Of a stretch of DNA of 64,000 nt, positions 1 through 64,000 are shown in pieces. The notes below the pieces were generated by a model. It was not told the origin of the DNA, ran no database searches, and saw only the letters and a program-made list of their open reading frames with translations. The position numbers and the translations under genes are program-made. How positions within the stretch are numbered: position 1 is the first letter of the stretch; each line of letters opens with the position of its first letter. This DNA comes from Gemmatimonadota bacterium (GTDB lineage: Bacteria > JAAXHH01): assembly GCA_026702745.1 (NCBI GenBank), contig JAPPBT010000065.1:62001-126000 (forward strand), in the 5' to 3' direction.

Positions 1-598
1 GGTACCGGCCCTGGAAGGCGAGAGGCCACATCCCGGCGGCCTTGATCTCCTCGCACAGGGCGATGAACTCCTCCCAGGTCGTCGCCGGCTCCCAGCCGTT
101 TTCCTCGAACATGTTCTTGTTGTACCAGACGGCGTATGCCGAGGCCATCAGGGGGATGCCGTAGGTCTTTCCCTTGTGGGTGTACTGGGCCAGGGTCCCG
201 GGCAGGAACGATTCGCGCCAGGCGCGGTCGCCCTCCCAGTTGGGCTGGTCGAGGAACTCGTCCAGGGGCAGCAGGTCGCCGTTGCGGATGAGCGCCCAGT
301 AGTTGAGGCGTGCGTTGGTGACCTCGGGGAAGGACCGTTCCAGGATGCGCACCCGCACCTTGTCGTGGATGCGCGGATCGCCGTAGAGGTCGATCACCAC
401 GCCTTCGTGCTCCTGTTCGTAGGTCCGGGCGCACGCGAGGAAGAACTCCAGTCCCTGGCCGCCCTCGAAGAGGGGGACCTCGACACGGATCGGGGGCTGC
501 GCCTGCGGTGCCCGATCCTGCCGCTGGTCCTGCGCTTCGGCAACAGCCGCTAATGACGTGAGTGTACTGAACAGCAGGAGGAATCGGAACAGGATCAT
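1..598 (-). CDS. ABC transporter substrate-binding protein, family 1 type (partial, 3' end outside window)
   Basis: Reading the minus strand from an ATG at 598 gives an open frame of 199 codons that runs off the left edge, so only the N-terminal half is present. It begins with a hydrophobic signal peptide (about residues 1-23, ending near AEAQD), followed by sequence typical of periplasmic sugar-binding proteins: PLFEGGQGLEFF, a TYEQEHEGVVIDLYGDPR strand-helix, and the family hallmark GIPLMASAYAVWYNKNMFEENGWEPATTWEEF. It would bind a solute, probably a sugar, for an ABC importer whose permeases should lie beyond the left edge. No clear Shine-Dalgarno precedes the ATG, but a good promoter lies about 45 bp upstream. 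The family is clear; the substrate is unknown. Confidence 0.85.
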   Translation of the reverse strand, partial: MILFRFLLLFSTLTSLAAVAEAQDQRQDRAPQAQPPIRVEVPLFEGGQGLEFFLACARTYEQEHEGVVIDLYGDPRIHDKVRVRILERSFPEVTNARLNYWALIRNGDLLPLDEFLDQPNWEGDRAWRESFLPGTLAQYTHKGKTYGIPLMASAYAVWYNKNMFEENGWEPATTWEEFIALCEEIKAAGMWPLAFQGRY

Positions 599-642
599 GG
601 TTGAATAGCCGATGGATGCGACCTACAGGGTCAGGTAGGATC

Positions 643-671
643 AATGTAGGATGCGCTGAATATCCTGTCAA
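643..671 (-). promoter_or_regulatory. Sigma70-type promoter for the substrate-binding protein gene
   Basis: On the minus strand TTGACA (671-666) is followed after exactly 17 bp by TACATT (648-643), a 6/6 and 4/6 match. It points at the solute-binding protein starting at 598, leaving a leader of roughly 35-40 nt. Confidence 0.55.
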
Positions 672-819
672 CGCCACCCACGTTGTCCCGTAGTTCGCGC
701 TCCGGGTCCTCTCCGGTCCTTCCCTGATCCGCTCGCGGTCCGCCCCCATCCGCCCCCGGTCCGCCCTGGTGGCCGCCTCGCTAAGCTCCCGCTTACGCCC
801 CAGACCCACGCAGAACCGG

Positions 820-849
820 TTGACAGGCACGGGACGGCCGTTCTACATT
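820..849 (+). promoter_or_regulatory. Candidate promoter for the PLP aminotransferase
   Basis: TTGACA at 820-825 and TACATT at 844-849, separated by 18 bp, lie about 75 bp upstream of the aminotransferase start at 927. Confidence 0.45.
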
Positions 850-926
850 CCGAGGTCGACATACCTGTGCATCGAGAATCTGAAATACCCACAACGGCGG
901 AACCGCCACCTTACAGGAGCAGGTCC

Positions 927-2066
927 ATGCGTGAGATTAATTTCGGCGCGGGGAGACCCGATCCGCTGTCCTTCCCTTCGGACGCGCTGGCGGAGGCCGC
1001 CGCGAAAGTCATCAGGGCCCGGGGCCCGGAACTGGTGAATTACCCGGACGGCCGCGGTTACGAACCCTTGCGGGCCATCGCGTCGGAGCGCTTCGAACGC
1101 GGCGGTGGCCGGGCGGTGCCCCTGGAAGAGATCGTGCTGACGTCCGGTTCCATGCAGGCGCTCCAGTTGATCACGGAGGCCTTCGCGTCGCAGGGAGATA
1201 CGATCGTCGCGGAAGCCTTCACCTACGGCGGATCGCTGAGCGTGTTCCGGAGCCGGCAGGTGCGCATCGCGCCGGCGCCTGTCGACGATCAGGGGCTCGT
1301 GCCGGATGAACTGGAGACCGTGCTCAAAGGGCTTGTCGAGGCGGGCACGCCGCCGAAGTTCATCTACACCATCCCCACCCATCACAATCCCACCGGCTCC
1401 ATCCTGTCCCTGGAGCGTCGCAAGCGCCTCCTCGAACTGGCGGGGGAGTTCGACACGCTGGTCGTCGAAGACCACTGTTACGCCGATCTCGTTTTCCAGT
1501 CCGATCCGGTGCCGCCGAACCTGTACCACCTCGATGAAGACGGCCGGGTCGTATACGTCGGCTCCTTTTCCAAGATCCTCGGACCGGGCGTCCGGCAGGG
1601 CTACTTCATGGCGCCGGAGGCACTGCAGCAGCGGATCATGGCGAACAAGATGGACGGCGGGACCAACGCGCTGGCGAGCATGATCGTGGCCGAATACCTG
1701 GGCGATCATCTCTGGGATCACATCCGCGAAGTGAACGAGGTCATGAAGGCGCGCAAGGACGCCCTGGTCGAATCACTGGCGACCCACTTCAGTGATCTGG
1801 GCGAGGAGGTGTGGTGGACGGATCCGCCCGGCGGCATGTTCGTATGGGTGCGCATCCCCTCGGCGACGGACACGCGGAAAGCGCTGCAACTGGCGGCAGG
1901 GCGCGGGGTTTACTACAGTCTCGGACAGTCCTTCAGCGCCGCGAACGAGGACATCCCTTACCTGCGCATTGCATTCGGGTTCCCCACGATCGAGGATATC
2001 CGCGAAGGCGTGCCCATCCTCGCCGAGTGCATCAAGGAAGCCCAGGGCAAGGGCCTGGCGGCGTAG
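927..2066 (+). CDS. PLP-dependent aminotransferase, class I/II (2-aminoadipate/MocR-like)
   Basis: This fold-type I aminotransferase of 379 residues transfers an amino group between an amino acid and a 2-oxo acid. Visible motifs are NYPDGRGYEPLR near the N terminus, TSGSMQALQL in the cofactor-binding glycine/serine region, IPTHHNPTG (substrate and PLP binding), VVEDHCYADL, and the Schiff-base lysine in SFSKILGPGVRQGY (about Lys216). The frame is open 60 bp further upstream, but ATG at 927 is preferred because CAGGAG lies 8 nt before it and the protein then begins MREINFGAGRPDPLSFP, as expected for the family. Substrate cannot be assigned. It stands alone between a divergent transporter gene and a convergent small membrane-protein gene. 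Confidence 0.88.
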   Translation: MREINFGAGRPDPLSFPSDALAEAAAKVIRARGPELVNYPDGRGYEPLRAIASERFERGGGRAVPLEEIVLTSGSMQALQLITEAFASQGDTIVAEAFTYGGSLSVFRSRQVRIAPAPVDDQGLVPDELETVLKGLVEAGTPPKFIYTIPTHHNPTGSILSLERRKRLLELAGEFDTLVVEDHCYADLVFQSDPVPPNLYHLDEDGRVVYVGSFSKILGPGVRQGYFMAPEALQQRIMANKMDGGTNALASMIVAEYLGDHLWDHIREVNEVMKARKDALVESLATHFSDLGEEVWWTDPPGGMFVWVRIPSATDTRKALQLAAGRGVYYSLGQSFSAANEDIPYLRIAFGFPTIEDIREGVPILAECIKEAQGKGLAA

Positions 2067-2069
2067 GCG

Positions 2070-2336
2070 TCATTCGCTGTCGTTACCGGGTACACGCAGA
2101 AAACCCTCGACCCTTCCGAGTCGGGTGTTGATGTTGTCGAGACGATTGTTCATATCTCTCATCGCCGCACGGATTTCTGTGAGGTCGGTCCGAATCTCAT
2201 TCCTGAATCCCTGGTCTTCCCGATCCAGATAAGTAAGCGTTGCGATGAACAAGATGCCCAGGGTCACAATGAACATTCCAACGGCAGTTACGATCTGTGC
2301 GCCGAAGGTCAAGTTATCACGGGATATCTCGGTCAT
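2070..2336 (-). CDS. Small membrane-anchored coiled-coil protein, unknown function
   Basis: This is an 88-residue protein with one predicted membrane segment (about residues 14-36, AQIVTAVGMFIVTLGILFIA) followed by a charged helical region (about 40-80) with heptad-like repeats (IRTDLTEIRAAMRDMNNRLDNINTRL), consistent with a membrane-tethered coiled coil. AAGGAGT sits 6 nt before the ATG, supporting a real gene. Its stop lies 3 bp from the convergent aminotransferase stop. No family assignment is possible, though such short TM-plus-coiled-coil proteins are common. Confidence 0.7.
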   Translation of the reverse strand: MTEISRDNLTFGAQIVTAVGMFIVTLGILFIATLTYLDREDQGFRNEIRTDLTEIRAAMRDMNNRLDNINTRLGRVEGFLRVPGNDSE

Positions 2337-2458
2337 CGTCTGACTCCTTGGACGTATAACGCCCTCAATACTGTCCTGCCTTCCCTACAAGCCAGCCTTC
2401 CCTTCGAATGGGTCCATACTTGAATCGTCGGAATCGAAACCCACGATCTCGTTATGGA

Positions 2459-2492
2459 TTCAAAAAAAACTTAAAAAAACACAAAAAACCTG
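2459..2492 (-). terminator. T-rich tract after the P-loop kinase-like gene
   Basis: Just downstream of the stop at 2514, the minus strand carries three runs of six to eight T residues within about 33 nt. It is the most AT-rich spot in this part of the window. No strong hairpin precedes it, so termination is only a suggestion. Confidence 0.25.
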
Positions 2493-2513
2493 TAACTTCC
2501 CCCTACACCACCC

Positions 2514-3224
2514 CTACACCATCTTCCTTACCCCGTGCTCGTACCTGACTTCGTAGTCCCAATCTGGCACCGGCATGGCCCGCATGGCCAGTTCGCCGTC
2601 GGTCACCAGCGGATCGGTCTTCAGCAGCAGTTCGTCCAGTGTTTCCGCGGGTGATTTTTCGGTCGTATCCAGTGTGATCAGGTGTCCGTTGCGCGTAAGG
2701 AGCGACCGGTCGACCTCGTCCTCGAAGCGTTTCTTGAGATCGGGGATGTCCTTCTCGTCGATGATCTGGTACTCGTGGGGATCAGTGCGCATGCGCTCGC
2801 GGATCGCTTCGTCGTCGGCGGTGAGGTGGATCAGCACGACGTCGGGCAGCCGGGCTTCAAGGACCAGCACCTCGTAGTGCCGCTGGTTGTGTTGGACGTA
2901 GTTGGGGTAGTAGGGATTCCCCTCCACGCTGCCGTATACGTCGCAGTAGACCTTCTCCTCGATGTGCCAGCCGGCGATCAGGGTGTGGGGGTAGTTGCGG
3001 ATGACCTCCACGTGGTAGTGCAGTTGCATCCGCTGCATGCGTTCTTTCACGTCGTCGGGATAGTGGACGTACTGGGCCCGGGAAACGGGACTCAGGGAAG
3101 CGTCCGGTATGGTAAAGTGATCGTCGAGGTGGGTCCGGCGCCGCCGTTTCTGGTAATAGGCGTCCAGGTGATCGATCAGGGTAGACTTGCCGGCGTACTC
3201 GATACCGACGAAAATGGACCGCAT
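2514..3224 (-). CDS. P-loop NTPase, nucleotide-kinase-like
   Basis: This 236-residue protein opens with a strand and Walker A-like loop, IFVGIEYAGKSTLIDHL (GxxxxGKS), followed by a basic stretch YYQKRRRRTH. Further on are the hydrophobic strand LPDVVLIHLTADDEAIRERMR, which resembles the LID/strand region of thymidylate or adenylylsulfate kinases, and TLDTTEKSPAETLDELL. ATG at 3224 is preferred over upstream alternatives because GGAAAGGAG precedes it at normal spacing and Walker A then begins at residue 4. It lies about 60 bp downstream of a creatininase-family gene on the same strand. The substrate to be phosphorylated is unknown. Confidence 0.65.
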   Translation of the reverse strand: MRSIFVGIEYAGKSTLIDHLDAYYQKRRRRTHLDDHFTIPDASLSPVSRAQYVHYPDDVKERMQRMQLHYHVEVIRNYPHTLIAGWHIEEKVYCDVYGSVEGNPYYPNYVQHNQRHYEVLVLEARLPDVVLIHLTADDEAIRERMRTDPHEYQIIDEKDIPDLKKRFEDEVDRSLLTRNGHLITLDTTEKSPAETLDELLLKTDPLVTDGELAMRAMPVPDWDYEVRYEHGVRKMV

Positions 3225-3286
3225 GTATTGCTCCTTTCCACAGTGAAACGCTTCAGTTAGACGCTTCGATTTGTATTCAGTAGTAT

Positions 3287-4012
3287 TCAGTGCTGCAGTA
3301 ATTCGACCCACGCATCGACGACTGCCTCGACCATGGCCTCCCCGTGCCCCGCATTGGCCGTCCAGCTGTTCCGGTCTTCGTCCTGCCGGCAGTACCACGG
3401 CGCGTTTTCGTCGAGGCGGCCCTGGTCCACCAGTTCAGGGCGCGTAGCCAGCAGGAAGGAAGTCTCGTTGTATCCGGCGTGGTCGCCGCCGGCGGGCGGG
3501 GATGCGGCGGGAAGGATCATGGGGTGGACCTGGACTCGGCCAAACCGGCGGGCCTCTCGGGACATCCCGGCGTCCGCCCACCATCCCCGGGGCTTGCCTT
3601 CGGCCAGGACCAATTCGAAGGACAGTTCCGCCGCGGCTTTCTTGAATGCCAGTGCCAGCGGGGCCTCCATGCCCTGGTGCATGATCATCACGTAGACCCG
3701 CCCGAAGCCCATCTCCAGGAAGTTGCGCAGGATCGACTTCACGTACGACCCGAAGGCATCGTAATCGGGGTCGATGGTGCCGTCCTCGGGACCGCCCAGC
3801 GCGTAACCGGTGGGACCGAAATCGAAGGGCGGCGAGATGACCGCGTCCAGGCGCTTCGCCACGCGCGCGCAGATCTCCTCCACGATGATGGTGTCGTGAC
3901 CGATGGCCATGTGGGGGCCGTGGGTCTCGATGCAGCCGGCGGGGACCAGCAGCGGGTCGCCCCGCTTTACCGCCTCGTGCAGTTGATGGGGAAGCATGTG
4001 CTTCAGGTACAT
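3287..4012 (-). CDS. Creatininase-family amidohydrolase
   Basis: This protein of about 241 residues belongs to the creatininase/FAPy-deformylase family of metal-dependent amidohydrolases. Conserved elements are LLVPAGCIETHGPHMAIGHDTIIVEEI (acidic and His metal ligands), the ISPPFDFGPTGYALGGPEDGTID segment, YVMIMHQGMEAPLALAFKKA in place of the usual NGHGGN loop, and HAGYNETSFLLATRPELVD near the C terminus. The loop substitution makes creatininase activity itself uncertain. ATG at 4012 has AGGA just upstream; in-frame alternatives are ATG at 4045 and TTG at 4072. It follows a PhyH gene on the same strand and precedes the P-loop protein. Confidence 0.75.
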   Translation of the reverse strand: MYLKHMLPHQLHEAVKRGDPLLVPAGCIETHGPHMAIGHDTIIVEEICARVAKRLDAVISPPFDFGPTGYALGGPEDGTIDPDYDAFGSYVKSILRNFLEMGFGRVYVMIMHQGMEAPLALAFKKAAAELSFELVLAEGKPRGWWADAGMSREARRFGRVQVHPMILPAASPPAGGDHAGYNETSFLLATRPELVDQGRLDENAPWYCRQDEDRNSWTANAGHGEAMVEAVVDAWVELLQH

Positions 4013-4081
4013 GGATTCCTGCCGGGCAACATTTGGGTCAGGCATTCGATGGGGCTTGCGATCGGTTTTCAACCGGGCTAG

Positions 4082-4141
4082 TGATCAGGCCACCGATCAG
4101 GCCACAGATCGGGCTTTTGATCGGGCTTCCGATCAGGCTTC
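4082..4141. repeat. Five tandem copies of a 12-bp unit at the 3' end of the PhyH gene
   Basis: Five adjacent imperfect copies of a 12-mer of form nGATCRGGCYnn occupy 4082-4093, 4094-4105, 4106-4117, 4118-4129 and 4130-4141. The first four lie downstream of the PhyH stop (4133-4135); the last overlaps its final codons. It resembles replication slippage. Confidence 0.8.
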
Positions 4142-4981
4142 TATAGTATGGGTGTGCTGCGCCACGTCGAGTCCGTGCCGCTCGGCCCATTCCCGGATGG
4201 GCCAGTCGATGCCGTCGGGCGCCTCGCGACCTTCGGAGTCCACGGTGGCGCCCAGCAACTGGCGTCCGATGTCGTCGGTATCAGCGAGCAGGCCGGCATC
4301 GGGCTGCGGCACGCCGTTGTGGAACCGCATGTAGTGGTCCGGCTTGATCCAGCGGTAGTGGTAACCGTAGATGACAACTTTGGCGATCTGTTTGGCGAAG
4401 TTCAGTCCGGCTGCGTGGTAGGTCCGGTTTTCGAAGAGGAAGGCGTCGCCTGCCCGAAGGACCGGCTGCACGTATTCGTCCGGATGGATCTGGCCCTTTC
4501 GTATCGGCAGCGCGGACTTCATGTTGTTGCTGCCGCGGACGAACATGGTCGCCCCCGTGTCCGGTTCGGGAAATTCCGTCAGGCAGTAGCCGATCTTCAG
4601 GCCGACGAAGGGAAGCACCACGTGGCCCACGTCCAGCGAAACGCCCACGTCGCGGTGCCAGTTGACCTGGCCGGTATCGCCGGGCGCCTCCGGGTGCTTG
4701 TAGATGAGCGCGGTATTCGTGATGTGGATGTTGAAACCGAGCAGCGCCACGATCAGCGGGACCGTGCGCTCGTTCGTTACGAGGTCCAGAAAGGGCTGTT
4801 CCTGCACGAGACCGGGACGGCGGTGGGCGTAGTAGTCGGGATACTCGAAGCCTTCCATGAGCCGGTCGCCCGTCTCTGTGAGCGCTTCGATCTGCGCAGG
4901 GTCCAGCGCGCCCGGGACGACGAGGTAGCCGTCCTCCTCGAAGCTACGGCGCTGGGATGGGGTCAGTGGCGTGGGACGCAT
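4133..4981 (-). CDS. Phytanoyl-CoA dioxygenase (PhyH) family protein
   Basis: This 282-residue protein belongs to the non-heme Fe(II)/2-oxoglutarate-dependent PhyH family. The N terminus has the family signature SFEEDGYLVVPGALDPAQIEAL. The iron facial triad is visible as H-x-D in NWHRDVGVSLD and a distal His in NRTYHAAGLNF; an Arg/Lys for 2-oxoglutarate follows in the KVVIYGYHYRWIKPDHY region. Between them are CLTEFPEPDTGATMFVRGSN and RAGDAFLFE, characteristic strands of the jelly roll. Substrate is unknown; family members hydroxylate lipids, ectoine or small natural products. GGAG lies 7 nt before the ATG. A perfect palindrome lies about 60 bp upstream. Confidence 0.85.
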   Translation of the reverse strand: MRPTPLTPSQRRSFEEDGYLVVPGALDPAQIEALTETGDRLMEGFEYPDYYAHRRPGLVQEQPFLDLVTNERTVPLIVALLGFNIHITNTALIYKHPEAPGDTGQVNWHRDVGVSLDVGHVVLPFVGLKIGYCLTEFPEPDTGATMFVRGSNNMKSALPIRKGQIHPDEYVQPVLRAGDAFLFENRTYHAAGLNFAKQIAKVVIYGYHYRWIKPDHYMRFHNGVPQPDAGLLADTDDIGRQLLGATVDSEGREAPDGIDWPIREWAERHGLDVAQHTHTIEA

Positions 4982-5040
4982 GGCGTGCTCCGGCGTTTCT
5001 GTTGCGGTTGTCGTCTGTGATCGTTTCAGACTAACGTGCT

Positions 5041-5060
5041 AATTGTACAATTGTACAATT
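5041..5060. promoter_or_regulatory. Perfect 20-bp palindrome, candidate operator upstream of the PhyH gene
   Basis: AATTGTACAATTGTACAATT at 5041-5060 is its own reverse complement and contains two overlapping TTGTACAA half-palindromes. It is AT-rich within a GC-rich intergenic region, 60-80 bp upstream of the PhyH start at 4981, where a repressor or activator would act. GntR-type regulators bind sites with a TGTACA-like core, but no regulator gene lies next to it. Confidence 0.6.
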
Positions 5061-5213
5061 GATATGCCGGTAACCGATACGGGGAGCGACGCACCGCGTA
5101 TCGTTACTGCAGAATGAAGCGCACAGGATGGTTCGTTGCCGCGAGACATCCCGGCCTGCCGGATATTCTTCATTATAAGCCGGCGAAACCCGGACGCAAG
5201 GCGGAAATGCCCG

Positions 5214-5828
5214 TCACAGCGGCATGCGCCAGATCAACTGAAGCTCGTCGGGGAACTCCTCGTAGACGTTGGAAATGATGGCGCCCAGGCGGCACCCCTG
5301 GCGGGCATAGAACCGGCACGCGGGCACGTTGGTATTCTGGGTTTCGATCTTGATCTCGACACAACCGTGGCGTCGTCCCCAATCCACCGTGGCTTCGAAA
5401 AGCTGCCGTCCCACGCCGGTCCCGCGATGGTCGGGGTGGACGCGCAGGTCCCACAGTACCAGGAGGTCGTCCCGCCCTTCCAGCATGTTCACGTTCGGCG
5501 TGCGACGGGCCAGCAACGCGCCGCCCACCCGCCGGGAACCGTCGTAGGCTGCGAGCAATCCCCACGCCGATGTGTCCCACCGGTCGAGCCACCGCGCGGG
5601 CCACCGGGCAGGCCCTTCTTCGGAGGTCTGATCGTAGTCCTTGACGTAAGGGGGATCCTCCGGTTCTTCCACCAGCGCGATACCCCCCAGGCCGCCGTCC
5701 GCCGGGTCGGCCCGGAAACGGGATCTCACCTCGTAGGCGATGGGTACACGGCCGTGTTCGGCCAGCATAGTCAAGGGTTCTTCGATGATCTTCAAAATGT
5801 AATACTCGGCGTAAGGTCCCGCGTGCAC
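5214..5828 (-). CDS. GNAT-family N-acetyltransferase
   Basis: This 204-residue acetyltransferase transfers an acetyl group from acetyl-CoA to an unknown amine. The CoA-binding motif A appears as VLWDLRVHPDHRGTGVGRQLFEATVDWGRRHGC, followed by IKIETQNTNVPACRFYARQGCRLGAI, the usual motif B. The N-terminal part (RVPIAYEVRSRF) resembles a subgroup that includes streptothricin-acetyltransferase-like proteins, so the long start, a GTG at 5828, is preferred; an in-frame ATG at 5768 would remove the first strand. It lies upstream of the PhyH gene on the same strand, separated by the palindrome. Confidence 0.8.
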   Translation of the reverse strand: MHAGPYAEYYILKIIEEPLTMLAEHGRVPIAYEVRSRFRADPADGGLGGIALVEEPEDPPYVKDYDQTSEEGPARWPARWLDRWDTSAWGLLAAYDGSRRVGGALLARRTPNVNMLEGRDDLLVLWDLRVHPDHRGTGVGRQLFEATVDWGRRHGCVEIKIETQNTNVPACRFYARQGCRLGAIISNVYEEFPDELQLIWRMPL

Positions 5829-5854
5829 CCCGGCGGCAACGCGCTACGTAGATT

Positions 5855-7015
5855 TTAGAGCTTGGCCACCAGGAGCGTCACGTCGTCCACAAACGGCACG
5901 CCCTGGCTGAACGCCTCGACGGCATCGATGATCTGCTGCTTCAGGTCCGACGGCGGCCGGTGTCCGTGGGACTCCACGACCTCCCGCAGGCGGTCTTCGC
6001 CGAAGGTTTCTTCGGTGGCGTTCTCCGCTTCGACGATCCCGTCCGAAAACAGGACCAGGGCGTCGCCCGGGCTCCACGGCCGTTCCACGGCCTCGAAGGT
6101 CGTGTCGGCGTCGATCCCCAGCAGGGGGCCGGTGGACTCCAGGGGCTCGGCCGTGTGCGTGTCCGCACGGTAGTGAAGGGGAAAGTGATGGCCTGCGTTG
6201 GCGTAAGCGTACCGCTGTGCGTCCGGATCGATCACCAGGTAGCAGGCCGTCATGAACAGCCAGTCGGGACCGGTCGTCTGCACGATCCGGTTGAGGGCGT
6301 CCATGACCGGGGCGACGTCCGGGTCGATCCGGGTCTGGGTGGCCCGGCAACTGCGGGCCATGGCCATGATCAGGCTCGCGTTGAACCCGTGGCCGGTGAC
6401 GTCGCCGATCAGCAGGCCGACCCGCTCGTCGGGCAATACGAAATAGTCGTAGTAGTCGCCCCCCACGTTCTCGGCCGGACGGCAGTAGCCGGTGAACTGC
6501 ATGCCGGCGTGCTGAAGGTCCTCCTGGGGCAGCATGGAACGCTGGATCTCGTAGGCGCGCTGGATATCCTGCTTGAGGCGCTCGTCCGCCTTGATCTGCT
6601 CCTGTGCCGCCTCGAGCTGTTTCAGATGGCGCGTCTCCAGCGCCCGTTTGATGGCCGTGACCAGGAGACCGGTGGTGTCGTCGGCGCGGCCCGATTTCTC
6701 CACGTAGCTGAAAGCGCCCGCTTCCATGCAGTTGACGATATTGGGCTGGGTCCCGTACGCGGTCAGCACGACGCATTCCGGCGGAGACTCGAGGGCCCGG
6801 ATGCGCCGGATCGCTTCGAGTCCGCCTTCCCGGTCCGTTTCGATCCACATGTCGATCACCGCCACGTCGACGGCGCCGCGTGCGTTGCCGATCCGGTCCA
6901 CGCCTTCGTCCACGCCGCCGGCGCAGATCACGTCGAAATCCGGTTCCAGGTCGAGGGAAACGGCGTCGGTGATGGCGGGGTCGTCATCGAGGAGGAGTAC
7001 GAGGGGTTTGGCCAT
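5855..7015 (-). CDS. Response regulator with SpoIIE/RsbU-type PP2C phosphatase output domain
   Basis: This 386-residue protein has a receiver domain (about 1-125; acidic pocket LLLDDDP, phosphoacceptor Asp55 in VIDMWIE, Thr in VLTAYGT, Lys in YVEKSG). A short helical linker (about 130-165, EAAQEQIKADERLKQDIQRAYEIQRSML) leads to a PP2C domain (about 170-386) with the metal-binding signatures GGDYYDYF, IGDVTGHGFNASLIMAM and LFSDGIVEAEN. Such proteins dephosphorylate anti-sigma-factor antagonists in partner-switching circuits. It is the last gene of the leuC-leuD-kinase cluster, 95 bp after the histidine kinase, which is the obvious phosphodonor. No RsbV/RsbW-like partner is present in the window. 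Confidence 0.92.
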   Translation of the reverse strand: MAKPLVLLLDDDPAITDAVSLDLEPDFDVICAGGVDEGVDRIGNARGAVDVAVIDMWIETDREGGLEAIRRIRALESPPECVVLTAYGTQPNIVNCMEAGAFSYVEKSGRADDTTGLLVTAIKRALETRHLKQLEAAQEQIKADERLKQDIQRAYEIQRSMLPQEDLQHAGMQFTGYCRPAENVGGDYYDYFVLPDERVGLLIGDVTGHGFNASLIMAMARSCRATQTRIDPDVAPVMDALNRIVQTTGPDWLFMTACYLVIDPDAQRYAYANAGHHFPLHYRADTHTAEPLESTGPLLGIDADTTFEAVERPWSPGDALVLFSDGIVEAENATEETFGEDRLREVVESHGHRPPSDLKQQIIDAVEAFSQGVPFVDDVTLLVAKL

Positions 7016-7110
7016 AACACACTCAGACCGTCAAAGCGTTTTGCCCGTTCGGCAGTCGGCACCGACTTAACTCGTCAAAGAGTGTCGCCCGTTCGGCGGT
7101 CGGAACCGAC

Positions 7111-9888
7111 TCAGTACGCCAGGGGCAGAGCGAAGGTGAAGGTGGCGCCGTGCGGACCGGTATCCTCGAGCCAGACTTCGCCCTGGTGCTCCTCGGCGAT
7201 GGTCCGTATGGCATACAGCCCGAGACCGGATCCGCCGGTAGTCGACACGCCGGCACTGAAAAGCTCCTTGCGCACGGATTCCGGGATTCCGGGCCCCGTG
7301 TCGCGGATGTTGATCAGTACATACTGGCCGTTTCCCCGGCGGATCAGCCGGGGGTATTGCGAAGCGAGGCCGAGCCGCGTGGAAACGTGAATGCGTCCGC
7401 TGTACTCCATGACCTTCCAGGCATTGCCGGTCAGTTCGGTTATCACCTGATCGATCTCCTCCACGTTGACTTCGACAAAGGGCGGCGGATCCGCGAAATC
7501 GAATTCCGCCTGGCACGCCTCGCCGATCAGGCCGTCCATGACCGTGCGCCGCACGACGTCGTTGATGTCCACCCTTCGCTTCGGCGTGAGGGTCAGCTTG
7601 GTCAGGCGCTGCATATCTTCGGCGATCGCGGCGATACGGTCTATCTGGCCCCGGATCTTGCTCATGAGTTCCCCCGCCTGGCCGTTATCGGGCGTCTTGT
7701 CGCGTATCGTCTGGTTGAGGTGCCTCAGGAAGATCTGCGTGGCCATCGCCGGAGTTTTCAGCGCGTGCAGCGTCCGCTGGGCAAGTTCGCTGCGCGCCTC
7801 GGCACGGGTACGGTCGCGCAGGAGTTCCACGGTCTGGGAGTTTGCGATGACCTGCGCCGCCAGTGCGCCGATGACGGTCATGAATTCCAGGTGGTCCGGG
7901 GTGATATCGTGCCGGGTCCGCATATTGTCCGCGCCGATCAGACCGTAGAACTGTCCCGCGATGACCAGCGGCACGGCCAGCCAGGGCAGGTCGTCGTCCT
8001 TGCCCAGCGCCGCGGCGTCTGGAGAGCGGCCAAGAGACGCGGAATCGGCGGGGTCGAACCAGCATGCCGAGGGCCTGGTCCTGGATTGCCTGGCCACGGA
8101 TTCCGTGTATGGATTGTCCTTGATGATGATCGTATAGCCTGTGAAATCGTCCGGGTCGTCCATGCCGACCGAATCGATGCCGACGAGTTTTTCCCCCGTT
8201 TCGTCGACTGCGAATATGCGCACCCGGTCGAAGCCGGCCATCTGCACGCCGTGGAGAATGAGGCGCAAGTTCTTCTCCCTGGACAACTCGGTCTGCATCA
8301 GGGTCAGGATCTCCTGGATGGATTCCAAAACCGTGCTGCGGTGCCGTTCGGTCTCCGACAGCGCGATGTTCGCGGCGGCCAGCCGCGCAAAGGGCTCCAT
8401 TTCGGCCAGATGGCGCTCGCCGGGGGCGACCTGCCCGCTCTGGCTCCACAAGGTGAATACGCCCACGACTTTCTGATCGTAGAGCAGCGGCATGACGACG
8501 ATGGGCACGTCGAATTTCAGTATGCGCAGGGCGCGGGGACTGATCTGGGGATCCGACTGCGGATCCATGCAGAGATAGCCTTTTCGTTCCCGGAACGCCC
8601 TGGTCGCCAGCGCCTGTTCGTCGAAACGGAAGCTCAGGCGGGAAAGGTCGCCGTCGAAACCCTCGCAACCGATATAGGACAGGCAGTGGAGCATCCGGTC
8701 CGTGTAGTCGACGATGTAGATGATGCCGTCCGTAAACCCATAGATCGACCGAACGCTGACGAGAATCCGGTTCAGGATCTCGTCGCGGGGCGGAGAGTGT
8801 TCGACCAGGCGCTGCACGATCCCCCTGAACTGGGCTTCCCGCCCGACGACCTGGTAGGCGATTGCCGCGTAATGGGCGAGCCAGTGCAGCATCTCAAGGT
8901 CGTGATCGTCAAAGGCGTCCACCTCGTAGGATTCCACGCTCAGGATGCCGATACGCCGGCCCTCGAACTGGAGCTTGACCGCGATCTGGCACTTCGTCCG
9001 GCCGTCCATGGCGCGATAGTCCGGGTCGGCCGACACGTCGGGGATGCGAATCTCGGTCAAGGATGGATCGTCCCAGAGACGGCGCACGATGCTGGGTGTG
9101 GGGACGGGACTGCCCTCCGGGAAAGTGGCCTCTCCCAGTTGGGCGGCGATGACCAGGTCGCCCAGCGTCTCGTTCCAGGAGATGAAGTCACCCCGGTCGC
9201 ACCGAACCAGCGCCCGGCTGCGATAGAGGATCTCCTCGAGCATGGACGAGCGGTCGCGGGTCGTGTGGATGGCGTGCACCAGGTCGCGATTGACGGAGAC
9301 CGTTCTCAGATGCTCCAGGACGATGACGATCTTGTTGGCCAGGATCCGGGCAATGTATTCGTCCGCTTCATCGAAGCCGTCTCTCGAGAGCGGACAGCCC
9401 GAACCGTTCGGGCCGTCCGGCGACTTTTTGTTCTCCACCTTGACGAGTCCCAGGACGACGTTCTTATGGTCCTTGAGGGGAATGGCGAGGAGGGACTGCA
9501 ACTGCTTGCTCGCCAGGTACTCTCGGTCTTCCGCGGTATAGAAGGGACTCTCGGTGATCTGCGTCCCGCGCAGGCGTACCACGTCCCCCTGGTCGGCGAT
9601 GTGGCCGGTCATGCCGCCCTTCGCGGCACTGTGGATCCGCAGGCGGACGGGCGGCGGATCGCCGTGGCCGGACAGATCGGAGTACTGCGCCGTCAGTTCC
9701 AGTTCGTGGGGCGCGTCGTCAGGCACCAGGAAGATGCCGCAGTACTCGGCGTCGAGCAGGTCGTAGACGCACCGGGTCACCGAGCGCAGGGTGGCGTTAC
9801 GGTCCCGGTGAAACACGCTGCGCGACATTTCGTCGCTGGCCTTGGACAGCGCGAGCAGTTGGTCAACCGGTACACTGGGTACGTTCAT
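7111..9888 (-). CDS. Multi-GAF-domain sensor histidine kinase
   Basis: This 925-residue kinase has no obvious membrane segment, so it is probably cytosolic. The first ~680 residues look like consecutive GAF domains: LLDAEYCGIFLVP...LASKQLQSLLAIPLKD; then LVRCDRGDFISW...GRRIGILSVESYE; then IYGFTDGIIYIVDY...MPLLYDQKVVGVFTLW; then a fourth ending AVPLVIAGQFYGLIGADN. The dimerisation helix holds the phospho-His in LHALKTP (about His708). The ATPase domain follows, with N box ELTGNAWKVM, G1 DTGPGIPESV and G2 GGSGLGLYAI. Its start overlaps the end of leuD by 26 bp, implying co-transcription, and its likely partner is the receiver/PP2C protein downstream. Confidence 0.93.
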   Translation of the reverse strand: MNVPSVPVDQLLALSKASDEMSRSVFHRDRNATLRSVTRCVYDLLDAEYCGIFLVPDDAPHELELTAQYSDLSGHGDPPPVRLRIHSAAKGGMTGHIADQGDVVRLRGTQITESPFYTAEDREYLASKQLQSLLAIPLKDHKNVVLGLVKVENKKSPDGPNGSGCPLSRDGFDEADEYIARILANKIVIVLEHLRTVSVNRDLVHAIHTTRDRSSMLEEILYRSRALVRCDRGDFISWNETLGDLVIAAQLGEATFPEGSPVPTPSIVRRLWDDPSLTEIRIPDVSADPDYRAMDGRTKCQIAVKLQFEGRRIGILSVESYEVDAFDDHDLEMLHWLAHYAAIAYQVVGREAQFRGIVQRLVEHSPPRDEILNRILVSVRSIYGFTDGIIYIVDYTDRMLHCLSYIGCEGFDGDLSRLSFRFDEQALATRAFRERKGYLCMDPQSDPQISPRALRILKFDVPIVVMPLLYDQKVVGVFTLWSQSGQVAPGERHLAEMEPFARLAAANIALSETERHRSTVLESIQEILTLMQTELSREKNLRLILHGVQMAGFDRVRIFAVDETGEKLVGIDSVGMDDPDDFTGYTIIIKDNPYTESVARQSRTRPSACWFDPADSASLGRSPDAAALGKDDDLPWLAVPLVIAGQFYGLIGADNMRTRHDITPDHLEFMTVIGALAAQVIANSQTVELLRDRTRAEARSELAQRTLHALKTPAMATQIFLRHLNQTIRDKTPDNGQAGELMSKIRGQIDRIAAIAEDMQRLTKLTLTPKRRVDINDVVRRTVMDGLIGEACQAEFDFADPPPFVEVNVEEIDQVITELTGNAWKVMEYSGRIHVSTRLGLASQYPRLIRRGNGQYVLINIRDTGPGIPESVRKELFSAGVSTTGGSGLGLYAIRTIAEEHQGEVWLEDTGPHGATFTFALPLAY

Positions 9889-10459
9889 ACGCCGCTATGT
9901 CGTCCTCGAATTGCAGGGTCCAGCCGATTTCGTCCAGACCCTCCAGGATGAAGTGCTTGAGGAAGGGGTCGACCTCGAAGGGGTGGGACGCGCCGCCGGG
10001 CTCGGTGACGACCTGCCGTTCGAGGTCCACCGAGACGGAATAGGGGTGCTGTTCCGCCGCGTTCCGGAGCATGCGGCGCACGGTATCGCCGGGCAGCACG
10101 ACGGGAAGCAGTCCGTTCTTGAAGCAGTTGTTGTAGAAGATGTCCGCGAAGGACGGCGCGATGATCACGCGAAAGCCGAAGTCCTGCAGGGCCCAGGGCG
10201 CGTGCTCGCGGGAACTCCCGCAGCCGAAGTTGTCCCCGGTTACCAGGATCGTGGCGTCCCGGAAGCGGTCTTCGTTGAGCACGAAACCGGAATCGGGCGA
10301 GCCGTCGCCCTTGAACCGCCAGTCGTAGAACAGGAACTGGCCGAAGCCCGTGCGCTCGATCCGTTTCAGGAACTGCTTGGGGATGATCTGGTCCGTGTCC
10401 ACGTTGATCCGGTCGAGCGGGACGGCCAGGCCAGAGTGCGTGGTAAAGGGTTCCGCCAT
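9863..10459 (-). CDS. leuD: 3-isopropylmalate dehydratase small subunit
   Basis: LeuD forms the swivelling half of isopropylmalate isomerase, which converts 2- to 3-isopropylmalate in leucine synthesis. The 198-residue length is usual. Signatures are RINVDTDQIIPKQFLKR at the N terminus, GDNFGCGSSREHAPWAL, the SFADIFYNNCFKNGLLPV motif and the C-terminal HFILEGLDEIGWTLQFEDDIAAYE. It follows leuC by 55 bp on the same strand, and its 3' end overlaps the histidine kinase start. Confidence 0.96.
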   Translation of the reverse strand: MAEPFTTHSGLAVPLDRINVDTDQIIPKQFLKRIERTGFGQFLFYDWRFKGDGSPDSGFVLNEDRFRDATILVTGDNFGCGSSREHAPWALQDFGFRVIIAPSFADIFYNNCFKNGLLPVVLPGDTVRRMLRNAAEQHPYSVSVDLERQVVTEPGGASHPFEVDPFLKHFILEGLDEIGWTLQFEDDIAAYERTQCTG

Positions 10460-10514
10460 GCCATGCTCCGTTTCCGGTTGGCGTCGTTTTCGATTGGCGC
10501 CGTTTCGGTTTGCC

Positions 10515-11915
10515 TTACCAGTCTCTCACGTCGACGAAATGGCCGGCGACGGCGGCCGCCGCGGCCATGGCCGGACTGACCAGGTGCGTGCGTCCGTTGC
10601 GGCCCTGCCGGCCTTCGAAATTGCGGTTCGAGGTGCTGGCGCACCGCTCGCCGGGCTGCAGGATGTCCGGGTTCATGCCCAGGCACATGCTGCAACCGGC
10701 CTCGCGCCATTCGAAGCCGGCCTCCAGGAACACACGGTCCAGTCCCTCGGCCTCGGCCTGCTGCTTGACCGCGTGGGACCCGGGCACCACCAGGGCGGTC
10801 ACCCGCGGCGATACGCGGCGGCCCTTGATGACGTCCGCGGCCGCCCGCAGGTCGCTCAACCGGGAATTGGTACAGCTGCCTATGAAGACGCGGTCGATCT
10901 CGATATCCGTGATCGACGTGTTGGGTTCGAGCGCCATGTAGGAGAGGGCCTTTTCGGCCGCGCGACGGTCGTTCTCGCTGTCCATCCCGCCGGGGTCGGG
11001 CACGACGCCGGTCACGTCCGTCACCATGCCGGGGTTGGTGCCCCACGACACCTGGGGCACGATCTCGTCCGCCTTCAGCGCAAGCCGTTCGTCGAATTCG
11101 GCCCCGTCGTCGGTGGCCAGCGTTCGCCACTCCGTCACGGCCCGGTCGAACATAGCGCCTTCCGGAGCGAACTCCCGCCCTGCCAGGTACTCGAAGGTCG
11201 TGTCGTCCGGCGCGATGAGGCCGGCCCGGGCGCCCAGTTCGATGGACATGTTGCAGATCGTCATCCGTTCGTCCATCGTAAGACCGCGGATCGTGCTGCC
11301 CGCGTACTCGATGACCGTGCCCGTGCCCCCGGCCGTACCGGTGCGGCGGATGATGTTCAGGATGATGTCCTTGGCCGTCACCCCTTCGCTCAACACGCCG
11401 TCCACGCGGATCTCGAAGGTCCGGGAGCGCTTCTGGAGAAGGCACTGCGTGGCCATGACGTGCTCGACCTCGCTCGTGCCGATTCCGAAGGCCAGCGCGC
11501 CGAAGGCGCCGTGGGTGGACGTGTGGCTGTCGCCGCAGACCATGGTCCTGCCCGGCTGCGTGATGCCCAGTTCCGGACCGATCACGTGGACGATCCCGTT
11601 ACGGGGCGAGTCGAGATCGTACAGGGGCACGCCGAACGCCTCGCAATTCCGGGCCAGCATGTCCACCTGCAGGCGCGCGATCTCGTCGGTCATGGGCAGG
11701 GAGCGGTCGGTGGTGGGCACGTTGTGGTCCATCGTGGCGTAGGTCAGGTCGGGCCGCCTGAGCTTCCGGCCCGCGGCCCGCAGCCCTTCGAAAGCCTGCG
11801 GAGAGGTCACCTCGTGGATCAGGTGGGCGTCGATGTACAGGACGGTGAGCCCGTCGGGCATCTCCCTGACGACGTGTTGGTCCCAGACCTTCTCGTACAT
11901 GGTTTTGGGAGGCAT
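10515..11915 (-). CDS. leuC: 3-isopropylmalate dehydratase large subunit
   Basis: LeuC is the [4Fe-4S] subunit of isopropylmalate isomerase. The start at 11915 ([16 protein letters not shown]) is chosen because it follows GGGGAAA and gives 466 residues, the normal family length; the frame is open further upstream without matching the family. Features are [43 protein letters not shown], and the cluster cysteines in [13 protein letters not shown] and [11 protein letters not shown]. It heads an operon with leuD, a histidine kinase and a PP2C response regulator. Confidence 0.97.
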
Positions 11916-12277
11916 CGGTGTTTCCCCGGGATTCTCCGATTTAAAAACAGGCGCGGCGACGATAACTGGTGCGGCACCGGTCACAGGCGCGGCGCCGGAA
12001 GAAGGCGAAACGCTGATAACAGACGCAGTTCGCCGATTGTGCAGTACCGCGCAATGGCCTGTAAAGATTGTAAAATCATACGCTTACACCCGCAGTTCCG
12101 TCTTGCGGGTCAACTTATCCAATATAGTCCGACGGCGGCGCCGCGGGCAAGCGAAAAGTCCGCGTCCGGTCGGCTACGTTTTCCGGTTGTCGGCACCCTT
12201 CGCATGCAGGCATTCAGGCGCACCATCCACGGGTTCCCAGGCTCGCCATCCACGGGCTTCGGAACGCGCCAATCCTC
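11916..12277. other. Intergenic region upstream of leuC
   Basis: This region separates leftward leuC from the rightward DUF512 operon promoter. It contains the hairpin at 12088-12110 and an AT-rich patch (about 12061-12087) that probably holds the leuC promoter, although no convincing -35/-10 pair was found. No RNA gene or supported open frame was seen. Confidence 0.4.
12088..12110 (-). promoter_or_regulatory. Short perfect inverted repeat in the leuC upstream region
   Basis: ACCCGCA (12088-12094) and TGCGGGT (12104-12110) form a 7-bp stem with a 9-nt loop, about 170 bp upstream of leuC. It could be an operator or a leader hairpin. No T-tract follows, so it is not a typical terminator. Confidence 0.35.
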
Positions 12278-12306
12278 TTGACAGCAAGGGTCCGATTCTC
12301 TATATT
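12278..12306 (+). promoter_or_regulatory. Near-consensus sigma70 promoter for the DUF512-der operon
   Basis: TTGACA (12278-12283), a 17-bp spacer and TATATT (12301-12306) make one of the best promoters in the window. It is about 90 bp upstream of the DUF512 start and probably drives DUF512, der and the MerR-type gene. Confidence 0.75.
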
Positions 12307-12397
12307 TCCAAGGGTCGCAATTCGTTAAATGGAGATACCTAAACGATTGCTTGTGATGACGCTTTGTTGTCACTGATATTTCAAAGTGTTAGGTGAT

Positions 12398-13693
12398 ATG
12401 CGGATAGAACAGGTGCGTCCGGACAGCATCGCGGATCATGTCGGCCTGGTCCCCGGAGACCGGTTGATCCGGATCAACCAGGCCCGGGTCAGGGATTCCC
12501 TCGACTACCGGTTCTGGTCCAGCGAAGACGTGTTGGAGCTCGACATTCTCCAGGCCAATGGAAACCGGGTGCTGATCGACGTGGAGAAGGATCCGGATGA
12601 AGACCTCGGCCTGTCTCTACACGAGCCGCCCTACCAGGCCTGCGCGAACAAATGCGTGTTCTGCTTCATCCACCAGAATCCGAAGGGCATGCGCAAGGCC
12701 GTATACTTCCAGGACGAGGACGTGCGCCTCACGTTTCTCTACGGCAACTACGTGACGCTGGCCTTCGCCTCCGACGCGTACCTCGACCGGATCATCGTGC
12801 AGCGCCTGAGTCCGATCTACGTGTCGGTCCACGCCACGGACCCGGAACTGCGCCGGATGCTGCTGGGCGCGCCCAAGGCGAAGGACGTCATGCCCATCCT
12901 CCGGCGGCTGGCGGACGGAGGCATCCTGATCGAGACGCAGATCGTCCTCTGTCCCGAACTCAACGACGGCCCAGCGCTGCGGCAGACCGTGGACGACCTG
13001 GCCGAACTGTATCCCGCGGTAGAGTCTATCTCCATTGTGCCCGTCGGCCTTACCTCGCACCGCCAGGGACTGTATCACCTCGAACCGGTCACCGTGGATT
13101 ACGCCCGGCGCATGATCGATACGGTCGGCGCATGGCAGGAGGAACTCCGCGAACGGCTCGGGCATCCGCTGGTGTATCTGTCCGACGAATGGTACCTGAT
13201 GTCTTCCACGCCCTTTCCTCCGCCGTCCTTCTACGAGGACTGCCCCGTCGTGGAGAACGGCGTCGGCATGGTCACGCAGTTCGAAACCGAAATGGGCGAA
13301 CAGATGCGTTCGCTTCCCGATAAGGCGTCCGAACCGCTCCGGACGACGCTGGTCACGGCCGAACTGGCAAAGGACGTGGTCCGGATGTCGCTCGTGGATC
13401 CCCTGAACCGGGTGGAACACGTAGAAGCGAAGCTGGTTGTGGCGGAGAACACGTTCTTCGGCCCGGGGATTACGGTGTCGGGACTGCTGACCGGCCGGGA
13501 CATCCTCCGCGCGCTGAAGGACGAGGAAACGGGCGACCGCGTGTACCTTCCGCCGAATGTGCTGAACGACGACGGCCTGCTGCTGGACGACATGAACCTG
13601 CCCGGCCTGAGCGAGCGGATCGGGGTGCCGGTGGAACTCTTTCCCGGCCACGTGCGGGAACTTCCGGGGCTGGGAGGAGCATACGAACGGTAA
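12398..13693 (+). CDS. DUF512 family protein (PDZ-like plus radical-SAM-like)
   Basis: This protein of about 431 residues has a PDZ-like N terminus (about 1-60: IRINQARVRDSLDYRFW after a PxSIADHVGLVPGDRL motif). A radical-SAM-type cysteine cluster, ACANKCVFCFIHQNPKGMR, comes next, then barrel strands such as YVTLAFA, IYVSVHATDPELRRMLLG, IETQIVLCPELNDGP and SISIVPVGLTSHR. The C-terminal part is the DUF512 domain (AKLVVAENTFFGPGITVSGLLTGRDI). Family members are often adjacent to der, as here (7 bp gap); function is not established. ATG at 12398 is preferred; a GTG at 12386 is an alternative with no better ribosome site. Confidence 0.88.
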   Translation: MRIEQVRPDSIADHVGLVPGDRLIRINQARVRDSLDYRFWSSEDVLELDILQANGNRVLIDVEKDPDEDLGLSLHEPPYQACANKCVFCFIHQNPKGMRKAVYFQDEDVRLTFLYGNYVTLAFASDAYLDRIIVQRLSPIYVSVHATDPELRRMLLGAPKAKDVMPILRRLADGGILIETQIVLCPELNDGPALRQTVDDLAELYPAVESISIVPVGLTSHRQGLYHLEPVTVDYARRMIDTVGAWQEELRERLGHPLVYLSDEWYLMSSTPFPPPSFYEDCPVVENGVGMVTQFETEMGEQMRSLPDKASEPLRTTLVTAELAKDVVRMSLVDPLNRVEHVEAKLVVAENTFFGPGITVSGLLTGRDILRALKDEETGDRVYLPPNVLNDDGLLLDDMNLPGLSERIGVPVELFPGHVRELPGLGGAYER

Positions 13694-13699
13694 GGCAAC

Positions 13700-15025
13700 A
13701 TGTCCCCTGTCATCGCCATCATAGGACGCCCCAACGTGGGCAAGTCGGTGCTGTTCAACCGGATGATCGGCCGGCGAGACGCCATCGTGCACGACGCACC
13801 GGGCATCACGCGGGACCGGCACTACGCCGACGCGGACTGGTTCGGGAAGAAATTCACCGTGGTGGACACAGGCGGCCTGGTCCCGGAATCCGATGAGCCC
13901 ATGGAGGCGGCCATCGAGCAGCAGGCCCGGCTGGCCGTCAGCGAAGCCGACGTGATCCTGCTGGTCACGGACGTCCGCACGGGCATCACGCCCCTGGACC
14001 AGAAGGCTGCCGAAGTCGTCCGCAAGGCCGGCAAGCAGGTCATCGTCGTCGCCAACAAGGTGGACAGCGGCGCCCAGGAGAACCACGCCTACGAGTTCGG
14101 CGCCCTGGGGCTGGGCGAGCCCATGATGATCTCCGCCCTGAAGGGACGCAACACGGGCGACCTGATGGACCTGCTGGCGGAGCGGATGCCCGAACCCGAG
14201 CCCGTCGAGGAGGAGGAAGACGGCGCGATCAAGGTGGCGATCGTGGGCCGACCCAACGTGGGTAAATCGTCCCTGGTCAACGCCATCGTGGGCAGGGACA
14301 CGGTGATCGTCTCCGACGTCCCCGGCACTACGCGGGACTCGGTGGACACGAAAATCACCCGGCAGGGCGTGAAGTACAACCTGATCGATACGGCCGGCCT
14401 CCGGCGCCGGTCCCGCATTAGAAGCGACATCGAGTTCTACAGTTTGACGCGGACGATGCGGAGCATAGCGCGCTGCGACGTGGCGGTACTCCTGGTGGAC
14501 GCCGTCGACGGCCTGGCCACGCAGGAGCAGCGGATCGTCTCGCAGGTGGACGAGGCCGGGAAGGGGCTGGTCATCGCCTTCAACAAGTGGGACCTGGTGG
14601 ACCGGACCGAGCATCCGACCGAGGCCTACGCCCAGACGGCCAGGGAGTACCTCCGGTTCGCCGACTACGCGCCGATTCTGTTCGTTTCGGCCGAGACCCG
14701 CCGCGGGGTGACCCAGATCATGCAGAAGACGCGGCACGTCCACGAAATGTGTTCACTCCGGGTATCCACCGGCGAGCTGAACCGCGTCGTGGAAAGCATC
14801 ACGTCCTACTATCCGCCCCCGGCCGCGCCGGACGGGCGGGCGACCAGCATCCTTTACTGCACGCAGGTGCAGAACGCGCCGCCCACCTTCGTGTTTTTCG
14901 TGAATCACCCGGACGCGATCCCGGATTCGTATAGGCGGTATCTGTCGAACCGGCTCCGGGAAGCCTTCGTATTCGAGGGTTCGCCCATTCGCGTGCTGAT
15001 CCGCGGTCGGGAAGGGAAACGATGA
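13700..15025 (+). CDS. der: Ribosome biogenesis GTPase Der (EngA)
   Basis: Der is an essential double-GTPase involved in 50S subunit assembly. The 441-residue protein has two G domains: the first (about 1-165) with G1 GRPNVGKSVLFN, G3 DTGGL and G4 NKVD; the second (about 175-350) with GRPNVGKSSLVN, DTAGL and NKWD; and a C-terminal KH-like domain (about 355-441). Both P-loops and switch motifs look intact. It lies 7 bp after DUF512 and overlaps the MerR-type gene by 4 bp (ATGA), so these genes are one transcription unit. Confidence 0.98.
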   Translation: MSPVIAIIGRPNVGKSVLFNRMIGRRDAIVHDAPGITRDRHYADADWFGKKFTVVDTGGLVPESDEPMEAAIEQQARLAVSEADVILLVTDVRTGITPLDQKAAEVVRKAGKQVIVVANKVDSGAQENHAYEFGALGLGEPMMISALKGRNTGDLMDLLAERMPEPEPVEEEEDGAIKVAIVGRPNVGKSSLVNAIVGRDTVIVSDVPGTTRDSVDTKITRQGVKYNLIDTAGLRRRSRIRSDIEFYSLTRTMRSIARCDVAVLLVDAVDGLATQEQRIVSQVDEAGKGLVIAFNKWDLVDRTEHPTEAYAQTAREYLRFADYAPILFVSAETRRGVTQIMQKTRHVHEMCSLRVSTGELNRVVESITSYYPPPAAPDGRATSILYCTQVQNAPPTFVFFVNHPDAIPDSYRRYLSNRLREAFVFEGSPIRVLIRGREGKR

Positions 15026-15579
15026 GCAAGCTGTATTATTCCAGCAGCGAAGTCTCGACCATGCTCGAACTCGAGCCGTCCGTACTCCGGTTCTGGGAAG
15101 ACCAGTTCGGCCAGCTTCGCATCAAGCGGAACCGCGCCGGCAAGCGGATGTACCGGGAGAAAGACATCGAGCTCATCCGCAGGATCAAGCAGCTCACCCG
15201 GGACGAAGGTTACACGATCGCCGGCGCCCGGAAGAAGCTTCAGGAAGCCGCGGCGAACCGGGGCGCGGAGAAGGCGGGCCGAACCGCGGAACGCGCCTCC
15301 GGCGCCGTGGAGAAGGCAGCGCCCGGCACTGTGAAAGCGGATCCCGGGGGACAGGCGACGACTAGCACGGAGCTGGCAGCCCCCGGCGAGCAAGCGGCCC
15401 CTGGCGAGCAAGCGGCCCCCGGCGTAACACAGGCCGCCGCCGACGAGCAGTCGGCCCCTGGCGCAGAGCAAGCGGCCGCTGGCGCGCGGAATGCCCGCAC
15501 GGCCGATTCCTCCTCCCAATCCGAACTCATCCAGTGGTTGCGGTCCAGCCTGATAGAAATCCGGGATTCGATGGACTAG
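15022..15579 (+). CDS. MerR-type helix-turn-helix protein with an Ala/Pro-rich tail
   Basis: This 185-residue protein starts with a MerR-like winged helix (about 1-75: YYSSSEVSTMLELEPSVLRFWEDQFGQL, then the wing RNRAGKRMYREKDIELIRRIKQL). About 90 residues of low-complexity Ala/Pro/Gly/Glu sequence follow, including two copies of an 18-bp unit encoding GEQAAP, and a short C-terminal helix SELIQWLRSSLIEIRDSM. No metal-binding cysteines are present, so it belongs to the small MerR-like group rather than the metal sensors. It is translationally coupled to der through a 4-bp overlap. Confidence 0.85.
   Translation: MSKLYYSSSEVSTMLELEPSVLRFWEDQFGQLRIKRNRAGKRMYREKDIELIRRIKQLTRDEGYTIAGARKKLQEAAANRGAEKAGRTAERASGAVEKAAPGTVKADPGGQATTSTELAAPGEQAAPGEQAAPGVTQAAADEQSAPGAEQAAAGARNARTADSSSQSELIQWLRSSLIEIRDSMD
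15385..15420 (+). repeat. Two tandem 18-bp units inside the MerR-type gene
   Basis: Units at 15385-15402 and 15403-15420 differ at a single base and each encodes six residues (GEQAAP). They lie in the low-complexity linker of the MerR-type protein. Confidence 0.8.
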
Positions 15580-15609
15580 GGACATGCATTCCGCGTTCAG
15601 GAAACGGTC

Positions 15610-18336
15610 ATGATCGCCATCCCGCCACGTCCGAAGTCCCCGTTGTTGCCCGCCCTCCTGTCGGGCCTGCTGTTCAATCTCTTTTCCCTCGCATCCGATA
15701 CCACAAGCGCCCGCGCGGCGGCACCGCATCCCCAGGCTATCGATGGTCCGGCGGTCGTCGACCGCTCAGCCGATACCCCGCATCCAGCAGACGCCGAGAT
15801 CGACGAACTTGCGAGCGAGGGTCCGTCGACCGTAGACCGTCCCAGCATCCCGGGCCCGTCCATCGAAGCGGCCCTGGCGGAGTTGTACCAGCAGCTGAAT
15901 GGCCGGCGGATTGGCGAAAACCCCCTCGAAGAGGTCCTCGACGATGGCGGTCCCTCCCTGGCCGAACGGTACGGCGGTGCCAGGATCAGGCTGAGGAAGC
16001 GTCACGCGTTGGACAGCTACCTCGCCCGCCCTGAAGTACGGCTAAACGTTTTTTTCGAAGAGGATGAGCGGCTTTCGGCCGAACTGTGGGACGTCCATTT
16101 CGAGCGGCATGGGGACGGATGGATAGCCGAACGGTTCAAGCCTTTGCTGACGGCCCACCTCGGCTTCCGGTTCTCCCTGCGCGAGGACGAGGTCTACGCT
16201 TTCGACCACCTGACGATCGAGCGGCCCGCCGGGACATTCGAGATCGAAGACGGCCTGCTGATGCCCGGGTTCTCCGGAGACCGGATCGGGCGTGCGGTCC
16301 TCGTGGGCGCGGGGCGATTCACCTTTACGCCTCAGGACCACGTCGAGCGTCACCAGATGAACAAGTACGCCCGTACTGCCGGTGATATCTATACGACGCG
16401 GTTCGACCGGGTGGTGCTGGTCCTGGCGCCCGAGGGATATGAGCGCCTGGTGGAAGGCGTGGCGCTTTCGCGCGTCGGGGGCGGGCGGGCATTCGACCGG
16501 GCAAAAGCCCTGCTGAACCGCGTCGACCGGGATTACCTGCTGGACATGCGGCCCGCCCGGGAACGCTTCTCCCTCGCCCACACGCATCCGGACTTCCTGC
16601 AGGCAGAGATCGATCTCGCGGAATCGGACCGGTGGCTCGTCTATACGAACAGCCCCTATGAATCGGAATCGGTCAGCCTGGTCCAGAAGAGCGGTTTCCC
16701 CAGGAATCCGGACATCAGTCCCCCTGTGGTCTGGTGCCGTTTCTCGCCGGGGCCGGAGGGACCGTCCGGCCGCACCGTCCGGGCCGGCCGCGCCTCAGAA
16801 GAAGAGACGGTCCGGGGTCCGCTGCTGTCCCTCGACCACTACGATATCGTGGGATCCCTGGAGCGTGGCGGAAGGCGCATGCACATGAAGACGACCCTGG
16901 AAATCACGGCCCGTTCGGACCCCCTCACCGCGGCGACTTTCACGCTGAATCCGGATCTGGAAGTCTACCGCGTGGACGACGCCGGCGGAGACGGCGCGCT
17001 GTTCACCCGCCAGGGCGCCTGGCTCACGGTCCCGTTCCAGCGGTCGGTGCCGAGAGACAACACCACCACGCTGACGCTCTGGTACGAGGGCGACGTCTTC
17101 CGAAACGGCGGCGACTTATTCGGCCTGATGACCAACCAGCAGTGGCTTCCCGTTCATTCCAACGAGGATCTGTACACCTTCGACATGGAACTGCGCTATC
17201 CGGAAAAGCTGACCGTGGCGACGGTCGGCGCCCACGTGGCCAGCCAGGTGGAGGAAGATACGCGCGTCACACGCTGGCGGCGGACGCGGCCCGTGTCGTC
17301 GCTGGGTATGACGGTCTCCGAGAACCGTACCCTCACGGTCTCCGCGGGCGGCATCGACGTGATCCTCAGCGTGGACGAAGACTGGCGCCCGGCCGAATCG
17401 AACACGGCGCGGATCCTCACGCACATCGGCCCCGCGCTGGACTACTTCGGCGGCGTCTTCGGTCCCTACCCCTACGAAAAGCTCGATATCGTCCAGATGC
17501 CGGACGACTATGCATTCGGACGAGCCCTGCCGTCGATGCTGATGCTGTGGGGACTGTACTTCCAGGATGCCTTCCGACTGGAAGCGAACCTGCACGCCCA
17601 CATGTACACGGAAGTGCAGCACCTCTTCCGCGGGTTCCTGGCCCACGAACTCGCCCACCAGTGGTGGGGCGGCGACGTGGTCCCGAAGACGTACCGCGAC
17701 GCCTGGCTATCGGAGGCCATGGCGACGTACGCGGCCGACCTGTACATCGAAAGCGAGGCCGGTCCCGATGCGTTCCGCGAGATGCTGAAACGGCACACGG
17801 ACCAGGCGCTGTTCGCTGACCGGCACGGTGCGATCGACCTGGGCATGCGGCTCGGTGAGCATTACCAGGCGGTCGTCTACGAGAAGGGCGCCCTGGTACT
17901 CCACATGTTGCGGCGTACTATTGGTGACGAGCACTTCATGAACGTGCTCTCGCGGTTCTGCCGGCAATACGCGGGCAAGCTGGTTACGACGGCGGACTTC
18001 GAGGCCGCGGTGGAAAGGGAAACGGGCCGGGAGATGGGCTGGTTCTTCGACCAGTGGATCCGGGACACGGGCTATCCGGTCTACCGGATGTATTTCACCA
18101 GCAGCGAAGGGGCCGGCAAGGGGTTCACGGTACGCGGGCAGCTGATGCAGGAACAGGAGGGCCGTGTGTTTCATGCCATCGTGCCCCTGGTCATCGAGCT
18201 GGAAAACGGCGACCGGATCGTCCGGGAGATCTGGAATACCCAGAAGCGTCAGACCTTCGAGTATGCATTGCCGGACAGGGCGAAGCGCATCGACATCGCG
18301 CCGGATTTCTCCGTATACTTCAAGGCGGCCCGGTAG
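15610..18336 (+). CDS. Secreted M1-family (gluzincin) metallopeptidase
   Basis: This 908-residue zinc peptidase starts with a signal peptide (about 1-37, LLPALLSGLLFNLFSLAS then ARA). A poorly conserved region of about 360 residues precedes an aminopeptidase-N-like beta domain (about 400-600) and the catalytic domain. Zinc ligands are seen in HELAHQWWGGD (His679, Glu680, His683) and in the downstream WLSEAMATYAADLY (Glu702), the correct HExxH-18-E spacing. The usual GxMEN exopeptidase motif is replaced by ALPSMLMLWG (about residues 638-647), so classical aminopeptidase activity is uncertain. It starts 30 bp after the MerR-type gene and probably shares its operon. Confidence 0.9.
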   Translation: MIAIPPRPKSPLLPALLSGLLFNLFSLASDTTSARAAAPHPQAIDGPAVVDRSADTPHPADAEIDELASEGPSTVDRPSIPGPSIEAALAELYQQLNGRRIGENPLEEVLDDGGPSLAERYGGARIRLRKRHALDSYLARPEVRLNVFFEEDERLSAELWDVHFERHGDGWIAERFKPLLTAHLGFRFSLREDEVYAFDHLTIERPAGTFEIEDGLLMPGFSGDRIGRAVLVGAGRFTFTPQDHVERHQMNKYARTAGDIYTTRFDRVVLVLAPEGYERLVEGVALSRVGGGRAFDRAKALLNRVDRDYLLDMRPARERFSLAHTHPDFLQAEIDLAESDRWLVYTNSPYESESVSLVQKSGFPRNPDISPPVVWCRFSPGPEGPSGRTVRAGRASEEETVRGPLLSLDHYDIVGSLERGGRRMHMKTTLEITARSDPLTAATFTLNPDLEVYRVDDAGGDGALFTRQGAWLTVPFQRSVPRDNTTTLTLWYEGDVFRNGGDLFGLMTNQQWLPVHSNEDLYTFDMELRYPEKLTVATVGAHVASQVEEDTRVTRWRRTRPVSSLGMTVSENRTLTVSAGGIDVILSVDEDWRPAESNTARILTHIGPALDYFGGVFGPYPYEKLDIVQMPDDYAFGRALPSMLMLWGLYFQDAFRLEANLHAHMYTEVQHLFRGFLAHELAHQWWGGDVVPKTYRDAWLSEAMATYAADLYIESEAGPDAFREMLKRHTDQALFADRHGAIDLGMRLGEHYQAVVYEKGALVLHMLRRTIGDEHFMNVLSRFCRQYAGKLVTTADFEAAVERETGREMGWFFDQWIRDTGYPVYRMYFTSSEGAGKGFTVRGQLMQEQEGRVFHAIVPLVIELENGDRIVREIWNTQKRQTFEYALPDRAKRIDIAPDFSVYFKAAR

Positions 18337-18354
18337 CGCCGTACGCGACCCTTC

Positions 18355-18419
18355 TCGAGCAGGGACCTCTCCACCCGGGCCCGACGTTATTCGAGCAGGG
18401 GTCTCTCCACCCGGGCGCG
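18355..18419. repeat. Direct repeat of 29 bp near a TPR-like frame
   Basis: Copies at 18355-18383 and 18391-18419 differ at 3 of 29 positions, with a 36-bp period. The second copy encodes the last residues (ARVERPLLE) of the short TPR-like frame on the minus strand; the first lies just beyond its stop. Confidence 0.75.
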
Positions 18420-18590
18420 GTTTGCCTCGGTTGAATCGGGATTCCGTTTGATCAGCCGCTGGTACGCGAAACCAGCCTCGACGGTGCGTCCCGCGGCTTC
18501 GAGGCATTTTCCTGCCCGCCCCAGCAGGAAGCGCGCTTCATCCTCCAGATCCGGTTCGAGATAGGCCGTCAGGAGCCGGTTGCGCGGCAT
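18387..18590 (-). CDS. Short TPR-like protein or remnant
   Basis: This 67-residue frame contains one tetratricopeptide-like helix pair (ARFLLGRAGKCLEAAGRTVEAGFAYQRLIKRNPDSTEANRA). There is no recognisable ribosome-binding site before its ATG, and the frame is closed 66 bp upstream. It could be a tiny gene or the 3' remnant of a longer TPR gene; the duplicated 29-bp repeat at its end shows local rearrangement. Existence as an expressed gene is doubtful. Confidence 0.3.
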   Translation of the reverse strand: MPRNRLLTAYLEPDLEDEARFLLGRAGKCLEAAGRTVEAGFAYQRLIKRNPDSTEANRARVERPLLE

Positions 18591-18675
18591 GCAACGGACA
18601 CAGGCACAACAGCCATCGAAACTGATACAGGCGGGCGTGTTTACTACAAGTCGTCAGGATGGAAGTCGACAGGAT

Positions 18676-18704
18676 GGCGGGGGTGCTGCGGTCCGCCCTT
18701 TTTT
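18676..18704 (+). terminator. Possible intrinsic terminator (plus strand)
   Basis: GGCGG (18676-18680) can pair with CCGCC (18693-18697), followed directly by C and six T residues. It would stop rightward transcription coming from the M1 peptidase operon, converging on the 3' end of the HU gene. The stem is only 5 bp with a 12-nt loop. Confidence 0.4.
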
Positions 18705-19000
18705 CACTCATCCAAGGGGACCCGCAGCGCTTCTTTCAACAGTTTTCCGGGTTTGAAACGGGTCTTCTTTCCGGCCGGGACGTAAACGATATCGCTTGTG
18801 CGGGGATTGCGCGCGGATGTACGGGCTTTCGTGTCCTTGACTTCGAATACCCCGAATCCCCTGATTTCGATCCGGTCTCCCTCGATCAGGGAGTCCCGCA
18901 TGGCCACGAACGTCTGGTCGACCACGGGAAACACCTGTTCCTTTTTGAGCCCCAGGCGCTTGCTGATCAGTTCCACCAGTTCTTTCTTGGTGGTGGTCAT
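18704..19000 (-). CDS. HU/IHF-family DNA-binding protein
   Basis: This 98-residue nucleoid protein has the classic HU architecture: two N-terminal helices (KKELVELISKRLGLKKEQVFPVVDQTFVAMRDSL), the RIEIRGFGVFEVK strand, and the DNA-binding arm ARTSARNPRTSDIVYVPAGKKTRFKPGKLLKEAL. It bends and compacts DNA as a dimer. ATG at 19000 is chosen because GGAGG lies 6 nt upstream. It is monocistronic behind its own strong promoter. Confidence 0.96.
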   Translation of the reverse strand: MTTTKKELVELISKRLGLKKEQVFPVVDQTFVAMRDSLIEGDRIEIRGFGVFEVKDTKARTSARNPRTSDIVYVPAGKKTRFKPGKLLKEALRVPLDE

Positions 19001-19084
19001 GAAGGCCTCCACCCGGCCATCGGGACACCGGTACGCAAAGGACGCTATCCCTTTGCATTAATTCAACTTAACAACGCCGCACGT

Positions 19085-19113
19085 ATTCTAAGGGGCGGTA
19101 TTCGCCGTGTCAA
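19085..19113 (-). promoter_or_regulatory. Strong sigma70-type promoter of the HU gene
   Basis: On the minus strand TTGACA (19113-19108), 17 bp and TAGAAT (19090-19085, 5/6) point at the HU gene 85 bp downstream. Such strength is expected for an abundant nucleoid protein. Confidence 0.75.
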
Positions 19114-19131
19114 CGGATTTTGTCGAGAAGC

Positions 19132-19881
19132 TCAATTCATACCCGCCGGCGCCGTCTCGTGAAAGGGGAAGGACCCCTTGAAGGGACGGGGACTGGAGAC
19201 GTACCACACGCCTTCGTACATCGGACAGGTCTGGTAATGGCAGACTACGTTGCACCGTTCCATGTCGTCGTCTTCCTTGGCGCCCTGGTGGGGGATGTGG
19301 CTGAGGAAGACGACCGCGTCTCCGGCCATGGGGTGCAGCACGACGTGTTCCTGCGCGTAGCACCACTCTTCGAACGCGACGTGGTCGATCCGGGGATACA
19401 GGTGGGGCGGCTCGGAGAGGTGGCCGTTCTTGACGAAGCGGAGATTGCCCTGGCCGGGGACGTTGTCCTGGAAGTAGAAGGTCGTGTTCACGCTGCTGGG
19501 CTGCACGGCCAGCCGGCGTTTTTCCGTCTCCCGCTTCTCGTTCCAGTAGCCGTAGAAGTCCATGTGCCATTCCTGGGTGTAGGCGCCGGGGTTGATGTGC
19601 GCCCGGAAACTGCGGAGCTGGCACTGCTTGCCCATCATGGCGTAGAGCAATGGCGCCACGCTCGGATGGCCCACGAGCGGGGCGAAGACGTCGGGCTCCC
19701 GGTCCAGCAGGCTGTCGAACCACATGTTCCCGACCGCGTTGAGCCCTTCCTCCCATCCCTGCTCCTTCGCGTGGAATATGCGGGACCGCACCTGCTCGGT
19801 TTCTTCCGGAGACAGGGCGCCCTTGATGAGCACGAAACCGTCCCGCTCCAGTTGATCCAGATATTGGTCGAGAGTATTCAC
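19132..19881 (-). CDS. Phytanoyl-CoA dioxygenase (PhyH) family protein, second copy
   Basis: This 249-residue protein is another Fe(II)/2-oxoglutarate oxygenase of the PhyH type. It has LERDGFVLIKGALSPEETEQVR at the N terminus, the H-x-D motif in EWHMDFYGYWN, strands around YFQDNVPGQGNLRFVKNGH, and the distal His in VFLSHIPHQGAKEDDDMERCNVVCHYQT. It shares only the fold motifs with the copy at 4133-4981, so the two probably act on different substrates. It is on its own behind a good promoter with a ~150-nt leader. Confidence 0.85.
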   Translation of the reverse strand: MNTLDQYLDQLERDGFVLIKGALSPEETEQVRSRIFHAKEQGWEEGLNAVGNMWFDSLLDREPDVFAPLVGHPSVAPLLYAMMGKQCQLRSFRAHINPGAYTQEWHMDFYGYWNEKRETEKRRLAVQPSSVNTTFYFQDNVPGQGNLRFVKNGHLSEPPHLYPRIDHVAFEEWCYAQEHVVLHPMAGDAVVFLSHIPHQGAKEDDDMERCNVVCHYQTCPMYEGVWYVSSPRPFKGSFPFHETAPAGMN

Positions 19882-19894
19882 CGGGTCACTCCTT

Positions 19895-19952
19895 GTACGC
19901 CGCTGCCTAAGTACGCCGCTGCCTAAGTACGCCGCTGCCTAAGTACGCCGCG
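19895..19952. repeat. Tandem 16-bp repeat in the leader of the second PhyH gene
   Basis: Three identical copies of a 16-mer (gtacgccgctgcctaa) occupy 19895-19910, 19911-19926 and 19927-19942, followed by a partial fourth to 19952. The array lies 14 bp upstream of the PhyH start, inside the predicted 5' leader. Confidence 0.9.
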
Positions 19953-20041
19953 GTCAAAATGCGCCGCTGCCTGATCCAGGAATCGGTGGACCGGCTGGTC
20001 CTGCACCGGCTGTTTCAGGTTTACGCTCGGATTGCGACAAG

Positions 20042-20070
20042 ACCATAAACAACGGGGCAATTACTGTCAA
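20042..20070 (-). promoter_or_regulatory. Sigma70-type promoter for the second PhyH gene
   Basis: TTGACA (20070-20065) and TATGGT (20047-20042) are 17 bp apart on the minus strand, about 160 bp upstream of the PhyH start. The 293-bp gap between the PhyH start and the MlrC-like stop otherwise holds only the 16-bp repeat array. Confidence 0.65.
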
Positions 20071-20174
20071 GTCATACGGGACACTTCGACGGCTGCCACC
20101 ATGACTGCCGCAACGGCCTCGCGACGGCCCCTTCGACGGTCGCGCGAGTGCTGGTTCGGCGAGGCCCCGCAGGA

Positions 20175-21644
20175 TCATTCTTCGAAGGGATAGAGCGGCC
20201 GCCGGCGGTACCGGAAGTCGAATCGCCGCATGTCCGCGGTCGTGGCGCCGGGCGTGTCCACCCGGATCAGCCGCTTGCTCACGGGGGCGTAGGCCGCAGT
20301 GGGCGCGTGCACCCCCTTGGCGATGAGCACGTGGAAGTCGGCGGGGTCCAGGCCGATGCTGGTCATCATGCCCAGGCTGACCGGCACCGTCCGCAGCGAC
20401 GTCAGGCTCACGGTCAGTCCGCTGTCCGTGGTCACCACCGCGGTACGGCCCATGTAGAACTCGGTCTTGCCCCCGTGTCGAACAGCCGATTCGGTGAAAT
20501 GTCCCTCGTGGATCCCCTGTACCCGCACTTCGGTTCGGATGGGCGGTCCGTGACGGTCGTCCGTCTTGCCGCCCATGTCCAGCGTGAGCCTCGCGCCCAC
20601 GCCGGCGGCAACGGCCCGTTCGACGGACCCGGGGTCGTACAGGCAGAGGAAGGTCTTCACCTCCCCGCGCCTCAATACCTCGTGGGCAATGAGCGTGCCG
20701 TCCGCCGCCGAACCGCCGCCCACGTTGTCGCCCATGTCGAGCAGGCACACGGTCCCCTCGCCGTCCAGGGCAGCATCGACAGCCTCGGGGATGGAAATGA
20801 ACTCGCCGACGAACTCGTCCCGGTGCGCCACCAGGTATTCCGCGAGATCATCCGCGATGCGCCGGGCCAGACCGGCGTCGCCGTCGGTCACGGCAATGAA
20901 GGCCGAACCCATCTCCGGCACGTCCGCGTAGGGGAACCCGAGGACGATACTGTTGGAAAGGACGCCGGCTGCCTCCAGCCACGCATCCGCCTTGTGGTAA
21001 AGGGGCCGGCAGGGCGGTGAGGAAGTGTCCTGGCGCTCGATGCCGATGGCCACCGGCGGAAAAGCCGCGGCCTGCACGGGTCGGACTTCTCCGCGCAGTG
21101 TCCGGGCCATGAGCGTAGCGGCCTCCAGGCCCCGCTGCTTCTGGTCCAGGTGCGGGTTGGTGCGGTAGGCGATGGTGGCGTCGCAGGCCTCGACCATGCG
21201 CCGGGAGAGATTGGCGTGGGGATCGATGGTGCATATGACCGGAAGGTCCGGGCCCAACTCACCGCGCAGCCGGGTCAGCCAGCACCCGTCCAGGTCGTGG
21301 TAGTCCGCCCCCTCGCCGGCATTGGCGCCGTGGGGAGCGACCAGCAGGCCGTCGAGCGGCCCCGCGCCCGCGAGCTGCGCGAACATCATCTCGATCAGCG
21401 CGTCGCAGGTGTCCCGCGTGATCCGGCCGGACGGCGGGGTGGATGCGTAGAACAGCGGCACGGCGTCGATGCCGGCGTCGTCCAGTCCCTCCAGGAAGCC
21501 GCTGATCTCGTGGAATCCACCCCTGAAATGATCGGCGACGGCCTCGCCCGTCAGGATCCCGTCCCGACGAAACAGGTCGAGGGTCGTCGGCGTGTGGCTG
21601 AACGTATTGGATTCGTGGATCAGCGAGAGAATGCCCACGCGCAC
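20175..21644 (-). CDS. M81-family metallopeptidase, MlrC-like
   Basis: The protein of 489 residues resembles MlrC, the zinc hydrolase that cleaves linearised microcystin fragments, but the M81 family is broad and its usual substrates are unknown. Hallmarks are GILSLIHESNTFSHTPT at the N terminus, the LLVAPHGANAGEGADYHDLDG stretch, DPHANLSRRMVEACDATIAYRTNPHLDQ (candidate zinc ligands), and ALDGEGTVCLLDMGDNVGGGSAADGT. GTG at 21644 is chosen: GAAGGAG precedes it and the protein then begins with the conserved strand; longer in-frame extension runs into msrA in another frame. It follows msrA by 52 bp. Confidence 0.82.
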   Translation of the reverse strand: MRVGILSLIHESNTFSHTPTTLDLFRRDGILTGEAVADHFRGGFHEISGFLEGLDDAGIDAVPLFYASTPPSGRITRDTCDALIEMMFAQLAGAGPLDGLLVAPHGANAGEGADYHDLDGCWLTRLRGELGPDLPVICTIDPHANLSRRMVEACDATIAYRTNPHLDQKQRGLEAATLMARTLRGEVRPVQAAAFPPVAIGIERQDTSSPPCRPLYHKADAWLEAAGVLSNSIVLGFPYADVPEMGSAFIAVTDGDAGLARRIADDLAEYLVAHRDEFVGEFISIPEAVDAALDGEGTVCLLDMGDNVGGGSAADGTLIAHEVLRRGEVKTFLCLYDPGSVERAVAAGVGARLTLDMGGKTDDRHGPPIRTEVRVQGIHEGHFTESAVRHGGKTEFYMGRTAVVTTDSGLTVSLTSLRTVPVSLGMMTSIGLDPADFHVLIAKGVHAPTAAYAPVSKRLIRVDTPGATTADMRRFDFRYRRRPLYPFEE

Positions 21645-21696
21645 GGGATAGCGCTCCTTCGGCTGCGGACTCTGCTGCGGTCCGCACGACACTGGA

Positions 21697-22236
21697 TCAG
21701 GAAAGCATGTGCTGGAAGGACTTTCTGAACTTGTCCACCTTCGGGTCGATGACCATGAAACAGTAGGGTTGTCGTGGATTGTTGCGATAGTAGTCGTGAT
21801 GGTATGCTTCGGCCTCATAAAAAACCTCGAGGGGTTCGATCTCCGTAACGATCGCCGCGCTCCACAGGTCCGACGCGTCGGCTTCCGTCCTCGAATACTC
21901 GGCCGCGCGCTTCTGTTCGTCATCGTGGTAGAGGATGATCGAACGGTACTGTGTGCCGACATCCCCGCCCTGGCGGTTGAGCGTAGTCGGGTCGTGTATG
22001 CGCCAGAAGATGTGCAGGAGGTCCGCGTAACCGATCACGGCCGGATCGAAGGTGATCCGCACGACCTCGGCATGACCCGTGGCGCCGGTGCATACGGACT
22101 TGTAATCCGGGTTGTCGACGCTGCCGCCGGCATAGCCCGACACCACGCTCGTCACACCCCTGATCTGCTGGTAGATCGCTTCCAGGCACCAGAAGCAACC
22201 ACCGCCCAGCGTCGCCGCCCGCGTCTCTTGTGTCAT
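21697..22236 (-). CDS. msrA: Peptide-methionine (S)-S-oxide reductase
   Basis: MsrA repairs methionine-S-sulfoxide in proteins. The 179-residue product has the catalytic motif GGGCFWCLEAIYQQIRGV, followed by SGYAGG, CTGATGHAEVVRITFDP, and the conserved FWRIHDPTTLNRQGGDVGTQYRS. ATG at 22236 has GGAGG 8 nt upstream. It precedes the MlrC-like gene on the same strand. Confidence 0.97.
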   Translation of the reverse strand: MTQETRAATLGGGCFWCLEAIYQQIRGVTSVVSGYAGGSVDNPDYKSVCTGATGHAEVVRITFDPAVIGYADLLHIFWRIHDPTTLNRQGGDVGTQYRSIILYHDDEQKRAAEYSRTEADASDLWSAAIVTEIEPLEVFYEAEAYHHDYYRNNPRQPYCFMVIDPKVDKFRKSFQHMLS

Positions 22237-22356
22237 GTAGCCGTCCTCCATGGAGTGGGGGGTCCGTTTTTTAAAATCCGTCCCGACCTGTGGCGCTCGT
22301 TCCGTCGCGTCCGGTCTTGTTCGTCCGGTGCCGCGTCCCGTCTCGTTCGCTCCTGC

Positions 22357-22560
22357 TCAGTTGCCCGGGTTTCTCGTAACGCGCATGTAGGCAATAACGA
22401 AAATGGGTATGGCGAGGGCCAGGAAAATCCAGATCAGCGCCCGGTCGTCCTCGATGATCCCGGTCATCGACAGCAGCGTGCTAACCCCGGCCGCGGGAAT
22501 GGCCGCGGTGGCGGCAGAAACGATTAGACAGAAAAGAATGTTCTTGATCATGCGTTTCAT
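22357..22560 (-). CDS. Small two-segment membrane protein coupled to the amidohydrolase
   Basis: This 67-residue protein has two hydrophobic helices (about 6-28, ILFCLIVSAATAAIPAAGVSTLL, and about 43-60, LIWIFLALAIPIFVIAYM). Its ATG overlaps the TGA of the upstream amidohydrolase gene (ATGA at 22560-22557), a standard arrangement for translational coupling, which argues it is a genuine gene. Function is unknown. Confidence 0.7.
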   Translation of the reverse strand: MKRMIKNILFCLIVSAATAAIPAAGVSTLLSMTGIIEDDRALIWIFLALAIPIFVIAYMRVTRNPGN

Positions 22561-23864
22561 GAGCCCGGCCGATTCACCAGTTTGCCGTCGACGTAGTCCA
22601 GCAGATCCCGGGTGACCGCGCCGTCTGGCTCCCGGTCGATGGTCGTCCTGAAGTCCCGCATCAGGGCGGACGGCTCGAACCGCCGTCCTTCGCGCACGGT
22701 GCATTGTACGTTTTCGATATCCTCGATCCGTTCAAGGGGGTTCCCCCGGACCGCCACCAGGTCGGCCCGCAGTCCCGGCCGGATCGAACCGGTCCGGCCG
22801 TCGATGCCGAGCACCCGGGCGTTGATCGAAGTGGCCGATCGCAGCGCGTCCACGGCCGGGATGCCGGCGTCCGTGTACATGACGAGTTCGTCATGCACGC
22901 TCATGCCGGGCACGAGGTGGGGGAAGGGCGTGTCCGTGCCCAGCGCAACGGTCACCCCCCGCTGATGGGCCCGGCGCAGGAACCGCTTCAGGTGCGACAT
23001 TGCGCCCTGGTATCTCAACCGGTATTCCGGCGGACCGAAACGGCCGAGATACCGCTGCCATATATCCAGGTGGCGAGGGTGGACCCAGGCCCTTCGGGTG
23101 TCGTGGTGGAAGGGCCGGTCCAGGACGCGGCCGAGCCGGTCCCAGACCACCAGGGTCGGGTCGATGATCACGTCCCGTTCCAGGAGCAGGTCGATCACGA
23201 GATCGTCCTCCGCCTCGGACGCCGCGCGCCAGGCCACTCCGCACCCGGCCAGGTGCTCGAATTCATCCAGCCCGAGCCGCGCGGCCTCTTCCGCGGTGGT
23301 CGACTGCAGATGGGCTACCACGAATTTGCCCGATGCGTGGGCGGCATCAACGGCCGCCTTCAGCAGCGGGGGTTCCACGCCCGCGTACAGCTTGATCTGG
23401 TCCACCCCGGCTTCCACGTGCCGCCGGACCGAATCGGCGATCTCGCCGGGTGTGCCGTGGGCGCGTCCTAATTGGGGCCAGTAGACTATGGGCCCGTCGA
23501 GCAGGTGTCCGCAGCACAGGATGGCGGGACCGGCGGAAAGGTCTACCGCGTGGCGCTCGCGCTCCTCCAGGATCCAACCCAGGTCGTTGCCCACGTCGCG
23601 GATCGTGGTTACCCCGGCGGCCAGGAATGCCGGTCCCATGACGGAACTATAGTGCACGTGGGCGTCCATCAGCCCCGGCAGGAGCGTACATTCCGGCAGG
23701 GCCGCGGTCTCCATGCCGGCGGGGACTTCGGAGACGGGCAGGACCGCGTCGATGAGGCGGTCCTTCACCACGACGGCCACGCCGCTTCGCGTCTCGTCGG
23801 AAACGCCGTCCCAGATGCGGCCCGCGGCCAGTGCGTACGTGGCGTTCCGCTTGTCTGCACTCAT
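22557..23864 (-). CDS. Amidohydrolase-superfamily protein
   Basis: This 435-residue metal-dependent hydrolase has the imidazolonepropionase/prolidase-like form. It begins with a small beta domain (YALAAGRIWDGVSDETRSG), then the metal motif LLPGLMDAHVHYS, a candidate metal-bridging Lys in DQIKLYAG, histidines in FVVAHLQS and EFEHLAG, and the metal Asp in ALGTDTPFPHLVPG. The C terminus closes the beta domain (GSIRPGLRADLVAVRGNPL). Substrate cannot be inferred. A good promoter lies upstream and a small membrane protein is coupled downstream. Confidence 0.88.
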   Translation of the reverse strand: MSADKRNATYALAAGRIWDGVSDETRSGVAVVVKDRLIDAVLPVSEVPAGMETAALPECTLLPGLMDAHVHYSSVMGPAFLAAGVTTIRDVGNDLGWILEERERHAVDLSAGPAILCCGHLLDGPIVYWPQLGRAHGTPGEIADSVRRHVEAGVDQIKLYAGVEPPLLKAAVDAAHASGKFVVAHLQSTTAEEAARLGLDEFEHLAGCGVAWRAASEAEDDLVIDLLLERDVIIDPTLVVWDRLGRVLDRPFHHDTRRAWVHPRHLDIWQRYLGRFGPPEYRLRYQGAMSHLKRFLRRAHQRGVTVALGTDTPFPHLVPGMSVHDELVMYTDAGIPAVDALRSATSINARVLGIDGRTGSIRPGLRADLVAVRGNPLERIEDIENVQCTVREGRRFEPSALMRDFRTTIDREPDGAVTRDLLDYVDGKLVNRPGS

Positions 23865-23984
23865 GAAAGTATCCCGCGTTCAGGTCGCCGGCCTAAGCCC
23901 CGGACGGGTGCCTTTCCTGCCTCTTTCGATCCGGCATAAATCCCTTGCCCGCAGCGTGCCTCGTCCTTTACTTGAACCATCGGT

Positions 23985-24014
23985 AATATCTAACGTCACC
24001 GTGGATTCTGTCAA
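23985..24014 (-). promoter_or_regulatory. Candidate promoter for the amidohydrolase gene
   Basis: TTGACA (24014-24009) and GATATT (23990-23985), 18 bp apart on the minus strand, lie about 120 bp upstream of the amidohydrolase start and overlap the 5' region of the divergent decarboxylase operon. Confidence 0.5.
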
Positions 24015-24021
24015 AGGGCTA

Positions 24022-24285
24022 ATGTCCAATCCCCTGTACACCGGATGGCAACGAATCCTGGAAGGCCAGGGTCTCGAAGTCGCCTTTACGGGCATGTTCA
24101 TCGTGTTCCTGGCCCTCGCCACGATCAGCTTCAGCATTGCCATGCTACCCAGGGTCGTGGCGGCGCTGGGGGGCACGCGCCCTGAACATCCGGACAACCC
24201 CACCGGTACGGATGCCCCGCAAGACGACGAAGCCGTGGCCGCAGCGGTCGGGTACGTGCTCGACAAGAAGAACAACCATCGATAA
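24022..24285 (+). CDS. Sodium-pump decarboxylase gamma-type subunit (OadG-like)
   Basis: This 87-residue protein has one membrane helix (about 12-36, EVAFTGMFIVFLALATISFSIAML) and a polar tail rich in Pro, Asp and Glu ending EAVAAAVGYVLDKKNNHR, the OadG pattern of helix, linker, then short helix. Gamma subunits anchor and assemble the decarboxylase complex. ATG at 24022 has a weak AGGG before it; GTG at 24001 is an alternative. It lies 22 bp before the beta subunit. Confidence 0.75.
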   Translation: MSNPLYTGWQRILEGQGLEVAFTGMFIVFLALATISFSIAMLPRVVAALGGTRPEHPDNPTGTDAPQDDEAVAAAVGYVLDKKNNHR

Positions 24286-24307
24286 CCAGGCCATGCGGAC
24301 GGACTAA

Positions 24308-25438
24308 ATGACGATACTGTACGACTTTCTGTCGGCTTCCGGTCTGGCCGCGGCGACGTGGGGACATGCCGTGATGATCCTGATCGGCATGGTCATGATC
24401 GTGTTGGCGATCGTCCGCCGTTACGAGCCGCTGCTCCTGGTGCCCATCGGTTTCGGCATCATGCTGGGCAACATCCCCATGATGGGAGGGGAAGGCCATG
24501 GGGTATACGATGAAGGAAGCGTCCTCTACTATATCTACTTCGGCGTCAGGGAAGGCGTCTTCCCGCCCCTGATCTTCCTGGGCATCGGGGCCATGACCGA
24601 TTTCTCGGCCATGCTGTCCAACCCGCGGCTCGTCCTCCTGGGCGCCGCCGCGCAAATCGGTATCTTCCTGACCCTCCTCGGCGCCATGGCCATCGGTTTT
24701 ACGCCCGCCGAGTCGGGCGCCATCGCCATCATCGGCGGTGCGGACGGTCCCACGGCCATTTTCCTGTCATCGAAACTTGCGCCTCACCTGCTTTCCATGA
24801 TCGCCATCGCGTCCTATTCCTACATGGCCCTGGTGCCCATTATCCAGCCGCCCATCATGCGGCTCTTCACCACGCGGCAGGAACGGCTGATCCGCATGGC
24901 GCCGCCCCGGGCGGTCTCGCAGCGGGAGAAGATCCTCTTCCCCATCGTCGCCTTTATCATCGCCGCGATGATCGCGCCGGATTCGATCGTGCTCGTGGGC
25001 ATGCTCTTCTTCGGCAACCTGCTCAAGGAATGCGGCGTCACCGAACGGCTGGCCAATACGGCGCGGACCTCGATGATCGACATCGTCACCATCCTCCTGG
25101 GATTCTCCGTCGGCGCCAGCACGCAGGCCTCGGCGTTCCTTACGCTGGAATCGCTCTTCATTTTCACCCTGGGCGTGGTCGCCTTCTGCATCGCGACGTC
25201 CGGCGGCGTGCTCTTCGCCAAGTTCATGAACCTCTTCGTCAAAGACAAGATCAACCCGCTGATCGGTGCGGCGGGCGTCTCCGCCGTGCCCATGGCGGCG
25301 CGGGTGGTCCAGGTGGAAGCCCATCGCGAAGACCCGCGGAATTTCCTGTTGTTTCACGCCATGGCGCCCAACGTGGCGGGTGTCCTCGGCTCCGCCATCG
25401 CCGCGGGCATACTCTGGTCTGTCCTGGTGGGCGGTTAA
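24308..25438 (+). CDS. oadB: Sodium ion-translocating decarboxylase beta subunit
   Basis: This 376-residue integral membrane protein couples decarboxylation of a carboxybiotin intermediate to Na+ export. Conserved segments include RRYEPLLLVPIGFGIMLGNIP, FPPLIFLGIGAMTDFSAMLSNPRL, the sodium-path motif ESGAIAIIGGADGPTAIFLSSKLAP, and GAAGVSAVPMAARVVQ near the C terminus. About ten hydrophobic helices are visible. The symbol follows the oxaloacetate system, though malonyl-, methylmalonyl- and glutaconyl-CoA pumps use the same subunit. Confidence 0.95.
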   Translation: MTILYDFLSASGLAAATWGHAVMILIGMVMIVLAIVRRYEPLLLVPIGFGIMLGNIPMMGGEGHGVYDEGSVLYYIYFGVREGVFPPLIFLGIGAMTDFSAMLSNPRLVLLGAAAQIGIFLTLLGAMAIGFTPAESGAIAIIGGADGPTAIFLSSKLAPHLLSMIAIASYSYMALVPIIQPPIMRLFTTRQERLIRMAPPRAVSQREKILFPIVAFIIAAMIAPDSIVLVGMLFFGNLLKECGVTERLANTARTSMIDIVTILLGFSVGASTQASAFLTLESLFIFTLGVVAFCIATSGGVLFAKFMNLFVKDKINPLIGAAGVSAVPMAARVVQVEAHREDPRNFLLFHAMAPNVAGVLGSAIAAGILWSVLVGG

Positions 25439-25479
25439 GTGCGTTGAATACATCGAACCCTTAGAACGAGGGAACCAAA

Positions 25480-27291
25480 GTGAAGAAAAAAGTCCATTTC
25501 ATGTGCACCACGTTCCGCGACGGATTCCAGTCCGTTTACGGCGCGCGCGTCTTTACCCGCGACTTCATGCCCGCCGTGGAAGCGGCGCGGGATGCGGGGA
25601 TCGACTATTTCGAGGCCGGAGGCGGGGCCCTGTTCCAGTCGCCTTATTTCTACTGCAACGAGGATGCCTTCGAGCGGATGGACGCCATCCGGGAGGCGGT
25701 GGGCCCGGACGCCAACCTGCAGACCCTGTCCCGGGGCGTGAACGTGGTCGGGCTGGATTCGCAACCCAGCGACATCATCCGGCTGCATGCCGAGTTGTTC
25801 AAGAAGCACGGCATGACGACCATCCGGAACTTCGACGCCCTGAACGACGTGGAGAACCTCGTGCACAGCGGCCGGTGCATCACGGAGGCCGGTCTCAGGC
25901 ACCAGGTATGCGTCACCGTCATGGAACTGCCCCCGGGCTGTGCGGGCGCCCACGACGCGGCGTTCTACACGGACACGTTCAGGAAGATCCTCGACGCCGA
26001 TATCCCCTTCGACTCGGTGTGTTTCAAGGACGCGTCGGGCACGGCCGTGCCCTCCAAGGTGTATGAATCCGTCAAGGCCGCCCGGAAGCTGCTGCCCGAG
26101 GGGACCTGGATCCATTACCACACTCACGACACGGCCGGCATCTCCGTCGCGGCGTACCAGGCGGCGCTCGAAGCCGGCGCAGACGCCATCGACCTGGCCT
26201 TCGCGCCGGTATCGGGCGGGACTTCCCAGCCCGACATCCTCGTCATGTGGCACGCGCTCCGGGGAACGGACTACGACCTGGACATCGACCCGGACGGCGT
26301 GCGGGAAGCGGCGGAGATCCTTAAGGAATGCATGGAGGACTATTTCCTGCCGCCCGAGGCCGTGGCCGTCGAACCCTTGCTCCCCTGGAGCCCCATGCCG
26401 GGCGGCGCCCTGACCGCCAACACGCAGATGCTCCGGGACAACGGGATCATGGACCGCTATCCGGCCATCATCAAGGCCATGAGCGAGGTCGTGGAGAAGG
26501 GCGGGTACGGCACGTCCGTCACGCCCGTTTCCCAGTTCTACTTCCAGCAGGCTTTCAACAACGTGATGATGGGGCCCTGGAAGAAGATCGCGGAAGACTA
26601 CGGCAGGATGGTGCTGGGCTATTTCGGCCGGACGCCCGTGCCCCCGGACCCGGTGGTCGTGAACATCGCCTCGGAGCAACTCGGCCTGCCGCCCAACCGG
26701 CGGCCGGTGCTGGAACTCAACGACAACGATCCGAAGAAGGGTGTCGAGGCAGCGCGCAGCGTGCTGAAAGAAGCCGGGATAGAGGATACGGACGAGAACA
26801 TCTTCATCGTCGCGGCATGCGGCGAGCGGGGGCTGGCCTTCCTCAAGGGCGAAGGGTTCATCGGCGTCCGCAAAAAGTCTCCGGCCGACCAGGAGGTGCT
26901 GGAGGAGGACGCGATGGCCACGACGAACGGGCCCCGCGGATACCAGGTGACCGTCAACGGCCGGAGTTATGCGCTGCGGATCGAAGGGAAGACGGCGATC
27001 GTGAACGGCAAGGCCTATGACGTCGACCTGCAACCCGACATGTCCGAGGCCGCGACAGAGGCGGCGGAACGCGCCGGGACCACGCCGGTCATCGCCCCGA
27101 TCCCCGGAAAAGTGCTCAAGGTGGCGGTCACGCCCGGACAGGCCGTCGAGGAAGGAGACGTCATCGTGGTCCTGGAAGCCATGAAGATGGAAATGGAGGT
27201 CACCGCCGACGTCGCCGGAACCGTGACCCATGTCTCCATAAACCCCGGCGTCCAGGTAATCGCGGGCCAGACGCTGGCCTACCTGGGCTAA
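25480..27291 (+). CDS. Biotin-dependent carboxyltransferase/decarboxylase alpha subunit, divergent
   Basis: This 603-residue protein has a carboxyltransferase TIM barrel (about 1-300), a conserved C-terminal extension (to about 470) and a biotinyl domain (about 530-603) with biotin-attachment Lys in VLEAMKMEMEV. Metal-site residues are recognisable: Asp in TTFRDGFQS, Lys in SVCFKDASG and the HxH of HYHTHDTAG. Compared with oxaloacetate decarboxylases the N-terminal signature is altered (TTFRDGFQS rather than TTLRDAHQS, AGGGALFQS rather than GGATFD) and PGGQ is PGGA. This suggests a variant subfamily whose substrate may not be oxaloacetate. It follows the beta subunit by 41 bp. Confidence 0.88.
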   Translation: MKKKVHFMCTTFRDGFQSVYGARVFTRDFMPAVEAARDAGIDYFEAGGGALFQSPYFYCNEDAFERMDAIREAVGPDANLQTLSRGVNVVGLDSQPSDIIRLHAELFKKHGMTTIRNFDALNDVENLVHSGRCITEAGLRHQVCVTVMELPPGCAGAHDAAFYTDTFRKILDADIPFDSVCFKDASGTAVPSKVYESVKAARKLLPEGTWIHYHTHDTAGISVAAYQAALEAGADAIDLAFAPVSGGTSQPDILVMWHALRGTDYDLDIDPDGVREAAEILKECMEDYFLPPEAVAVEPLLPWSPMPGGALTANTQMLRDNGIMDRYPAIIKAMSEVVEKGGYGTSVTPVSQFYFQQAFNNVMMGPWKKIAEDYGRMVLGYFGRTPVPPDPVVVNIASEQLGLPPNRRPVLELNDNDPKKGVEAARSVLKEAGIEDTDENIFIVAACGERGLAFLKGEGFIGVRKKSPADQEVLEEDAMATTNGPRGYQVTVNGRSYALRIEGKTAIVNGKAYDVDLQPDMSEAATEAAERAGTTPVIAPIPGKVLKVAVTPGQAVEEGDVIVVLEAMKMEMEVTADVAGTVTHVSINPGVQVIAGQTLAYLG

Positions 27292-27329
27292 GTACCCCCG
27301 ATACGGATCCCCCAGGGCTGGAGCGTCGC

Positions 27330-28466
27330 ATGGCCGGGTTTCCTTTACACAGAAACCGTATGAAAAAGCGCATGCCGAACGCGGCCCGTATGCCGAACGC
27401 GGCCCGTATGATGCACCGGGCGGTTTTCTGCGGTCTGTTGATGCTTGCCTTCCCCGCGTATCCCGCCTTTCCCCAGTCCCCGGCCACCGGCCCCTTCATG
27501 CAGCGCGACCAGTTCCCCGTCAGAATGTTGTTCCTCGGACTGCGTCCCGAGACCGGGGACCTCCTGCCGCGGAGATCGGTCCAGTGGGCGGCGCAGTTCG
27601 ACTACGCCAATACCTATGCGAGCACCCTTCCCGTGGGCGATACCCTGATCGCCGACGACTACTACCGGGCCGCGCCGGCAGACGAGTACCGGCTTTTCGT
27701 GGACACGGAGTCCCTGCGCCTGTCGGTGGATCTGGACTGGCGGATCGCGTCGAGGCTGCAGGTCGGCATGACGCTTCCTTTTCTGAAGCATGGCGGGGGT
27801 TTCCTGGACGGGGTGGTAGAGGGGTTCCACGGTGCGTTCAACCTGTCCAACGGGGGAAGGGAGTGGGCCCCCCAAAACGACTATGGCGTATTCGTCGTGC
27901 GGGACCGCCGTTTCTGGATCAGGAGCGTGGAGTCCGCCGGCTTTCGGCCCGGAGACCTCGTAGTGCGGATGAAGACGCCGTTGAACCGAGGTGGAGGGCG
28001 GGTCGTCATGGCTCTTGCCGGCGCCTTGAAGCTGCCCACGGGCAGCCTGGAAACGCTGACCGGAAGCGGGGGATGGGATTTCCAGGCGGCGTTATTCGCA
28101 ACCTGGCGGCCGGACCGGCCGAAGCGGGATATGATCTTCCATGCCAACCTCGCCCACAGCCGGCTGGGGAGACCGACCCACGGCGAGGGATTCCCCCTGC
28201 GGTCCATCACGACGCTCGTGCTGGCCTTCGAATACCGGACCACGGGCCGGCTCGCGGCGTTGCTCCAGACGCAGGTCAACATCGGCCCCTTTCCCAGCAG
28301 CAGGCTGGGCCCCTTGAATCGCACGGCCATTGAGGCGACCGCCGGCGTGCGGTACGCCCTGTCGGAGTCGCTGTCGCTCGATGCCGGACTGACCGAAAAC
28401 CTCAGCCAGTACCAGAACACCCCCGACGTGGGGCTTCATGTCGGGATCGTGTGGAGGGCGCCCTAG
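27330..28466 (+). CDS. DUF3187 family outer-membrane-barrel-like protein
   Basis: This 378-residue protein has a basic N terminus, a signal sequence (about residues 34-51, AVFCGLLMLAFPAYPAFP) and a body resembling DUF3187: FPVRMLFLGLRPETG, WAAQFDYANTYAS, LDWRIASRLQVGMTLPFLKHGGGFLDGVVEGFHGAFNLSNGGRE, then alternating amphipathic strands to a terminal GLHVGIVWRAP. The pattern suggests a beta barrel in the outer membrane. The start is uncertain: several ATGs lie in the first 30 codons, including a duplicated 18-bp unit, and the likely functional start is among those at 27330-27410. Function unknown. Confidence 0.72.
   Translation: MAGFPLHRNRMKKRMPNAARMPNAARMMHRAVFCGLLMLAFPAYPAFPQSPATGPFMQRDQFPVRMLFLGLRPETGDLLPRRSVQWAAQFDYANTYASTLPVGDTLIADDYYRAAPADEYRLFVDTESLRLSVDLDWRIASRLQVGMTLPFLKHGGGFLDGVVEGFHGAFNLSNGGREWAPQNDYGVFVVRDRRFWIRSVESAGFRPGDLVVRMKTPLNRGGGRVVMALAGALKLPTGSLETLTGSGGWDFQAALFATWRPDRPKRDMIFHANLAHSRLGRPTHGEGFPLRSITTLVLAFEYRTTGRLAALLQTQVNIGPFPSSRLGPLNRTAIEATAGVRYALSESLSLDAGLTENLSQYQNTPDVGLHVGIVWRAP
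27371..27406 (+). repeat. Perfect tandem 18-bp duplication at the 5' end of the DUF3187 gene
   Basis: The unit atgccgaacgcggcccgt occurs twice without change, encoding MPNAAR twice and adding an alternative ATG start. Confidence 0.9.
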
Positions 28467-28587
28467 CAGATGTGGTGCCGACACCGCGGAGAACGGAAGC
28501 CCTGACGGTCGTCGCACCGGACGACGCACGGACCGCGGTGCAGCGGATGCACTGTCGGCCGCCACAGCGGGAATAGCGGGAATCAGC

Positions 28588-29799
28588 ATGAGTAACACGC
28601 ACCGGCGAATACTCTTCAACGCTCACGGACGACTGGGTGTGATCGATCTGGATGGTGCCGGGGCCACGGCGGGCACGGAAGTCCCCCGGTCTGTGGCCGA
28701 CTCGGACATGCGAGTCTGGTATCCGAATCCGGACGCTCCGGGCATGGCAAGCTGGGGCTGGGGACCCGTCTTCGAAGACCGCCGAAGGATCATTCTGTCC
28801 GGCTACGAACCCGGAAAAGCCTGGGAAGGCAACGTGCGGGTCCATCTCTGGATTTACGACCTGGAGGAAGACCGCTTGCTGGAGGAGATCGCCCTGGAGA
28901 ACCGGCCCGCGCCGTTCATGGGATGCACCCATATCCTGCCGGGAGAGGACCGTCTCGTGACGAACCCGATCATCGACGGGAAACAGCGCATCTGGACCAT
29001 GGACCTGGACGGATCCGATCCGCGTGAGATCACGGGCGAGGAGGACGGGTTTGTATACTGCGTGCAGATCAGCCCGGACGGACGCAGGTTCGCCTATCAT
29101 GCGACCATGCTGGATGGCCGGGACAGCTACTGCATATTCGTGTCGGACCTGGATGGAGGAAACCGGGTGGAAGTCGCTGGGGCCCAAGGGCACCTGTACT
29201 TCGGTCCCATGTGGTCGCCGGACGGACAGTGGCTGATCTACCAGGACTGCCACTATCCCGATGATCCTGGGCACGACTGGGCCGATGTGTGTCTGGGGAG
29301 TCCAGGCTCTCCGGTCGGCCCCGACGGCGCGATCCACAGGAAAGTCACGACCGGCCAGCGCCAGTGGTTCGCCACGTCCTATGGCAGCCCGGACTCGCGG
29401 GGCGGCGGTTCCAACATCGCCCAGTGGACGCCGGACGGGAAAAGGGTCACCTACACCCGCGCGGAGCCTGGTTCCCGGACGGCCTGGCCGTACCAGGCGC
29501 AACGGCCGGACACAGACCATTTCAACCGGGATTACTACCCGGAAGACGCCCGCGGCGGCACCGCCATCTGCCTGCTCGATCCGTTTTCGGGAGAGGAATC
29601 GGAGTTCATCCCCTATGAACCCCTGGTCTGGAACTTCCGGTCCGCCTGGTCGCTCGACGGTTCGCAGTTCGCCTTCTGCCGCGCCGAGGTGGGATCACCG
29701 AGTGCCATCTGGCTGGTCGATGCCGACGGCGGCAGTGCACGGATGCTGACTGACGGATACAAACACCTGGGGGCGGATCACCCGGTGTGGGTGGGGTAG
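28588..29799 (+). CDS. TolB/WD40-like beta-propeller protein
   Basis: This 403-residue protein has repeated propeller-blade motifs: WIYDLEEDRLLEE, WTMDLDGSDPREITG, CVQISPDGRRFAYHA, FVSDLDGGNRVEV, MWSPDGQWLIYQD, IAQWTPDGKRVTYTR and RSAWSLDGSQFAFCR. These match the TolB-like/PD40 repeats seen in periplasmic and oligopeptide-processing proteins. No signal peptide is present, so it is probably cytosolic. ATG at 28588 has GGGAA upstream; the open frame extends further 5' over non-propeller sequence. It may form an operon with DUF3187. Function unknown. Confidence 0.78.
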   Translation: MSNTHRRILFNAHGRLGVIDLDGAGATAGTEVPRSVADSDMRVWYPNPDAPGMASWGWGPVFEDRRRIILSGYEPGKAWEGNVRVHLWIYDLEEDRLLEEIALENRPAPFMGCTHILPGEDRLVTNPIIDGKQRIWTMDLDGSDPREITGEEDGFVYCVQISPDGRRFAYHATMLDGRDSYCIFVSDLDGGNRVEVAGAQGHLYFGPMWSPDGQWLIYQDCHYPDDPGHDWADVCLGSPGSPVGPDGAIHRKVTTGQRQWFATSYGSPDSRGGGSNIAQWTPDGKRVTYTRAEPGSRTAWPYQAQRPDTDHFNRDYYPEDARGGTAICLLDPFSGEESEFIPYEPLVWNFRSAWSLDGSQFAFCRAEVGSPSAIWLVDADGGSARMLTDGYKHLGADHPVWVG

Positions 29800-29842
29800 G
29801 GTTACTCGCCCGCTGGAATGCAGCCGGCTGCCGCGCAGCAGG

Positions 29843-30766
29843 TCACACGTAGGTCAGCCAGCCGTGGGCATCTTCGCCTTCGCCTGTCGTGACCGCGAAG
29901 AAACGGTCCTGGATCTCCTTCGTGACCGGACCGCGTGACCCGCCGCCCACGGTGATGCGGTCGATGGACCGGACCGGCGTCACCTCCACGGCGCTGCCCA
30001 CGAAGAAAACCTCGTCGGCGATGTAGAGCATCTCCCGGGGGATGTCCTGTTCGACGACCTCGAACCCGGCGTCCTGGGCGAGCGTCATGACGGAGTTGCG
30101 GGTGATGCCGCCGAGGACCGAGGCCGCCAGGCTGTTCGTGATGACCCGGCCTTCCTTCACGACGAAGATGTTCTCGCCGCTTCCCTCGCTGATCAGGCCG
30201 TCGGTGTTCAGCGCAATGCCTTCGCTGTACCCGTTCTCGATGGCCTCCATGCGGATCAACTGGGAATTGAGGTAGTTACCGCCGGCCTTTGAGAGGGCGG
30301 GGTGGGTATTCGGTGCGGGACGGGTCCAGGACGAAATGCAAACGTCCACGCCGTTCTCCATTACGTCGTCGCCGAGATAGGCGCCCCAGTCCCATGTCCC
30401 GATGGCGACTTCAACGGGGCATCCCAGCGGATCGACGCTCAGCAGGCCGTACCCGCGGTACACGACGGGTCGGACGTAACAGGAAGCGTGCTTGTTGGAA
30501 CGGATGGTCTCCAGGACGGCCTCGCTGATTTCCGCGTTGGAGTAGGGAATTTCCACCCGGTAGATCTTGCAGGAGTCGAAGAGCCGGTCCACGTGCTCCT
30601 GGAGCCGGAACACCGCGGAGCCTTGATTCGTCTTGTAGCAGCGCATGCCTTCGAAGAAACTCGAACCGTAGTGCACCACGTGGGAAAGCACGTGGATCTT
30701 CGCGTCTCGCCAGGGTACCAGTTGCCCGTTGAACCAGATGTATTCGGCCTCCGGCAGGGTGGCCAT
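29843..30766 (-). CDS. ilvE: Branched-chain amino acid aminotransferase
   Basis: This fold-type IV PLP enzyme carries out the last step of leucine, isoleucine and valine synthesis. The 307-residue length is standard. Motifs are YIWFNGQLVPWRDAKIHVLSHVVHYGSSFFEGMRCY, YVRPVVYRGYG, the PLP Lys in SKAGGNYLNSQL, and GLISEGSGENIFVVKEGRV. AAAGGAG stands 6 nt before the ATG. It is divergent from ribD behind its own promoter. Confidence 0.96.
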   Translation of the reverse strand: MATLPEAEYIWFNGQLVPWRDAKIHVLSHVVHYGSSFFEGMRCYKTNQGSAVFRLQEHVDRLFDSCKIYRVEIPYSNAEISEAVLETIRSNKHASCYVRPVVYRGYGLLSVDPLGCPVEVAIGTWDWGAYLGDDVMENGVDVCISSWTRPAPNTHPALSKAGGNYLNSQLIRMEAIENGYSEGIALNTDGLISEGSGENIFVVKEGRVITNSLAASVLGGITRNSVMTLAQDAGFEVVEQDIPREMLYIADEVFFVGSAVEVTPVRSIDRITVGGGSRGPVTKEIQDRFFAVTTGEGEDAHGWLTYV

Positions 30767-30811
30767 CGAAATCTCCTTTCTGCGGTTCGATTCGCGCCGA
30801 CAATCTGGCGC

Positions 30812-30840
30812 AAACTAGGGGCCGAACCCCCCGTTGTCAA
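30812..30840 (-). promoter_or_regulatory. Promoter for ilvE
   Basis: TTGACA (30840-30835), a 17-bp spacer and TAGTTT (30817-30812) on the minus strand, about 45 bp upstream of ilvE. Confidence 0.55.
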
Positions 30841-30851
30841 GGGCAAAAGGC

Positions 30852-30881
30852 TTGACACCAACTTCACAAATCCTCTAGCTT
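30852..30881 (+). promoter_or_regulatory. Candidate promoter for ribD, close to the start codon
   Basis: TTGACA (30852-30857) and a weak -10 TAGCTT (30876-30881) are 18 bp apart; transcription would begin within a few bases of the ribD ATG at 30887, implying a leaderless transcript. Confidence 0.4.
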
Positions 30882-30886
30882 ACGCC

Positions 30887-31981
30887 ATGACGAAATCGGA
30901 TCATGACGTGGAATTCATGCGCCGGGCGCTGGACCTCGCGGCGCGGGGAATAGGGCGTACCAGTCCCAATCCCATGGTGGGTTCCGTGGTCGTACGCGAC
31001 GGCGTCGTCCTGGGCGAGGGGTACTACCGGGAATACGGCGGGCGGCATGCCGAGCCGCAGGCGCTCGAGGAAGCGGGCAGCCGCGCACAGGGGGCCGCTT
31101 TGTACGTTACCCTGGAGCCCTGCTGCCACCAGGGCAACACGCCGCCGTGCACGGACGCGATCATCGCATCGGGCATCGCCCACGTCCACGTCGCCATGGC
31201 CGACCCGGACCGGCGCGTGTCGGGCAAAGGGATCGAGCGGTTGCGTGCGACCGGCATGACCGTGGAGACGGGCCTGCTGGAAGCGGACGCGCGGGAACTG
31301 AACGAGGCCTACGTACGCCACCGGGAAACCGGCCAGCCCTTCGTGCTGCTCAAGCTCGCCCAGACGCTGGACGGACGCATCGCCACGCGGAACGGCCATT
31401 CGAAGTGGATCACCGGGGAGGCCGCGCGGAATCGGGTCCACCTGATGCGCAGCCGGGCGGACGCCGTACTCGTGGGCATCGACACCGTGCTGGCGGACGA
31501 CCCGCGGCTCACGGTCCGGCACGTGGACGGCCGCCAGCCTCGTCGCATCGTGCTCGACAGCCGGGCCCGCACTCCGCTGGACGCTCGGGTATTGAACGGC
31601 GAAGCACCGGCGACGGTGTGCGTTGCGGAGACCGCGCCCGCGGATCGGGTTAACAGACTGAAAGGGACGGGCGCCGAGGTGATGGTATTACCTGGCGGGG
31701 ATGGATCCATTCCTATAGCCCCACTCAAATCGGCGCTTGGAAAGGCCGGGATCGTGACCCTGATGGTAGAAGGCGGCAGCCGAGTGGCTGCTTCCTTCCT
31801 GCGGGAACGTGCCGTCGACCGGATCGCCTGCTTCGTCGCGCCACGCATACTGGGCGCGGGGATCCCATCGATCGCCGACCTGGCACTGGACGACCTTTCA
31901 AAGGCGATCCAGTTGAACGATACGAAAGTGGAGCAACTGGACGGCGATCTACTTGTCACGGGCACGCCGGGCTATGCCTGA
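30887..31981 (+). CDS. ribD: Bifunctional riboflavin biosynthesis deaminase/reductase
   Basis: RibD deaminates and then reduces the pyrimidine intermediate of riboflavin synthesis. The 364-residue protein has the zinc deaminase domain (about 1-145) with GGRHAEPQALEEAG, TLEPCCHQGNTPPC (zinc Cys/His and catalytic Glu) and a reductase domain (about 150-364) with FVLLKLAQTLDGRIATRNGHSKWITGEAAR, DAVLVGIDTVLADDPRLTVR and the NADPH-side TLMVEGGSRVAASFL. First gene of the rib operon. No Shine-Dalgarno precedes the ATG. Confidence 0.96.
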   Translation: MTKSDHDVEFMRRALDLAARGIGRTSPNPMVGSVVVRDGVVLGEGYYREYGGRHAEPQALEEAGSRAQGAALYVTLEPCCHQGNTPPCTDAIIASGIAHVHVAMADPDRRVSGKGIERLRATGMTVETGLLEADARELNEAYVRHRETGQPFVLLKLAQTLDGRIATRNGHSKWITGEAARNRVHLMRSRADAVLVGIDTVLADDPRLTVRHVDGRQPRRIVLDSRARTPLDARVLNGEAPATVCVAETAPADRVNRLKGTGAEVMVLPGGDGSIPIAPLKSALGKAGIVTLMVEGGSRVAASFLRERAVDRIACFVAPRILGAGIPSIADLALDDLSKAIQLNDTKVEQLDGDLLVTGTPGYA

Positions 31982-32066
31982 AAAGGTCGTGAGCAGTCGG
32001 CCATCGGCGCCTGCGAAGGTCCCAGGCAGTTGGAATCCGCGCCTGTGGAAATCATCGGTGCAGGTC

Positions 32067-32133
32067 GGCACGTAACATGAACCTGGCACGGGCACGCCAT
32101 TCGCACTTGGCACGTAGCATGAAATTGGTACGG
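32067..32133 (+). repeat. Direct 25-bp repeat in the ribD-ribE gap
   Basis: Copies at 32067-32091 and 32109-32133 match at 21 of 25 positions with a 42-bp period. The second copy runs into the GGAG ribosome-binding site of ribE. No riboswitch-like conservation (FMN/RFN element) was seen in this 162-bp gap. Confidence 0.6.
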
Positions 32134-32143
32134 AGTATGATCC

Positions 32144-32932
32144 ATGTTTACGGGTATTGTTGAAACCACGGGCATCGTCCGGTCGCTGGACCGGACTGCC
32201 GGCGAAAGCACGTCGGGCGATGACGCTGGCGAGAACACCTTGGGCGGCAACACGGTCGTGGACGCAGGCGAGGCCCCTGGTACGGGCGAGCAACCCGCCG
32301 GCGAAAAAGTTGGTCCTGGTGAGGACGCGAGCGGCCTCAGGCTGACCGTGGAAGCGCCGTCCATGGCGCCGGACTTCGAGCAGGGTGCCAGCGTCGCCGT
32401 CAACGGCGTCTGCCTGACCGTCGTGGACACCGGCGGCGAGGCGTTCTCCGTGGAACTCGTACCCGAAACGGTCTCCCGGACGACCTTCGGTAGTCTGAAC
32501 GTCGGGCACCAGGTCAACCTGGAGCGGCCGCTGCGTCTTTCGGACCGTATTGACGGCCACTTGGTCCAGGGGCACGTGGACGGCGTGGGACGTATCGCGG
32601 CGCGGGAAGAACGGGGCAACAGTCTGTGGTACGAGGTGGAAATACCGGATGATCTGACGCCCTTCGTCATAGAGAAAGGGTCCATCGCACTGGATGGAAT
32701 AAGCTTGACAATCGCCGGTCTGACGGGTAGTTTGGCCGCCGTATCGATCATCCCGCACACCGCGTCGATTACGACGTTCGGCGGCAGGCAGATCGGTGAC
32801 GAGGTGAACATAGAAGTAGACATGATAGGCCGGTACGTCGCGTCCCTTTTGCATGCCGGCGGCGATACGAGCCACGGAACGCTACCAGGTTCGTCACCCA
32901 TCACCGAATCCTGGTTGAGAGAACGCATGTAG
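32144..32932 (+). CDS. ribE: Riboflavin synthase alpha chain, with an inserted low-complexity segment
   Basis: Riboflavin synthase forms riboflavin from two lumazine molecules. The protein has two lumazine-synthase-like barrels with MFTGIVETTG at the start, SVAVNGVCLTV, LSDRIDGHLVQGHVDGVG and GISLTIAGLTG. It is 262 residues long versus about 200-220 for the family because residues 19-62 are an extra Gly/Glu/Thr/Asp-rich stretch, inserted in the loop after the first strands where family members have only a few residues. GGAG is 8 nt before the ATG. It is second in the rib operon. Confidence 0.93.
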   Translation: MFTGIVETTGIVRSLDRTAGESTSGDDAGENTLGGNTVVDAGEAPGTGEQPAGEKVGPGEDASGLRLTVEAPSMAPDFEQGASVAVNGVCLTVVDTGGEAFSVELVPETVSRTTFGSLNVGHQVNLERPLRLSDRIDGHLVQGHVDGVGRIAAREERGNSLWYEVEIPDDLTPFVIEKGSIALDGISLTIAGLTGSLAAVSIIPHTASITTFGGRQIGDEVNIEVDMIGRYVASLLHAGGDTSHGTLPGSSPITESWLRERM

Positions 32933-33012
32933 CGTCGGCAAGACCCGGCGGCGGTTCGACTACAGACCAGGGCCCGCCGAGACCGGTCGACCGAACAAAA
33001 CGGTTTTAAAGC

Positions 33013-34263
33013 ATGTCGTCCCCCTATTGTACCATCCCGGAAGCAGTCGAGGAGATCAAGTCCGGGCGCATACTGATTGTCATCGACGACGAAGACCGCG
33101 AAAACGAAGGCGATTTCATCATGGCCGCCGAAAGAACTACTCCGGCGGCCATTAATTTCATGGCCCGGTACGGCCGTGGACTGATCTGCCTTCCGACCAC
33201 GCGCGAACGCCTGGATGAGCTGAAAGTGCCCGCCATGGTCGGCGAAGAGGTCAACACGGCGTTGCACAGCACGCGCTTCACCGTATCCGTCGATGCCGTG
33301 AATGGTACGACGTCGGGCATCTCGGCGGCGGACCGCGCCGAGACGGTCCAGGTGTTCGTCCGCCAGGGAAGCAGGCCCGAGGACCTGGCGCGTCCGGGCC
33401 ATATCTTTCCGCTGCAGGCCTTCGACGGCGGTGTGTTGCGCCGGGCCGGACACACCGAGGCCACGGTCGACCTGATGAAGCTGGCCGGCCTCTACCCCGC
33501 TGGCGTACTCTGCGAGATCATGGACGACGACGGGTCCATGGCCCGCCTGCCCCGGCTGGTCGAGATCGCGAACGAGCACGACCTGAAGATCATTACGATC
33601 AAGGACCTGATCGAGTATCGCCGGCGCAGTGAGAAACTCGTCAAGCGGGTGGTCACGACGACCATCCCCAGCAGGCACGGGGAATTCGAGTCCCACCTGT
33701 ACGAGGACCAGCTGACCGGCGACCACCACGTCGCCCTGGTCAAGGGCAACGTGGACGGTGAGCCGAACGTGCTCGTACGCGTGCACTCCCAGTGCCTCAC
33801 GGGGGACGTTTTCGGGTCCATGCGATGCGACTGCGGCGACCAGCTGCAGCAGGCGCTCAAGCGCATCAGCGACGAAGGCAGCGGCGTGCTCCTTTACATG
33901 CGCCAGGAGGGACGGGGCATCGGGCTGGCCAACAAGCTCAGGGCCTACGCCCTCCAGGACCAGGGTCATGACACGGTGGAAGCGAACCTGGCGCTGGGCC
34001 TGCCCGTGGACGCCCGCGATTACGGAATCGGTTCCCAGATCCTGGCGGACCTTGGACTGACCACGATCCGGATCATGACCAACAACCCGTCGAAACGGTT
34101 CGGGATCGAGGGGTACGGACTCGAGGTGACCGAACGCGTCCCGCTGCAGACTTTTCCGAACTGTTACAACGTGGGATATCTCAAGACCAAGCGTGGGAAG
34201 CTGGGCCACCTGCTCGACCTGGAAGAGCCACCGGACGACGTCGGATTCGACAGCCTGCTTTGA
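33013..34263 (+). CDS. ribBA: Bifunctional 3,4-DHBP synthase / GTP cyclohydrolase II
   Basis: RibBA makes both riboflavin precursors: 3,4-dihydroxybutanone phosphate from ribulose 5-phosphate, and the pyrimidine from GTP. The 416-residue protein has the RibB domain (about 1-205; [44 protein letters not shown]) and the RibA domain (about 210-416; zinc motif [40 protein letters not shown], and [19 protein letters not shown]). Both active sites look complete. Confidence 0.97.
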
Positions 34264-34306
34264 TGTGCACGTGCCGCGCCGGACGCAATCTGCAAGGAGT
34301 ACCTGC

Positions 34307-34822
34307 GTGACGAGAACAATTGAAGGCAGCCTGGAGAACGGTGGAGACGACCGGATCGGCATCGTGGCCGGCCGTTTCAACGGGTTCATCACCGAGTCCC
34401 TGCTGAAGGGCGCACTGGACGGGCTTCACCGCCACGGGGTGGAGGAAGACCGGATCGACGTAGTCTGGGTGCCGGGCGCTTTCGAGATCCCGCTGGTGGC
34501 CCGGAAGATGGCGGCAAGCGGCAATTATGACGCCGTGATTTGCCTGGGATGCGTCATCCGGGGCGCCACACCCCACTTCGACTACGTGGCCGGGGAAGCG
34601 GCCGGCGGGATTGCCGCCGCGGCCCGGGACACCGGGGTGCCGGTGATCTTCGGCGTGCTGACCACGGAGAACCTCGAACAGGCCATCGAACGCGCGGGCA
34701 CGAAGTCGGGCAACCGGGGCTGGGACGCCGCGCTGGCGGCCCTGGAAATGGCGGACGTGATGCGCAGGTTATGCGGACCGGGCGGTCCAGGCGGTCCCGA
34801 CGGTCCAGGGGATCCGGAGTGA
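34307..34822 (+). CDS. ribH: 6,7-dimethyl-8-ribityllumazine synthase
   Basis: RibH condenses the two precursors to the lumazine that ribE uses. The 171-residue protein starts at GTG 34307, with AAGGAG 7 nt upstream. Motifs are [58 protein letters not shown] (catalytic His) and [19 protein letters not shown]. The C-terminal tail is Gly/Pro-rich from a short tandem DNA repeat. It overlaps nusB by 4 bp. Confidence 0.96.
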
Positions 34823-35253
34823 ACGTACGCGCGGGGGAACGTCGCCTGGGCCGTGAACTGGCGCTGCAATCGCTTTATCTCGCCGAACAGACCGGGGGTG
34901 ATCCCGGCAAGGCCCTTCCCGGACTGCCCGGGTGGCCCCTGGCGTCCGAGCACGCCCAAAGTTTCGCCGAGGCATTGATCGATCGGCTGTTGGAGCACGA
35001 AGAGATCGTGAACGGTCACATCACCGCAGTGGTGCGGCATTGGGACCGGGACCGCGTGGCCCGCATCGACGACTGCATCCTCCGGCTGGGCGCCTGCGAA
35101 CTCATCGCTTTTCTTGATATTCCAACTGCGGTATCCATCAACGAAGCGATCGAACTGGCCAAGAAGTACAGCACGGAACAGTCCGGTGGGTTCGTCAACG
35201 GCGTCCTGGACGCCGTGGCCGCGAGACATCTCACGGCGGCGGACCAGGCCTGA
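34819..35253 (+). CDS. nusB: Transcription antitermination factor NusB
   Basis: NusB acts with NusE in rRNA antitermination. The 144-residue helical protein has [55 protein letters not shown] and the typical [29 protein letters not shown]. The start is a GTG overlapping the ribH stop (GTGA), so translation is coupled. ribH-nusB adjacency is a common arrangement. Confidence 0.95.
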
Positions 35254-35302
35254 TCCTGCCCGATCGGCTTGCCAGCGCATACACAGGGAATGAAACCTCG
35301 AC

Positions 35303-36052
35303 GTGCGATACGGCATTCTTTCCGACATACACGGGAACCTGGAAGCGCTGGATGCCGTACTCGAAGCGATGGCCGGTGAGCGTATCGGCCATTACCTTTG
35401 CCTGGGCGACATTGTGGGATACGGCGCCAGTCCCAATGCGTGCCTCGACCGCGTTTCCGGACTGACGACGGACGTGATCGCGGGCAATCACGACCATGCC
35501 GCGATCGGGAAGCTGGATATCTCCTCGTTCAACCCTTATGCGGCGGAAGCGGCACTTTGGACGCGGCGGCAGCTTACGCCCGACGGCCGGCGCTACCTGG
35601 GAGGGATGCCCTATGTCTGGCGGAACGATGATCTTTTCATCGTCCACGCGAGCCCGGCCCGTCCGGAGGAATGGACCTACCTGACTTCGCCCTGGCAGGC
35701 GGACGAAGCCTTCGAGGCGATTCCCGCCGATTTGGCGCTTTGCACACTGGGCCATACGCACGTGCCGTTGATATTCGAGAAGCGGAACGCGGAGGACCGC
35801 AGCAGGCAGGTCCCGTCGTCCGCCCTTGAACTCGCCCTTGATCTGGCATCAGAGCGCAGTTACATCGTGAACGTGGGCAGCGTGGGCCAGCCACGGGACG
35901 GGGATCCCCGGGCGGCGTACTGCGTATACGATACGGAGATGAAGCAGATCGAGATCAAGCGGGTTGCCTACGACCTGGAAACCGCGCAGCGGAAGATTCG
36001 CAAGGCCGGCCTGCCGGACCTGCTCGCGGAGCGGCTTGAATTCGGCCGGTGA
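35303..36052 (+). CDS. Metallophosphoesterase family protein
   Basis: This 249-residue calcineurin-like phosphoesterase of the YfcE/MJ0936 type has all the metal-site motifs: GILSDIHGNLEALDAVL, CLGDIVGYG, IAGNHDHAAIG, a strand FIVHASP, and LCTLGHTHVPLIFE. Its substrate could be a phosphodiester such as a cyclic nucleotide; this is not determined by sequence. Start is GTG 35303. It follows nusB by 49 bp. Confidence 0.88.
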   Translation: MRYGILSDIHGNLEALDAVLEAMAGERIGHYLCLGDIVGYGASPNACLDRVSGLTTDVIAGNHDHAAIGKLDISSFNPYAAEAALWTRRQLTPDGRRYLGGMPYVWRNDDLFIVHASPARPEEWTYLTSPWQADEAFEAIPADLALCTLGHTHVPLIFEKRNAEDRSRQVPSSALELALDLASERSYIVNVGSVGQPRDGDPRAAYCVYDTEMKQIEIKRVAYDLETAQRKIRKAGLPDLLAERLEFGR

Positions 36053-36094
36053 CGCTTGGATCCGGCCGGTGACGCTTGAATTCGGCCGGTGACT
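36035..36094 (+). repeat. Three tandem 20-bp units between the phosphoesterase and DUF2723 genes
   Basis: Units at 36035-36054, 36055-36074 and 36075-36094 are nearly identical (cttgaattcggccggtgacg type). The first carries the stop codon of the phosphoesterase gene, so the others look like duplications of the gene's 3' end. Confidence 0.9.
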
Positions 36095-36120
36095 AATGAT
36101 TGACTGAGGATTTCGAGCTC

Positions 36121-38838
36121 ATGGTTGCTTATCGCGTTGTTTCCCTGACCGGCATGGCGGTGGCGTTCCTCGTGTCGCTGGCCGTGTATACCAGGACCAT
36201 CGCGCCCACGGTGCCCTTCTGGGACGGCGGCGAATTCATCGCGGCGTCCTATATCCTGGGCATCCCCCATCCACCGGGATCCCCGCTCTACATTCTGATC
36301 GGCCGGCTCTTCACCGTACTGCCCGACCTGGGCATGGGCATTGCCTGGCTGGTGAATTTCTCTTCGTGCCTCTTCAGCGCGCTCACGTTGACGGCCGTTT
36401 ACCTGGTCATCGTGAAGGCGGTTACACTCAATCGGGACCGGGACAGACTGTCCCTCTACGAAAGCCTGGCCGTCTGTTGCAGCGCATTGACGGGCGGGCT
36501 TCTGCTGGCCTTCTCCGATACGTTCTGGTTCAACGCGGTGGAAGCCGAAACCTACGCGCTTTCCATGCTGTGCATGATGACCTGTACCTGGTTGATGCTG
36601 CACTGGATCGAACGGCACGAGCAGAACGGCAGCGAACGTTATCTCTTCCTGGTCGGCTACCTGGCCTTTCTCGGCATCGCCGTGCACATGTTCACCATGC
36701 TGATTCTGCCGGCCGCGTTCCTCTGCGTGGTCTTCACGGACCGGGTCATCCGTTCGAACCGGAAGCTGGTGCTGCTCTGCGCGGCCATGGGTCTGATCCT
36801 GTTCAGCGTCGTGGCTTCCATCGACGTGTTTTTCGTTGCGGTGCCTCTGGCCATCGCCGGACTGGTCCTCACCAGGGGGCGGTTGCCGTGGGGCTACCTG
36901 GTACTGCTGTGCATCGCCGCCGTCGCCGTGATGTTCTTCGGCATGGAAGGGGTGGGCGCATACAATGGACTTCCACTGATCGTGATCGGCGGATTCGAGG
37001 CCACGTTCGGCACGGTGATGTTCAGCCTGGCGCTGGTGAGCGCAGCCCTTGCCCTGGTCTCGGCCACGGCCGACGATCCCGGGCGCTACAAGTGGCCGTT
37101 CTGGACGGTGGTGCTCTTTCTCGCCGTACTGGGTTATTCCGTGAACTTCTACGTGCCGATCCGTGCGGCCCAGCAGCCCATCATCAACGAGAACGATCCG
37201 TCGACCTGGCAGAACTTCGAGGGGTTCCTGGAACGCAAGCAGTACGGCCAGGAAAGCATGTTCGAATCGATGTTCAACAGAAAGGGCAGCTGGTCCTCCC
37301 AGTTCGGAAACGGAGAAAACATGGGGTTCTGGCGCTTCTTTTCCCGTCAGTTCAGCGCCCCGTCCTTTCCCTTCTGGCTCTTTCCCGTCCTGCTGGTCGC
37401 CCTGGGTATCATTTCCCAGGTGGAACGGGACCGCCGAAGCACGGTATTCCTGGGCGCCATGCTGCTGATCTGCAGTGTCGGGCTCATCCTCTACATGAAC
37501 TTTTCGGACGGTTCGCGCGGCATACAGCGGGAGGTCCGCATCCGGGACTACTTCTACACCCCCGCCTTCGTATTCGCCGCGGTGCTGATGGGGATCGGCG
37601 TCCGGTCACTGCTGCACCAGGTCGGCGTCTGGCTGGGCAGGCTGCGGCTGCCCGTGGAGAAAGGAACGGCCGGCATCGCCGTGCTGATGACCGCGCTGCC
37701 CCTGGTCCCCTTTGCCTATCACTACGAGTCCCACTCCCGGGAAGGCAATTACATACCCTACGACTACGCCTACAACATGCTGGAATCCTGCGACGAGAAC
37801 GGTCTCATCTTCACGAACGGCGACAACGACACCTTCACGCTCTGGTTCCTCCAGGAAGTGGAAGGTCTCCGCAAGGACGTGCGGGTAATAAATCTCAGTC
37901 TCCTCAACACGAACTGGTACATCAAGCAACTGAAGCACATGGAGCCCAGGGTGCCCATCACACTGGCCGACGAGACCATCGACATGCTGAACATCCAGGG
38001 CTGGGAAGAACGGGAAGTGAGCCGCGCGGGCATTACGTGGACCGTGCCCCCGGCCGGCATGCTGGGCGAGGACATCGGGTATCTCAGGGTACAGGACCTG
38101 ATGATCCTGCATATACTGGAGCAGAACAACTGGGAAAAACCCGTATACTTCGCCGTGACCGTCTCGCCGGAGAACGACGTGGGCCTGGTTGACTACATGC
38201 AGCTGGAAGGCATGGTCTGGCAGGTCCTTCCGGATCCCGACCCGGACCTGATGGACGTGGAGCGGACCCGGCACAACCTCTGGAACGTCTACCAGTACCG
38301 CGGCATAGCGGATCCGCAAGTCTACAAGGACCCGCAGGTCCGCACTCTCCTGCGGAATTACACCGTGTCCTTCCATCAACTGGCGTTGAACCAGTGGCGA
38401 CGCGGCCGGCCGGACCAGGCCATCGAGACCATCGAGAAGTACCTGGAGTACGACATAACGAACGGCGCGCTTGAACGGCTGATGCTCATACAGTTCAACG
38501 CCGACCGGGGCGAATTTGCCGGCGTCGAGGACCTGGCGTCGGAGCTGGCGGGAGAATTCAGTACCTTCGACGGGTATACCATTCTGAGCCAGTCCCTGCG
38601 GAGACTGGGCCGCGAGGCTGAGGCCGCCGAGCTGCTGGAACGGGGCGTTTCCGCCCATCCCGAATACGCCACGGGATACGATCAACTGGTGAATCTCTAT
38701 TTCCGGATGGATGATTCGGACCGCATGCTTGAAACGCTTGAGAGGTGGCAGCGGATCGCTCCAGGGGATACGGTCGTACAGGACATGATCGAGGATCTCA
38801 AGGAAGCCGGCGATGCGAGCGACGCGAGCGCTCCCTGA
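36121..38838 (+). CDS. DUF2723 membrane protein with TPR-like C terminus
   Basis: This protein of about 905 residues belongs to the DUF2723 family (GT117 of CAZy), which resembles protein O-mannosyltransferases. An N-terminal hydrophobic half has about 12 predicted helices and the family motif VPFWDGGEFIAASYILGIPHPPGSPLYILIGRLF, with a catalytic-type Asp/Glu pair. A soluble domain follows (about 560-740), then TPR-like repeats (about 760-890: IETIEKYLEYD, LAGEFSTFDGYTILSQSLRRLG, ELLERGVSAHPEYATGYDQL). ATG at 36121 has GAGGA 10 nt before it; TTG at 36100 is an alternative. It precedes three glycosyltransferases. Confidence 0.85.
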   Translation: MVAYRVVSLTGMAVAFLVSLAVYTRTIAPTVPFWDGGEFIAASYILGIPHPPGSPLYILIGRLFTVLPDLGMGIAWLVNFSSCLFSALTLTAVYLVIVKAVTLNRDRDRLSLYESLAVCCSALTGGLLLAFSDTFWFNAVEAETYALSMLCMMTCTWLMLHWIERHEQNGSERYLFLVGYLAFLGIAVHMFTMLILPAAFLCVVFTDRVIRSNRKLVLLCAAMGLILFSVVASIDVFFVAVPLAIAGLVLTRGRLPWGYLVLLCIAAVAVMFFGMEGVGAYNGLPLIVIGGFEATFGTVMFSLALVSAALALVSATADDPGRYKWPFWTVVLFLAVLGYSVNFYVPIRAAQQPIINENDPSTWQNFEGFLERKQYGQESMFESMFNRKGSWSSQFGNGENMGFWRFFSRQFSAPSFPFWLFPVLLVALGIISQVERDRRSTVFLGAMLLICSVGLILYMNFSDGSRGIQREVRIRDYFYTPAFVFAAVLMGIGVRSLLHQVGVWLGRLRLPVEKGTAGIAVLMTALPLVPFAYHYESHSREGNYIPYDYAYNMLESCDENGLIFTNGDNDTFTLWFLQEVEGLRKDVRVINLSLLNTNWYIKQLKHMEPRVPITLADETIDMLNIQGWEEREVSRAGITWTVPPAGMLGEDIGYLRVQDLMILHILEQNNWEKPVYFAVTVSPENDVGLVDYMQLEGMVWQVLPDPDPDLMDVERTRHNLWNVYQYRGIADPQVYKDPQVRTLLRNYTVSFHQLALNQWRRGRPDQAIETIEKYLEYDITNGALERLMLIQFNADRGEFAGVEDLASELAGEFSTFDGYTILSQSLRRLGREAEAAELLERGVSAHPEYATGYDQLVNLYFRMDDSDRMLETLERWQRIAPGDTVVQDMIEDLKEAGDASDASAP

Positions 38839-38958
38839 GGCCGGGCCGCGTCCGGGGTCGAAGACGGTTTCTTTAGGTCTGGCCGCGCCGGTGTCGGGGG
38901 CGGCTCGGGGTCGCACCGTGCTGATGCCTCGCGGCGCGCCGCCAGCCGGTTCAGTCCA

Positions 38959-40128
38959 ATGCGCATTCTGGTCATAAACTGGAGGGATATCCACAACCCG
39001 GAAGCGGGCGGCGCCGAAGTACACCTGCACGAGACATTCTCTCGGATCGCCGCATGGGGGAACGAGGTCACCCTGCTCTGCAGCCGGTCTCCCGGCGCGG
39101 CGGAATCTGAGCAGATCGACGGGATCGACGTCATCCGGCACGGCGGGAAATGGACGTTCAACCTGACCGCGCCCTGGTACTATCGAAGACGCCTGGCTCA
39201 ACGGTCCTTCGACGTCGTCATCGAAGACATCAACAAGATCCCGGCACTGCTGCCCTGGTTTATGGATGGTCCCCCGCTGATGGTCCTGCTGCACCATCTT
39301 TTCGGGAGCACGTTCTACCGGGAGATCAACCCGGTGCTCGCGACCTACCTGTACTTCATGGAACGGCTGATTCCCCGGGTGTACCGGCGCTGCCTCTTCG
39401 AAGCGGTCTCCGAAAGCACCCGGGACGAACTTGTCAGGATGGGGGTCGCGGCGGACCGGGTCAGCGTCGTGCACAACGGGTTGGACACCCGGTTTCTGGA
39501 CGCCGGAACCGTCGGGGCGCCGGCCGAGGCGGAACAGAAGGATGCGCCGGCCGTTCCGGACCGGAAGGAAGCCGGCCTGGTCATTTACCTCGGCCGCCTC
39601 AAGAAGTACAAGAACGTGGACCACCTGATCCAGGCCATGGCGATCGTCCGCGAGGAGGTACCCGGTGCGCGTCTCGTGATCGTGGGCACGGGCGACCGGC
39701 GGCGCGCGCTCGAGGCATTGACGCGCTCCATGGGGCTGGACGACGCGGTGCGTTTCACGGGTTTCGTTTCCGAGGAAGAAAAACTGCGCCTGCTGACCCG
39801 CGCCGAGGTGGCGGCCTATCCTTCGAGCAAGGAAGGATGGGGCATCACCGTGATCGAGGCCAATGCCTGCGGCGTGCCGGTCGTGGCTGCGCGGGTGCCC
39901 GGACTCCGGGACGCCGTAGTCGACGGGGAAACGGGCGTGCTGGTCCCGCCCGGGGACCGGGAGGCCATGGCGCGTGCGTTGATCGATTTGCTTCGCGACC
40001 GGGAGAAGTGTGAACGGCTTGCTAAAAACGCCGTGGCGAGGAGCAGGCTCTACACCTGGGAGAACACGGCCCGGCAGACGCTGCAGGTGATCCGGCGTTC
40101 CATGGGGGAAAACACCGATGCCGCGTGA
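38959..40128 (+). CDS. Glycosyltransferase family 4 (GT-B)
   Basis: This 389-residue retaining GT-B enzyme builds glycosidic links from a nucleotide sugar. It opens ILVINWRDIHNPEAGGAEVHLHETFSRI, the GT4 acceptor-side loop; residues 190-205 are a short linker; the donor domain has LVIYLGRLKKYKNVDHLIQAM, LVIVGTGDRRRALE and the nucleotide-sugar motif SSKEGWGITVIEANACGVPVVAARVPGLRDAV. It follows the DUF2723 gene by 120 bp with nothing recognisable between, and probably acts on the same cell-surface glycan. Confidence 0.9.
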   Translation: MRILVINWRDIHNPEAGGAEVHLHETFSRIAAWGNEVTLLCSRSPGAAESEQIDGIDVIRHGGKWTFNLTAPWYYRRRLAQRSFDVVIEDINKIPALLPWFMDGPPLMVLLHHLFGSTFYREINPVLATYLYFMERLIPRVYRRCLFEAVSESTRDELVRMGVAADRVSVVHNGLDTRFLDAGTVGAPAEAEQKDAPAVPDRKEAGLVIYLGRLKKYKNVDHLIQAMAIVREEVPGARLVIVGTGDRRRALEALTRSMGLDDAVRFTGFVSEEEKLRLLTRAEVAAYPSSKEGWGITVIEANACGVPVVAARVPGLRDAVVDGETGVLVPPGDREAMARALIDLLRDREKCERLAKNAVARSRLYTWENTARQTLQVIRRSMGENTDAA

Positions 40129-40162
40129 CGAACCGGCGAAAGCGGATGACAGGGAGGAGTAG

Positions 40163-41086
40163 ATGGACATTACCGTCGTGATTCCCCTGTTCAACGAGGC
40201 GGAGAGCCTTCGGGAGCTCCACGAGCGTATCGTGGCGGCCCTCGAGGCGTCGGGAAAGTCCTTCGAGGTGCTCTATATCGACGACGGAAGCCGGGATGGG
40301 TCCTTCGACGAATTGCGCCGGCTTCGTGAGGCCGACGACCGGGTGAGGGCCATCCGGTTCCGCCGCAACTACGGAAAGTCCGCGGCGCTGGCCGTCGGCT
40401 TCGAAGCGAGCCGCGGCGAGGTCGTTGTGACCATGGACGGAGACCTGCAGGACGATCCCGCGGAAGTGCCCGCCATGGTCGACCTGCTGGACGAGGGATT
40501 CGACCTGGTGTCCGGCTGGAAGAAAACGCGGAAGGACCCGCTGTCCAAGCGCATCCCTTCAAAGCTGTTCAACCGGGTCACGGGGATCGTCAGCGGCCTG
40601 AGGCTGCATGATTTCAACTGCGGACTGAAAGCCTATCGCCGTGCCGTCGTGGAGACTATTCCCGTCTACGGCGAACTCCACCGCTATCTGCCGGTACTGG
40701 CGCACTGGGCCGGTTTCCGCGTGACGGAAACGCCGGTGCTGCATCATCCCAGGAAACACGGCCACAGCAAGTTCGGCCTGGGACGGTTCACCCACGGTTT
40801 CTTCGACCTGCTGACCGTGTATTTCGTGTCGAACTACACCCGGCGGCCGCTCCACCTCTTCGGCTCCTTCGGCCTATTGTCCTTCGTCGTCGGCGTGGGC
40901 ATCGCGCTCTACCTGACCTGGCTCTGGCTGACCGGCGTCGGGATCGGGACCCGTCCCCTGCTGCTGTTCTCCGTATTCCTCATGGTCCTCGGCATCCAGT
41001 TGGTCTCCATGGGGCTGATCGCCGAAATGATCGCCCACCAGGCCCGGCGCACGGAAGACTACGCTGTCCGGGAGCGGCTGGGATGA
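40163..41086 (+). CDS. Glycosyltransferase family 2, dolichol-phosphate-mannose-synthase type
   Basis: This 307-residue GT-A enzyme has ITVVIPLFNEAESLRELHERI, LYIDDGSRDGSF, the DxD-like metal motif TMDGDLQDDPAEV and FNCGLKAYRRAVVETIPVYGELHRYLPVLA. The C-terminal third has two membrane helices (about 234-256 and 267-290), the usual anchor of polyprenyl-phosphate glycosyltransferases. It presumably loads a lipid carrier with sugar for the DUF2723 protein. GGGAGGAG is 7 nt before the ATG. Confidence 0.92.
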   Translation: MDITVVIPLFNEAESLRELHERIVAALEASGKSFEVLYIDDGSRDGSFDELRRLREADDRVRAIRFRRNYGKSAALAVGFEASRGEVVVTMDGDLQDDPAEVPAMVDLLDEGFDLVSGWKKTRKDPLSKRIPSKLFNRVTGIVSGLRLHDFNCGLKAYRRAVVETIPVYGELHRYLPVLAHWAGFRVTETPVLHHPRKHGHSKFGLGRFTHGFFDLLTVYFVSNYTRRPLHLFGSFGLLSFVVGVGIALYLTWLWLTGVGIGTRPLLLFSVFLMVLGIQLVSMGLIAEMIAHQARRTEDYAVRERLG

Positions 41087-41090
41087 GGTC

Positions 41091-42344
41091 ATGACCCCCA
41101 CCCCGCGCGGCCGGATTTGTTTCTTCGGCACCTACGAACGCGACTATCCGCGTAACCGGACGCTCGCCGAAGGCCTGAAGCGGGCCGGCTGGCAGGTGCT
41201 GGAATGCCATGTGCCCCTCTGGGAGAAGGAAAGGGACAAGACCGGCCGGTACCTGGGTCCGTTCTCGCTTGTCCTGCGCGCGGTCGAGCTGAAGCTGGCC
41301 TGCCTCCGGCTGTTGCTCAAGTATGTCTTCACAGTCGGCCGTTACGAGGTCATGCTGGTCGGATACATCGGTCATTTCGATATGCCGCTGGCCTGGCTGC
41401 TCACCCGGTTTCCGCGCCGGCCCCTCGTCTTCAGCCCGTTGATCTCCCTTTACGATACCCTCGTCGATGACCGCCGGTCCATTGCGGAAGGCACGCTCAT
41501 GAGCCGTTTTCTGCGCTGGCTGGATCGACAGACCTGTGGGAGGTCGGACCTCGTGCTGCTCGACACGGAAGCCCATATAGACTACTTCGTGCAGGCATTC
41601 AACCTGCCGCGGCAGCGGTTTGCCCGGGTATTCGTCGGCGCCGTGGACCCGGACGCGCTGGAGGGTGTGAACGGAGAGGGTGTGAGCGATCCGGATGCTT
41701 ATGGTAGCCCGCCCGCTATAGGCACGCCTACGGAGGACACGCCTGACGAAGGCCCGCCCTCGGAGGACACGCCTTTCAGGGTCATGTTCGTCGGCAAGTT
41801 CATACCGCTGCACGGCTTGCCGTTCATGCTGGAAGCGGCGAACCGCCTGAAGGACGTTCCGGATATCGAATTTCACTTCGTCGGGTCGGGTCAACTGACG
41901 GATGAAATACACGAAACCGCGCGGAGACTGAACCTGGAGAACGTACGCTTCACGGACTGGATACCCTACGAGCAGTTGCACCGGTTCCTGCAGGGATGGG
42001 GCGTGTGTCTCGGAATTTTCGGTACGTCGGACAAAGCAGTCCGCGTGATTCCGGGCAAGGTGTTCGTGGCCCTCTCGGCGGGAAAGGCGGTCATCACGGC
42101 GGACTCACCGGCTGTCCGTGAACTTCTGGCCGACGGGGAAAGCGCCCTGCTGTGCAGGCGCGGAGACCCGGATGCGCTCGCCGAAGCCATCCGCCGGTTG
42201 CACGGGGACCGCGAACTGTTGCGCAGGATCGCCGAGGGCGGCAGCCGCGTCTACCGCGACCACGCTTCCACGGAACAGATCGGTCGATCCGCGTCTACGG
42301 TGCTGAAGAAGCTGGTGACGGGCGGCGTCAATGCCTTTCGATAG
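41091..42344 (+). CDS. Glycosyltransferase (GT-B), with a low-complexity insertion
   Basis: This 417-residue GT-B protein starts RICFFGTYERDYPRNRTLAEGL, close to GT4 enzymes of surface polysaccharide clusters. Donor-domain motifs are FRVMFVGKFIPLHGLPFMLEAANRL, FHFVGSGQLTDEIHE, VRFTDWIPYEQLHRFLQGWGVCLGIFG and FVALSAGKAVITADSPAVRELLADGE. A roughly 35-residue Gly/Pro/Thr/Asp-rich stretch (about 190-222), derived from short DNA repeats, separates the two domains. It starts 4 bp after the GT2 gene. Confidence 0.85.
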   Translation: MTPTPRGRICFFGTYERDYPRNRTLAEGLKRAGWQVLECHVPLWEKERDKTGRYLGPFSLVLRAVELKLACLRLLLKYVFTVGRYEVMLVGYIGHFDMPLAWLLTRFPRRPLVFSPLISLYDTLVDDRRSIAEGTLMSRFLRWLDRQTCGRSDLVLLDTEAHIDYFVQAFNLPRQRFARVFVGAVDPDALEGVNGEGVSDPDAYGSPPAIGTPTEDTPDEGPPSEDTPFRVMFVGKFIPLHGLPFMLEAANRLKDVPDIEFHFVGSGQLTDEIHETARRLNLENVRFTDWIPYEQLHRFLQGWGVCLGIFGTSDKAVRVIPGKVFVALSAGKAVITADSPAVRELLADGESALLCRRGDPDALAEAIRRLHGDRELLRRIAEGGSRVYRDHASTEQIGRSASTVLKKLVTGGVNAFR

Positions 42345-42359
42345 CGCCGAAGCCCAGTC

Positions 42360-42818
42360 TTATTCCTCCAGGTTTTTCACCATGACCACGGCGTCTTCGG
42401 CAGGACTCGAATAGTAGGACTTCCTCAGGGCCACCGCGTGGTATCCCAACCGGCCGTACATCGACCGGGCCGCCAGGTTCGACTCGCGCACTTCCAGGCT
42501 GGAGGAAGTGCACCCCCGTCGGACCGCCTCCTCGATAAGCCGCAGCATCATCACGGTTCCGACACCTCGGCGCCGATACCCGGCGGCTACGGCAATGTTG
42601 GCGACGTGCACCTGGTCGGCAGCGATCCACCCCACCAGGAAGCCCGCGACCGACTCCCCATCCATTGCGACCAGAGCGACGGATGACCCCGATGTCATTT
42701 CATGGTGAAAGGCGGATTCTGACCAGGGCGCTGGATAGCACGCCCGCTCGATTTCCAGGACCTGGGGGAGGTGTGAACGGTCCATTTCCCCTATGACGAA
42801 GGGTTTCGCCTCGGACAT
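42360..42818 (-). CDS. rimI: Ribosomal-protein-alanine N-acetyltransferase
   Basis: RimI-type GNAT enzyme, 152 residues, that acetylates the N-terminal alanine of ribosomal protein S18 in model bacteria. Features are HLPQVLEIERACYPAPWSESAFHHEM, the CoA motif VAAGYRRRGVGTVMMLRLIEEAVRRGC, and SLEVRESNLAARSMYGRLGYHAVALRKSYY. It lies 3 bp after tsaB on the same strand, a common gene pair. Confidence 0.93.
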   Translation of the reverse strand: MSEAKPFVIGEMDRSHLPQVLEIERACYPAPWSESAFHHEMTSGSSVALVAMDGESVAGFLVGWIAADQVHVANIAVAAGYRRRGVGTVMMLRLIEEAVRRGCTSSSLEVRESNLAARSMYGRLGYHAVALRKSYYSSPAEDAVVMVKNLEE

Positions 42819-42821
42819 GGG

Positions 42822-43592
42822 TCATTCAGAGGAGGTTTTGGCCCGGCCACTCGGGCCAGGTGGGGCAGGGGAAGCATCAGCCGGTGGCGTCTGTTCGGTC
42901 TGTTCGAGCCGGGACGGCGGCTGCCGGGCGAAGTCGGTTTTTCGCAGGTACAGGGGTTCGAGCGCGTTCAGATCGAACTGCTCGCCCCGCTTGAGGCGGT
43001 CCAGGCCGAGGAACGCTGTCGAGGAGGCCATCAGCCGACCCGTGCCCGCGGGCGGGAAGCAGGCCCGTGCACCGAGAATGGCGACGATGTCCGGTTGGTA
43101 CGCGTCGACACCGCTGCCGACGAGCAACACTTTGTTCTCGATGGATGCCAACACGTCTTCGAGCGGCCCCACCCTGAATTCGGACTGCCGCTCGGGCCGA
43201 CCTCCAGACGTATCGTAGCGGGCTTCGTAGACCTGACCCCTGCGGGCGTCGGTCAGCACGTGGACGGGATACCTGCACCAGGGCGCCTGGAAGGCGATGG
43301 CGTCGAGCGTGGGCACGGCGGCGACCGGCCGCTTCGTCACGTAGGCAAGGCCCTTGACCAGGCTTAATCCTACCCGCAGTCCGGTATAGGATCCAGGACC
43401 GATCGAGATCGCGAATCCTTCCACTTCCGGCCACTGCACGTCCAGGTCGTCCATGATACGTTCCAGCATTCCGGGCAGCTTTTCAGCATGCACGCCGCCC
43501 AGTTCCTGCGACGCTTCGGCCATCACCTTGCGGTCCCGGATCACGGCGATCCCGGCGATCGTGGAAGATGTCTCGAGTCCCACGACGATCAT
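42822..43592 (-). CDS. tsaB: tRNA threonylcarbamoyladenosine biosynthesis protein TsaB
   Basis: TsaB is the scaffold partner of TsaD in making the t6A modification at position 37 of tRNAs. The 256-residue ASKHA-fold protein has VVGLETSSTIAGIAVI, the HAEKLPGMLERIMDDL stretch and the diagnostic FAISIGPGSYTGLRVGLSLVKGLAYVTKRPVAAVPTLDAIA. The C-terminal 35 residues are variable and Pro-rich. It sits between yggT and rimI. Confidence 0.95.
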   Translation of the reverse strand: MIVVGLETSSTIAGIAVIRDRKVMAEASQELGGVHAEKLPGMLERIMDDLDVQWPEVEGFAISIGPGSYTGLRVGLSLVKGLAYVTKRPVAAVPTLDAIAFQAPWCRYPVHVLTDARRGQVYEARYDTSGGRPERQSEFRVGPLEDVLASIENKVLLVGSGVDAYQPDIVAILGARACFPPAGTGRLMASSTAFLGLDRLKRGEQFDLNALEPLYLRKTDFARQPPSRLEQTEQTPPADASPAPPGPSGRAKTSSE

Positions 43593-43634
43593 GGGTGGTT
43601 TATCTCCGTCAGGGGTGGCTTGTTTCGGTCATGG

Positions 43635-43883
43635 TCAGTAACGCAGCTTGGTTAACAACCAGCCGCCGATCAACAGCACGAAGACCGGGGCCAGGTCGAT
43701 CCGAACGTTCGTCTTTGGAACGGGAATGGGTGGAATGATCCGCCTGAAGGGCAACAGGACCGGTTCCGTCAGCCACGTCAGCAGACGTACGAGCGGCGAG
43801 GCCGGGTCCGGGTTGAACCAGGACATGATCGCGCGGACGATGATGAGGACCAGGTATATCCGTAATATCTGGATCAGGATCAT
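43635..43883 (-). CDS. YggT family integral membrane protein
   Basis: This 82-residue protein matches the YggT family: two hydrophobic helices (about 2-20, ILIQILRIYLVLIIVRAIMSW, and 63-80, LAPVFVLLIGGWLLT) separated by the family motif WFNPDPASPLVRLLTWLTEPVLLPFRRIIPP. The family is linked to osmotic tolerance and cell division in some bacteria, but its role is unresolved. It is 42 bp upstream of tsaB on the same strand. Confidence 0.9.
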   Translation of the reverse strand: MILIQILRIYLVLIIVRAIMSWFNPDPASPLVRLLTWLTEPVLLPFRRIIPPIPVPKTNVRIDLAPVFVLLIGGWLLTKLRY

Positions 43884-43930
43884 GATAATGGCGTATCTGA
43901 CGAATATCGCTGCGCTCCGAATGCATGGGA

Positions 43931-43959
43931 ACTTTACCGACCATCGTGGGCTTTGTCAA
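43931..43959 (-). promoter_or_regulatory. Promoter for the yggT-tsaB-rimI unit
   Basis: TTGACA (43959-43954) and TAAAGT (43936-43931, 4/6) are 17 bp apart on the minus strand, about 50 bp before yggT. Confidence 0.65.
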
Positions 43960-44220
43960 CGACGAAGATAGTGACCAGGACGCCCCGGTTGCCTGGGTCC
44001 CGATTCGATGCCGTGTGCGAATCCGATCGCCCGGATCTCCAGGGAGTAAGTAACCTCTGGCGCGGCGCGATCCACCCATCTATCTTACGCCAGTCTGATG
44101 ATACCCAGGCGGTTGCGGCGACACGGTCTCGCGGTGCTTCATGACGCGGATGCAGATGTCCGGCACCGTGATCCGGGAGACCGCAAGGCGTTGCAGCGAC
44201 ACCGATCGGAAAGGAGTCTC
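43960..44220. other. Intergenic region, no gene seen
   Basis: The region between the yggT promoter and the Ldh-family gene contains no convincing open frame, RNA gene or repeat. Its last 12 bp hold AAAGGAG, the ribosome-binding site of the downstream gene. Confidence 0.4.
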
Positions 44221-45264
44221 ATGGCGGACATCCGTGTGGATGGGGAGAAACTGCGGGCTTTCACGGCGGCGGTATTCGAGCAGGTCGGCCTGACGCCTTC
44301 AGACGCGGCCATCGAAGCCGAAGTGCTGGTATGGGCGAACCTGCGGGGGGTGGACTCCCATGGCGTCCAGCGGGTCAACGGATATGTCCACTCGGTGGAA
44401 GCCGGACACTACAATCCCCGGCCGAATATCCGGATCGAAAGGGAGACGCCCGCCACGATGCTCATCGAGGCTGATCGCGCCTTCGGACCGGTGGTCACGA
44501 CCTACGCCATGAACCAGGCTGTCGAGAAGGCCCGCGAGGCGGGTATCGGATGGGTGCTGATCAGAAACACGACCCACCAGGGCGCCATGGCATATTACGC
44601 GCAGATGGCCGCCCGGGAGAACATGGCCGGTATCGCTTCCGTCTGCAATCCGCCGAACATGGCGCCTCCGGGCGCGCGGGCCCCGGGGGTGCACAACAGT
44701 CCGATCGCCATCGCCGTACCGGGCAGCGACGGTCGTGCCATATCCCTGGACATGGCCACGAGCGTGGCCGCCTTCGGCAAACTGGACGTGGCCGTGGACC
44801 GGGGCGAGTCCATTCCCGACACGTGGGCGCTGGACGGAAACGGACATCCGACGACGGATCCCCGCAAAGCCCGGTTCCTGCAGCCCGCGGCCGGCTACAA
44901 GGGGTATGGACTGGCCCTCATCTTCGAGTGCCTGTCGAGCCTGATGGTCGGCAATCCCCTGTTGACGGCCGCCATCACGGGACCCGGCGCCCGACCCGGC
45001 GTGCAGAACAGCTTCATCGGCGCCATCGATATCGCGGCGTTCACCGATCCGGACACCTACCGCACGCAGATCGATGAGCTCGTCTCGGCCATGAAGGGCC
45101 TGCCGCGCGTTGAAGGGGTCGACGAACTCTTCGTGCCGGGCGAACCGGAGGAACTCGTCCACCGGGAGCGCATCGAGCATGGGATTCCGTTGCCACCTGG
45201 GACCCGGGACAAACTCATCGAGGTCGCCGCGAAATTCGGGCTGGTAGTGCCGTGGGAGGCGTAG
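44221..45264 (+). CDS. Malate/L-lactate dehydrogenase (Ldh) family oxidoreductase
   Basis: This 347-residue NAD(P)-dependent 2-hydroxyacid dehydrogenase belongs to the family that includes sulfolactate and ureidoglycolate dehydrogenases. Conserved elements are DAAIEAEVLVWANLRGVDSHGVQRVNGYV, NTTHQGAMAYYAQMAARENMAGIASVCNPPNMAPPGAR, NSPIAIAVPGSD, and GYKGYGLALIFECLSSLMVGNP. AAAGGAG lies 5 nt before ATG 44221. Substrate unknown. It precedes a CBM9-like gene by 57 bp. Confidence 0.92.
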   Translation: MADIRVDGEKLRAFTAAVFEQVGLTPSDAAIEAEVLVWANLRGVDSHGVQRVNGYVHSVEAGHYNPRPNIRIERETPATMLIEADRAFGPVVTTYAMNQAVEKAREAGIGWVLIRNTTHQGAMAYYAQMAARENMAGIASVCNPPNMAPPGARAPGVHNSPIAIAVPGSDGRAISLDMATSVAAFGKLDVAVDRGESIPDTWALDGNGHPTTDPRKARFLQPAAGYKGYGLALIFECLSSLMVGNPLLTAAITGPGARPGVQNSFIGAIDIAAFTDPDTYRTQIDELVSAMKGLPRVEGVDELFVPGEPEELVHRERIEHGIPLPPGTRDKLIEVAAKFGLVVPWEA

Positions 45265-45321
45265 GCGGACGGATATGTCCGAGGAGTGTCAAGGGATTAG
45301 AACATTTTGGAGATCAAGCGC

Positions 45322-47055
45322 ATGACCAGTGACTGGGGCTATTCGGAAGAAGGGTTGAAGCACTACAACGCGTGTCGCACCATCGGTCCCATCGTGGTGG
45401 ACGGTCGGCTCGACGAGGCTTCGTGGCAACACGCCGTCCGTTCGCCGCGCTTCGAGGACCTGGAGGAGCCGGGCCGGCCGGGGCTGTTCGACACGCGGGC
45501 CGCGGTGCTCTGGGACGACGACTGCCTGTACGTGGGCTTCTGGGTGGAGGACCCAGACGTGCGGGCGACGTACACGGAGCGCGATTCCATGATCTGCGAG
45601 GAGAACGACGTGGAGGTCTTCATCGCCGGGAGAGACAGTTACTATGAATTCGAAATGAACCCCCTGGGCACGATCATGGAACGGTTCTACGTGTGGCAGA
45701 ACGCCTACGTGGAGGCCGGATTCGGCGCGCATCCCGAATTCGACCTCCAGGGCACCGACCTGGTGGATACGCTCGGGGGAATCAAGACCGGCCACGCCCA
45801 TCCGCGTGGCCGCCGATGGGCGTTCCGCCAGTGGGACCTGCCGGGCTTGAAGTGGGCGGTGCACGTGGACGGCACCATCAATGACTCGACCGACCGGGAC
45901 CGGGGATGGACGGCCGAGATCGCCTTCCCCTGGCAGGGCCTGAAGCACCTGGCGGACGGGCGCTCGCTGCCGGCGAGGGAAGGAGATATCTGGCGCATGG
46001 ATTTCTCGCGATTCCAGTGGATCGACGAAGGCGGTTACAGGACGTGTCCGGGATGGGCCTGGAACAGCCACGGGATCTACGATTCGCACATTCCCGATCG
46101 CTTCAGCGTAATCCATTTCTCCGAAAAAACGGTGGGTGAGAGCGAGGGGCGATCGACAAGTAGCGAACTTCAGGTGCCAGGCGGCGCACCACAGGCGACG
46201 AGCGATGAACCGGTTAATCGCGTGGTCCAGGAAGGCGTCATCGGTAACGCGCAGTCCGGGCGGCCCTTTCGATACCGGTGCCGGAAGACGCGAGGAGACC
46301 TGGTTGTGGACGGCGACCTGGGCAAGGAAACGTGGTCGCTAGCGGAGCGATCTCCTTTGTTCAGCGATCACTCGGGCACCCGTGCCCTGTTCGATACCAC
46401 GGCGGCTATGGCCTGGGACGACGAGTGCCTCTACATCGGTTTCTGGCTGGAGGATCGCGATATTCAGGCCACCCAGGAGGACTCCGCTCACGAGGTACGG
46501 GAGGACAGCCACGTGGGTGTGCTGATCACCGGTCACGGCGCGTACTACGACCTTGCCGTGAATCCGCTGGGCGCCACCTCGGAGATGTGCTACATCTGGA
46601 AGGAGGCCCACCGGGATGACGACCGGTTCCACGTGCCTGAATTCGACCTGGCGGTCCACCAGCCCGAGGTACTGGGCGGGCACACGCGGACCGACATCCG
46701 CGCCATGCGCTGGGCCTTCTCGGACTGGCGCATGCCCGGGTTGCGGGCCGGGGTGAAAGTGGACGGCGAACCAGGCAGAAGGGACCGGGTCGACCGGGGC
46801 TGGACCGTGGAGTTGGCCCTGCCGTGGGCAGGCTTGAAATGGCTGGCCGATGGGCAGGCTTCCGGGCCGTCCTACGATCGGACCACTGGGCAAGTCGCAC
46901 CCGCTCCGGGAGACGTATGGCGTATCAGCCTATTGCGCCGGCAGGTGATCGACCAGCGCGGCCAACGCTGGCAGGCCACGTGGACCTGGCAACCGCTGGT
47001 CCTGGCGGACGGCAGCATGCCCGAGACCCACCTTGAAATTGAACTCACAGAATAG
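45322..47055 (+). CDS. Protein with two CBM9-like carbohydrate-binding domains
   Basis: This protein of about 577 residues is two copies of a CBM9-like beta-sandwich joined by a linker (about 275-310). Each copy has DTRAAVLWDDDCLYVGFWVEDPDVRAT-type sequence (second copy DTTAAMAWDDECLYIGFWLEDRDIQAT), YYEFEMNPLGT or YYDLAVNPLGA, and a WTAEIAFPWQGLKHLADG or WTVELALPWAGLKWLADG strand pair. These are the folds that bind carbohydrates at the cell surface or in catabolic enzymes, but no catalytic domain and no signal peptide are present. ATG 45322 has GGAG 9 nt upstream; TTG at 45307 is an alternative. Confidence 0.82.
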   Translation: MTSDWGYSEEGLKHYNACRTIGPIVVDGRLDEASWQHAVRSPRFEDLEEPGRPGLFDTRAAVLWDDDCLYVGFWVEDPDVRATYTERDSMICEENDVEVFIAGRDSYYEFEMNPLGTIMERFYVWQNAYVEAGFGAHPEFDLQGTDLVDTLGGIKTGHAHPRGRRWAFRQWDLPGLKWAVHVDGTINDSTDRDRGWTAEIAFPWQGLKHLADGRSLPAREGDIWRMDFSRFQWIDEGGYRTCPGWAWNSHGIYDSHIPDRFSVIHFSEKTVGESEGRSTSSELQVPGGAPQATSDEPVNRVVQEGVIGNAQSGRPFRYRCRKTRGDLVVDGDLGKETWSLAERSPLFSDHSGTRALFDTTAAMAWDDECLYIGFWLEDRDIQATQEDSAHEVREDSHVGVLITGHGAYYDLAVNPLGATSEMCYIWKEAHRDDDRFHVPEFDLAVHQPEVLGGHTRTDIRAMRWAFSDWRMPGLRAGVKVDGEPGRRDRVDRGWTVELALPWAGLKWLADGQASGPSYDRTTGQVAPAPGDVWRISLLRRQVIDQRGQRWQATWTWQPLVLADGSMPETHLEIELTE

Positions 47056-47153
47056 ATGTATTGAGATAAAGCCGAGGGAGGCCGTGGTGCGTGGCCGCAC
47101 CGGAGCGCCGTCTGTACCGGAGCTTGCCGCGGCCTACAGTATGACGCGCCAGG

Positions 47154-48776
<1,623 letters not shown>

Positions 48777-48789
48777 GCCGGACGTCTCC

Positions 48790-48999
48790 TTACACGAACC
48801 GCACGTCGACGGTTTCGAAGCAGGTGCGGTTGGCGTCGCATTCCGTGGGTCCCACGACCTTGTCGTCGGGACCGATGCCCGACACGGAACGGACGCACCA
48901 GAACGAGCGGCCGGGTTTTTCCTCGGTAAGGGTCGTGTCGTTCTTCTCCGCCGTGTAGAACGATTTCGTCCTCAGGTACCGGCATACGGGTTGTGCCAT
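48790..48999 (-). CDS. Small cysteine-containing protein of 69 residues, unknown function
   Basis: This short protein has four cysteines (6, 35, 54, 60), an N-terminal [18 protein letters not shown] in the middle and a charged C terminus [22 protein letters not shown] stands 5 nt before the ATG. Four cysteines in 69 residues suggest metal binding or a small redox protein. It lies between the FAD subunit of the molybdenum hydroxylase and the fumarase and is co-oriented with both. Confidence 0.75.
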
Positions 49000-49031
49000 G
49001 ATAGACTCCTTGCTTGCGACGTTGGGGCTGC

Positions 49032-50009
49032 CTACGCCGCCAGGGCCAGAACGGCCTGTTTTACGAGATTCTTCGCGATCTCCACCTTGTAACCGTTGTG
49101 CGGCATGGGCGCGGCGTCTTCCACCGCGGCCTCCGCGGCGCTTTCCGCCCGGGCTTCCGTGATCCTGCGGCCCCGGAGGTAATCTTCCGCCTCGAGGGCG
49201 CGCCACGGAATAGGCGCCACGCCGCCCAGTACGAGGCTGGCCCGTTCGCAGGTCCCGTTCACCACGGTCATTTGCGCGGCCAGGCTAACCAGAGCGAAAT
49301 CGATGGATTCCCGCTCCCGCACCTTGAGGAACATGCCCCGGCTGTTCGCCTCCGGCTTCGGGATCGTGATTTCCGTCACGATCTCGTTGGGCCGAAGGAT
49401 GTTCTCCCGCCGGATGTTCATTTCGGGCATGGTGAAGAAATCGTCCATGGCGACTTCGTTCCCGCCGCGGGGGCCATGGATATTCACCGTGGCGCCCAGG
49501 GCCATGAGCGCGGGGGCCGCGTCGGAGGGATGGACGATGTAACTCGGTCCGGACCCGAAGATCGCGTGGTAGGTATTGACCCCGCCCACCGCGTAGCACC
49601 TCGCCCCGCCCTTCTTGAGACAGGGGAAATCCTCGCTGCGGTAGTACCAGCAACGCGGCCGCTGCAGGATATTCCCCGCAAGCGTGCCCATGTTGCGGAT
49701 CTGCGGCGAGGCGATGACGGATACCGCCTGGTGAAGCACCGGCAGTTCCAGCGACACGGCGTCGTTTTCCATAACGTCCGTCAGCGTGGTCAGCGCGCCG
49801 ACACGCAGTCCGGCGTCGTCCTGCCGGATGTAGTCCAGCCCCTCGATGGACTTGAGGTTGACCACCCGTTTCGGGACGGCGGCGTAGTCCTTCATCTCGC
49901 CGACCAGGTCCGTACCGCCTGCCATGACCACCGCGTCGTCCCAGCTACGGCCCAGAAGGGAAGGCACCTGCTCTATCGACGTCGCATTGACGTAGGAAAA
50001 GTTCTGCAT
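49032..50009 (-). CDS. Molybdenum hydroxylase FAD-binding subunit
   Basis: This 325-residue CoxM/xanthine-dehydrogenase-type subunit carries FAD between the iron-sulfur clusters and the acceptor. Features are FSYVNATSIEQVPSLLG, VMAGGTDLVGEMKDY (first FAD loop), VSVIASPQIRNMGTLAGNI (second FAD loop) and the C-terminal RASLVLGGVAPIPWRALEAEDYL. It starts 3 bp after the molybdenum subunit stop. Confidence 0.93.
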   Translation of the reverse strand: MQNFSYVNATSIEQVPSLLGRSWDDAVVMAGGTDLVGEMKDYAAVPKRVVNLKSIEGLDYIRQDDAGLRVGALTTLTDVMENDAVSLELPVLHQAVSVIASPQIRNMGTLAGNILQRPRCWYYRSEDFPCLKKGGARCYAVGGVNTYHAIFGSGPSYIVHPSDAAPALMALGATVNIHGPRGGNEVAMDDFFTMPEMNIRRENILRPNEIVTEITIPKPEANSRGMFLKVRERESIDFALVSLAAQMTVVNGTCERASLVLGGVAPIPWRALEAEDYLRGRRITEARAESAAEAAVEDAAPMPHNGYKVEIAKNLVKQAVLALAA

Positions 50010-50012
50010 GAG

Positions 50013-52232
50013 TCAGCCCTCCTTCACTGCGGCCAGTGCGCTGAGCACTTTGTCGGGGGTAAACGGCATGTCCCGAATGCGGGCGCCGCAGGCGTTGTAG
50101 ATGGCGTTGGCGATCGCGCCGGGGGTCGGGATCGTCGCGGGTTCGCCGATGCCGATGACGCCCCGTTCCGGTTCGTCGTACCTGAGGATTTCGATTTCGG
50201 GGATGTCCGTGGAGCCCATGAGCTTGTAGTCTTCCAGGTTGGCGTTGACCATGAAGCCCGTCGCGGGATCCATGATGCGGTTCTCGTACATGCCGTATCC
50301 AATCCCCATCAGGACGCCGCCGTTTACCTGGCTCGCCCAGGTGAGCGGGTTCAGGATCATGCCGCTGTTGTGGACGGCCACGACCCGGTCGACCTTCACC
50401 AGGCCGGTCTCGGTGTCGACGCTGACCTCGACGAAGTGCACGCCGGGCACGCCGCTGTCCGAGTAGCCGGGCAGCCACTGGCCGTGGAAGAAGATGGGCT
50501 CGTCCCCGAGCTGGGCCGTGGCCTGTTGCCAGGTCATGCTCTTGGAAGGATCGCTCCCGACGAACACATTCCCGTCCGAGGCTACGAGTTCACCGGGTTC
50601 CACGCCGAAGTTAGGCGCGATCTTCTTGAACAGCTCGAGTTTCGCCAGCATCGTCGTACCCTTGATGGCGGGTGATACCGACGCGGCCGTGGTGCTTCCG
50701 CCGCTACCGCCTGAATAAGGGTAGTTCGTGTCGCCGATGCCGACGGAAATGTCCTCCATCTTCAACCCGAACTCTTCCGCCGCGACCATGTGCACCAGGG
50801 TGAGCGTCCCGGTCCCGATGTCCTGCGTGCCGCACTTCACCTGCACGCTCCCATCGGGATTGATGGTACACTCGGCCTGCGTCCTTCCACCGCCGCCGCC
50901 CCACCGGGCCGATCCCACGCCCATGCCGGTCTTGATCCGGCCGGTCTGCGAATTGGGCGTGGCGCTCCGGCGGGTCTTCCATCCGATGTGCTCCGCACCC
51001 ATGGCCACCATGTTGCGCCGCGCTTCATTCGGATCGTTCATCTGGCGGATGTCGATGGGGTCCATGCCCAGCGCCTCGGCCATCTCGTCCATCATGGACT
51101 CCATGGCGAAGGCCGCCTGGGGATGTCCCGGCGCGCGCTGGGCGGCCATCGGCCCGGCGTTGGTGAACACGCTCGTCTGTTCGATGCGGTAATTGGGGAT
51201 CTCGTACAGGTACGGCGCCCCGGGTATGTTGGCGCTGCCGGCGACGCCCGGCGTGCCGTAGTTGCTCCGTTCGTAGGCGACCAGCTTGCCATCGCTCGTC
51301 GCGCCCAGCTTCACGTGCTGCACGGCGGAGGGCCGGTTTCCGGTGGCCAGGTGCTCTTCCTTGCGCGTCAGCATCAGCTTAACGGGCGCCCCGGCCTTCC
51401 GGGCGAGTAGTGCGCAGATCACGCCCTCTTTACGAGCGCCGAACTTGGCGCCGAACCCGCCGCCCATGAATTCAGTGATCACGCGGACGTTCGTTTCGGG
51501 GATGCCGAAATGCCCGGCCAGTTCGCCGCGCACGCTGAATACGCCCTGGGTGGAGGCCCAGACCGTCAGCTTGTCGCCTTCCCACTGGCACACGTTGCCG
51601 TGGGTCTCCAGCGCGATGTGGGACTGCACCTGGCACCGGTAGGTGGCCTCGAGGGTCACGTCGGCCTGGGCGAATCCCGCGGCGATGTCGCCCTGCTCAC
51701 CGACCCTGGGCTCGCCCACGTTTCCGCGGTCACTGTGCACCTGGGCCGCGTCCGGGTCCCGCGCCGCGTCTTCGTCCACGACGAAGGGCAGCACCTCGTA
51801 ATCCACGTCGATAGCGTGGAGCGCGTCTTCGGCGACCTCCGGCGTCGTCGCCGCCACGGCCGCGATTTCCTGTCCGGCGAACCGGCACTCCCGCGAGAAG
51901 ACCTCGGGGTCGTCGCTGGGAAGCACCACCACGCTCACGCCGGGCAGCGCCATCGCCCGGGTGGCGTCGATGCGGTTGATCCGGGCACGAGGGTGGGCCG
52001 ACCGCAGGATGCGACCGTAGAGCAGGCCGGGCAACTTGATGTCGGCGGTGTACTTGGCGCGTCCGGTGACCTTGTCGACCGCGTCCACGCGGGTGTGGGG
52101 CTTGTTGATGTACTTGTTCTTCGAGAGGTCTCCCCAGCCGCCTTCGCCGGTATCGGGGACCTGAATCTCTATTTCTCTGGGTTCACCGTCTTCCTGGATG
52201 GTGATCGTGACCGTCTTCATCTTCTGCTGCAT
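50013..52232 (-). CDS. Molybdenum hydroxylase molybdopterin-binding subunit
   Basis: This 739-residue large subunit of the xanthine dehydrogenase/aldehyde oxidoreductase family oxidises a hydroxylatable substrate at a Mo-cofactor. Motifs are GRAKYTADIKLPGLLYGRILRSAHPRA (N-terminal domain), GGGFGAKFGARKEG, QRAPGHPQAAFAMESMMDEMAE, and GIGEPATIPTPGAIANAIYNACG with the catalytic Glu. No signal peptide is present; export, if any, must be with the Tat-bearing FeS subunit. Substrate unknown. Confidence 0.93.
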   Translation of the reverse strand: MQQKMKTVTITIQEDGEPREIEIQVPDTGEGGWGDLSKNKYINKPHTRVDAVDKVTGRAKYTADIKLPGLLYGRILRSAHPRARINRIDATRAMALPGVSVVVLPSDDPEVFSRECRFAGQEIAAVAATTPEVAEDALHAIDVDYEVLPFVVDEDAARDPDAAQVHSDRGNVGEPRVGEQGDIAAGFAQADVTLEATYRCQVQSHIALETHGNVCQWEGDKLTVWASTQGVFSVRGELAGHFGIPETNVRVITEFMGGGFGAKFGARKEGVICALLARKAGAPVKLMLTRKEEHLATGNRPSAVQHVKLGATSDGKLVAYERSNYGTPGVAGSANIPGAPYLYEIPNYRIEQTSVFTNAGPMAAQRAPGHPQAAFAMESMMDEMAEALGMDPIDIRQMNDPNEARRNMVAMGAEHIGWKTRRSATPNSQTGRIKTGMGVGSARWGGGGGRTQAECTINPDGSVQVKCGTQDIGTGTLTLVHMVAAEEFGLKMEDISVGIGDTNYPYSGGSGGSTTAASVSPAIKGTTMLAKLELFKKIAPNFGVEPGELVASDGNVFVGSDPSKSMTWQQATAQLGDEPIFFHGQWLPGYSDSGVPGVHFVEVSVDTETGLVKVDRVVAVHNSGMILNPLTWASQVNGGVLMGIGYGMYENRIMDPATGFMVNANLEDYKLMGSTDIPEIEILRYDEPERGVIGIGEPATIPTPGAIANAIYNACGARIRDMPFTPDKVLSALAAVKEG

Positions 52233-52236
52233 CGGC

Positions 52237-52899
52237 TCACCCTCCCTTCCGCATCTTTTCGGCGGCGCTCATCACGGCCTCGAACACGTGGGGATAGGTG
52301 CCGCAGCGACAGATGTTGCCGGACAGACCCTCCCGGACCTCTTCCGGCGTCGGGTTGTCGTTGGCGTCCAGCAATGACTTGGAGGACATCAGGAACCCCG
52401 GTGTGCAGAATCCGCACATCAGGGCGTCCTTCTCGACAAAGGCTTCCTGGATGGGATGCAGACTGTCGCCGTCCGCCATGCCTTCGACGGTCTCGATCTT
52501 CCGGCCCTGGGCGTCCATGGCCAGCGTCATGCAACTGAAGACGAGCTTTCCGTCCATCTCCACGGTGCAGGCCCCGCATTCGCCCTTGTCGCAGACCACC
52601 TTGGGACCGGTGATCTCCAGCCGGTCCCGCAGCGCGTCGGCCAGGGTCGTGCGTGCTTCCACTAAGGCGTTGTGCGACTCGCCGTTCACGTCGAGCGATA
52701 TGGTCGCCGACATGACGCCCTCGGCTTCCTGGGCGGCCGCCGTCCCGGCTTCCGAAACCAGGATGGCCGGCGCTACGGCAGCCGTCACCGCACCTGCGCC
52801 CGCGCCCTTGAGAAAACCACGGCGCGTGAACCGGGTCCCCGATTTCGTTTCGGAATGGGACGATTCATCGGGCCTGGCTTCATCGTGTCGATCAGCCAT
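52237..52899 (-). CDS. Molybdenum hydroxylase [2Fe-2S] subunit with Tat signal
   Basis: This 220-residue small subunit carries the two [2Fe-2S] clusters: CDKGECGACTVEMDGKLVFSC in the ferredoxin-like domain and CGFCTPGF plus CRCGTY in the helical domain. Its N terminus is a twin-arginine signal (TRRGFLKG followed by a hydrophobic stretch of about 18 residues ending AAAQ), so the assembled complex is probably exported, as in the periplasmic PaoABC type. AGGAGG lies just before the ATG. It is first in the operon. Confidence 0.95.
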   Translation of the reverse strand: MADRHDEARPDESSHSETKSGTRFTRRGFLKGAGAGAVTAAVAPAILVSEAGTAAAQEAEGVMSATISLDVNGESHNALVEARTTLADALRDRLEITGPKVVCDKGECGACTVEMDGKLVFSCMTLAMDAQGRKIETVEGMADGDSLHPIQEAFVEKDALMCGFCTPGFLMSSKSLLDANDNPTPEEVREGLSGNICRCGTYPHVFEAVMSAAEKMRKGG

Positions 52900-52938
52900 G
52901 GGACCTCCTCTTCTACGTATTTATGCCATCAAATTAAA

Positions 52939-52982
52939 GCCAGCCGGAACGGACGAAGTGCTGACGACAGCATCCGGCTGGC
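52939..52982 (-). promoter_or_regulatory. Structured RNA element in the Mo-hydroxylase leader
   Basis: On the minus strand a perfect 10-bp stem (GCCAGCCGGA with TCCGGCTGGC) encloses a second perfect 5-bp hairpin (TGCTG, 4-nt loop, CAGCA), and the sequence after it is U-rich (TTTAATTTG) before the start codon. The element sits 40 nt upstream of the FeS-subunit ATG. It could be an attenuator, a riboswitch or an RNA-protein site; no known riboswitch class was recognised. Confidence 0.55.
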
Positions 52983-53002
52983 GAGTAATCACGAGAACCG
53001 GA

Positions 53003-53017
53003 ACCGGCAAGGCCGGT
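53003..53017 (-). promoter_or_regulatory. Short perfect hairpin in the same leader
   Basis: ACCGGC and GCCGGT form a 6-bp stem with a 3-nt loop. It lies between the promoter (53052-53080) and the longer element at 52939-52982. Confidence 0.45.
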
Positions 53018-53051
53018 GTTCTGTGGTAATCTGGTAGGGAACCACCCTATG

Positions 53052-53080
53052 AATATGGAAGTCACTCCGGTCACCGTCAA
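53052..53080 (-). promoter_or_regulatory. Promoter for the molybdenum hydroxylase operon
   Basis: TTGACG (53080-53075), 17 bp, CATATT (53057-53052) on the minus strand. Transcription would start near 53045 and produce a leader of about 145 nt containing the two hairpins. Confidence 0.55.
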
Positions 53081-53276
53081 GGTCTTTCACTAATGGTTAT
53101 ACAGGGAACGAAGGCGTTGTCGTCAAACAAAACCGGGTACGCGTTTTCACTTGCGATTTCGGCCTGTGTGCCCTTAGATTCAGGGGGAGTGCGACGGCAA
53201 CGTGGATTGGGAAGATGTTTGCAGGACGACCGGTCCATTCGGCCGGAACAGGATGCCTGACAGCCGGAGAACGGGA

Positions 53277-54326
53277 ATGAAGCGTTACGCATTTGCCGCC
53301 ATGGCCGGCGCCGCGGTGAGCGCCCTCGTGGGTGCGGAGTTCTACCTTCGACGGCAGGATCACGCGTACAACAGGGACCGCTGGTTCCACGAAGAATACG
53401 ACGGCGCCCATCCCTACATCGTGTTTCACAACCGGAGCGGCTGGGAACTGATGCCGGGGTACAGCGTGGCCGGCATCCGGATCAACGACTACGGGTTCCG
53501 GGGAACGGACTTTCCGAGGCGGAAGGATCCCGAAGCCGTCCGTATCATGTGTCTCGGCGACTCCTGCACCTTCGGCGCGCCCGGGGATGATTCACCCTAT
53601 CCCTACCAGTTGGAACGGCAGCTGGCGCAGATGGACCTGGAGCGCGATCACCAGGTGATCAACGCCGGCGTGGACGACCACGCGTCCATCAACGCCCAGT
53701 TGCGCCTTCCCAGGCTCATGGCTTTCGATCCGGACATCCTGATCGTCTATATCGGCTGGAACGACATGTGGCTGGGGAACCCGAAGCACTATCCCGACAT
53801 GCGCAGGAAGACCCAGTCCTACTGGCACTACGGCAACGGCGGCAACACGGGCCTGAGGCTGCTGGACGAGGCCAAGGAGATCCTGGAACTGAACACGCCG
53901 CCGCCCATCGGCTCCTTCGACCTCGAGGACTTCCTCCCGGAGAACTACGAATACAATATGCGCCGCCTCATCCAGACGGCGAAGAGCGACCGGACCCGTG
54001 TCGTCCTGACGACCCTGCCGACGCTCATATCCCGTAACGGCGCGGAGATGTCCATGCAATGCCTCGACAAGATGCGGTATCCGTCCTTCGTAGCCCGGGG
54101 AGATCTCGACCGCCTCAGGCAACTCTACGATATCTACGATGCCTCGATCCGCCGGCTGGCCATGGAAGAGGATACGGACCTCATCGATCTCAACGCCGCT
54201 TTTACCGAGATGGACGGTGAACGCGAACGGTACTTCGCCGATACCTGGCACCCCACCATCGAAGGCAGCGAGGTCATTGCGCGGGCGCTGGCCCAGGGCC
54301 TGCGGGACCGCGCCATTGTAGGATAG
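53277..54326 (+). CDS. SGNH/GDSL-family hydrolase
   Basis: This protein of about 349 residues has an N-terminal hydrophobic helix (FAAMAGAAVSALVGAEFYL) that may anchor or export it, then SGNH hydrolase blocks: MCLGDSCTFGAPGDD (Ser), VINAGVDDHASINAQLRL (Gly), LIVYIGWNDMW (Asn) and the C-terminal DTWHPTIEGSEVIARAL (Asp and His). It is probably an esterase or deacetylase acting on a surface substrate. ATG 53277 has GGAG 8 nt upstream. Confidence 0.85.
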   Translation: MKRYAFAAMAGAAVSALVGAEFYLRRQDHAYNRDRWFHEEYDGAHPYIVFHNRSGWELMPGYSVAGIRINDYGFRGTDFPRRKDPEAVRIMCLGDSCTFGAPGDDSPYPYQLERQLAQMDLERDHQVINAGVDDHASINAQLRLPRLMAFDPDILIVYIGWNDMWLGNPKHYPDMRRKTQSYWHYGNGGNTGLRLLDEAKEILELNTPPPIGSFDLEDFLPENYEYNMRRLIQTAKSDRTRVVLTTLPTLISRNGAEMSMQCLDKMRYPSFVARGDLDRLRQLYDIYDASIRRLAMEEDTDLIDLNAAFTEMDGERERYFADTWHPTIEGSEVIARALAQGLRDRAIVG

Positions 54327-54336
54327 TCCAGACCCG

Positions 54337-54855
54337 TTGAAGCACGTATTGAAATACACGGTCTTCCCCACGCCGCTCGGCCCCATGTACGCAGCGGCCA
54401 GTGACGCGGGCGTATGCCGCGTTACCTCCGGTGTCACGGACGAGGCGTTCGCTACGGACATGCTGAACCGTTTCGACGCGGAACTCGCCTTCGTCCCGGA
54501 CGACGGACTGCTTGCCTCGGTCGAAGACCAGATCACGCGGTATTTTAAAGGTAACTTGAAGGATTTCGACCTTCCGATTGATTTCCTGCGGGGCACGTCC
54601 TTTACCCGGCAGGTCTGGACCGCGCAACAGGCCATTCCATACGGGCAGTGGCGTTCCTACAAATGGGTGGCCGAGCAGGTTCGCAGGCCCAGGGCCGCCC
54701 GGGCGGTGGGCCAGGCCAACAGCAGTAACGACATCGGCCTCCTGGTTCCCTGCCACCGCGTGATCACCAGTGACGGACGCCTGGGAGGCTACGGCGGCCG
54801 GCCGGAGGTCAAGGCGTTTCTGCTCGACCTGGAAGGTACGGTATACAACCGCTGA
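54337..54855 (+). CDS. ogt: Methylated-DNA--[protein]-cysteine S-methyltransferase
   Basis: This 172-residue suicide enzyme removes alkyl groups from O6-methylguanine. The active-site motif LLVPCHRVITSDGRLGGYGG is intact, with the helix-turn-helix SYKWVAEQVRRPRAARAVGQANSSND. The start is a TTG at 54337; no strong ribosome site precedes it and a second TTG lies 12 nt downstream. It follows the SGNH gene by 10 bp. Confidence 0.93.
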   Translation: MKHVLKYTVFPTPLGPMYAAASDAGVCRVTSGVTDEAFATDMLNRFDAELAFVPDDGLLASVEDQITRYFKGNLKDFDLPIDFLRGTSFTRQVWTAQQAIPYGQWRSYKWVAEQVRRPRAARAVGQANSSNDIGLLVPCHRVITSDGRLGGYGGRPEVKAFLLDLEGTVYNR

Positions 54856-54880
54856 CCGCTTTCCGATCCGATTACTGCCC

Positions 54881-55534
54881 ATGCCGCTGGACATTCCCAA
54901 CCGAGTCTACTTCGCCTACGCCTTCCAGTGCAGATACCGCGAGCAGGCGCCCCGGATCAACGGCGTCCTGGACGACTGGGATACCGATTACCTGGTACCC
55001 GACCTGGGATTCCTGGAGAACCGGCCGAAAGCCGCGGACGTCTACATGGCCTGGAACGACGAGGGCCTGTACTTCGCCGTGGACGTGCGCAAGCGTAAAC
55101 CGGTCCAGTCCCACTACGGAAGGCACTGGACCGGAGACAGCTTCCAGATCTGGCTGGACACGCGCGACGTGAAGACCGCCAGGCGGGCGGGAAGGTACTG
55201 CCACCAGTTCAATTGCCTCCCCACCGGGGGCGGCGACCGCGGGGACCGGCCCGTGGTCAAGCCCTCGCAGGTCGACCGCGCCCGCGAGAGTTGGAACATG
55301 CCGGAACCGGAAGCGCTTCCCATCGCGTCCCTGATCACGGACCGCGGTTACACCCTGGAGGTGTGCCTCCCGACCGAAACGCTCAGCGGATACGACCCGG
55401 AAGAGTTTCCTCGCCTGGGTTTTACCTATTTCCTCAACAATTCGGAGTACCCCGCCCAGTGGTGGAGCGCCGGGCGGGACCTGCGCGTGCACGTGGACCC
55501 CAGTACGTGGGGCACGGCGGTGTTAAGCAGATAG
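54881..55534 (+). CDS. CBM9-like domain protein
   Basis: This 217-residue protein is a single CBM9-like beta-sandwich: FQCRYREQAPRINGVLDDW, VYMAWNDEGLYFAVDVRKR, DSFQIWLDTRDVKTARR and GYTLEVCLPTETLSGYDPEEFPRLGF. It resembles each half of the two-domain protein at 45322-47055 and, like it, has neither signal peptide nor catalytic domain. ATG 54881 is the first in frame after the ogt stop. Confidence 0.75.
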   Translation: MPLDIPNRVYFAYAFQCRYREQAPRINGVLDDWDTDYLVPDLGFLENRPKAADVYMAWNDEGLYFAVDVRKRKPVQSHYGRHWTGDSFQIWLDTRDVKTARRAGRYCHQFNCLPTGGGDRGDRPVVKPSQVDRARESWNMPEPEALPIASLITDRGYTLEVCLPTETLSGYDPEEFPRLGFTYFLNNSEYPAQWWSAGRDLRVHVDPSTWGTAVLSR

Positions 55535-55583
55535 TCGGCGAGAAAAGAAGATGTCGGCCTGACCATCATCGAAAGGACGAAGC

Positions 55584-55946
55584 GTGCAAAGAGTTCAGGG
55601 ATTCGGCGGGTTCTTCTTTCGGGCAAAGGACGCAGAAGGACTTGCGAAATGGTATCTGGATCATCTTGGCATCAATCCCGCTCCGACAGACATGGAGATG
55701 GCGCCATGGGTAACCGAGTCCGGTGTGACGGTTTTCTCACCCTTCGATGCTGACACGGACTATTTCGCGCCGGATAAGTCATTCATGCTGAATTTCCGCG
55801 TGGCTGATTTGGATGCGATGATCACGCAACTGAAGTCCACGGATATCGAGGTCAGCCACGAAATCGAAATGGAGGGCATCGGTCGCTTCGCCCGCATACA
55901 TGACCCCGAAGGAAACGCGATCGAACTATGGGAACCCACGTCGTGA
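55584..55946 (+). CDS. VOC (glyoxalase-like) family protein
   Basis: This 120-residue protein has the single VOC module: GFFFRAKDAEGLAKWYLDHLGINP, FMLNFRVADLDAMITQLKSTDIEV and the metal-glutamate-bearing IHDPEGNAIELWEP. Family members include glyoxalase I and antibiotic-resistance proteins; substrate is unknown. Start is a GTG with AAAGGA at about 8 nt. Confidence 0.85.
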   Translation: MQRVQGFGGFFFRAKDAEGLAKWYLDHLGINPAPTDMEMAPWVTESGVTVFSPFDADTDYFAPDKSFMLNFRVADLDAMITQLKSTDIEVSHEIEMEGIGRFARIHDPEGNAIELWEPTS

Positions 55947-56066
55947 GATTCGTGGCCGGAAGCCTAACGGAGATCTTGCGGAAGACATCCGGTTGTCAAC
56001 CCTAGGAAAATATGCCAGAGCGATTGGCAATTCGCTGCGGTCTACGGCGGGATAACAGGCTGCAGG

Positions 56067-59768
<3,702 letters not shown>

Positions 59769-59858
59769 CCGGTCCAGCAGGAGGTGGGTTTCAGTTGTTA
59801 CGGGATGGAACTGGCTGAAGATGCGGTCTCCTTATCGAGGATGTACTACGCGAGTGGC

Positions 59859-59900
59859 GTGCCATCGCGGGCGGCCGTGCCATCGCGGGCGGCCGTGCCA
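59859..59900. repeat. Tandem 18-bp repeat in the metH leader
   Basis: The unit gtgccatcgcgggcggcc occurs at 59859-59876 and 59877-59894, with a partial third copy to 59900, between the metH promoter and its ribosome-binding site. Confidence 0.9.
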
Positions 59901-59902
59901 TA

Positions 59903-59931
59903 AATCTACGGGAGGTCCGGGGAATCGTCAA
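59903..59931 (-). promoter_or_regulatory. Promoter for metH
   Basis: TTGACG (59931-59926) and TAGATT (59908-59903, 4/6) are 17 bp apart on the minus strand, about 75 bp before the metH ribosome-binding site. No cobalamin riboswitch was recognised in the leader. Confidence 0.6.
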
Positions 59932-59960
59932 GGTCGACGCAATTGATCTTCCCATCCGTT

Positions 59961-59988
59961 TTGCGACGTTGTATCATGACGGTATATC
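59961..59988 (+). promoter_or_regulatory. Weak candidate promoter for the Tat-signal aminotransferase
   Basis: TTGCGA (59961-59966) and TATATC (59983-59988) are 16 bp apart, about 70 bp upstream of the aminotransferase ATG. The match is moderate only. Confidence 0.3.
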
Positions 59989-60057
59989 TTGAAATCGACA
60001 GGTGAATACGGCGGATCGACAGTCCGATTACTCGACAATAGGAGAAGGGGTGTTCCA

Positions 60058-61287
60058 ATGTCCGACAGAAAAGAAGCAAGTACCACGACCAGGCCAGGGC
60101 TTTCGCGGCCCAGTCCGGGGCTTTCGCGCCGGGGATTCCTGAAAGGCGCCCTTGCGGGTGCCGGTGCGATTTCCTTTGGCAGTTACGAGGCCGTGGCCCA
60201 GATGGTGGGCGGCCCTTCCGTACGTGGCTGGGGGGTGCCCCCGGGCCTGGTGCGCATCGACGCCAACGAGAACGCCCTGGGGCCGTCTCCCCGGGCGGTC
60301 GAGGCGGTTTTGTCTCTGGTGACCAGCATCAACCGGTATGGCCAGAACCCGGACCTGCTGGGCAAGCTCGCCCGCCGGCACGGCGTACCCGTGGTAGAGT
60401 GGACGGACAGTCCCTTTGCCCCGGTACCCGACGCGTGGGTCGCGGTGGGCGCCGGGTCGTCGGACCTGCTGTTCGCCATCGGCCACGCTTACGTTCGCGA
60501 GGGCACGGAGGTCGTGGAAAGCCTGCCGGGCTTCGGTTTCATCACCCGATTCGCCGGCGTGGCCAACGCGGAACCGGTCCGGGTTCCCTTGCTGGAAGGC
60601 ATGAAACCCGATCTGGACGGTCTCAGCGCGGCCGTGACGGAACGGACCGCCATGGTCGTCGTGACTACCCCCGGCAATCCCACGGGCCAGTTGACCCCCA
60701 TGTCGCAGTTAAGGCCCTTTGTGGAGTCGATCCCCGAGCGCGTGCTGGTCCTCGTCGATGAAGCCTATATCGAATTCGCGGAGAACGAGGCCGACCGCGA
60801 AGGCGCGGCATCGCTGATCCCGGATCATCCGAACGTCATCGTGACGCGCACGTTTTCCAAGGTCTTCGGCATGGCCGGCATGCGGGTGGGATACGCGGTC
60901 GCCCGGCCGGAGGTGATCGCGCGGATCGGCCGCCACCGGGCCAACACGCTCACCCTCCTGTCCACCCACGCCGCGTCGGCGGCCCTCGACGACACAGACC
61001 ACCTGCGGCGTTCACAGGAACTGGTGAGTCGGGGGAAACGCTATTTCTACGAGCAGCTGGACGCCATGGGCATCGAATACGCACCGAGCGAGTCGAGCTT
61101 CGTGATGATGAACATGAAGACCGACGTGGACGAACTCGTCCGCCGGATGCGCGAGGAACACAACGTACTGGTGGGCAACGCGAGGGCGCGCTGGAATATC
61201 GAAGGCTGGATCCGCGTCACAGCCGGCCTGCCCGAGGAGAACGAGGCGTTTATTGCCGCGCTGAAGAAAGTGTTGGTGAGCAGTTAG
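60058..61287 (+). CDS. PLP aminotransferase, histidinol-phosphate-aminotransferase-like, with Tat signal
   Basis: This protein of 409 residues begins with a twin-arginine signal (SRRGFLKGALAGAGAISFGSYEAVAQ), followed by a class I/II aminotransferase closest in form to HisC: RIDANENALGPSPRAVEAVL, VGAGSSDLLFAIGHA, VVVTTPGNPTGQLTP, VDEAYIEFAE and the Schiff-base region RTFSKVFGMAGMRVGYAVARPE. AGGAG precedes ATG 60058. An exported PLP enzyme is unusual, as PLP enzymes normally act in the cytosol; Tat transport can carry a folded, cofactor-loaded protein. Substrate unknown. Confidence 0.85.
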   Translation: MSDRKEASTTTRPGLSRPSPGLSRRGFLKGALAGAGAISFGSYEAVAQMVGGPSVRGWGVPPGLVRIDANENALGPSPRAVEAVLSLVTSINRYGQNPDLLGKLARRHGVPVVEWTDSPFAPVPDAWVAVGAGSSDLLFAIGHAYVREGTEVVESLPGFGFITRFAGVANAEPVRVPLLEGMKPDLDGLSAAVTERTAMVVVTTPGNPTGQLTPMSQLRPFVESIPERVLVLVDEAYIEFAENEADREGAASLIPDHPNVIVTRTFSKVFGMAGMRVGYAVARPEVIARIGRHRANTLTLLSTHAASAALDDTDHLRRSQELVSRGKRYFYEQLDAMGIEYAPSESSFVMMNMKTDVDELVRRMREEHNVLVGNARARWNIEGWIRVTAGLPEENEAFIAALKKVLVSS

Positions 61288-61328
61288 GATTTGGTAGTTA
61301 GACGAATCTGCAGGGCATGTTGTAAAAA

Positions 61329-64000
61329 TCAGTAAGAACCTAAGAATCTCAACGCAGCATCTCTAACGTCTCCATTCTCATCATCTTTTCGTTGAATTGC
61401 GAGACTCACTGCCAATGGTTTCTCCATGTTTGGATGAGACAGTATTTGGATTGCTATCTTTCTGTATTCAGGATCGTTATCATCAAGAAGACCACACAAT
61501 TTAGTTAAATGTTCTTGTGAATATGGGATATCTGCATCCATAAGTTGCAGACATTGAAATGGGGAGAGTCTTTTTTCAGATATTTTTACCACCAATCTAT
61601 CCCTGGCATCTTCAGATTCGTAAGAGCGCTTGATCAAATCTTGCATGGCGTTCTTTGATACATCGGACCTGGCATCTTTGGTTAATTCAATAAGTTCGTC
61701 AAATCCCCAAACACCATAGTGAATTAAAGTTTCGCAAAGTATATCTCGCGGACTTTCTGGTACCGTACCACCCTTTTTGGGATATGGTTGTTCATTTACG
61801 GACCAGTGGTTAAATGCTTTTCTAAGGAGTTCCAATAGCCAGCCATTGGAACTGGAATTACTGGTACAACACCATTTAGCAGTAGACTTGGCTATTTTCA
61901 CTGAAGACGAGAAAAGTCCCGACATTACTATATCTTTATGGGAGTGCGCAACCGGAAACTTGACTTCGGCAAGTTTCTCATATAGGTACTGAGTGCCGAG
62001 TTTTTGGGGAGACTTGAGAGTTGTCACTATTAGGTTGTGCCCTATTCCGTTTGGAAGTTGACATGCCAATTCTGCTGCAATGTAAAGCGTTCTACCCTGC
62101 CCATTTTGAAATGTGCGTTTGCATACATTTAATTTATCAGTGTCCGGTAAACGCTCGTTAAGCAAATTCGCTGCAAGGATAGCCACCCACTGAGAGGGAT
62201 GGCTTAGGAGTTCTTCAAGTGTTTTGTTGTTAAATTCTACTGTCTGAGCTCGATCCCAGTCGACTTCACAAGGATCGACTTTTGGCATAGCTACTATTAC
62301 GCGTAAAGTTTCATCGAAGCCATCCACAGTGCGGTTGCTCCTGTTAAAGCCTCGTACCTCCTGCGCAAGGCGTTCTAACGAAAGACCGAAAACTTCCGCT
62401 GCTTTACGAAGCAATTCTTGTACTTGAGAATACTCACTAACGGCCTCCCAGACAAACGCATCATCTGCTGGTATTTTCATTATGTATGCTAACTGTAACA
62501 ATGCACCAAGGTGCTTCATACCAGTGGTTGGTGGTGTTGACAAGTCCTCATTTAAAAATGCACCAGCCAGTACTTCATGGAACAGGACTTGGTTTCCCGC
62601 ATAGTAACTGTTAAATCGCAAGTTACTGACATCGTAATCTTTAAAATGTCCCGCCAATAGATCAGACATTAAATCTGATCGACCAATCTTTGACAATAAG
62701 TCCTTAAGTCGAAATATGAAGTCGTGTGAAGCTAGATTTCTCAACCTTAAAACGGCGGATACTAGTTCATTTTGTTTCGCTTCAGGCAGGTTTTCGAGAG
62801 TGATTTCTATCGCATTACTCAAAAAGTGTTCAAAAACTCTTTTGTCTGGTGATTCCTTTAAAATCCAGTCTACGAATTCAGTGACGGCTGGGTTAAAAAC
62901 CGGATCCATGAAGATGTTACTGTCTTTTTCGCGAGTTATGTAATAGGAGATGGTTTTTTCCAGTTCAACCCGATCCAATTCGTCTCGAAAGTGACAAACA
63001 AGAATCGACCAACCTATTAACTTAGACCATTCTGGTGTTCCGGTAAGGAGCTTTCTTGCATGTTCAGAGACTTCGTTCAGCTTGCTCAAATCGTGTTCGA
63101 CTAAACACAATCCAACCGTGTAAGCCTTTCGGCGTTCTTCGGATTTTACAACTGCAAACACTTGGTCCCAAAAAAAGGTAAGTTTAACGGGGTCTATGCT
63201 GGTTGTGTTTAGGACTAAGGCCTGTAATACGGTGTTGATCAGATGGCGTTTCGGGTCACCGAATTTAAATTTCTCAATTGCTGTTTCGGCAACCAATGCT
63301 GCAACTGAAGTTTGAGTCGCAAAATAAAGGGTTTCTTCCAATTCTGCATTGTCAAGCTCGGACTCAATCAATTGTCGGGCATTGTCACTACCGATCGTTT
63401 CTAGAAACCGTGCGGCTGCAAATTCACCACATGATTTATGAGTGAATGCAATCAGTTCATGTTCACCATGGCGTAGCCTTTCGATGATCCCTGCTTTCTC
63501 CCAATAGAGAATTGATTCTTCTGTATCCGCCACAGATTCCAGATCTGATTTGCTGGTTACGAGTGCAATTTGCTCAGCACAAAGTGATTCAGTTTCCTGT
63601 GACGTCCTGAAAGGAGAAGTAGTAACCAACCAGCCCAAGTGGTTTAAAACTCTGTAGCGAATTGATCTTGGTACTTTGGCTGCATCGGATTTACGAGGAT
63701 CCAAGTTTTCGTCGATCAGTTTAATAACCCGTTTGTAAAGATCTATTTTTGATTTTCCGATTTCGTATCCTTTAAGAATCAGTGCTGCTGCAAAGGCACA
63801 AAGAAGTGGATTCGTAAATACCGTTTTGATCCCTTCAACCATTTCTAAGTTAGAATCGATAACGGTTTGTAAATCGTTACTGTCATTTGAAACTTCAGCA
63901 GAAATACCTAAACAGATTTTACTTAAGTGATCCTTTGTGTTTTCTGACTTGAGTGGCCTAATGTGGTAATGGCGCCAGTGTCTTAATTCATTTGAGTAGT
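61329..64000 (-). CDS. NACHT/STAND-type NTPase with HEAT-like repeats (partial, N terminus outside window)
   Basis: The frame is open from the right edge to a stop at 61329, giving 889 visible residues with the N terminus missing. The first ~190 residues resemble the end of a NACHT module: IKTVFTNPLLCAFAAALILKGYEI, IDLYKRVIKLIDEN, a winged-helix-like part, and AFTHKSCGEFAAARFLETI, a signature seen in many NACHT proteins. The remaining ~700 residues are helical and leucine-rich with HEAT-like repeats, clearest near the C terminus (DDNDPEYRKIAIQILSHPN; DDENGDVRDAALRFLGSY). The Walker A and B motifs must lie beyond the edge. The gene is much richer in A+T than its neighbours, which suggests recent transfer. 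Bacterial NACHT proteins include anti-phage systems; this role is inferred. Confidence 0.75.
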   Translation of the reverse strand, partial: YSNELRHWRHYHIRPLKSENTKDHLSKICLGISAEVSNDSNDLQTVIDSNLEMVEGIKTVFTNPLLCAFAAALILKGYEIGKSKIDLYKRVIKLIDENLDPRKSDAAKVPRSIRYRVLNHLGWLVTTSPFRTSQETESLCAEQIALVTSKSDLESVADTEESILYWEKAGIIERLRHGEHELIAFTHKSCGEFAAARFLETIGSDNARQLIESELDNAELEETLYFATQTSVAALVAETAIEKFKFGDPKRHLINTVLQALVLNTTSIDPVKLTFFWDQVFAVVKSEERRKAYTVGLCLVEHDLSKLNEVSEHARKLLTGTPEWSKLIGWSILVCHFRDELDRVELEKTISYYITREKDSNIFMDPVFNPAVTEFVDWILKESPDKRVFEHFLSNAIEITLENLPEAKQNELVSAVLRLRNLASHDFIFRLKDLLSKIGRSDLMSDLLAGHFKDYDVSNLRFNSYYAGNQVLFHEVLAGAFLNEDLSTPPTTGMKHLGALLQLAYIMKIPADDAFVWEAVSEYSQVQELLRKAAEVFGLSLERLAQEVRGFNRSNRTVDGFDETLRVIVAMPKVDPCEVDWDRAQTVEFNNKTLEELLSHPSQWVAILAANLLNERLPDTDKLNVCKRTFQNGQGRTLYIAAELACQLPNGIGHNLIVTTLKSPQKLGTQYLYEKLAEVKFPVAHSHKDIVMSGLFSSSVKIAKSTAKWCCTSNSSSNGWLLELLRKAFNHWSVNEQPYPKKGGTVPESPRDILCETLIHYGVWGFDELIELTKDARSDVSKNAMQDLIKRSYESEDARDRLVVKISEKRLSPFQCLQLMDADIPYSQEHLTKLCGLLDDNDPEYRKIAIQILSHPNMEKPLAVSLAIQRKDDENGDVRDAALRFLGSY

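Follow-up and report, generated by a model that had tools for sequence, protein, structure and literature searches.

The right-hand edge of the 64,000-nucleotide stretch analysed here (the window; C65:62001-126000, from a source genome of 3.9 Mb in 102 contigs) carries an AT-rich open reading frame, and raises the question of what kind of protein it encodes and how it came to lie there. A sequence-only reading had proposed the end of a NACHT module followed by HEAT-like repeats, in a gene opening a horizontally acquired island that continues past the window. We consider it likely (probability about 0.8) that the frame encodes part of an immune protein of the STAND type, namely its switch and its sensor, that it belongs to a horizontally acquired AT-rich defence island, and that the gene is split in this genome.

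Composition and content of the AT-rich block

The next 36 kb of the contig were added after the window. Positions above 64000 are extended coordinates, and a window coordinate equals the L005 coordinate plus 59999. The features of the block are as follows.

61288-64000, no strand: AT-rich island, window part, defined by composition and gene content
61329-64000, reverse: NACHT-HEAT ORF, window part (end of the NACHT module, winged helix, HEAT-type solenoid)
61746-61787, reverse: family-specific motif PYPKKGGTVPESPR, near the C-terminus
63402-63446, reverse: NACHT winged-helix motif FTHKSCGEFAAARFL, ORF residues 428-442, following the NTPase
Extended 64011-64031, beyond the window: RIIVTTR
Extended 64098-64127, beyond the window: Walker B IVLLCDGLDE, of the NACHT type (hhhhDGxDE), ORF residues 201-210
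Extended 64314-64337, beyond the window: Walker A GGPGSGKS, ORF residues 131-138
Extended 64727, reverse: coordinate to which the NACHT-HEAT ORF continues beyond the window (whole ORF, L005:1330-4728)
L005 4638-5321, reverse, beyond the window: nuclease ORF
Near L005 4700, beyond the window: frame break
L005 5396-5812, reverse, beyond the window: hicB
L005 ~5813-5998, reverse, beyond the window: hicA relic
L005 6126-7730, forward, beyond the window: methyltransferase-HNH gene
L005 7967-8827, forward, beyond the window: Clp-like protease
L005 8837-9049, forward, beyond the window: small ORF (70 aa)
Near L005 9130: island end

The abrupt fall in GC content reported at about 61.3 kb is confirmed, the value dropping from 0.65 (60750-61249) to 0.40 (61250-61749) and staying at 0.39-0.45 until the window ends. 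It returns to 0.61-0.64 near extended coordinate 69.1 kb, and the AT-rich block spans ~7.8 kb of the extended contig. Third codon positions show the same shift, with GC3 of 0.36-0.55 for genes within the block versus 0.76-0.86 beyond it, and of 0.36 for the NACHT ORF versus 0.82-0.86 in the genes that flank the island. The AT-rich DNA does not look like a single clean insertion: it flanks hicB left and right, with the NACHT gene on the left and the methyltransferase-HNH gene, the Clp-like protease and the 70-aa ORF on the right. The island thus does continue beyond the window, as proposed, but it is only 7.8 kb long and the NACHT gene makes up one side of it. Of the features that the earlier reading had proposed to look for, defence-type genes are present in it and integrases and tRNA sites are not: no tRNA was found at the island, no recombinase or integrase among its ORFs, and no direct repeats at its termini. 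An integrative element borne by an integrase or a tRNA site was rejected on these grounds. The methyltransferase-HNH gene encodes a DNA methyltransferase with an HNH domain fused to it, and relatives of the gene occur at other loci of this genome and its genus (G006:C39, G005:C1 and G000:C102), the last of which (L058) is broken into two ORFs.

The NACHT-HEAT protein and its family

Within the window the reverse-strand frame at 61329-63998 is open for 889 codons, which are the C-terminal 889 residues of a 1132-aa ORF on the contig. Both Walker motifs are present in the 1132-aa ORF. The winged-helix motif has six residues (F, H, K, E, A and A) that are invariant in the four family members. In the window frame, Pfam HEAT_2 matches the C-terminus with an E-value of 8e-6, slightly under its curated cut-off. 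The full ORF matches NPHP3_N (E 1.8e-6; 28.7 bits, above the cut-off of 24.8) and, just below threshold, NACHT (E 1e-4; 22.5 bits, cut-off 26.7), a cut-off that is passed by two homologues with 31.2 and 32.3 bits. AlphaFold2 folds the window part, run with two homologues, into an all-helical solenoid (pLDDT 70) with HEAT proteins, among them CAND1, SF3B1 and karyopherins, as its best matches in the PDB; sequence searches of the PDB gave no meaningful relative. The winged-helix motif, the HEAT_2 match and the HEAT-like solenoid model agree with the description of the frame as a NACHT end joined to HEAT-like repeats. Based on the Walker A and B motifs, the NACHT-type profile, the winged helix and the C-terminal repeats, we assign the gene to the NACHT STAND NTPases (bNACHT).

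A 227-aa ORF lies directly upstream and overlaps the NACHT ORF by 91 bases. It is 40% identical to the N-terminus of a 1344-aa protein of Rhizobium plasmid pRLa11, the rest of which aligns with nearly the whole NACHT ORF (27% identity). In each of the four family members this domain is matched by the PADLOC model PDC-M54A, with E-values from 4e-7 to 4e-14, and the residues D62/D63 and Q77-x-K79, corresponding to the catalytic D and (E/Q)xK motifs, are invariant among them. An AlphaFold model of the domain was of low confidence (pLDDT 38) and unsuited to a fold search, so the fold assignment rests on motifs and profile links, by which the domain is probably a PD-(D/E)xK DNase of the Cap4/LmuA-like type. 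A literature search for PDC-M54 returned nothing.

Besides the Rhizobium protein, intact homologues are found in a Dadabacteria MAG (1333 aa) and on an IMG/VR contig (1339 aa). All three are single fused proteins with the domain order nuclease-NACHT-HEAT. The four-member alignment has 161 invariant residues, to which the Walker lysine, the DG.DE motif and the nuclease residues noted above belong. The family is rare. Among 384 sampled genomes the gene occurs in the window genome only; the phylum's 15 other genomes have no relative. A scan of the genome collection returned one relative (the Dadabacteria MAG). The viral scan found none with the NACHT part and one with the nuclease part, and rescans with wider alignments recovered the same one only. 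PADLOC and NCBIfam hold no full-length model that matches the NACHT family. The neighbours of the homologues are restriction-modification, other STAND, and transposase or integrase genes. At L034:1764-12660, two tandem nuclease-NACHT STAND genes precede a DUF697-containing GTPase and a gene of the HsdR type. The Dadabacteria homologue (L031:570-16832) is accompanied by an Eco57I-like methylase, a DruA/transposase-like gene, a DDE transposase and a second STAND-like NTPase of 1590 aa.

Several known defence systems resemble this family in part. Avs (AVAST) STAND sensors combine a nuclease, a STAND NTPase and a repeat sensor, and share this general plan; no Avs profile in PADLOC matched at E-values up to 0.1. 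The likeness to PDC-M54A is confined to the N-terminal nuclease-like stretch, as only ~80-90 N-terminal residues of the 1621-residue model are matched and the NACHT-HEAT part is not. The L034 homologue matches Lamassu LmuA weakly (E 3e-4), and its tandem STAND neighbour matches both LmuA (3e-7) and Hachiman HamA (5e-4); LmuA and HamA have only the effector domain in common with these proteins, and no LmuB or HamB partner is seen at the locus. Similar in plan are bNACHT25 and bNACHT32 of bNACHT clade 6, which also possess an N-terminal PD-(D/E)XK DNase, a central NACHT and a C-terminal helical sensor region (PMC12169576). Clade-6 proteins have NCH1 C-terminal domains, whereas a long HEAT-type solenoid and a PYPKxGG motif are found here, a comparison made by description only.

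In clade 6 the DNase is needed for defence and DNA is degraded on infection (PMC12169576). Since the domain order is the same and the catalytic residues are conserved, sensing through the HEAT region, NACHT-driven oligomerisation and DNA degradation are the most likely mode of action for intact family members. By analogy with bNACHT25/32, an intact protein, with its N-terminal DNase effector, central NACHT NTPase and winged helix, and C-terminal HEAT-type sensor, would remain silent until the solenoid senses an infection cue. Oligomerisation via the NACHT module would then bring the nuclease domains together, and the gathered domains would degrade DNA and stop the phage from multiplying, whether or not the cell itself dies. 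STAND NTPases have signalling roles as well, and the protein could in principle be a non-immune regulator, such as a developmental or transcriptional switch. We regard this as very improbable, as the N-terminal nuclease keeps its catalytic residues, the distribution of the NACHT family is patchy, and all homologues lie in defence-type or mobile neighbourhoods. Read as an immune protein, the gene enlarges the bacterial kin of NLR immune receptors by a rare nuclease-NACHT-HEAT family whose members come from distant phyla.

Frame break and route of entry

The N-terminal effector and the NACHT module do not form one polypeptide here. Because they are a single protein in all three homologues, the gene here is split by the frame break, and we read the separation of the effector as decay of a family member, not as a sign of another family. 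With the ancestral single gene interrupted between nuclease and NACHT, this copy is probably non-functional, or at best yields two separate polypeptides. A sequencing or assembly error in a gene that is intact in the living organism would explain the same observation, and draws some strength from the two frames, which are otherwise open over their full length (1132 and 227 aa) and conserve the catalytic and Walker residues. The break, however, falls outside any long homopolymer, large flanking genes (MetH, 1233 aa; permeases, 803 and 802 aa) are free of frame errors, and the adjacent hicA has decayed too; we therefore think such an error unlikely, while giving it appreciable weight. Translation of both ORFs, by frameshifting or re-initiation, into a two-subunit nuclease and NACHT sensor is much less probable. 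The NACHT ORF does have its start codon in the last stretch of the nuclease ORF, within the overlap, but inspection by eye showed neither a canonical slippery heptamer nor a clear ribosome-binding site there. Programmed frameshifting was rejected, given the absence of a slippery site and the fusion of the homologues. A gene split by decay, as we prefer to read it, offers a natural example of how a defence gene can decay once it has been transferred.

The same site in eleven genus-mates contains nothing in four and a resident hicB in seven. It is flanked by a convergent aminotransferase and FtsX-type permease, separated by a few to ~50 bases in G001, G006, G007 and G008. The NACHT gene is thus no conserved resident of this locus, which in relatives is either empty or occupied by hicB only, and we read it as acquired horizontally, together with the rest of an AT-rich defence island. 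In the window genome the HicAB toxin-antitoxin pair is not intact: hicB is whole, with 78-82% protein identity to that of genus-mates, and hicA has decayed, keeping its upstream palindrome and start codon. In hicB-bearing genus-mates hicA is intact in four of the five inspected.

The AT-rich DNA may have entered in two separate insertions at a resident hicAB site, or an AT-rich relative may have supplied it as a single block that included hicB. The hic region itself has a GC content of 0.475, compared to 0.545-0.60 in relatives, and is more diverged from them (74-79% nucleotide identity) than the flanking aminotransferase (86-93%), both of which favour the single block. Against it, most genus-mates have hicB in precisely this position, enclosed by the same convergent gene pair. 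We give entry as one block a little less than an even chance.

The neighbouring protease and small ORF

The Clp-like (SDH-fold) protease of the island and the small ORF behind it are a more novel lead than the NACHT gene. Relatives of the protease were found at 65 IMG/VR loci, with a full-length ORF in 58. After removal of near-duplicates, 34 loci remained, and in 27 of these a small ORF begins between -30 and +50 bases from the protease stop; the small ORFs of the pair are 56-78 aa long. An S24-type (CI-like) repressor ORF lies upstream on the same strand at 17 of the 29 loci with enough upstream sequence, compared to one in the 4-kb downstream control, part of the 17 having served to build the profile. 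Pfam identified CI-type repressors upstream in 10 of 10 loci, which were chosen because they show such a gene. In phage lambda, rexAB occupies the same position after the CI repressor. The gene bstA, too, sits downstream of cI (PMC8585504).

PADLOC models matched neither the protease nor the small ORF, PHROG 11747 has no function assigned, and our literature searches found no description of the pair. We tentatively suggest that the two genes could form an undescribed immunity module, in which a Clp-fold (SDH-type) serine protease with a 56-78-aa partner would counter phages, either expressed in lysogens or encoded by the host, a reading to which we give rather less than even odds. In temperate phages the pair recurs immediately behind CI-type repressors, where genes for superinfection immunity lie, and it lends itself to direct testing in laboratory strains. 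Two genus-mates have the protease behind genes for a methyltransferase and a BglII-type endonuclease (type II restriction-modification). Loci of the pair, other than L005:7967-9049, are L050, L054, L055 and L063-L119, and in Rhizobium plasmids it is found near multiubiquitin/ThiF genes.
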